From positions 1-32,290 of the forward strand of contig JASJBG010000009.1 of NCBI GenBank assembly GCA_030066625.1: DNA of 32,290 nt, in the 5' to 3' direction. Each line of letters begins with the position of its first letter. Positions within the stretch are counted from its first letter, which is position 1. Shown here one piece after another: positions 1 to 32,290 of the stretch. The stretch comes from Woeseiaceae bacterium (GTDB lineage: Bacteria > Pseudomonadota > Gammaproteobacteria > Steroidobacterales > Woeseiaceae). Below the pieces are notes generated by a model. The model did no database searches. It saw nothing but the letters and a program-made list of their open reading frames with translations, and was not told the DNA's origin. The position numbers and the translations under genes are program-made.

Positions 1-193
1 CGACCGCGAGCGGCAGGCCGAACGTACCGACGACGTTTTCGATCATCTTGTCCGCGGATCGAAGTGCAAGGACCTGGCGACCGTCGCGAAGCGCATCCGC
101 ATCTGCCGCTGACAGCCAGCCGCCGCGCTCGAGCGCGTCGATGCGGTCGACGACGTCGAGACGGTAGAACCCTGGAAGACGAGAGTCGGTCAT
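1..193 (-). CDS. mvaA: Hydroxymethylglutaryl-CoA reductase, N-terminal part (runs off the window)
   Basis: Reading the minus strand from the ATG at 193 gives 64 residues, open to the window edge. The peptide begins MTDSRLPGFYRL and reaches DKMIENVVGTFGLPLAV, which matches the N-terminus of class II (bacterial) HMG-CoA reductases, where ENxxGTFGLPLG is a conserved dimer and substrate-binding segment. The enzyme reduces HMG-CoA to mevalonate in the cytosol, the committed step of the mevalonate route. It lies 32 nt downstream of the phosphomevalonate kinase gene and on the same strand, so it is probably the third gene of one operon. The catalytic domain is outside the window, so activity and cofactor preference cannot be judged. 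Confidence 0.85.
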   Translation of the reverse strand, partial: MTDSRLPGFYRLDVVDRIDALERGGWLSAADADALRDGRQVLALRSADKMIENVVGTFGLPLAV

Positions 194-225
194 GCGCTTC
201 TTTTACTACAGTCGCAGCGGGACGG

Positions 226-1137
226 TCATGCGGCGGCACCGCTGATGGCCGCACCGTGGCGATCCACTCGCAGGTCGAGCGAGGCGAATCCGTGCTCCCG
301 GGCTACATCGACGAATGCATCCAGCGCGTCGCGATCGGTGCCCAGTGCGATACCGAGGTCGCCGCCGCCGGCCCCACAGGACTTGTACGCCAGTGTTTCA
401 GGCGCAGCCGCGACCAGCTCGGCATGGCCTGCCTCGAAAATGCCGATACGATAGTCCGCATCGAATGCCTCCAGGGCAGCCACGTAGTCGCGAGTGCCGG
501 CAACAACGGCTGCAGCCTCGCCGCTCCTCCAGGCCGCGGCGACCGAGGCCGCGGCGTCCGCGAGCCGGTCCCGACTCGGGCCGCCGGCGTCGAGCTTTGC
601 GAGCTTGTCGCGCGTGCTGGACGGCACGCCGCTCCAGAGCAGCCGATACTGGAGTCCCTCGGGCCAATCGATTGGGCTGACGCGGTAGCCCTCGCGACGG
701 AACTCGATAAGGCCGCCGGTCGTGCTGACGGCAACGTCGATGCCGCTGCCCGCACCTTGCTGGAAAGCCCGGTGAGCGGCATGCGCCTCGGCCTCCTTGT
801 CGCCGATCCGACCGAGCAGGAGGTTGAGCGCCACCGACAGCGCGGCACTCGAACCGATGCCGAGCTTCGCGCCGCTGACGGGATCCGTGAAGCCTCGGGT
901 GTCGAGGGTGAATTCACCTGCTTCGATATCGAGTGACAGGCCGCTGAGCACGGCGTCGAACAGCGTGCGGTCGCTGCCTTCGACGACGCCCTCGCAGGTG
1001 ATGCTGAACGGACCCGGCGTGTAACGCGCTATGGCGCGACGGTTCACCGCCATCGCTATCGCCGGAGCCCCGTCGAGCACGGCATACTCGCCGGCGAGTA
1101 CGACCTTGCCCGGCGCACTGGCCGTAACGAGGCTCAC
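226..1137 (-). CDS. Phosphomevalonate kinase (GHMP kinase family)
   Basis: This 303-residue protein has the GHMP kinase signatures in order: SAPGKVVLAGEYAVLDG near residues 8-24, LGIGSSAALSVAL (the ATP-binding glycine/serine loop) near 92-104, and KSCGAGGGDLGIAL close to the C-terminus. The GEYAVL and GAGGGD forms fit phosphomevalonate kinase better than mevalonate kinase. It would phosphorylate mevalonate-5-phosphate to the diphosphate, the substrate of the neighbouring decarboxylase. The GTG start at 1137 overlaps the decarboxylase stop by four bases (GTGA), so translation is probably coupled. Mevalonate kinase is a possible alternative identity, but no other family fits this context. No mevalonate kinase gene is visible; it may lie to the left. 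Confidence 0.82.
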   Translation of the reverse strand: MSLVTASAPGKVVLAGEYAVLDGAPAIAMAVNRRAIARYTPGPFSITCEGVVEGSDRTLFDAVLSGLSLDIEAGEFTLDTRGFTDPVSGAKLGIGSSAALSVALNLLLGRIGDKEAEAHAAHRAFQQGAGSGIDVAVSTTGGLIEFRREGYRVSPIDWPEGLQYRLLWSGVPSSTRDKLAKLDAGGPSRDRLADAAASVAAAWRSGEAAAVVAGTRDYVAALEAFDADYRIGIFEAGHAELVAAAPETLAYKSCGAGGGDLGIALGTDRDALDAFVDVAREHGFASLDLRVDRHGAAISGAAA

Positions 1138-2102
1138 GTGACGGACACCACCGCGGCACCGTCGCCGAGGCCGCTCGTCATTATCGTCTCGACGCCGGCT
1201 GTCCCGCGCAGCGCCTCGATCACCGCCGCTTCGGCCTGCGGCAGGCAGACCGCCTTGACCTGCGGCCCTGCGTCGATCGTGAAAAACACCGCGTGCCCCC
1301 TTGCGCGAAGCTCGCGAACCGCGCTCATGCAGTCAAGCGTCGCCGAATTCCAGTAGACGATCGGCGGCCGGCTTGCCCACATCACCGAGTGCATCTTCAG
1401 GCAGTTGTGCTCCGCGATCGCGGCAAGGCGCTCGAAATCACGACTCGCGATTGCGGCCCGAGCTTCGTCGAGATCGGCCGGCTGTTCTTCGACCCAGCGC
1501 GCGTAAAAAGGTGAGGTCTTACGGCTGCGTTCCATCGCCTCGCCCGAACTGACAGCTTTGGGTCCGGCCTTCGTGATCGCGATGACGACCCTGAGCGGCC
1601 AGGCCGCGGGGTCCTCGATGGTTTCGACCTCGACGGCATCGCCGGCGTTCTTCAGTTCGGCGAAGCCCCCATATAGCGATCGCGCCGCCGAGCCGGACGC
1701 CCGGCCGGCCAGGTTGGCGAGTTCGGACGTCGATGTCTCGATGCCGGCTGCCGCCGCCGCGGCACAGGCCGTTGCTGCAAACGCCGAGGCGGAGGACGCC
1801 AGCCCCGCGGCAACCGGGAAATTGCAGGTGCTCGTGACGCTGGCCCGCTCGCGTTGTGGACCCGCGACGAGGTCGAGGCAGTGGCTGATGCGAGGCAGCA
1901 TGCCGTCGTCCTGCTCGCCGTTGACCGTCAGCCGGTCGGCGTCGAGGCTCGCGTCGAATTCGACCTGCATTTGCGTGTAGAGGTCATGCAGCGTGATCGA
2001 GATCGACCCGACGGCCGGCAGGTTGCGCACGGTGTCGCGCTTACCCCAGTACTTGACCAGGGCGATGTTGGGCTGCGCCCGTGCCGTCGCCTGCATGTCC
2101 AT
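1134..2102 (-). CDS. mvaD: Diphosphomevalonate decarboxylase
   Basis: The product is 322 residues from the ATG at 2102; a second ATG at 2096 is equally possible and better spaced from an upstream GGG. It converts mevalonate diphosphate to isopentenyl diphosphate with ATP and CO2 release. Diagnostic segments are NIALVKYWGKRD near the N-terminus, VAAGLASSASAFAATA (GHMP phosphate loop) and SGSAARSLYGGF, which is the family's active-site stretch. Length agrees with bacterial MvaD (about 310-330). It is the first gene of the minus-strand mevalonate operon and is divergent from the prenyl synthase gene that consumes its product. A TATAAT at 2138-2133 could be its -10 element. Confidence 0.93.
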   Translation of the reverse strand: MDMQATARAQPNIALVKYWGKRDTVRNLPAVGSISITLHDLYTQMQVEFDASLDADRLTVNGEQDDGMLPRISHCLDLVAGPQRERASVTSTCNFPVAAGLASSASAFAATACAAAAAAGIETSTSELANLAGRASGSAARSLYGGFAELKNAGDAVEVETIEDPAAWPLRVVIAITKAGPKAVSSGEAMERSRKTSPFYARWVEEQPADLDEARAAIASRDFERLAAIAEHNCLKMHSVMWASRPPIVYWNSATLDCMSAVRELRARGHAVFFTIDAGPQVKAVCLPQAEAAVIEALRGTAGVETIMTSGLGDGAAVVSVT

Positions 2103-2132
2103 GATCCCGTTTGGCTGGCTCAAAGGCCGCGG

Positions 2133-2138
2133 ATTATA
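2133..2138 (-). promoter_or_regulatory. Candidate -10 box for the mevalonate operon
   Basis: On the minus strand these bases read TATAAT, a perfect -10 hexamer, about 31 nt upstream of the mvaD ATG at 2102. No good TTGACA-like -35 is present at 16-18 nt, so the assignment rests on the -10 and its location in the 86-nt divergent gap. Confidence 0.4.
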
Positions 2139-2188
2139 ACGCCTAACGGGTGCGGGCACCGGCGGGCAAATCGTGTAGGCTTCCGGCC

Positions 2189-3073
2189 GTGAGCTTCGAA
2201 CAACGAATTGACGAATACACGGAGCGCGTGCAGCGCAAGCTGGATGCATCCTTGCCGAGCGAGAGCGAATCGCCCGAACTCCTGCACGAGGCGATGCGGT
2301 ACGCCGTGTTCAACGGCGGCAAGCGCATTCGCCCGCTGCTCGTCTACGCCGCCGGCGAGTGCGTGGGCGCGCCGCTCGATCACCTCGACGCACCGGCCGC
2401 GGCGATCGAGTACATCCACGCCTTCTCGCTGGTCCACGATGACCTGCCGGCGATGGACGACGACGACCTGCGACGCGGCAAGCCGACGGTCCATCGCCAG
2501 TTCGATGAAGCTACGGCGATTCTCGCCGCGGACGCGCTCCAGCCGCTCGCGTTTGCGCTGCTCGCCGACGCGTCGGCCGTCGATGCGGAGATCCGCTGTG
2601 CGCTCGTCCGCCTGCTTGCCGAGTCCGCGGGCTCCATTGGCATGACCGGCGGCCAGGCGATCGACCTGGACGCCGAAGGCCGCTCGCTCGGCCCGGAACA
2701 AATAGAGCACATGTACGCGCTCAAGACCGGTGCGCTTATCTACGCATCCGTCATGTCCGCGTGTCTGCTCGCCCCCGACCTCGCCGCCGACCGGGCGGCT
2801 GCGCTCGACGCCTTTGCCCGCTCGATCGGCGTTGCATTCCAGATCAAGGACGACCTGCTAGACGTCGAGGGCGAGACCGAGATCATCGGCAAACCCGCAG
2901 GCAGTGACGAGGCGCTCGCGAAGTCGACATACCCGGCCGCGCTTGGAATCGAAGCGTCACGCGCGCGTTGCGACGAGTTGCTCGCGGCCGGCCTGGCCAG
3001 ACTCGATGTCTTTGGCGAAAGCGCCGACTCGTTGCGCTGGCTGGCCCGGTACATCGTCGAACGAGGCAAGTAG
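2189..3073 (+). CDS. ispA: Farnesyl diphosphate synthase / short-chain polyprenyl synthase
   Basis: From the GTG at 2189 the protein has 294 residues, the usual IspA length; upstream in-frame GTG codons would add residues not seen in the family. It condenses IPP with DMAPP/GPP to farnesyl diphosphate. GGKRIRPLLVYAAGE precedes the first aspartate-rich motif LVHDDLPAMDDDDLRRGKPT (DDxxxxD type), and the second motif is FQIKDDLLDVEGE (DDxxD region), with TGALIYASV between them. It is divergent from mvaD, so IPP supply and consumption genes sit back to back. The dinB start codon follows its stop by one base. Confidence 0.93.
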   Translation: MSFEQRIDEYTERVQRKLDASLPSESESPELLHEAMRYAVFNGGKRIRPLLVYAAGECVGAPLDHLDAPAAAIEYIHAFSLVHDDLPAMDDDDLRRGKPTVHRQFDEATAILAADALQPLAFALLADASAVDAEIRCALVRLLAESAGSIGMTGGQAIDLDAEGRSLGPEQIEHMYALKTGALIYASVMSACLLAPDLAADRAAALDAFARSIGVAFQIKDDLLDVEGETEIIGKPAGSDEALAKSTYPAALGIEASRARCDELLAAGLARLDVFGESADSLRWLARYIVERGK

Positions 3074-3074
3074 C

Positions 3075-4256
3075 GTGACCGTGCGCAGCATCCTGCACGT
3101 GGACATGGATGCCTTCTATGCCTCCGTAGAGCAGCGCGACAATCCCGAGCTCCGCGGCAAGCCGCTCGTCGTCGGCGGCACCGGCAATCGCGGCGTCGTC
3201 GCGGCCGCCAGCTACGAGTCGCGACGCTATGGCGTGCGCTCGGCGATGCCGATGGCCGAGGCCCGCCGCCGCTGCCCGGAGCTCCTCTCGGTGCGGCCGC
3301 GGATGGCGCACTACAAGACGGTTTCCGGGCAGATCTTCGAGGTGTTTCGCGAATTCACGCCGCTGGTCGAAGGCCTTTCCCTCGACGAGGCTTTCCTGGA
3401 CGTAACGGCGAGCCTGAAGCTGTTCGGTTCCGGCGAACGAATCGCCCGCGACGTCAAGGAGCGGATCAAGCAGCGGACGGCGCTGACCGCATCAGTGGGC
3501 GTCGCGGAAAACAAACTCGTGGCCAAAATCGCTTCGGACCTCGACAAGCCCGACGGGCTCGTCGTCGTCACGGCAGACAACAGCCGTCAGGTTCTTGACC
3601 CGCTGCCAGTATCGGTCATTCCCGGCATCGGCCGCGAAACGCTCTCTCGACTGCACGCGATCGACGTCCGCACCGTCGGCGACCTGCGAACCGCCGACGA
3701 CGCTCGCCTCGAGCCGATCTTCGGCCGCTACACGGCGCGAACCCGTGCCCGCGCGGCCGGCATCGACGACCGGCCGGTCGAGCCCGCACGCGGAGAGAAG
3801 TCCATCAGTGCCGAGGAGACCTACGACGTCGACCTGAGCGACCCGCGCGACATGGAGCGAGAGCTGCTGCGACTCACCGAGCGAGCCTCGCGCCGCATGC
3901 GCAAAGCCGGGCTGGCAGCCGGCACCGTGCAGGTGAAGATCCGCGAGGCAGACTTTACGACCTACACGCGACAAAAGTCGCTCACGCCGCCCGGCAACGG
4001 CACGGACGCGATCTACCAGATCGCCTGCGACCTGCTGATGACATGGCTGGCCGACCATCCCGGTGCACGGCTCCGGCTGCTCGGGGTCGGCGGCAGCAAG
4101 CTGTCACCCGCCGAACAGCGTGACCTGTTCGCCGACGTGCCGACGGTCGCCAAGCCGGTCGATGCAACCGTCGATGCAATCCGCGAACGCTTCGGTACGA
4201 CCTCGGTGGGACGTGCGGCGACGCTCGGCCGCAAAGACCCGGAAAGGCTCGAATAA
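3075..4256 (+). CDS. dinB: DNA polymerase IV (Y-family translesion polymerase)
   Basis: The protein has 393 residues from the GTG at 3075, which has an AGG ribosome site at 3064-3066 inside the end of ispA. It opens with the Y-family catalytic segment ILHVDMDAFYASVEQRDNPE, including the metal-binding Asp, followed by PLVVGG, AASYESRRYGVRSAMP and SLDEAFLDVT with the second acidic pair. A helix-hairpin-helix segment (VIPGIGRETLSRLHAIDVRTVGDL) and a little-finger domain follow. It copies damaged templates without proofreading. The C-terminus GRAATLGRKDPERLE shows no clear beta-clamp QLxLF motif, which is somewhat unusual; PAEQRDLFAD may be a weak version. No LexA box was recognised. Confidence 0.93.
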   Translation: MTVRSILHVDMDAFYASVEQRDNPELRGKPLVVGGTGNRGVVAAASYESRRYGVRSAMPMAEARRRCPELLSVRPRMAHYKTVSGQIFEVFREFTPLVEGLSLDEAFLDVTASLKLFGSGERIARDVKERIKQRTALTASVGVAENKLVAKIASDLDKPDGLVVVTADNSRQVLDPLPVSVIPGIGRETLSRLHAIDVRTVGDLRTADDARLEPIFGRYTARTRARAAGIDDRPVEPARGEKSISAEETYDVDLSDPRDMERELLRLTERASRRMRKAGLAAGTVQVKIREADFTTYTRQKSLTPPGNGTDAIYQIACDLLMTWLADHPGARLRLLGVGGSKLSPAEQRDLFADVPTVAKPVDATVDAIRERFGTTSVGRAATLGRKDPERLE

Positions 4257-4269
4257 CGTTCAAATAGGG

Positions 4270-4275
4270 TAGAAT
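4270..4275 (+). promoter_or_regulatory. Candidate -10 box upstream of gspA
   Basis: TAGAAT (five of six to consensus) lies in the 80-nt gap between dinB and gspA. The -35 region is not recognisable. A GCCGG/CCGGC inverted repeat with an 8-nt loop follows at 4281-4298. Confidence 0.3.
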
Positions 4276-4336
4276 CGTGGGCCGGGCGGAGATCCGGCGG
4301 CGATTCCTTATGCGGCGATAACAAGTGGCAACCACC

Positions 4337-6070
4337 ATGTACACGAGCTTCTTCGGCCTCAACGAACCTCCGTTTTCCATAACGCCAGATCCGCGTTACC
4401 TGTTCATGAGCGAGCGGCACGGCGAGGCGCTTGCCCATCTCGTCTACGGCGTGACGGAATCGGGCGGATTCGTGCAGCTGACGGGCGAAGTCGGTACCGG
4501 CAAGACCACACTCGTCAGGACCCTGCTCGAAGACCGCATGCCCGACAACGCGGACGTGGCCGTCGTTCTGAACCCGCAGCTGTCGGCCATCGAGTTCCTG
4601 GCAACGATCTGCGAGGAGCTCGGCATCGCCGACGATGTCGACAAGTCGAGCAGCAAGGCGCTGATCGATGCGCTCAATCACCACCTGCTGCTCGCGCACT
4701 CGGATGGACGCCGCACGATCCTGATCGTCGACGAAGCCCAGAACCTGCAGCGCGACGTACTCGAGCAGGTGCGTCTGCTGACCAATCTCGAAACCTCGAA
4801 GCAGAAATTGCTGCAGATCATCCTGATCGGCCAGCCCGAACTTCGTGAGCTGCTCGCGCGCAACGACCTGCGCCAGCTCGCGCAGCGAATTACGGGCCGC
4901 TACCACCTGGAGCCGCTGTCGCGCGAGGAAACGGCCAGCTACATAGAGCACCGCCTGCGCGTTGCGGGTGCCCTCGGCGAGGTCTTCGATGCCGGCGCCA
5001 AGCGCGAGATCTTCCGCCTTACGCAGGGCGTGCCGAGACTCGTAAACGTCATCTGCGACCGGGCACTGCTCGGCGCGTATTCGAAAGAGTCGCGGCGCGT
5101 CAATCGCACGCTCGTTCGCCGCGCCGCAGCAGAAATCTCCGGCGAGGCTTACGAGGCACCGTGGGTCAGGTGGGCATCGCCAGCGATGATCTCCGTCGGC
5201 GCCCTGCTCGTCGCGGCAGGCGCGTGGTCCGTATACAGCAACCAGGCCCAGGTGAGCGAATACCCGGCCGTTCCGGCATCCGAGGCCCCGGTCGCCGAGG
5301 ACCGGCTGCCCTCGACCGAGATGCAGCCGAGCGGCATTGATGCGTCAGCCGAACCTGCTCCCGCGGACGCTACCGTAGCACCGGTCGAAGCAAGCGTGGA
5401 AGCACCCGCCGAGCTCGCGCCGCCGACGGAGCCCGAACCGTCGCTCGACGATCAGCTCGCCGTTGCCAGCGACCTGACGAACTTCGATACGGCGCTCGGC
5501 ACGCTGCTGGATCTCTGGGGTATCGACTACGTGGGTGGCGGCTGCGCAGAGGCGGAGCAGCTCGGGCTCGACTGCGTCGGCGCGAGCGGATCCTGGAACA
5601 GCCTGCGGCAGCTGGACCGCCCTGCGATACTCACGCTGACCGACCGGCGCGGCTACCGGCACCGGGCAGTACTCACCTCGATCGAGGGTGACCGTGCGGA
5701 GCTTTCCATCGGCGGCGTCACGGTCTCCCACGGACTCGATGCGATCTCTGAGCTCTGGTTCGGCCAGTACCTGCTGGTCTGGAAACCGGCGAGCGGCGGC
5801 GAACTGGACCTCGGTCCCGGTGTACGTGGGCCCGGCGTCGTCTGGCTACGGCAGAGCCTTGCTGCCATCGATGAACGCTACGCCGCGGAGCCGGCCAGTT
5901 CGGACGTTTACGACCAGGCGCTCGAGGACCGGGTGCGCGCATTCCAGCGTGACCAGCGCCTCGCCGTCGACGGATTTGCGGGCCGGCAAACGCAGATCAT
6001 CATCAATTCGCTGCTCGCAGCCGACGACGTCCCTCGACTGACGGCGCCGCGACTTCTGGCGAGGGACTAG
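4337..6070 (+). CDS. gspA: General secretion pathway protein A (ExeA-type AAA ATPase with peptidoglycan-binding domain)
   Basis: The ATG at 4337 gives 577 residues beginning MYTSFFGLNEPPFSITPDPR, the family's standard N-terminus; a GTG at 4325 is less likely. Walker A GEVGTGKTT is at about residues 50-58 and Walker B ILIVDEAQ near 127-134, forming a cytosolic AAA domain. A hydrophobic segment near residues 280-300 would cross the inner membrane. After an Ala/Pro/Glu-rich linker comes a C39-like region and then a peptidoglycan-binding domain 1 (WLRQSLAAID to QTQIIINSL). GspA/ExeA with GspB/ExeB inserts the type II secretin through peptidoglycan. gspB starts two bases after its stop. No other type II secretion genes occur here. 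Confidence 0.9.
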   Translation: MYTSFFGLNEPPFSITPDPRYLFMSERHGEALAHLVYGVTESGGFVQLTGEVGTGKTTLVRTLLEDRMPDNADVAVVLNPQLSAIEFLATICEELGIADDVDKSSSKALIDALNHHLLLAHSDGRRTILIVDEAQNLQRDVLEQVRLLTNLETSKQKLLQIILIGQPELRELLARNDLRQLAQRITGRYHLEPLSREETASYIEHRLRVAGALGEVFDAGAKREIFRLTQGVPRLVNVICDRALLGAYSKESRRVNRTLVRRAAAEISGEAYEAPWVRWASPAMISVGALLVAAGAWSVYSNQAQVSEYPAVPASEAPVAEDRLPSTEMQPSGIDASAEPAPADATVAPVEASVEAPAELAPPTEPEPSLDDQLAVASDLTNFDTALGTLLDLWGIDYVGGGCAEAEQLGLDCVGASGSWNSLRQLDRPAILTLTDRRGYRHRAVLTSIEGDRAELSIGGVTVSHGLDAISELWFGQYLLVWKPASGGELDLGPGVRGPGVVWLRQSLAAIDERYAAEPASSDVYDQALEDRVRAFQRDQRLAVDGFAGRQTQIIINSLLAADDVPRLTAPRLLARD

Positions 6071-6072
6071 CG

Positions 6073-6774
6073 ATGTCATTCATTCTCGACGCCCTCAAGA
6101 AATCCGAGAACGACCGCCAGGACTCGGCGCCGGCGGAGTTCACGACCGTGGCATCGAGCGCCGATGCACCGGCAGCGCCGCGCTGGCTTTGGGTGCTGGG
6201 CGGACTGCTACTCGTCAATGCCGTCGTGGTGACCGGCCTGTTCCTGCGCCCGGCGCCGCAGACCGCGGTCGAACGCGGCGCGATACGTGAGCCTGTGGCG
6301 GCACAGAGCGCCGTTGCCGCGAGCCAGCCGGCACCAGCAGTGTCGGAGTTCTCCCAGCGCGTTGAGGCGGCTCGCCGCGACCAGCCGCAGCGATCGGCAC
6401 CGGTTGCCGTCCAGAGCCAGCCTGCCGTGCAAACGACGGCGGTCGAACCCGCGCCGGCCGATCGTTCGGCGCCGGCCGATGCGGCCCCGGCCCCGAGCTC
6501 GGTCCGCAGCGCGCCCGCGGCAACGGATCCCGGCCAGGCGCTGCTGCTGCCGACGCTGACGGACCTGCGCGCCGACGGTCGCGTGAACCTGCCCGAGCTG
6601 CACATCGACATCCACGTGTACAGCGCCGATCCCGCCGACCGCTTCGTGTTCATCAACATGAACAAGTATCGCGAAAACACGCGGATCGCCGAAGGGCCCG
6701 ATCTTCGTCAGATCACTCCCGACGGCGTCGTGTTGAACTACCAGGGCACGACCTTCCTGCTGCCGCGCGAATAG
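6073..6774 (+). CDS. gspB: General secretion pathway protein B (GspB/ExeB)
   Basis: The 233-residue protein begins MSFILDALKKSENDRQ, the hallmark N-terminus of GspB. A single transmembrane segment (WLWVLGGLLLVNAVVVTGLF, about residues 37-56) is followed by a long periplasmic Ala/Pro/Gln-rich linker. The conserved C-terminal domain runs from LPELHIDIHVYS through FVFINMNKYRENTRI to GVVLNYQGTTFLLPRE. The partner is GspA immediately upstream, and together they assist secretin assembly. Length and order of parts agree with the family. The linker is low-complexity and drives the antisense reading frames seen here. Confidence 0.92.
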   Translation: MSFILDALKKSENDRQDSAPAEFTTVASSADAPAAPRWLWVLGGLLLVNAVVVTGLFLRPAPQTAVERGAIREPVAAQSAVAASQPAPAVSEFSQRVEAARRDQPQRSAPVAVQSQPAVQTTAVEPAPADRSAPADAAPAPSSVRSAPAATDPGQALLLPTLTDLRADGRVNLPELHIDIHVYSADPADRFVFINMNKYRENTRIAEGPDLRQITPDGVVLNYQGTTFLLPRE

Positions 6775-6779
6775 CCGCA

Positions 6780-8612
6780 TTGATTTCCCCCGTATCCACA
6801 CACCTGACGGGTGACGGCTTTGCCCATGCGCTGACGTCCGGCATCCACCGGGTCATCGACGAACAGGACTTCCTGAACCGCATCAACGTGTTCCCGGTCG
6901 CGGACGGCGATACCGGCACGAACCTCAGCCTGTCGCTCGGCGCGGCCCTGCCGATCCTCGACGGCGACAACGATCGGCATCTCGGCACGACGCTCGCTGC
7001 CGTTGCGGATGCGTTACTCGACGGCTCGCGTGGCAACTCGGGTGCTATCGTCGCGCAGTTTTTCCAGGGGATGAGCGACTCGGCCGGCGAGTTGAATCGT
7101 TTCACGACCTACACCTTCAGCAAGGCCGTGGCGCTCGGCAGCGATTACGCGCACGACGCGCTGGAGAAACCGCGCGAGGGAACGATTCTGTCGGTCATTG
7201 CGGCGTTCTCGCGCAGCGTTCGCAGCCGCACCGTCGAAGCCAGCGAGGAGGACTTCCGGCCGGTCTTCGAACACGCACTCGCATTTGCAGAAAAAGCGCT
7301 TGCCGAGACGCCCGAGCAGCTCGAAGTCCTGAAGAAGGCCGGGGTCGTCGACGCGGGGGCAAAGGGATTCGTCGCGCTGGTTCGCGGCATGGCCGACTAT
7401 ATCCTCGATGGCCAGGTTGCGCCGCGGCCAGACCTGTCGCTGCTGTTCGACGAGGAGCTGTCCTTCGACACGTCGGCGGAAGGCGCTGAGTCCGCGTTTC
7501 GCTATTGCACCGAATGCATCGTGACGGGGACGGATATCGACCGGCGCAAGCTGCGCGAATCGCTCGCCGAACTCGGCGATTCGCTCGTGCTCGCGGGGAC
7601 CAAGCGCAAGGCGAAGATACACATCCACGTCGACGATCCCGAGGACGTATTCGAGCTTGCGCGCAGCTACGGCGAAGTCAGCGCCGAGAAGGCCGACGAC
7701 ATGCACCGCCAGCACGTCAGCAGTCACAATGCGGAGCGCCGTTTTGCCGTCATTACCGATTCGGCTGCCGACATCGCCGACGAGGATCTCGAGCGCCTCG
7801 ACATTCACATGGTGCCGCTCCGCATCCAGTTCGGCGAACGCGGTTACCTGGACAAGGTCAGCATCTCGACCGACGAGTTCTTCCACGAACTCGCGACGAA
7901 CCCCAGTCATCCGACGACCTCGCAGCCGTCGCCAGGCGACTTCCGCCGCCAGTTCCAGTTCCTCGCGAGCCATTTCGCCGACGTTATCTCGGTCAACGTG
8001 ACCGCACGCGTCAGCGGCACCTACCAGGCCGCGCAGTCGGCCGCCGACCGCGTCAACGCGCCGGGGCACATCCGCGTCGTCGATTCGCGAACGGCATCGA
8101 CCGGCCAGGGAATGCTCGCCGTGTTCGCCGCCGAGTGCGCGCTGGCCGGTATGACCGCCGACGAAACCGAGGCCGAACTCGTCAAACTGATACCGGAGAC
8201 GCAGGCCTTCGCGGTGGTCAAGGACCTGCGCTACGCCGTACGCGGTGGCCGAATTCCCGGCTATATCCGAACGATTGCGGACCTGCTGGGACTGACACCG
8301 GTGATTCGCTCAGTGCCGGACGGCCGGGTCGGAACGGCAGGCTTCCTGTTCGGCCGCAAGAAACGAATTCGCCGCTTCGCACGCTACGTCGCGAAGCGTG
8401 CGCCGGCCGACGAGGATCTCGCCGTGTTGCTGGGCCACGCCGTTTCTCCCGACGATGCCGTGGAACTGAAGGAGCGCCTCGAGGCCCTTCTGCCGCGCAT
8501 CAAGCGCTTCTCGGTTACCGAACTCGGCACGGCGTTCGGCGTACACGGCGGACCCGGCACGCTGGTCGTCGCGGTACAGCCCTGGCGGATTCCGCCGCAG
8601 GACGTCGACTAG
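6780..8612 (+). CDS. DhaL (DAK2)-DegV fusion protein, putative one-chain fatty acid kinase
   Basis: The 610-residue protein starts at a TTG at 6780; no ATG or GTG in frame gives the complete domain. Residues about 1-200 are a DhaL kinase domain with the ADP/Mg-binding signature NVFPVADGDTGTNLSLS (residues 37-53). About residues 230-315 resemble the FakA middle domain (YCTECIVTG, KIHIHVDDPEDVFELA). From FAVITDSAADIAD near residue 321 a DegV/FakB domain follows with the lipid-site segment PTTSQPSPGDF near 376-386. In Staphylococcus FakA and FakB are separate and phosphorylate fatty acids for phospholipid synthesis; here kinase and lipid carrier would be one polypeptide. It lies five bases after gspB, but the two functions are unrelated. 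Substrate is inferred, not shown. Confidence 0.8.
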   Translation: MISPVSTHLTGDGFAHALTSGIHRVIDEQDFLNRINVFPVADGDTGTNLSLSLGAALPILDGDNDRHLGTTLAAVADALLDGSRGNSGAIVAQFFQGMSDSAGELNRFTTYTFSKAVALGSDYAHDALEKPREGTILSVIAAFSRSVRSRTVEASEEDFRPVFEHALAFAEKALAETPEQLEVLKKAGVVDAGAKGFVALVRGMADYILDGQVAPRPDLSLLFDEELSFDTSAEGAESAFRYCTECIVTGTDIDRRKLRESLAELGDSLVLAGTKRKAKIHIHVDDPEDVFELARSYGEVSAEKADDMHRQHVSSHNAERRFAVITDSAADIADEDLERLDIHMVPLRIQFGERGYLDKVSISTDEFFHELATNPSHPTTSQPSPGDFRRQFQFLASHFADVISVNVTARVSGTYQAAQSAADRVNAPGHIRVVDSRTASTGQGMLAVFAAECALAGMTADETEAELVKLIPETQAFAVVKDLRYAVRGGRIPGYIRTIADLLGLTPVIRSVPDGRVGTAGFLFGRKKRIRRFARYVAKRAPADEDLAVLLGHAVSPDDAVELKERLEALLPRIKRFSVTELGTAFGVHGGPGTLVVAVQPWRIPPQDVD

Positions 8613-9280
8613 CCGCTGATCGCCTCGCCGACTGGCTGCAACAGATCATCGCCTTCATTGCGCGCATTGTTCACGCGACGGTCGACCGGCCAGGCTGTCA
8701 GCACCGGCGTTTTTTCGACGGCGTGTTCGAGCATGGTGTCGTCGCCCGAGAGCCAGCGATCGACGCCGTCCGCGTCCAGGATCATCGGCATGCGATGATG
8801 CAGCGACTGCATGAACTCGTTCGCGTCGGTCGTGATCAGCGTGGCGCTCTCGAGAACCTCGCCGGTTTCCTTGTCCGTCCACGACTCCCACAGCCCGGCC
8901 AGCGCAAACGGTTCGTTATTCGGCAGCGTAATGAAGTACGGCGTTTTAACGTCGCCCTCCCGGCGCCACTCGTAGAAACCGTCGCACAGAACCGCCGAGC
9001 GGCGACGTCGGTAAGCCGCACGATACGCCGGTTTCTCGGCAACGGTCTCGGCGCGTGCGTTGATCATCCGGTTGCCGATGGACGGGTCTTTCGCCCAGAA
9101 AGGCACGAGCCCCCAGTGCAGCAAGACGAGTTCGCGCCCGCCGTCCTTCGCGTTGCGAATGGCCGCGATGTCCTGGGTCGGTGCGATGTTGTAGCGTGGC
9201 GCAACGGTGAATGCGTTTTCCGCACCGAACAACGCAGCCGTCGCCTCAGCCGGGGAATAAAAGGCGAAGCGACCGCACAT
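8609..9280 (-). CDS. SOS response-associated peptidase family protein (SRAP, HMCES/YedK-like)
   Basis: The 223-residue product begins MCGRFAF; Cys2 becomes the catalytic N-terminal residue that forms a thiazolidine crosslink to abasic sites in single-stranded DNA. Other family marks are RYNIAPTQ, LLHWGLVPFWAKD, INARAETVAEKPAYR, CDGFYEWRR and the catalytic-His segment LHHRMPMIL. Length fits YedK (about 220). It lies four bases downstream of the ABC permease stop and probably shares its transcript. The stop overlaps that of the convergent DhaL-DegV gene: the CTAG at 8609-8612 holds a TAG on each strand. Confidence 0.93.
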   Translation of the reverse strand: MCGRFAFYSPAEATAALFGAENAFTVAPRYNIAPTQDIAAIRNAKDGGRELVLLHWGLVPFWAKDPSIGNRMINARAETVAEKPAYRAAYRRRRSAVLCDGFYEWRREGDVKTPYFITLPNNEPFALAGLWESWTDKETGEVLESATLITTDANEFMQSLHHRMPMILDADGVDRWLSGDDTMLEHAVEKTPVLTAWPVDRRVNNARNEGDDLLQPVGEAISG

Positions 9281-9284
9281 ACGG

Positions 9285-10058
9285 CTACTCCCGGATACCC
9301 ACGCCGCGGTTCATCAGGAACAGGCAGAAACTGAACAGCAGCACGACGAATACGATCAGGATCGCGTAGGCGGTGCCGATGCCGATATCCGACGTCCCGA
9401 GGATGCCGTAGCGAAACGCGTTGACCATGTACAGGATCGGGTTTGCACGCGAGACGCCCTGCCAGAATTCCGGCAGCAGCGAGATGGAATAGAAGACCCC
9501 GCCCAGGTATGTCAGCGGCGTCAGCACGAATGTCGGAACGATCGATATGTCGTCGAACTTCTTCGCAAACACGGCGTTGATAAAGCCTGCCAGCGAGAAG
9601 ACGATCGATGACAACAACACGATCGAAATCGTGATGAACGGATGCTCGACATTGAGCTTCGTGAAGAACAGGGCGACAGCAGTGACGAGCGCGCCAACGA
9701 ACAGGCCACGCAAAACGCCGCCCGCCACGTGGCCGATGATGATGGCCGAATTCGACATCGGTGATACCAGCATCTCCTCGATGTGGCGCCCAAACTTCGC
9801 ACCGAAGAAGGATGACACGACGTTGCCATAGGAGTTGGTGATCACGGACATCATGATGAGTCCGGGCGCGATGTACGCCATGTAGTCGAAGCCGTCCATC
9901 GTGCCGATGCGCCGGCCGATGAGATTGCCGAAGATAATGAAGTACAGCGTCATCGTGATGGCAGGTGGCACGATCGTCTGCACCCAGATGCGCAGGACTC
10001 GGATAACCTCCTTGCGAACCAGGGTCTGGATGGCAACCAGGTCGAGTGCGAGGTTCAT
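9285..10058 (-). CDS. yadH: ABC-2 type transporter permease (YadH-like)
   Basis: This 257-residue membrane protein has about six hydrophobic segments and an ABC-2 permease layout: an N-terminal cytosolic helix (IQTLVRKEVIRVLRIW), a first membrane span (PPAITMTLYFIIFGNLIG), the conserved loop GRHIEEMLVSPMSN, and late segments TPLTYLGGVFYS and ANPILYMVNAFRYG. The substrate of YadGH-type exporters is not established. Its ATG overlaps the stop of the ATPase gene by four bases (ATGA at 10058-10055), so the two are translationally coupled. Confidence 0.9.
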   Translation of the reverse strand: MNLALDLVAIQTLVRKEVIRVLRIWVQTIVPPAITMTLYFIIFGNLIGRRIGTMDGFDYMAYIAPGLIMMSVITNSYGNVVSSFFGAKFGRHIEEMLVSPMSNSAIIIGHVAGGVLRGLFVGALVTAVALFFTKLNVEHPFITISIVLLSSIVFSLAGFINAVFAKKFDDISIVPTFVLTPLTYLGGVFYSISLLPEFWQGVSRANPILYMVNAFRYGILGTSDIGIGTAYAILIVFVVLLFSFCLFLMNRGVGIRE

Positions 10059-10981
10059 GCCGCGGCCCCGGTGTCGTTCTTGTCGACGAGTCGCATGAAC
10101 AGCTCCTCGAGGCGGTTTGCCTTGTTGCGCAGGCTGACGACCGTAACGTCTTTCTCATTGAGGCGCGCAAACATCTCGTTGAGCGTCTGGCCCGCACCGA
10201 TCGCGACCTCGACGTCACCGTCGTCCCGCACGCTGACTTCGAAACCGTCGAGTTGGAGTCCAGCGGCGGGCTCGGCGAGCGTAAGCACGAAGACTTCGCG
10301 CTGCAGCTTGCGCAGTACCTTGCTCATCGGCGCGTCCTCGATGATCCGGCCCTCATCGATGATGGCGACGTGCCGGCACAGCGACTCGGCTTCCTCGAGA
10401 TAGTGCGTGGTCAGGATGATGGTCGTGCCGGCCTCGTTGATGGTTCGCAGGAATTCCCACATCGAGCGGCGGATCTCGATGTCGACGCCGGCCGTGGGCT
10501 CGTCGAGTATCAGGAGACGTGGCTCGTGCACCAGCGCGCGGGCAATCATCAGCCGTCGCTTCATGCCGCCCGACAGGCTGCGCGCGGTGTCCTTGCGCCG
10601 GTCCCAGAGCCTGAGCTCCTTCAGGTACTTCTCCGTTCGCTCGGCCGCGAGTCGACGGTTCAGCCCGTAGTAACCGGCCTGGTTCAGCACGATGTTCTCG
10701 ACCCTTTCCCACAGGTTCAGGTTGACCTCTTGCGGGACGAGCCCGATGCAGGCCTTCGCGGCCTCGAGCTCGGCGTCGATGCTGTGACCGAAGATCTCGA
10801 CCTCACCGCCGGATTTGTTCACGAGCGAGCTGATGATGCCGATCGCCGTCGTCTTGCCGGCGCCGTTGGGGCCGAGCAATGCGCAGAACTCGCCCTCCTC
10901 GACGGATACGTCGATACCCTTCAGGGCCTGGTTGCCGTTATCGTAGGTCTTGGTGAGGTTTTTCAGGGTTAGCGCGTGCAT
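10055..10981 (-). CDS. yadG: ABC transporter ATP-binding protein (YadG-like)
   Basis: The 308-residue protein carries a complete ABC ATPase: Walker A GPNGAGKTTA near residues 38-47, the signature LSGGMKRRLMIARAL, Walker B LLILDEPTAGVD and the switch His in ILTTHYLEEAE. The C-terminal 90 residues are a variable domain ending in a coiled region (NRLEELFMRLVDKND). It would power the YadH-like permease encoded next. No convincing Shine-Dalgarno sequence precedes the ATG; a TACAAT reading on the minus strand at 10997-10992 is only about ten bases upstream. Confidence 0.92.
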   Translation of the reverse strand: MHALTLKNLTKTYDNGNQALKGIDVSVEEGEFCALLGPNGAGKTTAIGIISSLVNKSGGEVEIFGHSIDAELEAAKACIGLVPQEVNLNLWERVENIVLNQAGYYGLNRRLAAERTEKYLKELRLWDRRKDTARSLSGGMKRRLMIARALVHEPRLLILDEPTAGVDIEIRRSMWEFLRTINEAGTTIILTTHYLEEAESLCRHVAIIDEGRIIEDAPMSKVLRKLQREVFVLTLAEPAAGLQLDGFEVSVRDDGDVEVAIGAGQTLNEMFARLNEKDVTVVSLRNKANRLEELFMRLVDKNDTGAAA

Positions 10982-10991
10982 AAGGCGGCGT

Positions 10992-10997
10992 ATTGTA
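10992..10997 (-). promoter_or_regulatory. Candidate -10 box just upstream of yadG
   Basis: The minus strand reads TACAAT (five of six) 10 nt from the yadG ATG. If real, transcription would begin within a few bases of the start codon. A GTGCGCG/CGCGCAC inverted repeat (11003-11019) lies where a -35 would be. No -35 match is seen. Confidence 0.3.
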
Positions 10998-11062
10998 CCG
11001 ACGTGCGCGCGCCGCGCACATTGCCGTCTCGCCCGCCGGCCGGACGACCGAACTGGCCTGTG

Positions 11063-11719
11063 TCAGGACAGTTCCCTGTCGGCGACCCGGGACGGGGGCG
11101 CAGGCAACGCGCAGGCGGCGCTGGCCAGTCGCTGGTAGCGCTGCCCCGCCGAGCGTGTCAGCAGCGTCTGCACGGCACAGATCCGGGCCGCCCGGCGCAC
11201 CGTCTTCTCGGAACTCGTGCCGGCGGTCAGCAGCCGGTCCCAGAAGCCGCTGTCGCCAGCGAACCTGAGCGACAGGAGTCCGGGCTCGTTCAAAGCGAAA
11301 TCGACGACCTCGTAGAGCGGCGCGCCAGCAAGCTGCTCGCACCAGTCGAGAGATGCGCCACTGACCACGCGTGCGGCATACGGATTGGCACGGGAAAGCT
11401 GCCACAGGTAGGCGACCGTCGCAGCCGCGATGCGCGTCCCGGCCTGCGTTGCGATGGCGGAGGTACGCAGCAGGTCGCCCGTACGCGGCCGGCGGGGCAT
11501 GTCGAGCCAGCGGACCGGGTCGTCCTCACCGACAGCCATCAACAGGAAGGGCGCACGCGCGAGCCGGGTCCGGCGCTCGCCGCCAAGCTCGCGCAGCCGC
11601 TCGGCGATCGACGCGGGCACGGCAATTCCCGGGTCGTTGCCCGCGAGGGCTTCGAGAAACGCCTGGTTTAGCGTTGTGACATTGGCGAGATCGGCGCTTG
11701 CTGGACCCTGGAACGACAT
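11063..11719 (-). CDS. Unrecognised protein, divergent from the FlhC-like regulator
   Basis: I do not recognise this family. The ATG at 11719 gives 218 residues, with a GAGG ribosome site nine bases upstream; a TTG at 11725 would add two residues. The protein appears soluble and mostly helical: no signal peptide or membrane span is evident. It has many Ala, Leu and Arg residues, conserved-looking patches (ARAPFLLMAVGEDDPVRWLD, YLWQLSRANPYAARVVSGAS) and only three Cys. It is transcribed away from the flhC-like gene across a 128-nt AT-rich gap, which suggests shared control. A link to that regulator is plausible but rests on position only. It is a convincing gene because it spans the interval with the GC-rich codon bias of its neighbours. 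Confidence 0.7.
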   Translation of the reverse strand: MSFQGPASADLANVTTLNQAFLEALAGNDPGIAVPASIAERLRELGGERRTRLARAPFLLMAVGEDDPVRWLDMPRRPRTGDLLRTSAIATQAGTRIAAATVAYLWQLSRANPYAARVVSGASLDWCEQLAGAPLYEVVDFALNEPGLLSLRFAGDSGFWDRLLTAGTSSEKTVRRAARICAVQTLLTRSAGQRYQRLASAACALPAPPSRVADRELS

Positions 11720-11847
11720 TTTCAAAAACCTCGAGCGAAAATCGGTGAATTGGCGACTTACTTTATGTTTGCTTATTTGACCATTTATGGATCATAGTAA
11801 AAGATCATAGACTATATATGTTCTTTTTCTAGCATAAGGGATAAGAT
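11720..11847. promoter_or_regulatory. AT-rich divergent promoter region with repeated GATCATAG
   Basis: This 128-nt gap is far richer in A+T than anything around it. It contains GATCATAG twice (11790-11797 and 11803-11810, starts 13 nt apart), a TTGACC at 11777-11782 and a TATATA at 11813-11818. The two hexamers are too far apart to be one promoter. The direct repeat is a candidate operator serving both the unknown gene and the FlhC-like gene. Confidence 0.5.
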
Positions 11848-12441
11848 ATGCGCCTGACCGACGACCGCTACGCGGGCGAACGCCTGCAATTCGAACTTGC
11901 GCTCCGAATGATCGGCCACGAGGCCCGGACGCGCACGATCCGCGACTGCACGGGCCTCTCCGACGACCGTATCCGCAAACTCTACGGCACCTATTTCCGT
12001 GACTCGGGGATCGCGGGGGTCCGCCGGCGGCGCGGCAAGTCGCCGCGGCAGATTGCGCCGTTCGTGAAGAACCCCGTCAACCAGCTGCAGGCGACGACGC
12101 TCGTGGCCCTTTTCTGCGCAGGGCTCCTCCTGCGCGTTGACGACGACAACAACGTCGTCAGCCGCTGGCCGCGGCCGGATGTCGAGTTCGGCCATCGGGT
12201 GTGCCGGGCCTATGAGCACTACCTGCTGCTGCACGACAAACCGGTGCTGAGCTTCGAATGGGCCTGGAACCTGCTTTACAGCATCGCGTGGAACGACGAG
12301 CTGTACCTCGCCGACTGCCGTGGCTGTGGCGCGCGCTACGTGCAGGACGCCTACGCGCTCGACCTGAAGACCTGCCCGACCTGCGAGATCGAGGCGCACC
12401 GCAAGCGCCGGCCGGGCATTCGCAGCTTTTCGGCGGACTAA
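11848..12441 (+). CDS. FlhC-family transcriptional activator (orphan)
   Basis: The 197-residue protein matches FlhC in length and plan. The N-terminal helical region ERLQFELALRMIGHEARTRTIRDCTGLSDDRIRKLYGTYF corresponds to FlhC's DNA-binding part. Near the C-terminus four cysteines, CRGCG and then CPTC after about 20 residues, match the structural zinc site of FlhC. In enterobacteria FlhC works only with FlhD as the flagellar master regulator. No flhD or flagellar gene is present in this window. The start is ATG with AAGGGAT upstream. It may regulate the divergent unknown gene or act with an FlhD elsewhere. The family call is from pattern recognition and is fairly firm; the regulon is unknown. 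Confidence 0.75.
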   Translation: MRLTDDRYAGERLQFELALRMIGHEARTRTIRDCTGLSDDRIRKLYGTYFRDSGIAGVRRRRGKSPRQIAPFVKNPVNQLQATTLVALFCAGLLLRVDDDNNVVSRWPRPDVEFGHRVCRAYEHYLLLHDKPVLSFEWAWNLLYSIAWNDELYLADCRGCGARYVQDAYALDLKTCPTCEIEAHRKRRPGIRSFSAD

Positions 12442-12488
12442 AACCGCGCTCCCGGGTCGGGTACACTGCGCCCCCACAAGGAGCGCAG

Positions 12489-13391
12489 ATGCAGGACCAC
12501 AACGTGTTTGCGGGCGCCTTCGTCGATCGATTCGGCGAGCGCCGCAAGGACCCCGACTGGCTCGCGGCCGCGAGCCGCCACGCGGACAGCCGCTTCGTAC
12601 CCGTCTGGGGAGAGCGCTGCCTCGTCGACCCCGATGCGGGGCACGCGATCCTGCTCGAGCGTGAGGATGTCGACGAGTTCATCCGCGATCCCGATGACCT
12701 CGTGTTCCTCGGCCTGTTTCGCGACCAGCCGGCATTTGCCGTCGCGATCGAGCGCGAGGACGAGCCTCCGCACCCGGACCGCGGCGAATTTCGCGACCTC
12801 CGCTTTCTCGGCACGGTGCTGCCGCCGGACGAAGCCAATCTCGTCGCGCACGCGCGCGCCATGGTCATCTGGCACCGCACCCAGCTCTTCTGCGGCATCT
12901 GCGGTTCCAAGGCCCTGCCGGATGCCGGCGGCAACGCCCGTCGCTGCGCTAACCCCGACTGTGGCCGGGTGCTGTTTCCACGTGTGGATCCGGCCATCAT
13001 CGTGCTCGTTTCGGACGGCGATCGCTGCCTGTTGGGTCGCCAGGCGAGCTGGCCGGAAGCGCGTTACTCGACCATCGCTGGCTTCGTCGAGCCCGGTGAG
13101 AGCCTCGAAGATGCGGTTCGCCGGGAGGTCTACGAGGAAACCAATGTGCACGTTGGCCAGGTGCACTACCACAGCTCGCAGCCGTGGCCGTTTCCATCCT
13201 CGCTGATGCTCGGCTTTCACGCCGAAGCGATCTCGAGTGACATCGTCCTGAACGATGCCGAGCTCGAGGACGCACGCTGGTTCACGCGCGAAGACCTGAA
13301 GTCCGATTTTCCGAAGCTGCCTTTCAGGATCTCGATTGCGCGGCGCCTGGTCGACCACTGGATCCGCCACGGGACCAATGGGGGAGGCTAG
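12489..13391 (+). CDS. nudC: NAD(H) pyrophosphatase / RNA deNADding Nudix hydrolase
   Basis: The ATG at 12489 has AAGGAG at 12478-12483 and yields 300 residues. NudC cleaves NADH and NAD-capped RNA. A zinc ribbon (CGICGSKALPDAGGNARRCA and then CANPDCG) is followed by the Nudix box GFVEPGE through REVYEETNV and the NudC-specific SQPWPFPSSLM. The usual Nudix Gly near the box end is Asn here (EETNV rather than EExGV). All catalytic Glu residues are kept, so activity is likely. The N-terminal domain (about residues 1-130) is typical of NudC. The TANGO2-like gene begins two bases after the stop. Confidence 0.93.
   Translation: MQDHNVFAGAFVDRFGERRKDPDWLAAASRHADSRFVPVWGERCLVDPDAGHAILLEREDVDEFIRDPDDLVFLGLFRDQPAFAVAIEREDEPPHPDRGEFRDLRFLGTVLPPDEANLVAHARAMVIWHRTQLFCGICGSKALPDAGGNARRCANPDCGRVLFPRVDPAIIVLVSDGDRCLLGRQASWPEARYSTIAGFVEPGESLEDAVRREVYEETNVHVGQVHYHSSQPWPFPSSLMLGFHAEAISSDIVLNDAELEDARWFTREDLKSDFPKLPFRISIARRLVDHWIRHGTNGGG
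13380..13387 (+). promoter_or_regulatory. Strong Shine-Dalgarno deciding an ATC start
   Basis: GGGGGAGG at 13380-13387 lies six bases before ATC at 13394. There is no ATG, GTG or TTG in that frame between the previous in-frame stop and the GTG at 13421, which lies 33 bases from this ribosome site. The site therefore points to ATC as the start codon of the TANGO2-like gene. Confidence 0.6.
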
Positions 13392-13393
13392 CC

Positions 13394-14158
13394 ATCTGCC
13401 TGGTCGTCCTCGCCCACCGCGTGCATCCGACACTGCCGCTCATCGTAGCCGGCAATCGCGACGAGTTTCACGCGCGGCCCACGCGTGATGCGCACTGGTG
13501 GCCCGACAAGCCGGACATCCTGGCCGGCCGCGACCTGACGGCGGGTGGCACCTGGCTCGGGCTGCATCGGTCCGGGCGTTTTGCCACGGTGACCAACTAC
13601 CGCGATGCGGACCAGCCGTCCGCCAAGCTCGAATCCCGCGGTCACCTGATTACCGGCTTCCTGGAGGGCCGGCTCGACCCGCTCGCGCACCTCGAATCCG
13701 TCGACGGCGACCGCTACGCCGGCTTCAACCTGCTGGTCGCAGACGGTGACCGCTTCGCCTACCAGTCGAATCGTGGCGCTGGCGTGCGTGAACTGCCGCC
13801 AGGCATCTACGCGGTCGCCAACGCGACGCTGGACACGCCCTGGCCGAAGGTTGCGCGCATCAAGGCCGCACTACAGGCGCTGATCGACGACGACCGCGTC
13901 AACGAAACGTCGCTGCTCGACATGCTCGACGACCGTGAGCCGGCGCGAGCAACCGAGATCGATGCGGGGGACCTGCCCTTCAAGAGGGCGCGCGCGCTGT
14001 CCGCACCGTTCGTCGTCATGCCCGACTACGGTACGCGCAGTTCGACGGTCGTGGTTCGCGACGACACCGGTCGCGTGCGGATCAGCGAGAAGCGCTTCGG
14101 CGCCGACGGCGCGACGAACGGACGATCGGATTTCAGCTTCGAGACCGAGCCGCGCTAG
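13394..14158 (+). CDS. NRDE/TANGO2 family protein, probable ATC start
   Basis: Read from ATC at 13394 the protein has 254 residues and starts (M)CLVVLAHRVHPTLPLIVAGNRDEF. TANGO2/NRDE proteins begin MCxxV with a conserved Cys2 and carry the NRDE motif, here at residues 20-23, followed by ILAGRDLTAGGTWLGL and TNYRD. The next possible start (GTG 13421) would remove MCLVVLAHR, including the conserved Cys. I therefore prefer ATC, backed by GGGGGAGG six bases upstream. A single-base sequencing error (ATG to ATC) cannot be excluded. The molecular role of the family is debated; metazoan TANGO2 is linked to heme and lipid handling. Its stop shares CTAG with the convergent DUF4240 gene. Confidence 0.85.
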   Translation: MCLVVLAHRVHPTLPLIVAGNRDEFHARPTRDAHWWPDKPDILAGRDLTAGGTWLGLHRSGRFATVTNYRDADQPSAKLESRGHLITGFLEGRLDPLAHLESVDGDRYAGFNLLVADGDRFAYQSNRGAGVRELPPGIYAVANATLDTPWPKVARIKAALQALIDDDRVNETSLLDMLDDREPARATEIDAGDLPFKRARALSAPFVVMPDYGTRSSTVVVRDDTGRVRISEKRFGADGATNGRSDFSFETEPR

Positions 14159-14643
14159 TCGAAACGCGCCGCAAGCTTCGGAAACATCGTCTCCAGGTCG
14201 TCCTCGTCCCATTCCTCCCCGACCAGGTCGCGAGGAAAATGCCGCTCACGAGGCACCATCTCCTTGCCGGTCTTCGCTTCGTAGACCTTGTCCGCGACAT
14301 AGCGAAATTCCTCGAGGCCGGCGTCTTCGACGCCACCAACGTCGCCGAGCGACTCGGGGTCGACGAGCGCGGCCTCGTAGACCTCGCGACCTTCGGAAAT
14401 GAGCCAGTCGCGGAAGTAGTCGAAGCCGTCGTCGGAACAGCCACCCTGGATGAAGTAAGCCGCACCCCAGAGGTCCCAGCGCCAGGCCTTGTCGATGTGG
14501 TCGATGTAGTGCTCGTAGAAGTCTTGTACGTCAGCCGCACTGCGCTCGGACAGCAACGTCGTCAGCGTTAGTGGTCGGCCGTCGTAGTCGGCCGCCGCCT
14601 CCTTGGCAATGCCAATCAGCCGCCAGAACTCGTCGACATCCAT
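14155..14643 (-). CDS. DUF4240 domain protein
   Basis: The 162-residue acidic protein begins MDVDEFWRLI and contains the segments AYFIQGGCSDDGFDYFRDWL and GREVYEAALVDPESLGD, which are the core of DUF4240. The function of the family is unknown. There is no signal peptide or membrane span, so it is probably cytosolic. It follows the carboxylesterase gene by nine bases on the same strand, suggesting co-transcription. The C-terminus is rich in Asp/Glu (VGEEWDEDDLETMFPKL). Its stop codon overlaps that of the convergent TANGO2-like gene. Confidence 0.88.
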   Translation of the reverse strand: MDVDEFWRLIGIAKEAAADYDGRPLTLTTLLSERSAADVQDFYEHYIDHIDKAWRWDLWGAAYFIQGGCSDDGFDYFRDWLISEGREVYEAALVDPESLGDVGGVEDAGLEEFRYVADKVYEAKTGKEMVPRERHFPRDLVGEEWDEDDLETMFPKLAARFD

Positions 14644-14652
14644 TGACTGCTC

Positions 14653-15324
14653 CTATGACAGCACGCGCACCAGCCAGCCGCTGATGTCGTCAATCTCCTG
14701 TGGGCACACGCCGTGCGCCATCGGGTATTCGTGCCAGTCGACGGTGTAGCCGAAGGCCGTGAGCGCGTCCGCAGAACTTCGACCGCCCGCGTACGGCACC
14801 ATCGGGTCGACAGTACCGTGCGCCATGAACACCGGTACGTCGGTGTTGCCGACAAAGTCCCCGTCGCCGGTCGGCAGCGCGATATACGTCGACAGCGCCA
14901 TCAGGCCGGCGTAGCGCGTCGGCGAGCGAAGCGCGTTGTGCAGCACGATGGCGCCGCCCTGCGAGAAACCCGCCAGCACGATGCGGCCGGGGTCGAAGCC
15001 GCGCGCCTGTTCCCTCGCGACATAGTTTTCCAGCAGCGCGCTGCTTTCTGCGATTCCGGCCGCGTCCGCCCGACCCTCGGAGTCGAGGCTCACGATGTCG
15101 TACCAGGCGCGCATTGCCATGCCGCCATTTACCGTCACGGGCCTTACCGGCGCGTGCGGAAACACGAAGCGCAGCGGCAGATTGCCGGACAGGCGAAGCT
15201 GCGGCACGATCGGCTCGAAGTCGTGACCGTCGGCGCCGAGCCCGTGCAGCCAGATGATGCTGGCCACCGGGTCGGTACCGCTCTCGACGACGACGGCTCC
15301 GGGGTCAGGGTTGGTGGCGTCCAT
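14653..15324 (-). CDS. Carboxylesterase / lysophospholipase-like alpha/beta hydrolase
   Basis: From the ATG at 15324 the protein has 223 residues, standard for the phospholipase/carboxylesterase family (PF02230 type). It shows WLHGLGADGHDFEPIVPQL near residues 24-42, the nucleophile elbow AGFSQGGAIVLH, the acid residue in HGTVDPMVPY, and the His in YPMAHGVCPQEID. It would hydrolyse short acyl or lysophospholipid esters in the cytosol; substrate is not predictable. Longer upstream reading frames have no family support. It is divergent from argR, with the gap holding the argR promoter, and precedes the DUF4240 gene. Confidence 0.9.
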   Translation of the reverse strand: MDATNPDPGAVVVESGTDPVASIIWLHGLGADGHDFEPIVPQLRLSGNLPLRFVFPHAPVRPVTVNGGMAMRAWYDIVSLDSEGRADAAGIAESSALLENYVAREQARGFDPGRIVLAGFSQGGAIVLHNALRSPTRYAGLMALSTYIALPTGDGDFVGNTDVPVFMAHGTVDPMVPYAGGRSSADALTAFGYTVDWHEYPMAHGVCPQEIDDISGWLVRVLS

Positions 15325-15363
15325 GGCGGCGCAGTGTACCCCGTCAGGGAACCGGTTTGGGGG

Positions 15364-15390
15364 TTGACACGATATGCGCATAACTATAGT
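15364..15390 (+). promoter_or_regulatory. Promoter of the arginine operon
   Basis: TTGACA (15364-15369, perfect) and TATAGT (15385-15390, five of six) are separated by 15 nt, slightly short of the 17-nt optimum. Transcription would begin just before the second ARG-like box, about 35 nt ahead of the argR ATG at 15433. Confidence 0.6.
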
Positions 15391-15412
15391 CTCATGCGCA
15401 TATTTATTCATT
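15375..15412 (+). promoter_or_regulatory. Tandem ArgR operator (ARG boxes)
   Basis: Two 18-bp boxes, 15375-15392 and 15395-15412, both begin TGCGCATA, agree at 12 of 18 positions and are two bases apart. The second (TGCGCATATTTATTCATT) matches 12 of 14 core positions of the E. coli ARG consensus TGAATwwwwATTCA. The pair covers the -10 and the probable start point. I recall that E. coli argR also has boxes two bases apart instead of three. Autorepression by ArgR is the likely outcome. Confidence 0.6.
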
Positions 15413-15432
15413 CCGTGCCGGAACGGGCGCCG

Positions 15433-15882
15433 ATGCCGAACCCGAATACAGAGCAGATCGTACGCCGCGAAGCCATACGCGAACGGCTGGCCGTGGGTCC
15501 CGTCGATACGCAGCAAAGCCTCGTTGAACACCTGACGTCGCAGGGCCTCCGGGTCACGCAGTCCAGTGTGAGTCGGGACTTGCGGGATCTCGGCGCCATC
15601 AAGACTGCCGAGGGCTATACCCTGCCGGCGGCCCACCACGACGCCGATCACGAGCTCGATGCGGTCTCGGCGCTGCTCCGTGACGCGCAGACAGCCGGAC
15701 CCAATCTCTTGGTGATCAGGACAGCGATCGGCGCCGCGCAGCGAGTCGCCCTGGCCCTCGATCGCAGCGGCTGGCCGGAGATCGTCGGCAACATCGGCGG
15801 CGACGACACCGTATTCGTCGCGACGACCGGGAGCGCCGGCCAGAAAAACCTCTTGGCAAGGATCGAGCGCGCCCGCGCCTGA
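15433..15882 (+). CDS. argR: Arginine repressor
   Basis: The ATG at 15433 gives 149 residues, normal for ArgR; an in-frame ATG at 15394 lies inside the operator and is unlikely. The N-terminal winged helix has REAIRERLAVGPVDTQQSLVEHL and TQSSVSRDLRDLGAIK, with the SSVSRDL recognition helix. The C-terminal oligomerisation/arginine-binding domain includes NLLVIRTAIGAAQRVALALD and IVGNIGGDDTVFVAT (the GDDT arginine-contact motif). The hexamer represses arginine genes when arginine is bound. It leads the operon, 28 bases before argG, so it would control its own and the biosynthetic genes' expression. Confidence 0.95.
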   Translation: MPNPNTEQIVRREAIRERLAVGPVDTQQSLVEHLTSQGLRVTQSSVSRDLRDLGAIKTAEGYTLPAAHHDADHELDAVSALLRDAQTAGPNLLVIRTAIGAAQRVALALDRSGWPEIVGNIGGDDTVFVATTGSAGQKNLLARIERARA

Positions 15883-15910
15883 TCGACGCCGACTATCGGA
15901 GCTTCTCTCC

Positions 15911-17131
15911 TTGAGTAACGACAGCGATACATCACCCATCATCCTTGCGTTTTCGGGCGGGCTGGACACCTCGTTCTGCGTCCCATGGCTGAAGGAGACC
16001 TACGGCCGCGACGTCATCACGGCCTGCGTCGATACCGGCGGCATCGATGCGGCTGCCGCGGCCGATCTCGAGGAGCGCGCACTCGCACTCGGTGCTATCG
16101 AACACGTGCTGCTCGACACCAAGGACGATTTCTTCGACAGCGTTATTCGTCACCTGATCGCGGGCAACGTGCTGCGCGGCAATGCGTATCCGCTGTGCGT
16201 GGGCGCCGAGCGCGGCCTGCAGGCAGAGCGCCTCGCGCAGCTGGCCACGGACCGGCAGGCGACCACGGTTGCGCACGGCTGCACGGCGGCGGGCAACGAC
16301 CAGGTTCGCTTCGAGGTCGCGCTGCGCACCCTCAACCCGGGGCTCGAGGTACTGGCGCCGGTTCGGGACAACAGCTGGGTGCGCGACGAGCAGCTCGCGT
16401 ATCTCGAGGAACGCGGCTTGCCGCTGCCGCCGCAGGGCTCCGCGTACTCGGTCAATCGCGGCCTGTGGGGCATCACGATCGGCGGCCGCGAGACGCTGAC
16501 GAGCGAAAATTCCCTGCCCGAGTCGGCATGGGTGCTCTCGGCCGACGCCTACGCGCAGCCGAAGCCCGAGGCGCGGCACACGCTCGAGTTCGACGCGGGC
16601 ATCCCCGTCGCGCTGGATGAAGAACCGCTGTCGCCGGTCGAGCTGATCGAAACGCTCGAGACGATTGCCGGCAGCTACGGCATCGGCCGCGGCATACACC
16701 TGGGCGACACCGTGCTCGGTACCAAGGGTCGCGTCGCCTTCGAGGCACCCGCCGCGATTACGTTGATCACGGCGCACCGCGAACTCGAGAAGCTCGTGCT
16801 CAGCGCGCAGCAGGCGCGGATCAAGGACACGCTGGCCGCAACCTATGGTGACCTTGTTCACGAGGGCAAGCAGCTCGACCTCGTTTGCCGTGACGTCGAG
16901 GCCTTTTTTGACAGCTCGCAGAAACGCGTGACGGGAACGGTCACCTTTACGCTGCGGCCGGGGAGCCTGTTCATCGACGGCGTCACGTCACCCTACTCGC
17001 TCTTGGCCGCGACAAAGGGGATTTACGGCGAGGCCGCCGGTGAGTGGACCCCGGCGGACGCGCTCGGCTACTCGCGCATCCTGTCCCTTTCAGGATCGCT
17101 GCAAACGCGTGCGGGCGGGGCCGGATCGTGA
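15911..17131 (+). CDS. argG: Argininosuccinate synthase
   Basis: The TTG at 15911 has GGAG at 15898-15901 and gives 406 residues. The enzyme ligates citrulline and aspartate using ATP. The N-type ATP pyrophosphatase loop AFSGGLDTS is at residues 13-21, with ITACVDTGG and VAHGCTAAGNDQVRFE (the NDxxRFE active-site stretch) further on, and GRGIHLGDTVLGTKGR in the C-terminal domain. The AFSGGLDTSFCVPWLKE form resembles the Bacteroidetes/Xanthomonas branch in my memory, consistent with the gene order downstream. Its stop overlaps the start of the DUF1611 gene by four bases (GTGA). Confidence 0.95.
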   Translation: MSNDSDTSPIILAFSGGLDTSFCVPWLKETYGRDVITACVDTGGIDAAAAADLEERALALGAIEHVLLDTKDDFFDSVIRHLIAGNVLRGNAYPLCVGAERGLQAERLAQLATDRQATTVAHGCTAAGNDQVRFEVALRTLNPGLEVLAPVRDNSWVRDEQLAYLEERGLPLPPQGSAYSVNRGLWGITIGGRETLTSENSLPESAWVLSADAYAQPKPEARHTLEFDAGIPVALDEEPLSPVELIETLETIAGSYGIGRGIHLGDTVLGTKGRVAFEAPAAITLITAHRELEKLVLSAQQARIKDTLAATYGDLVHEGKQLDLVCRDVEAFFDSSQKRVTGTVTFTLRPGSLFIDGVTSPYSLLAATKGIYGEAAGEWTPADALGYSRILSLSGSLQTRAGGAGS

Positions 17132-18180
17132 AATCGGTCGTCGTCGACAAGGTCGCCTCGGTCGCGCAGCACGCGGAGCTCGGCCGCGAACTCCGACTGT
17201 CCGCGGACATCCCGTGTGAGGAAGGCGTGCTCATTGCAGCGCGAGTGCTCAACAACAAGACCCGCTACAACCAGCTCGAACTGACCTCGGGCCGCATGGC
17301 AACCGTTACCCAGGGCGACATCGTCGTCGGGGCGCTCGGCCATCGCAACGCGCTGCGCGGCTACTCCGGCCACCTGCCCTCGGAACTCGGCGTCGGCGAC
17401 ACCGTGCAGCTCCTGAACATCGGCGGCGTCATGGGTATCTGCGATTCCGCCAATCCGGATGTCGGACCGCCGTTCAACTGCGAGGTGCTCGGCACGGTTC
17501 TTCATTTCCCCTATCTCGGCGAACGCATCGGCGTACCGGCGCGCGTCGGCGAGACTGTGCTCGACCCCAGCGCCGCCTTCGACACGGCCGGCGTCCCGGT
17601 GGTCGCGCTGGCCGGTACCTGCATGGACTCGGGCAAGACGGCAGCAGCGTGTGCCATCGTTGGCCGCCTTCGTCACCTCGGTCACGAAGTCGCGGCCTGC
17701 AAGGCGACGGGCGTTTCGCTGCGCCGCGACATTCTCGCGATGGAAGACGCCGGCGCCCACGATACGATGATCTTCTCGGACCTGGGTGTTGTGACGACGA
17801 CGGCTGCCAACGGGCCCGCATTGACGCGCGCCCTGTTGACGTCGCTCGCGGCGGAAAGCCCGGACGTGATCGTCCTCGAACTCGGCGACGGCCTGCTCGG
17901 CGAATACGGTGTCGAAGCCATACTGAGCGATGAGGCAATCCGCGAGGCGCTGACGGCCGTCGTCCTGTGCGCGAATGACCCCGTCTCCGCGTGGGGCGGC
18001 GTGAAGATTCTGCGTGAACAGTACGGTATCGAACCTGCCGTCGTTACCGGCCCGGCAACCGATAATGCCGTCGGAGTTTCACAGATCGCCCATCGAACCG
18101 GACTGCGCGCCATCAATGCGCTGACGAGCGGCGTGCTGCTTGGCGACACCGTCGCCGAGTCAATCGGAGCCGGGAAGTGA
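17128..18180 (+). CDS. DUF1611 (DgcN-like) P-loop protein embedded in the arginine operon
   Basis: The GTG at 17128 overlaps the argG stop (GTGA) and gives 350 residues, the usual DUF1611 length. An N-terminal domain (about 1-150) precedes a P-loop domain with Walker A AGTCMDSGKT at 162-171, resembling BioD/CobB-type folds, then VAACKATGVSLRRDI and VIVLELGDGLLGEYG. I recall that DUF1611 members include DgcN, a D-glutamate N-acetyltransferase. Here it is locked between argG and argC by four-base overlaps on both sides, in an operon lacking any known glutamate N-acyltransferase. My inference is that it makes N-acetyl- or N-succinyl-L-glutamate, replacing ArgA. Alternatives are a regulatory or D-amino-acid role. 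Family assignment is firm; function is a hypothesis. Confidence 0.82.
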   Translation: MKSVVVDKVASVAQHAELGRELRLSADIPCEEGVLIAARVLNNKTRYNQLELTSGRMATVTQGDIVVGALGHRNALRGYSGHLPSELGVGDTVQLLNIGGVMGICDSANPDVGPPFNCEVLGTVLHFPYLGERIGVPARVGETVLDPSAAFDTAGVPVVALAGTCMDSGKTAAACAIVGRLRHLGHEVAACKATGVSLRRDILAMEDAGAHDTMIFSDLGVVTTTAANGPALTRALLTSLAAESPDVIVLELGDGLLGEYGVEAILSDEAIREALTAVVLCANDPVSAWGGVKILREQYGIEPAVVTGPATDNAVGVSQIAHRTGLRAINALTSGVLLGDTVAESIGAGK

Positions 18181-19238
18181 GCGACCCTCTGAACGCCGTT
18201 GTGCTCGGGGCCACCGGCTATGTCGGCGGGGAGCTGCTGCGGCTTATCGCCGGCCATCCCGGCCTCGCGCTCGCAGCCGCAGTGTCCGAGAGTCGCGCCG
18301 GCGATCCGATCGGCGACGTGTTCCCGCACCTCCGCTCGGCCCGCGGCGGCCAGTCGTTCTCGGCGCACGCGGACTGGGCGGAGCAGATCGATCGCGGCGC
18401 GCGTGTCGCGTTGTTCTCGGCCGCGCCGCACGGCGCGTCCGCGGCGATCGTACAGGCCGCCCTCGACAAAGCGGCAGCGCGCGACTTCGACATACACGTC
18501 GTCGATGCGTCGGCCGACTTTCGTTATTCGAACGGCGACGACTACGCAGCGGTATACGGTGCGGCTCACGGTGCGCCCGAGCTGCTCGAACAGTTCGCCT
18601 CTGGCGTGCCGGAACATGTCGAGGGCGCACCTGCTCCACACGTTGGCCATCCGGGCTGCTTTGCGACCGCCGTGCTGCTTGCCGCCGTGCCGCTGCTCAA
18701 GTCCGGGCTCTCCGAGCCCGAGCTGTTCGTCACCGGCATCACCGGCAGCACCGGTTCCGGGCGCAGCCCGCAGCCCGGAACGCATCACCCGGAGCGGCAC
18801 AGCAATCTGTATGCCTACAAGCCGCTCGGACACCGGCATACGCCCGAGATCGTCCGTTTCTCGGCCGCCGCCTCGGGCGTAGAGCCCGTGCTCAATTTCA
18901 TCCCGCACTCGGGACCGTTCGCACGCGGCATCTATGCGACCGTGCAGGCGAAGGCGAAGGACGGCGCGACGGCAGATGCGCTGAAACAGGCGCTCGCCGA
19001 GTACTATGCCGACGCGCCGTTTGTCGAGGTCGTTGACGGTACGCCGCGACTCAAGGATGTCGTCGCCAGCAATCGCTGCCAGCTCGGCTGTGCCGCCAGC
19101 GAGGACGCGCTGGTTGTCATGTCGGCGATCGATAATCTCGTCAAAGGCGCGGCCGGCGGCGCCGTACAGTGGATGAACCGTCTCTGGGGCCTTCCCGAAA
19201 CCGAGGGCCTTGAGTCGCCCGCGCCTGCCTGGACCTGA
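18177..19238 (+). CDS. argC: N-acyl-gamma-glutamyl-phosphate reductase
   Basis: The GTG at 18177 overlaps the DUF1611 stop by four bases; the protein has 353 residues. ArgC reduces N-acyl-glutamyl phosphate to the semialdehyde with NADPH. The Rossmann loop GATGYVGGEL is at residues 11-20, the catalytic Cys161 lies in VGHPGCFATA, and GSTGSGRSPQPGTHH and FIPHSGPFARGIYATV are typical of the family. The enzyme is normally described for acetyl substrates, but the acyl group cannot be read from the motifs. A substrate with a succinyl group is possible given the transcarbamylase downstream. Confidence 0.94.
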   Translation: MSDPLNAVVLGATGYVGGELLRLIAGHPGLALAAAVSESRAGDPIGDVFPHLRSARGGQSFSAHADWAEQIDRGARVALFSAAPHGASAAIVQAALDKAAARDFDIHVVDASADFRYSNGDDYAAVYGAAHGAPELLEQFASGVPEHVEGAPAPHVGHPGCFATAVLLAAVPLLKSGLSEPELFVTGITGSTGSGRSPQPGTHHPERHSNLYAYKPLGHRHTPEIVRFSAAASGVEPVLNFIPHSGPFARGIYATVQAKAKDGATADALKQALAEYYADAPFVEVVDGTPRLKDVVASNRCQLGCAASEDALVVMSAIDNLVKGAAGGAVQWMNRLWGLPETEGLESPAPAWT

Positions 19239-19253
19239 GTGAACAAGAGGAAG

Positions 19254-20441
19254 ATGGCGAGCGAGATCATGAGTGCATTCGACCAACTACGCGACCGCGA
19301 GGTGGCCGCGACGATTCCGGTGTATGGACAGCTGCCGTTCGTACCCGTGCGTGCGGCCGGCTGCGACATCGTCACCGACGATGGCCGATGGATTCTCGAC
19401 CTGTACGGCGGCCACGCCGTTGCGGCGCTCGGCTACAGTCATCCGCGGCTGACCAGCGCGATCCAGAACCAGAGCAAGGAACTCCTGTTCCAGAGCAACG
19501 CCGTGGCGCTCGACATACGCGCCCACGCTGCCGAACTGCTGATCTCCGTCGCGCCCGAATCGCTGCGCCGGGCGTTTTTTGTCAACTCCGGCGCCGAGGC
19601 GAACGAGAACGCACTCCGCATGGCGCTCGTCGCGACCGGCCGTTCGAAGATTCTCGCCATCAGTCATGGCTTCCATGGACGTACGGCGGCGGCCGGCGCC
19701 GTGACCTGGAAATCGGAAAAGTGGTACGGCTTTCCGGCCAGACCTTTCGATGTCGATTTCATTCCGCGCGACGACTGCCAGGCCGCCATCGACATGATCG
19801 GCGACGACATCGCGGCCGTGATTTTCGAGCCCGTGCAGGGTGTCGCAGGTGCCTACGACCTCTCGCAGGAGTTCGTGGAGACACTCCGTGACGAGACCAG
19901 CCGGCACGGCGCCCTGCTGATTGCGGACGAGGTTCAGTCGGGCATGGGCCGCTCCGGGCAGTTCTTCGCCTGCCAGGCGTACGCCATCGAGCCGGACATC
20001 CTGACCAGTGCCAAATCGCTCGGCGGCGGCATCCCGACGGGCGCCGTGCTGGCGAGCGACGAGGTTGCCGGCTGTTTCGGGCTCGGCGCGCTCGGGACAA
20101 CCTTCGGCGGCGGACCGGTGGCCGCGGCCGCCGTCGTCGCCGTCATCGAATCGATACGCGATGAGGGGCTGTTGAAGAACGTGCGCGAGCGCGAACAGCA
20201 GATCCGCGAGCAGTGCGTCGTCGGGCCGGTCAAGAAGATCCGCGGCATGGGGCTGCTGCTCGGGCTCGTGTGCGACCGCCCCGCCCGTGAAGTCCGCGAC
20301 GCGCTGCTCGAGCACGACATACTGACGGGCACGAGCAGCGATCCCGACGCCCTCCGAATCCTCGCACCGCTGGTCATCGAGGACCAGCACGTCAACCGCT
20401 TGTCTGCGGCGCTGTCGACGATCGCGCCCGCGGATGCCTGA
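19254..20441 (+). CDS. argD: N-acylornithine aminotransferase
   Basis: The chosen ATG at 19254 yields 395 residues; a GTG at 19239 directly after the argC stop and an ATG at 19269 are alternatives, and the GAGG at 19247-19250 does not clearly favour one. This class III PLP aminotransferase has VNSGAEANENALRMA, SHGFHGRTAAA, the Asp-containing LLIADEVQSGMGRSGQF, and the Schiff-base Lys254 in TSAKSLGGGIPTGAV. It transaminates N-acylglutamate semialdehyde to N-acylornithine. Context makes the arginine role nearly certain, though related enzymes also accept succinylornithine. Confidence 0.93.
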   Translation: MASEIMSAFDQLRDREVAATIPVYGQLPFVPVRAAGCDIVTDDGRWILDLYGGHAVAALGYSHPRLTSAIQNQSKELLFQSNAVALDIRAHAAELLISVAPESLRRAFFVNSGAEANENALRMALVATGRSKILAISHGFHGRTAAAGAVTWKSEKWYGFPARPFDVDFIPRDDCQAAIDMIGDDIAAVIFEPVQGVAGAYDLSQEFVETLRDETSRHGALLIADEVQSGMGRSGQFFACQAYAIEPDILTSAKSLGGGIPTGAVLASDEVAGCFGLGALGTTFGGGPVAAAAVVAVIESIRDEGLLKNVREREQQIREQCVVGPVKKIRGMGLLLGLVCDRPAREVRDALLEHDILTGTSSDPDALRILAPLVIEDQHVNRLSAALSTIAPADA

Positions 20442-20462
20442 AACCCGCATAAGGAATGCACG

Positions 20463-21473
20463 ATGAAAGCGTTTAACGATCTTGCCGATTTTTCGACCGA
20501 AGAAATCCAGGGGCTGCTGGAGCTCGCCAATCGGCTCGACGAACGACCCGAGCCTGAGGCCCTCAAGGGCAAGGTGCTGTCGCTCCTGTTCCTGAGCCCT
20601 TCGCTCCGAACGCTCGCATCTTTCCAGGCAGCGATGACCCGGCTCGGTGGCGGCTCGTTCGTCATCTCGCCGGACATGTCGATTCACGGCCTTGAAACGC
20701 GACCCGGCATCGTTATGGACGGCACGGCGGCAGAGCACATTCGCGAAGCCGTGCCGGTCATCGCCTCGTACGGCGATGCGATCGGTATCCGCGCCTTCGC
20801 CGAGCGCAAGAACCTCGAAAACGACATGGCCGAGAACGAGTTCAACGCGCTGACGCAGCTCATTCCCGACACGCCTTACATAAACATGGAGTCGGCGATG
20901 GGCCACCCGTGCCAGAATCTCGCCGACTGGAAGACGCTCGACGACTATTCGATCCCGGCAAACGGCGGCAAGTTCGTGCTGAGCTGGGCCTACCACCCGA
21001 AGGCACTGCCGCTGGCCGTACCGGCATCGACGCTGTACACGGCCGCGCGACGCGGCATGGACGTCACTGTGCTGCGGCCCGAGGGCTTCGAGCTCCCTGA
21101 TGCGGTCATGCAAAAGGCTAAAGAGGCAGCGGCATCCGCCGGCGGTGCGGTCGTGGAAACCGACGATCGCGCCGAGGCGATGGAAGGCGCACACGTCATC
21201 TATGCGAAGTCCTGGTCGTCCACGCGCCACTACGGCGACCGGCTCGCGGACCAGAAGCTCAGGGAAGGCCACCTCGACTGGTGCGTCGACGAGCCCTGGT
21301 TCGCGAACGCACAGGATGACTGCCGCTTCATGCACTGCCTGCCCGTGCGGCGCGGCGTCGTCGTCAGCGAGCCGGTGCTCGACGGTCCGCGCAGCATCGT
21401 GATTCACGAAGCGCGCAACCGGATGCTCGCGCAGATGGCGGTGCTGCACCAGATGCTCGGAGCGACAACATGA
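20463..21473 (+). CDS. argF': N-acylornithine transcarbamylase, closer to the N-succinylornithine type
   Basis: The ATG at 20463 gives 336 residues. It transfers the carbamoyl group from carbamoyl phosphate to an N-acylornithine. The carbamoyl-phosphate loop is SLRTL (47-51) rather than STRTR or SMRTR, and HCLPVRR is at 291-297. In remembered structures, Glu92 of Xanthomonas acetylornithine transcarbamylase and Pro90 of the Bacteroides succinylornithine enzyme set specificity; the matching residue here is Ala90 in MDGTAAEH. The carboxylated Lys302 of the acetyl enzyme is Met325 here. LETRPGIVMDG and LPLAVPAS also look more Bacteroides-like. Succinylornithine is therefore the favoured substrate, by inference. 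argB starts inside its stop codon. Confidence 0.88.
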   Translation: MKAFNDLADFSTEEIQGLLELANRLDERPEPEALKGKVLSLLFLSPSLRTLASFQAAMTRLGGGSFVISPDMSIHGLETRPGIVMDGTAAEHIREAVPVIASYGDAIGIRAFAERKNLENDMAENEFNALTQLIPDTPYINMESAMGHPCQNLADWKTLDDYSIPANGGKFVLSWAYHPKALPLAVPASTLYTAARRGMDVTVLRPEGFELPDAVMQKAKEAAASAGGAVVETDDRAEAMEGAHVIYAKSWSSTRHYGDRLADQKLREGHLDWCVDEPWFANAQDDCRFMHCLPVRRGVVVSEPVLDGPRSIVIHEARNRMLAQMAVLHQMLGATT

Positions 21474-22402
21474 CCTCCAAGAAAGACCGCGCGATTGTCG
21501 TTTCGGCACTGAAGCACGCGGCGCCCTACATTCGCCTCTTCAAGGGCAAGGTATTCGTACTGAAGGCCGGCGGTGAGATCTTCGCGGATACTGACCGCAC
21601 GCTCGCCCTGATGGAACAGGTCGGCATTCTCCACCAGGTAGGCATCCGAGTCGTCCTGATCCACGGCGGCGGCCCGCAGTCGACCGAGCTGGCCGCTGCG
21701 CTCGGCGTAGACACCACGTTCATCGATGGCCGCCGCGTTACCGACGATGCGTCCCTGGACGTCGCGACAATGGTCCTGAACGGCCAGATCAACACTCGCG
21801 TACTCGCCGCCTGCCGTGACCTGAAGATACCGGCGGTCGGCATCTCGGGCGTCGATGCCGGGCTGATCCGGGCGCACCGGCGACCGCCCGTCGAGCGCGA
21901 AGGCGAGGACACCGTGGACTACGGTTTTGTTGGTGATATCGACTCGGTCGAGGCGGACATACTGCAGAAGCAGCTCGACAACGGCCTGATGCCGGTCGTA
22001 AGCCCGCTGTCCTGCGACGAGTCCGGAACCTTGTTGAACATCAATGCCGACACGGTCGCCGCCGCAATCGCGGCGGAACTCGACGCGGAGAAGCTGATTC
22101 TGGCCACCGGCGCGCCGGGCATCCTCGAGGACCGCGAAGATCCGCGGTCGCTAATCAGCTACATCGACCGCCGTGCGCTCGACAAGCTGCGCGACGACGG
22201 CAAGCTCGCCGACGGCATGCTGCCTAAAGCCGCGGCTATCGACTCCGCGCTGGCCAACGGCGTCAAGCGCGTGCATGTCATTTCCTACAAGCTGCCCGAC
22301 AGTCTGCTGCTCGAGGTTTTCACGAACGAAGGCACCGGCACGCTCGTCGTCAACGACATCGAAGCGCTGACGCCTGCCGAGCAGGGCGACGACGCACCAT
22401 GA
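21470..22402 (+). CDS. argB: N-acylglutamate kinase
   Basis: The 310-residue protein starts at the ATG overlapping the transcarbamylase stop (ATGA). It phosphorylates the gamma-carboxylate of N-acylglutamate. The amino-acid kinase fold is shown by FVLKAGGEIF (Lys32 contacts ATP), VVLIHGGGPQSTEL near residues 61-74, FIDGRRVTDDASLDVATMVL, GISGVDAGLI, and LLNINADTVAAAIAAEL. It ends without the C-terminal GNAT domain that makes Xanthomonas ArgB a fused kinase/synthase, so it cannot supply the first step. Feedback-inhibition status is unclear. argH overlaps its stop by four bases. Confidence 0.94.
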   Translation: MTSKKDRAIVVSALKHAAPYIRLFKGKVFVLKAGGEIFADTDRTLALMEQVGILHQVGIRVVLIHGGGPQSTELAAALGVDTTFIDGRRVTDDASLDVATMVLNGQINTRVLAACRDLKIPAVGISGVDAGLIRAHRRPPVEREGEDTVDYGFVGDIDSVEADILQKQLDNGLMPVVSPLSCDESGTLLNINADTVAAAIAAELDAEKLILATGAPGILEDREDPRSLISYIDRRALDKLRDDGKLADGMLPKAAAIDSALANGVKRVHVISYKLPDSLLLEVFTNEGTGTLVVNDIEALTPAEQGDDAP

Positions 22403-23583
22403 GCCGACTGTGGGAGAAGGGCCTGCCTCTCGACGAGCGCGTGCTGCGCTACACGGCCGGTGAGGATCACGTGCTCGACGCGCGGCTGGTGCCATACGAC
22501 GTGCTCGGCTCGACCGCACACGCGGAGATGCTCGCGGCGCAGGGATTGATCGAGGACGCCGACTTCGCGGCGATTCGGGATGGTCTCGAAAAACTCGGTG
22601 CAGCGCATGCCGACGGCGAGTGGTCGATCTCGCTGGAAGACGAAGACGTCCACACGGCACTCGAAACGCGGCTTACCGCCGCCATCGGCGACGCGGGTGC
22701 CCGCCTGCACCTCGGCCGATCCCGGAACGACCAGGTGCTGACCGCGCTCAGGCTGTACCTGCTGGACGCGGCTGACGACCTTGCCGGACGCGTGGCGGGA
22801 CTGCGCGAGAGCCTGGCAGCGCTCGCCGCTCGCCAGGGCGACGTGACACTGCCGGGGTACACGCACATGCAGCAGGCGATGCCCTCGTCGGTCGCGCTCT
22901 GGTGCGGCGGATTCGACGAGGCGTTTGCCGACGCCGTTGACGGCCTCGGGGCGGCGCGACGCCGCATGGACAGGAACCCGCTAGGCAGCGCGGCCGGCTA
23001 TGGCACACCCGGCCTGCCGCTCGACCGGGACCGCACGACGCAGTCGCTCGGCTTTGGCCTCACCCAGCAGCCGGTGACCGCAGCGCAGCTATCGCGCGGC
23101 AAGGCCGAGAGCGGCCTCCTGTTCGAGATCACGCTGCTCTTGCAGGATGTCGGTCGGCTCGCGTCCGACCTGCTCCTGTTCTACACGAAGGAATTCGCCT
23201 TCGTCACGCTCAGCGCGGAAACAACGACGGGTTCGTCGATCATGCCGCAGAAACGCAATCCCGACGTGCTCGAACTCCTGCGCGCGTCGTCGGCAACAGC
23301 GCAGGCCTGTCTCGACGAAGCGCTGATGATCACGGCGAAACTGCCGTCGGGATACCAGCGCGACCTGCAGCGGCTCAAGAGCCCGCTGTTCCGGGGTATC
23401 GACGTCGCCATCGACAGCGTGGACATCATGGCTTTCGTCCTCGATGGCGTTGCCTTCGTGCCGGCAAATATCGAACCGGATGCGAGCATCCACGCCACCG
23501 AAGAAGCCTACCGGCTCGTTACCGAGGAGGGCCTGCCGTTTCGCGATGCGTACCGCAAGGTCGGCGCGAAGTACGCGAAATAA
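22399..23583 (+). CDS. argH: Argininosuccinate lyase, short C-terminus
   Basis: The 394-residue protein starts at the ATG overlapping the argB stop (ATGA). It cleaves argininosuccinate to arginine and fumarate. HLGRSRNDQVLTALRLYL, TLPGYTHMQQAMPSSVALW and the signature TGSSIMPQKRNPDVLELLRA are all present, so the catalytic core is intact. It stops at FRDAYRKVGAKYAK, roughly 40-60 residues before most ArgH proteins end. No continuation is found in the 50 bases before lptM, and further stops follow at once. The truncation therefore seems natural or lineage-specific. It is the last biosynthetic gene of the operon. Confidence 0.93.
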   Translation: MSRLWEKGLPLDERVLRYTAGEDHVLDARLVPYDVLGSTAHAEMLAAQGLIEDADFAAIRDGLEKLGAAHADGEWSISLEDEDVHTALETRLTAAIGDAGARLHLGRSRNDQVLTALRLYLLDAADDLAGRVAGLRESLAALAARQGDVTLPGYTHMQQAMPSSVALWCGGFDEAFADAVDGLGAARRRMDRNPLGSAAGYGTPGLPLDRDRTTQSLGFGLTQQPVTAAQLSRGKAESGLLFEITLLLQDVGRLASDLLLFYTKEFAFVTLSAETTTGSSIMPQKRNPDVLELLRASSATAQACLDEALMITAKLPSGYQRDLQRLKSPLFRGIDVAIDSVDIMAFVLDGVAFVPANIEPDASIHATEEAYRLVTEEGLPFRDAYRKVGAKYAK

Positions 23584-23596
23584 GCTGGCGAGCGCC

Positions 23597-23602
23597 TATA
23601 AT
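23597..23602 (+). promoter_or_regulatory. Candidate -10 box upstream of lptM
   Basis: A perfect TATAAT lies in the 50-nt gap between argH and lptM, 31 nt before the lptM ATG. No -35 match occurs at 16-18 nt, where the sequence is still argH coding. It would allow lptM-polA transcription independent of arginine control. Confidence 0.4.
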
Positions 23603-23633
23603 AGGCCGCTGTTTTTGACCCGGGTGCCCTCCG

Positions 23634-23819
23634 ATGATGCCGAAAGTCCTGTCATTGCTGCTTACGATCCTGTTCCTTGCCGGCTGCGGCCAGAAAGGAC
23701 CGCTTTACCTGCCCGGCAACCCGAGCCAGGTCCAGCAGCCACCTCAGACAGCACCAGCCGAGGCGCCGGCCGAGGACGACGAGGACGACGAGGACGACGA
23801 GGACGACGACGAGGGCTGA
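23634..23819 (+). CDS. lptM: LptM (YifL-type) LPS-assembly lipoprotein
   Basis: The 61-residue product (60 if the second ATG at 23637 is used) has a lipoprotein signal MPKVLSLLLTILFLAGCG with the lipobox LAGC. The mature protein starts CGQKGPLYLPG, the signature of LptM, which in E. coli helps the LptD/E translocon mature at the outer membrane. After a Pro/Gln/Ala stretch the tail is almost purely acidic, encoded by four GAGGACGAC repeats. In E. coli it neighbours dapF; here it lies between argH and polA, ending 16 bases before the polA ATG. Confidence 0.88.
   Translation: MMPKVLSLLLTILFLAGCGQKGPLYLPGNPSQVQQPPQTAPAEAPAEDDEDDEDDEDDDEG
23772..23807 (+). repeat. Four tandem 9-bp repeats (GAGGACGAC) in lptM
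   Basis: GAGGACGAC occurs four times head to tail, encoding (EDD)4 in the acidic tail of LptM. The unit is a multiple of three, so copy-number change would alter tail length without a frameshift. Confidence 0.9.
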
Positions 23820-23835
23820 TGCCCTCGCTTCGATC

Positions 23836-26532
23836 ATGGCGGGTCCGGACCTCGTTCTTGTCGACGGCTCGTCGTACCTGTACCGCGCTTTTCACGCCCT
23901 GCCCTCGCTGACCAACTCGCAGGGCGAACCGACCGGCGCGCTGCACGGCGTGCTGACGATGATCGCGAAGCTCGTTCGGGAGCAGCCCGATTCGCATGTT
24001 GCCGTCGTGTTCGACGCGCCGGGCAAAACGTTTCGCGACGATATCTACGAAGACTACAAGGCCAACCGGCCACCGATGCCCGACGAGCTTCGGGCGCAGG
24101 TCGAGCCGCTGCTGGACACGGTACGGGCAATGGGCCTGCCGCTCCTGCGCGTCGAAGGCGTCGAAGCCGACGACGTGATCGGCACGCTGTGCGAGCAGGC
24201 GTCGAAGGCTGGCAAGCAGGTGTTGGTATCGACCAGTGACAAGGACCTGGCGCAGCTCGTCAACGACCACGTCACCCTGGTCAACACGATGTCCGAGACC
24301 ACCATGGACCGCGACGGCGTCAAGGCGAAGTTCGATGTCTGGCCGGAACAGATCGTCGACTACCTCGGCCTGGTCGGCGACAGCTCGGACAACATCCCGG
24401 GCGTGCCGAAGGTTGGTGCGAAGACGGCCGCGAAATGGCTCAATCTTTACGAGAGCGCGGACGGCATCATCAAGCATGCGGACGAGATCAAGGGCAAGGT
24501 CGGGGAGAGCCTGCGCGACAGCATCGCGGATCTGGAACTGTCCCGCGAACTCGCTGAGATTCGCCGCGATGTCGACCTCGACGTAAGCGTCGATGACCTT
24601 CAGGTGACACCCGCCGACGTGCCGGCGCTGCGGAAGATCTACAGTCACTACGAGCTGCGCACGCTGCTCCGGCAGCTGGACGAAGGCCCCGCCGAACCTG
24701 CGCCTGCGGGCGAGACCATCGAGGACGTCGACTACGAGATCATCACCGACCGGCAGCGTCTCGACGCGTGGCTCGACAAAATCGCCAGCGCGGAACTCGT
24801 CGCCGTCGACACCGAGACGACCAGCGTCAATTACATGGATGCCGAGCTCGTCGGAATCTCGCTGTCCGTCGAGGCAGGAGCCGCCGCCTACATCCCGGTG
24901 GCACACGATTATCCGGGGGCACCGGACCAACTCGATCGCGACGAGGTGCTTGCCGTGCTCAAGCCCTGGCTCGAGGACGGCGACCGCAGAAAGGTCGGCC
25001 ACCACCTGAAGTACGACGCTCACATCTTCGCCCGCTACGGCATCGCACTTGCGGGTATGGCGTACGACTCCATGCTGGAGTCCTACGTGCTCAACAGCGT
25101 GGCGACCCGCCACGACATGGATTCGACCGCGAAGCACTATCTCGGCGTGGACACGACTCACTACGAGGATGTGGCCGGCAAGGGCGCAAAGCAGCTCACG
25201 TTCAACCAGGTCGATATCGACACGGCCGGGCACTACGCGGCAGAGGACGCCGATATCACGCTCAGGCTGCACGAAAGGCTCTGGGCCGAGCTCGGCAAGC
25301 AAGCCTCGCTGAAGCGGGTCTACGAGGAGATCGAACAGCCGCTCGTCAGGGTGCTGCTGTCGATGGAGGAGACCGGCGTGCTCGTCGACCGCAAGATGCT
25401 CGGCAAGCAGGGGCAGGAGCTGGCCGCGAAGATGCTCGAGCTCGAGGCCGAGGCCCACGAGCTGGCCGGCGGTCCGTTCAACCTGGGCTCGCCGAAACAG
25501 CTGCAGGAGATCCTCTTCGACAGGCTCGACCTGCCCGTCATTCGCAAGACGCCGAAGGGCCAGCCGTCGACCGCCGAGGACGTGCTCGCCGAACTCGCGC
25601 ACGACTACGACCTGCCCCGGGTCATCATGGACTACCGAAGCGTCAGCAAGCTGAAGAGCACCTACACGGACAAGCTGCCGCAGCAGATCTCGACAGAGAC
25701 GGGTCGGGTACACACGTCCTATCACCAGGCCGTGGCGGCCACGGGCCGGCTGTCATCGGCGGACCCGAACCTGCAAAACATCCCGATTCGCACCCCGGAG
25801 GGCCGGCGTATTCGCCAGGCGTTCGTGCCGCCGGACGGTTTCAAGCTCCTCGCGGCGGACTACTCGCAGATCGAGCTCAGGATCATGGCCCACCTGTCGG
25901 CCGATGCCGGTCTCCTGAAAGCGTTCGCGGAGGGCCAGGACATCCACCGGGCGACCGCGGCCGAAGTGTTCGGAGAAACGCTCGACACGGTCAGTGACGA
26001 CCAGCGGCGTTCTGCGAAGGCCATCAATTTCGGCCTCATGTACGGGATGTCCGCGTTCGGCCTTGGCAAGCAGCTGGGCATCTCGCGCGGCGAGGCACAG
26101 GACTACGTCGATCTTTATTTCGACCGATACCCGGGCGTCAAGGCCTTCATGGACGGTACGCGTGAGCAGGCGCGTGTCGAGGGCTACGTGGAAACGGTTT
26201 TCGGCCGCCGCCTGTACCTCCCCGAAATCAACGCGCGCAACTACCAGCGACGCCAGTACGCGGAGCGTTCGGCGATCAACGCACCGATGCAGGGCACCGC
26301 GGCCGACATCATCAAGCGGGCAATGATCGCCGTGCACGCCTGGCTGGGCAGCGAGGACACGGGCACGCGCATGATCATGCAGGTGCATGACGAACTCGTG
26401 TTCGAGGTGCCTGAAGCAGAGCTCGATACGGTCCGCGAGGCCATCGTCGGGCTCATGAGCGCCGCGGCGGAGCTCTCCGTGCCGCTCGCGGTCGACGCCG
26501 GGATCGGCGACAACTGGGACGAAGCCCACTAG
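23836..26532 (+). CDS. polA: DNA polymerase I
   Basis: The ATG at 23836 gives 898 residues; a longer upstream frame overlaps lptM and is not family-like. The 5'-nuclease domain opens with DLVLVDGSSYLYRAFHALP and includes VVFDAPGKTFRDDIYEDYK and the helix-hairpin-helix PGVPKVGAKTAAKWL. The 3'-5' exonuclease is intact, with Asp325 and Glu327 in VAVDTETTSVN and YAAEDADITLRLHE later. Polymerase motif A ADYSQIELRIMAHLS contains Asp675, motif B is RRSAKAINFGLMYGMSAFGL, and motif C VHDELVFEV contains Asp852. It fills gaps and removes Okazaki primers. The C-terminal stop precedes a GC-rich hairpin and a probable sRNA gene. Confidence 0.97.
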   Translation: MAGPDLVLVDGSSYLYRAFHALPSLTNSQGEPTGALHGVLTMIAKLVREQPDSHVAVVFDAPGKTFRDDIYEDYKANRPPMPDELRAQVEPLLDTVRAMGLPLLRVEGVEADDVIGTLCEQASKAGKQVLVSTSDKDLAQLVNDHVTLVNTMSETTMDRDGVKAKFDVWPEQIVDYLGLVGDSSDNIPGVPKVGAKTAAKWLNLYESADGIIKHADEIKGKVGESLRDSIADLELSRELAEIRRDVDLDVSVDDLQVTPADVPALRKIYSHYELRTLLRQLDEGPAEPAPAGETIEDVDYEIITDRQRLDAWLDKIASAELVAVDTETTSVNYMDAELVGISLSVEAGAAAYIPVAHDYPGAPDQLDRDEVLAVLKPWLEDGDRRKVGHHLKYDAHIFARYGIALAGMAYDSMLESYVLNSVATRHDMDSTAKHYLGVDTTHYEDVAGKGAKQLTFNQVDIDTAGHYAAEDADITLRLHERLWAELGKQASLKRVYEEIEQPLVRVLLSMEETGVLVDRKMLGKQGQELAAKMLELEAEAHELAGGPFNLGSPKQLQEILFDRLDLPVIRKTPKGQPSTAEDVLAELAHDYDLPRVIMDYRSVSKLKSTYTDKLPQQISTETGRVHTSYHQAVAATGRLSSADPNLQNIPIRTPEGRRIRQAFVPPDGFKLLAADYSQIELRIMAHLSADAGLLKAFAEGQDIHRATAAEVFGETLDTVSDDQRRSAKAINFGLMYGMSAFGLGKQLGISRGEAQDYVDLYFDRYPGVKAFMDGTREQARVEGYVETVFGRRLYLPEINARNYQRRQYAERSAINAPMQGTAADIIKRAMIAVHAWLGSEDTGTRMIMQVHDELVFEVPEAELDTVREAIVGLMSAAAELSVPLAVDAGIGDNWDEAH

Positions 26533-26544
26533 CCTCAGGCCCGG

Positions 26545-26561
26545 CCGGCGCCCCGCGCCGG
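26545..26561 (+). terminator. GC-rich hairpin after polA
   Basis: CCGGCGC and GCGCCGG form a perfect 7-bp stem with a CCC loop, 13 bases after the polA stop. There is no T-run after it, so it is at best a weak intrinsic terminator or a 3'-end stabiliser. Confidence 0.4.
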
Positions 26562-26605
26562 AATCGTTCTAAGCTAAAAGTCGCGTTTTTTCAGATATTT
26601 GCGTG

Positions 26606-26760
26606 TCGCCGGGAACTTCTGCGGCGATCTAGACTCTGACTTACTGAGTGCGTAAGCCACTCGCCTGTTTACCTCCCTAAACAGGCGTGCAACACGGTGA
26701 CCCCAAGCCGGTTGCTTCTTCTCGCCCCGGTCGTGTACCCGCACCGCCCGGGGTTTTTTT
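26606..26760 (+). ncRNA. Putative small RNA with a C-rich loop in the polA-engB interval (Spot 42/ErsA/sX13 position)
   Basis: The interval carries successive hairpins: TCGCCG/CGGCGA (26606-26627), GAGTG/CACTC (26646-26662), a perfect 10-bp stem CGCCTGTTTA/TAAACAGGCG (26662-26687) presenting a CCTCCC loop, a short CGG/CCG stem exposing CCCC (26695-26710), and a terminator ending in seven T. The first two stems use bases outside coding DNA. From memory, E. coli Spot 42, Pseudomonas ErsA and Xanthomonas sX13 lie downstream of polA, and sX13 acts through C-rich loops. A CCUCCC loop is complementary to Shine-Dalgarno sequences. The 5' end is a guess; a GATATT at 26594-26599 could be its -10. Confidence 0.55.
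26725..26760 (+). terminator. Rho-independent terminator of the putative sRNA
   Basis: CCCCGG (26725-26730) pairs with CCGGGG (26748-26753), with an inner GTG/CAC pairing (26733-26735 with 26742-26744), followed directly by seven T. It is oriented for plus-strand transcripts and lies just before the end of the convergent engB gene. Confidence 0.8.
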
Positions 26761-26765
26761 ATGGT

Positions 26766-27359
26766 CTACCCGCTCCCGGCAGCGAGCATGGCTTCCAGGT
26801 GGCGGCGCGCTTCGTCCTCGCCATCGCGCTTGGTCGCCGAAAACAGCTGCACGCTGGCGCGCTCTCCGAGCGCCTTCCTGACCTCCAGCAGCGCGGTTGC
26901 GGCCTGGCCGCGCTTGAGTTTGTCACTCTTGGTCAGCAGTACGTGCACGGGCAGGTCGACGGACTCCGCGAAGTCGACCATCTGTCGATCGAAGTCGGTC
27001 AGGCGCCGGCGGATGTCGACCACGACGATCAGCCCCTTGAGCGACCGGCGGCGTTTGAAATAATCCTGAATCAGCTCGCCCCAGTGGCGCCGCATCTTGT
27101 CGGAGACCTTCGCGAATCCATAGCCCGGCAGGTCGACGAGCCTCTGGCCCTCGCGGAGGTGGAAGAAATTGATGAGCTGGGTGCGGCCCGGTGTCTTGGA
27201 CGTGCGTGCGAACTGGCGCCGATTGACGATCACGTTGATCGCGCTCGACTTGCCGGCGTTGGAGCGACCTGCCACGGCGACCTCCACGCCGCTGTCCTCC
27301 ACGAACTGGCTCACGGCGTTGGCACTGGTCAAAAAAGCGGCATCGGGGTACTGAGACAT
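26766..27359 (-). CDS. engB: Ribosome biogenesis GTPase EngB (YihA/YsxC)
   Basis: The 197-residue protein matches EngB in length. The GTP-binding motifs are G1 AGRSNAGKSS near residues 30-39, G2 TSKTPGRTQLINFF, G3 VDLPGYGFAKV and G4 LLTKSDKL. It assists late assembly of the large ribosomal subunit. It is convergent with polA and the sRNA candidate and divergent from the cytochrome c4 gene. The order polA-engB-cytochrome c4-dsbA is familiar from pseudomonads. Confidence 0.95.
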   Translation of the reverse strand: MSQYPDAAFLTSANAVSQFVEDSGVEVAVAGRSNAGKSSAINVIVNRRQFARTSKTPGRTQLINFFHLREGQRLVDLPGYGFAKVSDKMRRHWGELIQDYFKRRRSLKGLIVVVDIRRRLTDFDRQMVDFAESVDLPVHVLLTKSDKLKRGQAATALLEVRKALGERASVQLFSATKRDGEDEARRHLEAMLAAGSG

Positions 27360-27390
27360 TGACGTACGAGCCTTGCTTTATGTGTATAAT
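27359..27390 (+). promoter_or_regulatory. Candidate promoter of the cytochrome c4-dsbA operon
   Basis: A perfect TATAAT at 27385-27390 follows TTGACG at 27359-27364 with a 20-nt spacer, longer than ideal. The resulting leader of about 110 nt contains an inverted repeat CCGGTCA/TGACCGG at 27448-27476. Confidence 0.45.
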
Positions 27391-27508
27391 TTCCGGCCGT
27401 GAATCATACCCGGCGCCACGGGTTCAAGGGCGCAATTCCGACAACTCCCGGTCACGATGGCTCGCCCATTGACCGGATCGAACGGCTCAAAATAACGGTT
27501 TAAGGACT

Positions 27509-28138
27509 ATGAAGACCATGCGTTTCTCGTTGCTCGCCGCAGTAACCTGGCTCCTGGCAACGCCGGCGGTTTACGCCGACAGCCTTGTCGAAGGCGATGC
27601 CGAAGCCGGCAAGGGCAGGTCCATCACTTGCGCAGCCTGCCACGGCGCCGAGGGTAACAGTGCCAATCCGCTGTGGCCCAATCTCGCTGGCCAGGGCGCG
27701 CCGTACATCGTGCAGCAGCTCGCGAACTTCAAGGAAGGCCGCCGCGTTAATGCGCTGATGACCAGCCAGGCGATGATGCTGTCCGAACAGGACATGAAGG
27801 ACCTTGCGGTCTATTACGAGAGCATGCCCGCCGTCGCGCAGGCAGTGTCGGATCCGAGTCTCGTCGATCGTGGTCGTGCCCTGTACATCGGTGGCAATAA
27901 CGACAATGGCGTCCCTGCCTGCATCGCATGCCACGGCCCTGCCGGTCGCGGTAACCCGGGCGCAGCATACCCGGCACTGAATGGTCAGCACGCCGCCTAT
28001 ACCGCCAAAACGCTCGCAGACTATGCGTCGGGTGAACGAAAGGCCGACGCGCAGGTCCAGATCATGGAGACGATCGCGCAGCGACTCACACCCGAGGACA
28101 TCCAGGCGCTTGCCTCTTACGTGCAGGGACTGAAGTAA
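27509..28138 (+). CDS. Diheme cytochrome c4
   Basis: The protein has 209 residues from the ATG at 27509; the ATG at 27518 is better spaced from AAGGA (27502-27506) and may be the real start. A Sec signal peptide (RFSLLAAVTWLLATPAVYA, cleaved before DSLVEG) directs it to the periplasm. Two c-type heme motifs are present, CAACH and CIACH, each in its own half of similar sequence (GRSITCAACHGAEGNSAN and GVPACIACHGPAGRGN), with distal Met ligands in LMTSQAMMLS and QIMETIAQRL. It shuttles electrons to terminal oxidases. The stop overlaps the dsbA ATG by one base. Confidence 0.94.
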   Translation: MKTMRFSLLAAVTWLLATPAVYADSLVEGDAEAGKGRSITCAACHGAEGNSANPLWPNLAGQGAPYIVQQLANFKEGRRVNALMTSQAMMLSEQDMKDLAVYYESMPAVAQAVSDPSLVDRGRALYIGGNNDNGVPACIACHGPAGRGNPGAAYPALNGQHAAYTAKTLADYASGERKADAQVQIMETIAQRLTPEDIQALASYVQGLK

Positions 28139-28998
28139 TGAAATACGCCGAACTGACCAAACTCGCCGCGACCTTCGCGCTTGTCACGCTGTTGGCCGCC
28201 TGCGGCAAGGAAGCGCCGCCCGCGGCCGTCGAAGAAGACGTTGCGGCCGACGAACAGCCGGTCGAGACCGAGATCGCAAGCGACGACGAAGCCGTCGAGG
28301 AAGCGACGGACGACACCCTCGAGGTCGTCGAGGAATCGGCGGCGGACGCCGAGGAAAGCGCCGACGAAGCCATCGTGCTCGCGCGCGCCGAGACGCCGGC
28401 ACAGACGATCGACTACAAGTACCGTGAAGGCGAGCACTACACGCGCTTAGTGCCCACGCAGCCGACAGTCGGCGGTGCCGACAAGATCGAGGTAGCCGAG
28501 TTCTTCTGGTACGGCTGCGCTCACTGCTTCGACTTCGAGCCCTACATCAACGAATGGGAAAAGACCGGCAAGCCTGCATCCGTGCGCTTCGTCCGCGTAC
28601 CCGCGATGTGGAACCAGGTCCTGCGTACGCACGCACAGCTCTTCTACACCGAAGAAGCCCTCGTGCGTAACGGCGCGATTAAGGATCCGCACGCGTTCCG
28701 GGCCTCCGTCTTCGAGGAGTTCCACAACCGCGGTAATCGCCTCCTGACCGAGGATGCCATTGTTCGCCACTTCGCCCGCTTCGGCGTCAGCGAAGAGGAT
28801 TTCAACAAGGCCTGGAACTCGTTCGAAGTCGCACAGCAGCTCCGCAAGGCTGCCGATCTCGCGCGTCGTTACGGCGTGTCGGGCGTTCCCGCGATCATCG
28901 TCAATGGCAAGTATCGGACGGGAGGCGCCGAGGCCGGCAGCTACCCGAACCTGATCGAAGTCATCGACGAACTGGTCGTCCGCGAGAGCGCAAGGTAG
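28138..28998 (+). CDS. dsbA: Thiol:disulfide oxidoreductase DsbA, lipoprotein form with acidic linker
   Basis: The 286-residue protein starts with a lipoprotein signal ending in the lipobox LLAAC, so it would be membrane-anchored, whereas E. coli DsbA is soluble. About 60 residues of Glu/Asp/Ala-rich linker follow, then a thioredoxin-fold DsbA domain with EFFWYGCAHCFDFEPYI (active-site CAHC; E. coli has CPHC) and the cis-Pro segment GVSGVPAIIVNGKYRT. It oxidises cysteines in exported proteins. Co-transcription with cytochrome c4 is indicated by the one-base overlap. The linker may hold the catalytic domain off the membrane. Confidence 0.93.
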   Translation: MKYAELTKLAATFALVTLLAACGKEAPPAAVEEDVAADEQPVETEIASDDEAVEEATDDTLEVVEESAADAEESADEAIVLARAETPAQTIDYKYREGEHYTRLVPTQPTVGGADKIEVAEFFWYGCAHCFDFEPYINEWEKTGKPASVRFVRVPAMWNQVLRTHAQLFYTEEALVRNGAIKDPHAFRASVFEEFHNRGNRLLTEDAIVRHFARFGVSEEDFNKAWNSFEVAQQLRKAADLARRYGVSGVPAIIVNGKYRTGGAEAGSYPNLIEVIDELVVRESAR

Positions 28999-29002
28999 CC
29001 GG

Positions 29003-29905
29003 CTAACCGCTGTCCTCGGCGACGATCTTCCAGTCGCCGGTCATATCCTGCCGCCAGTAGAGGCGCTTCGTCGTCTCGCGGCCCCCGAGCGACTGCCGGA
29101 AGCGACTGAGGTACAGGCCCTGTTCTTCAGGGTCGGCCATGATCAGGATATCGCTCAGCACGATGTCGACGGGGCCTCGTTCTTCGAAGTTCCTGAAGCG
29201 CAGCGCGGCCCAGTTGCCGAGCGTCATTCCACGGTAGCTGAAGTCGTTCGCGTACATTGAAAGATAGGCGTGCAGGTCGCCGCTCTGCACACTCCCTGAC
29301 CAATTCTCCAGCGCAGCCAGCAGCCCGTCGCGCAGCCGGCCGACCTGTTCCGGGTCAGCCCATTCGACGGCTCGCGTCACGATGACAGGCGTCACGAGAG
29401 GCACGAAGCGTTCCTCCAGCCTCGCAAGGTCCTCGTTCGGCAGCGCGATACAGCCGTCGGTATCGAAGGGTGGCCGACGCTCGCCGCCTGGCAGCACGCC
29501 GTGCACCCAGATGCCGTCCCCGGTGCGCCGGTTCAATCGGTCCCATTCGTTCGGATAGTCGAGTGGAAACGCCGTAATGCCGTACTTGTCGTGCATTCGT
29601 TCCGTGTCCAGCTGGTCGACGACGAAGTAGATCCCGAGCGGCGTGCGCCGGTCCCAGGCGCGCTCCTTGCCCACACCTTTCTGGCCGATGGAGATGTAGT
29701 CCTCACCGGCCTGCACGAGCGCATCGCCAACGCGCTCGAAGCGATACATGGTTGAAGCACCGGTGTCCGCGACGAAAACGTCCTGCACGGTGTCCGGCAA
29801 CTTAAGCACATAGGCGGGTACGCCCGCGGTCTCTGCGAAGGCCGCGGCACTCAGCCAGAGGACGATGAACGTCGTCCCGAGCGTGCGGGAAAAAGCGTTG
29901 CACAT
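29003..29905 (-). CDS. L,D-transpeptidase (YkuD family) with C-terminal NTF2-like domain
   Basis: The 300-residue protein has a signal peptide (TTFIVLWLSAAAFAETA), so it acts in the periplasm. A YkuD domain spans about residues 30-180, with GERAWDRRTPLGIY-like substrate-loop sequence (here GKERAWDRRTPLGIYFV) and the catalytic pair in IWVHGVLPGG and DTDGCIALPNEDL. The usual SHGC is TDGC here, as in YafK/DpaA-like members. From about residue 190 an NTF2/SnoaL-like domain follows (HAYLSMYANDFSYRGMTL to DWKIVAEDSG), as in Cds6-type transpeptidases. Role: crosslinking or editing peptidoglycan stems or bound lipoprotein. It is convergent with dsbA (4-nt gap) and divergent from the DUF885 gene. Confidence 0.88.
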   Translation of the reverse strand: MCNAFSRTLGTTFIVLWLSAAAFAETAGVPAYVLKLPDTVQDVFVADTGASTMYRFERVGDALVQAGEDYISIGQKGVGKERAWDRRTPLGIYFVVDQLDTERMHDKYGITAFPLDYPNEWDRLNRRTGDGIWVHGVLPGGERRPPFDTDGCIALPNEDLARLEERFVPLVTPVIVTRAVEWADPEQVGRLRDGLLAALENWSGSVQSGDLHAYLSMYANDFSYRGMTLGNWAALRFRNFEERGPVDIVLSDILIMADPEEQGLYLSRFRQSLGGRETTKRLYWRQDMTGDWKIVAEDSG

Positions 29906-29981
29906 ACGGCGATATTACAGCTGCCGCCAATCAACGACCATGCTATCGTCGGCCCGGAAAACGCGGTGCGGAGTACGATTT

Positions 29982-31757
29982 ATGAAGCAGGTTCTGGCGA
30001 TCATCGCTATCGGTATTGCCTTCGGCATTGCATTGGGAGCGCACGCCGAAAGCGACGAGGATGCGCGATTCGCGGCCATCGCCGAGCAGTACCTCGCCGA
30101 CCTGCCGGTCCTCTCACCCGTTAACGCGACGCAGATCGGCGATCACTCAGCCGACGACCGCCTTGACGAAGCCGGCGCCGCCGGACGTGATGCCCGCCGC
30201 GAACTTCTCAAGGGCTTCCGCTCGGCGCTGGCCGACATCGATCGCGACGCACTGTCGCGGGCCAACCAGGTCGATGCCGCGATGCTCTCCAACCAGGTCG
30301 AGTCGTCACTCTGGTGGCTTGATACGCTCGAAGAGTGGGCGTGGAATCCGCTCGTATACGTGAACACGGCCGGCAGCAGTATCTACGGCCTCATGGCGCG
30401 CGATTTCGCGCCCGTCGACACGCGCCTGAACAACGTCGCCGCACGGCTCGAGGCCCTGCCGCGCTATCTCGAGCAGGCACGGCGGTCGCTGGAACCGCAT
30501 CGCGTCCCGAAGATTCATGCCGAGACCGCGATCAAACAGAACCCTGGCATCCTGTCGATCATCGACACGATGGTCATCCCGGCCATGGACACCCTCGACG
30601 CCGGCGAGCGCGAACGCCTCGAGGCTGCGATCGAAACCGCGCGCGATGCGGTAGCGCTGCACCAGACCTGGCTCGAGGAAGAGCTCAAGCCGCGCGCAAA
30701 CGGCGACTTTCGTATAGGTGCCGAACTCTACGACCAGAAGCTGGCCTTTGCGCTGAATTCGCCGCTGTCGCGGCGCGAGATTCTCGCGCGCGCCGAGAGC
30801 GCGTACGAAGCCGTCCGCAACGAAATGTACGAGATCGCGAAGGAGGTCTACCGGAGCGCGCATCCGTATACGGCGTTTCCTGACGAGCCCGACGAGACCT
30901 ACAAGCAGGCGATCATCCGCGCTGCGCTCGAGCGCGCTTACCAGGAGCTGCCGCCGCGAGACGGCATCGTCGAGATTGCGCGCGAGCAGTTGGCGCAGGC
31001 TTCGGACTTCGTCGTCGAGAAGAACATCGTGACGATGCCCGACGAACCGGTCGCCGTGATCGTAATGCCCGAGTTTCAGCGCGGTGTCACGTTTGCCTAT
31101 CTCGACCCGCCGGGTCCGCTCGATCGTGAGCAGAGTGCCTTCTACGCCGTCTCACCGCTGCCCGAAGACTGGACCGAGACGCAGGTCCAGTCCTTCCTGC
31201 GCGAATACAACTTGTATTCGATGCAGGACCTCACCATCCACGAAGGCGTGCCGGGACACTACCTGCAGCTTGCGCTCAGCAACCGCTATCCGTCGGAGCT
31301 GCGCAGCGTCCTCTGGTCCGGGCCGTTCGTCGAAGGCTGGGCCGTATACGCGGAACGCGTGATGATCGACGAGGGTTATCTCGACCGCGATCCGCTAATG
31401 CGGCTCATCAACCTGAAGTGGTACCTGCGCGCCGTGACCAACGCGATCATTGATTCCGCGATCCACGTGGACGGCATGACCCGCGATGAGGCCATGAAGC
31501 TCATGATCGAGGGCGGCTTCCAGGAAGAACGCGAAGCGGCCGGCAAGTGGGTGCGCGCGCAGCTCACCTCCGCACAGTTGTCGACCTACTTCGTCGGCTA
31601 CCAGGAACACGCCGAGCTGCGAAAAGACATCGAAGCCACCTGGGGCGACGAGTTCACGCTGCGACGCTATCACGACCAGCTGCTGTCCTACGGCTCGCCG
31701 CCGGTGCGCTTCGTGCGCGCGCTGATGCTCGACGAGCCTATTCCGCGCGAGCGCTGA
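29982..31757 (+). CDS. DUF885 family metallopeptidase-like protein, exported
   Basis: The ATG at 29982 gives 591 residues with a signal peptide MKQVLAIIAIGIAFGIALGAHA, so the protein is periplasmic or secreted. The DUF885 zinc motif HEGVPGHYLQ (HExxPGH type) is present near residue 420, preceded by EYNLYSMQDLTI and followed by EGWAVYAERVMIDEGYL, whose Glu would be the third ligand. Family length is about 580-600, so it appears complete. Members are thought to be zinc peptidases, but the substrate is not known. An upstream extension of the frame overlaps the transpeptidase gene and is unlikely. Confidence 0.9.
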   Translation: MKQVLAIIAIGIAFGIALGAHAESDEDARFAAIAEQYLADLPVLSPVNATQIGDHSADDRLDEAGAAGRDARRELLKGFRSALADIDRDALSRANQVDAAMLSNQVESSLWWLDTLEEWAWNPLVYVNTAGSSIYGLMARDFAPVDTRLNNVAARLEALPRYLEQARRSLEPHRVPKIHAETAIKQNPGILSIIDTMVIPAMDTLDAGERERLEAAIETARDAVALHQTWLEEELKPRANGDFRIGAELYDQKLAFALNSPLSRREILARAESAYEAVRNEMYEIAKEVYRSAHPYTAFPDEPDETYKQAIIRAALERAYQELPPRDGIVEIAREQLAQASDFVVEKNIVTMPDEPVAVIVMPEFQRGVTFAYLDPPGPLDREQSAFYAVSPLPEDWTETQVQSFLREYNLYSMQDLTIHEGVPGHYLQLALSNRYPSELRSVLWSGPFVEGWAVYAERVMIDEGYLDRDPLMRLINLKWYLRAVTNAIIDSAIHVDGMTRDEAMKLMIEGGFQEEREAAGKWVRAQLTSAQLSTYFVGYQEHAELRKDIEATWGDEFTLRRYHDQLLSYGSPPVRFVRALMLDEPIPRER

Positions 31758-31808
31758 TGCGGCCGGCCGGGCGGCAATCGGCCGAATCTCCCGCAGACTT
31801 ATAGCGTT

Positions 31809-31913
31809 TGGTTCTAAGCCGCGTTTTGTCTACATAGACTGCGTCCAAAAGCGAAACGTTTTTCCCCTCCGTTGCATCTAAGAAGGACTCCCGCTCGTGG
31901 GCAGGGGTCTTTT
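31809..31913 (+). ncRNA. Possible second C-rich small RNA or transporter leader
   Basis: The 248-nt gap before the RND gene holds hairpin AAAAGCG/CGTTTTT (31847-31863, AAA loop), an unpaired CCCCTCC (31864-31870), and a terminator-like hairpin GGACTCC/GGGGTCT (31885-31910) running into TTTT. Upstream, GTTCTAAGC (31811-31819) and CGCGTTTT also occur upstream of the sRNA candidate near 26566. It could be a free-standing small RNA or an attenuated leader. The remaining sequence (31914-32005) shows only the ribosome site of the RND gene. Confidence 0.35.
31883..31913 (+). terminator. Terminator-like hairpin before the RND gene
   Basis: AAGGACTCC pairs with GGGGTCTTT (with two G-U pairs) around a 12-nt loop and ends in TTTT. 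It could terminate the upstream transcript or attenuate the transporter gene. Confidence 0.5.
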
Positions 31914-32005
31914 CGCTCTGTTTGCCGACTCGTCCCGTCGGCCGCCGGCGCAAGGACTAACCCGGCGACGCGGTCACACAAACGGGGATTCCGAGGTCGA
32001 CAACA

Positions 32006-32290
32006 ATGAACCTGACCGACCTGAGCACGCGTCACTGGCCGTCCGTAGCTGTCGCCGTCGCGCTCGTAGCACTTTTCGGGCTGACTTCCATTGCGAAGCT
32101 GCCTATCCAGCTGTTGCCGACCATCGAGGAACCGCAGGTCTCGATCGCCAACTTCTGGCGCGCCGCGGCACCGGAGGAGATGGAGGCCAACTTCGTCGAG
32201 CCGCAGGAAGCGGTGCTCCAGAACACGCCGAGGCTCACGAGCATCAACTCGTTTATCGGCCGTGGGTCCGGCTTCGTCAACTTGAGCTTC
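32006..32290 (+). CDS. RND-family efflux transporter, N-terminal part (runs off the window)
   Basis: From the ATG at 32006, with GAGG nine bases upstream (31993-31996), 95 codons remain open to the window end. The peptide MNLTDLSTRHWPSVAVAVAL begins with an amphipathic stretch and the first transmembrane helix, followed by LPIQLLPTIEEPQVSIANFW and APEEMEANFVEPQEAVLQ. This is the TM1/porter-domain beginning shared by AcrB/MexB-type inner-membrane transporters. The membrane-fusion partner is not upstream, so it must lie beyond the window or elsewhere. Substrate cannot be judged from this part. Confidence 0.85.
   Translation, partial: MNLTDLSTRHWPSVAVAVALVALFGLTSIAKLPIQLLPTIEEPQVSIANFWRAAAPEEMEANFVEPQEAVLQNTPRLTSINSFIGRGSGFVNLSF

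Follow-up and report, generated by a model that had tools for sequence, protein, structure and literature searches.

The gene lying between argG and argC in the arginine operon of a Woeseiaceae bacterium, here called X, probably encodes the enzyme with which this lineage begins arginine synthesis; it would acylate the amino group of L-glutamate, most likely with succinyl. To our knowledge, the enzymes known for this first step are GNAT acetyltransferases or ArgJ. This list is partly backed by two published studies (PMC3827942; PMC7311316). The operon was read in the window, the first 32,290 nucleotides of contig JASJBG010000009.1 of assembly GCA_030066625.1; coordinates count from position 1 of the contig. 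Its features are the following.

15395..15412, + strand: ARG-box-like operator, 5' of argR; fits the consensus apart from 2 mismatches (3 on the opposite strand)
15433..15882, + strand: argR, arginine repressor; PF02863 and PF01316; TIGR01529 100 bits, under the cut-off of 130
15911..17131, + strand: argG, argininosuccinate synthase; PF00764/PF20979; TIGR00032 298.7 bits, cut-off 268.2
17128..18180, + strand: X, two-domain P-loop protein, proposed N-succinyl-L-glutamate synthase; GTG start, 350 aa, Walker A GTCMDSGKT
18177..19238, + strand: argC, N-acyl-gamma-glutamyl-phosphate reductase; TIGR01850 308 bits, cut-off 233.6
19239..20441, + strand: argD, N-acylornithine aminotransferase; top match the acetylornithine transaminase model, 338 bits, under the cut-off of 457
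20463..21473, + strand: argF', N-acylornithine carbamoyltransferase with succinyl-type residues; NF003384 327.5 bits, cut-off 288
21470..22402, + strand: argB, N-acylglutamate kinase without acetyltransferase domain; 310 aa; TIGR00761 208.8 bits, cut-off 151.3; PF00696 (AA_kinase) only
22399..23583, + strand: argH, argininosuccinate lyase; TIGR00838 302.5 bits, cut-off 279.5

Open reading frames and profiles give the order argR-argG-X-argC-argD-argF'-argB-argH, and X shares 4 bases with argG and 4 bases with argC, GTGA being found at both overlaps. The sequence-only reading of this DNA had described the same order and overlaps, and its statement that the operon contains no argA, argJ, GNAT or ArgB-GNAT fusion agrees with the Pfam and TIGR profiles in the window. 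Neither X nor ArgB matched an acetyltransferase in Pfam, so neither belongs to the GNAT-type NAGS. The window ArgB scored above the argB cut-off and below the cut-offs of the listed LysW-kinase models, which argues against a LysW-type pathway. The start of X is conserved.

Structure models of X, built in two runs with 34 and 28 sequences that came from the window and from loci kept as the best 80 (of 547 relatives), together with fold matches, predict a beta-rich N-terminal domain of unnamed fold followed by a P-loop domain like those of BioD, CTP synthase and DUF1611. The middle gene had earlier been assigned to DUF1611 (PF07755), and this label was rejected: X of the window had no PF07755 match at E <= 1 or 1e-3. 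It had no Pfam family at all at E <= 1e-3, and relaxing the limit to E <= 1 brought up just a sub-threshold match to MobB (0.018). Weak PF07755 matches were obtained with 4 of 10 X-related sequences (X and paralogues; best 2.1e-5), and comparison of the X profile with 13 true DUF1611 proteins gave a probability of 3.7% (E 0.011). The C-terminal P-loop fold is common to X and DUF1611, and in fold matches this domain of X resembles DUF1611, CTP synthase and dethiobiotin synthetase about equally. X has the canonical GKT, whereas the DUF1611 consensus has GKK; it differs from the SIMIBI domains of dethiobiotin synthetase and CTP synthase by its extra N-terminal domain and its genomic setting, with about 16% identity. 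DgcN, a D-glutamate N-acetyltransferase, is the acetyltransferase precedent within DUF1611, although the profile link of X to this family is weak, and X could be pictured as a DgcN-like enzyme making N-acetyl-L-glutamate from acetyl-CoA for an acetylated pathway. The missing PF07755 match and the equal likeness to CTP synthase and dethiobiotin synthetase speak against this possibility, which we regard as rather unlikely. X is an undescribed protein, its two paralogue groups are uncharacterised, and we know of no activity for X or any close homologue. The arg-cluster X proteins form one side of a branch separating them from the two paralogue groups (branch support 78/95; recovered in 71% of bootstrap trees), in a tree where long branches meet.

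Of 547 relatives, the best 80 were kept as loci; in every one of these 80, X follows argG and precedes argC, and no further recognised gene intervenes, in a check that covered the arg genes and five other genes. The full eight-gene order was present in all 15 loci picked from the 92 genomes with X; three of these loci are contigs also among the 80. X is retained in a rearranged layout, argD-argF'-argB-argH-argG-X-argC (four loci, and a short contig with argG-X-argC), and in one lineage it stands beside steps 2 and 3 as argR-X-argC-argB, so that three operon layouts in total keep it.

In 119 related genomes, X was present in 92, the NAT domain PF04768 in 15, both in none and neither in 12. The PF04768 model does not cover other GNATs and matched none of 14 control genomes. 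The 92 X genomes are 96 matches minus four with only a paralogue of about 30% (G024, G027, G030, G100); G006 was counted on a 43-residue match at a contig edge, and in G041, G049 and G063 the match that was counted is split. Neither X nor the NAT domain was present in G024, G075, G078, G081, G032, G093, G105, G115, G036, G097, G108 and G111. G111, G113 and G115, which have no X match, were identified by elimination, and since G111 has an argF' and a truncated argE, the fusion may merely be absent from that assembly. ArgB had fusion length in all 10 fused-NAGS operons read, of the 15 genomes, and one fusion was confirmed by a model.

Known first-step enzymes were searched as ArgJ, argA, PF04768 and PF00583, a GNAT of the BT3761 type being covered indirectly through genome G029. 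ArgJ (PF01960) was found in 0 of 119 genomes and in 10 of 14 control genomes; argA was over its cut-off in 0 of 119 related and 0 of 6 outside genomes. In the assembly containing the operon (G000, 89.5% complete), ArgJ gave no match, and the sole match to the argA model at E <= 0.001 was ArgB, over its kinase part only. G029, an X genome of 1.6 Mb that is 98% complete, has a single PF00583 GNAT, which is RimI (107.9 bits, cut-off 86.4). That the middle gene supplies the missing first step without GNAT or ArgJ, as proposed earlier, is therefore supported by the distribution among the 119 genomes, by the three layouts and by G029; the DUF1611 part of that proposal is not.

These searches also bear on the idea that X serves the operon as an ATPase in an accessory or regulatory role, N-acylglutamate coming from an unrecognised enzyme elsewhere, either a GNAT or a D-glutamate DgcN route. 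The larger X genomes do contain unassigned GNATs (17 PF00583 proteins in G000, without individual assignment), and a few in X genomes weakly resemble the argA acetyltransferase domain, the best among the matches listed being in G074 (42.3 bits), G040 (36.1) and G022 (35.8); a GNAT of G323 shows a similarly weak likeness (32.2 bits). Strong PF07755 matches (>160 bits) were present in 18 of the 40 genomes searched. However, the same profile search gave no PF07755 match in G000, G029 has no PF00583 GNAT other than RimI, and so complete an exclusion between X and the NAT fusion would not be expected of a mere regulator. We therefore find the accessory role improbable.

The nature of the acyl group was approached through ArgF'. 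At positions 92, 185 and 302 of the Xanthomonas campestris enzyme, the succinyl-type residues given in PMC4581275 are A, S, P, V or Q, then P, then V, I or E; the residue at position 90 is used likewise in PMC7311316. The columns were set by alignment (chain number minus 20). ArgF' of the window has A/P/V at Glu92/Asn185/Lys302. In 88 X-type ArgF' rows, position 92 is A in 84, P in 3 and V in 1, position 185 is P in all 88, and position 302 is V in 74, A in 10 and E in 4, the alanine of these 10 rows being outside the published list. One of the 88 rows is that of the window, 15 are from the order loci, 4 from outside loci and 68 from the best 80 loci; 85 are distinct, since each of the pairs L077/L144, L078/L117 and L089/L182 represents a single contig. 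The other 12 of the best 80 loci were dropped as they had no near-full-length ArgF', and five orphan ArgF'-like proteins were kept separate. The 10 fused-NAGS rows are acetyl-type, with E in 10, N in 10, and K in 8 or Q in 2. Thus, with the exception at position 302, ArgF' of the window and of X-type loci has the SOTCase-type residues of a succinylated arginine pathway. This association of X with published N-succinylornithine carbamoyltransferase residues, and of fused NAGS with acetyl-type ArgF', is newly noted here. The acyl group carried by the pathway is probably succinyl, not acetyl as the DgcN-like proposal implied; Glu92 and Asn185 are absent from all 88 X-type rows.

X-type operons lack both a NAGS and, in the operon loci read, a gene for ArgE, leaving two open steps and one unassigned gene; the sequence-only reading had overlooked the missing ArgE. 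Since ArgE is missing there, X might also be a deacylase of N-acylcitrulline, or a transacylase to glutamate in an ArgJ-like cycle, replacing NAGS and ArgE together. Consistent with this, Xanthomonas-type ArgE was over its cut-off in exactly the 15 fused-NAGS genomes of the 119, and one X genome, G106 (100% complete), has DapE as its one M20 match. However, DapE removes succinyl groups, and its presence in 3 of 3 X genomes checked (G106, G099 and G029) makes it a possible desuccinylase in them. Other M20 proteins of X genomes, of which there are 1 to 10 matches per genome in the 18 searched, some scoring 100-152 bits against the ArgE model (for instance in G088 and G025, among the matches listed), could be deacylases as well. 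In addition, the P-loop of X is of the nucleotide type, and one lineage has X with argC and argB, genes of early steps. A deacylase or transacylase function is hence unlikely. A cyclic pathway, with X as an N-succinylcitrulline:glutamate transsuccinylase or as a P-loop enzyme both priming and recycling succinyl, appears improbable to us; were it true, one unrelated fold would replace N-acylglutamate synthase and ArgE, as an independent counterpart of the ornithine-stage role of ArgJ.

In the pathway that we favour, X would make N-succinyl-L-glutamate from L-glutamate, ArgB, ArgC and ArgD would convert it to N-succinylornithine, and ArgF', acting as a succinylornithine carbamoyltransferase, would form N-succinylcitrulline. 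The succinyl group would then be taken off, for which DapE, or a different M20 hydrolase in some genomes, is a candidate, before ArgG and ArgH perform the last steps to arginine. BioD-like enzymes activate substrates via an acyl phosphate. Since the Walker A motif in the SIMIBI P-loop domain of X is intact, the donor used by X may be succinyl-CoA, or ATP and succinate via an acyl phosphate.

The succinylated pathway of Bacteroidetes uses the GNAT BT3761, the SOTCase BT3717 and the desuccinylase BT3549 (PMC7311316). It shares with the X operon the succinyl-type ArgF' residues, the formation of citrulline on an acylated intermediate, and a first-step gene near other arg genes, judged in that paper by locus-tag number. 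It differs in that its first-step enzyme is a GNAT and not a P-loop protein; the X operon has no desuccinylase gene, and its hosts are Woeseiaceae and some other Pseudomonadota groups. The Xanthomonas-type operon, with a bifunctional ArgB::NAT (NAGS-K) and an N-acetylcitrulline deacetylase, occurs in sister families within this order and has the same carbamoyltransferase logic; unlike the X operon, it has a fused NAT, ArgE and an ArgF' of the acetyl type (E/N/K or Q), and no X.

If X catalyses the first step, it would add a P-loop protein without Pfam family to GNATs and ArgJ as a third solution, and would complete arginine prototrophy in Woeseiales, which are reported to account for 1-22% of the 16S sequences retrieved from marine sediments (PMC7082342). 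It would place the succinylated pathway in these Pseudomonadota besides Bacteroidetes, their ArgF' would be probable succinyl enzymes misnamed by the acetyl model, and a first functional handle would be gained on X and its two paralogue groups.

Regarding the region 5' of argR, the ARG-box-like match compares with a mean of 0.15 matches expected in shuffled sequence, 5 of 100 shuffles containing at least two. A TTGACA/TATAGT-like pair (15364-15390, spacing 15), spotted by eye, adjoins this operator-like site.

The sequence-only reading had described the arg operon as running from argR to argH with four-base overlaps on both sides of its middle gene (here X), and the coordinates bear this out:

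15395 to 15412, ARG-box-like site upstream of argR
15433 to 23583, plus strand (all genes), arg operon from argR start to argH end
17128 to 18180, plus strand, X, between argG and argC
20463 to 21473, plus strand, argF'

X overlaps argG at 17128-17131 and argC at 18177-18180. Each arg gene is backed by family models, the scores of ArgR and ArgD lying below the NCBIfam cut-offs, and ArgB (310 aa) consists of the kinase domain alone. Given the site 5' of argR, the operon looks ArgR-controlled.

The position of X is conserved. It lies between argG and argC in 80/80 loci, the best 80 of 547 relatives, and the full eight-gene order was found in all 15 loci picked from X genomes, the window not counted. 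Records nearest X in the named genome collection have titles that are mostly Woeseiaceae, Gammaproteobacteria or Proteobacteria. Of 370 class genomes scanned, 31 gave matches and ten contained orthologues (>330 bits), five inside the taxonomic order to which the window belongs and five outside; the latter are all in arg clusters, four arranged argD-argF'-argB-argH-argG-X-argC and one, on a short contig, argG-X-argC. A scan of 397 phylum genomes (E<=1e-40) added one X, in the layout argR-X-argC-argB, the remaining arg genes being absent from the 17.5 kb read there. In a tree with long branches, the 22 arg-cluster X sequences separate by one change from two paralogue groups, one lying beside an M20 hydrolase (n=8) and the other here called the third group (n=13); the split has 78/95 support and recurs in 71% of bootstrap trees.

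PF04768 is the NAT domain of N-acetylglutamate synthase (NAGS). Among 119 related genomes, 92 have X (>=59% identity), 15 have PF04768, none has both and 12 have neither. NAT-bearing genomes are confined to families f4, f5, f7, f8, f14 and f16, and the ten fused-NAGS loci read are arranged argF'-argG-[gap]-argB-argC-argH, with an argB ORF of 437-457 aa; one such ArgB matched the model for fused acetylglutamate kinase at 640 bits, its adjoining gap gene that for acetylornithine deacetylase at 472 bits. These counts and layouts show that X-type and Xanthomonas-type operons replace each other within one order. In this order, genomes G032, G093, G105 and G115 (family f9) and G036, G097 and G108 (f13) have neither X nor the NAT domain, with weak or no ArgF' matches; they may be arginine auxotrophs or use another route.

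The argA/argJ search proposed in the sequence-only reading, run here on related genomes too, found ArgJ in 0/119 of them (10/14 controls positive) and no argA over the cut-off in the same 119 (1/14 controls) or in the six X genomes from the class (five) and phylum (one) scans. The single argA-model match in the window's genome was ArgB; in some X genomes (G074, G040, G022) the model also matched GNAT fragments, at <=42 bits among the matches listed. The window's genome has 17 PF00583 GNATs and so could not by itself exclude a hidden NAGS. The cleanest single genome without another first-step candidate is G029 (1.6 Mb, 98% complete, with X), whose only PF00583 GNAT is RimI (107.9 bits, cut-off 86.4). 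Given the mutual exclusion, the conservation and the lack of these alternatives, the first-step function guessed for X is likely right in outline; its assignment to DUF1611 did not stand. As far as our searches show, X would be a non-orthologous protein, not described before, that takes over a known step of the pathway.

A rule set out in a passage of PMC4581275 separates N-acetylornithine carbamoyltransferases (Glu92/Asn185/Lys302) from N-succinylornithine ones (A, S, P, V or Q/P/V, I or E), and a passage of PMC7311316 uses the same key position. At these positions the X-type ArgF' (88 rows, 85 distinct) has A84 P3 V1/P88/V74 A10 E4, and the fused-NAGS type (10 rows) E10/N10/K8 Q2. Columns were set by alignment with X. 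campestris chains 3l02, 3l05 and 3m4n, engineered mutants, which all differ mutually at column 92, 3m4n also differing from the other two at 302. The acyl group of the X-type pathway is probably succinyl. The current NCBI model places the window's succinyl-type ArgF' over the cut-off as N-acetylornithine carbamoyltransferase, so automatic annotation probably misnames it. Orphan second ArgF'-like proteins (46-50% identity), with an altered HCLP motif and Ser or Gly at 302, occur in families f5 and f16, no arg gene being found nearby:

L060, 8073-9062
L061, 5937-6917
L062, 1976-2956
L064, 8026-9015
L065, 614-1594

X would form N-succinyl-L-glutamate. For a BioD-like P-loop protein the chemistry might be succinyl transfer from succinyl-CoA or ATP-dependent succinate ligation via an acyl phosphate; DgcN uses acetyl-CoA as acyl donor, and SIMIBI relatives activate substrates through acyl phosphate. 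X has an intact GKT whereas the DUF1611 consensus has GKK, which slightly favours nucleotide use by X. PF07755 gave no match in the window's genome; strong PF07755 (DgcN-type) proteins (L001-L018) occur in 18 of 40 genomes searched.

The deacylase is a second gap. Xanthomonas-type ArgE was over the cut-off in exactly the 15 fused-NAGS genomes, with a model blind to other ArgE types (0/14 controls). At least ten X genomes (G088, G025, G101, G095, G034, G021, G006, G117, G060 and G022 among the matches listed) have an M20 protein scoring 100-152 bits against it. An M20 peptidase search of 18 X genomes gave 1 to 10 matches each: only DapE in G106 (100% complete; 554.6 bits, cut-off 284), DapE and one 40-bit match in G099, and, in G029, DapE and an M20 protein of 480 residues that by eye seems to carry a signal peptide. 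Since DapE removes succinyl groups, it would be a natural candidate for desuccinylation in a succinylated pathway; X might also act on the acyl group itself, both where it is put on and where it is taken off.

At L059:9106-11947 in the window's own genome (G000:C7), a paralogue about 28% identical to X has an M20 hydrolase and a gene resembling flavin reductases as its neighbours; among the loci read, seven more (L070-L074, L190, L193) show this trio. This neighbourhood would fit, only suggestively, a family that adds acyl groups which the hydrolase later removes. The third X-like group (about 30% identity), from other groups of the class, neighbours a gene of about 570 aa that by eye resembles an ABC transporter half:

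L192, 466-3245
L194, 6270-9034
L195, 8251-11089
L198, 6688-9476
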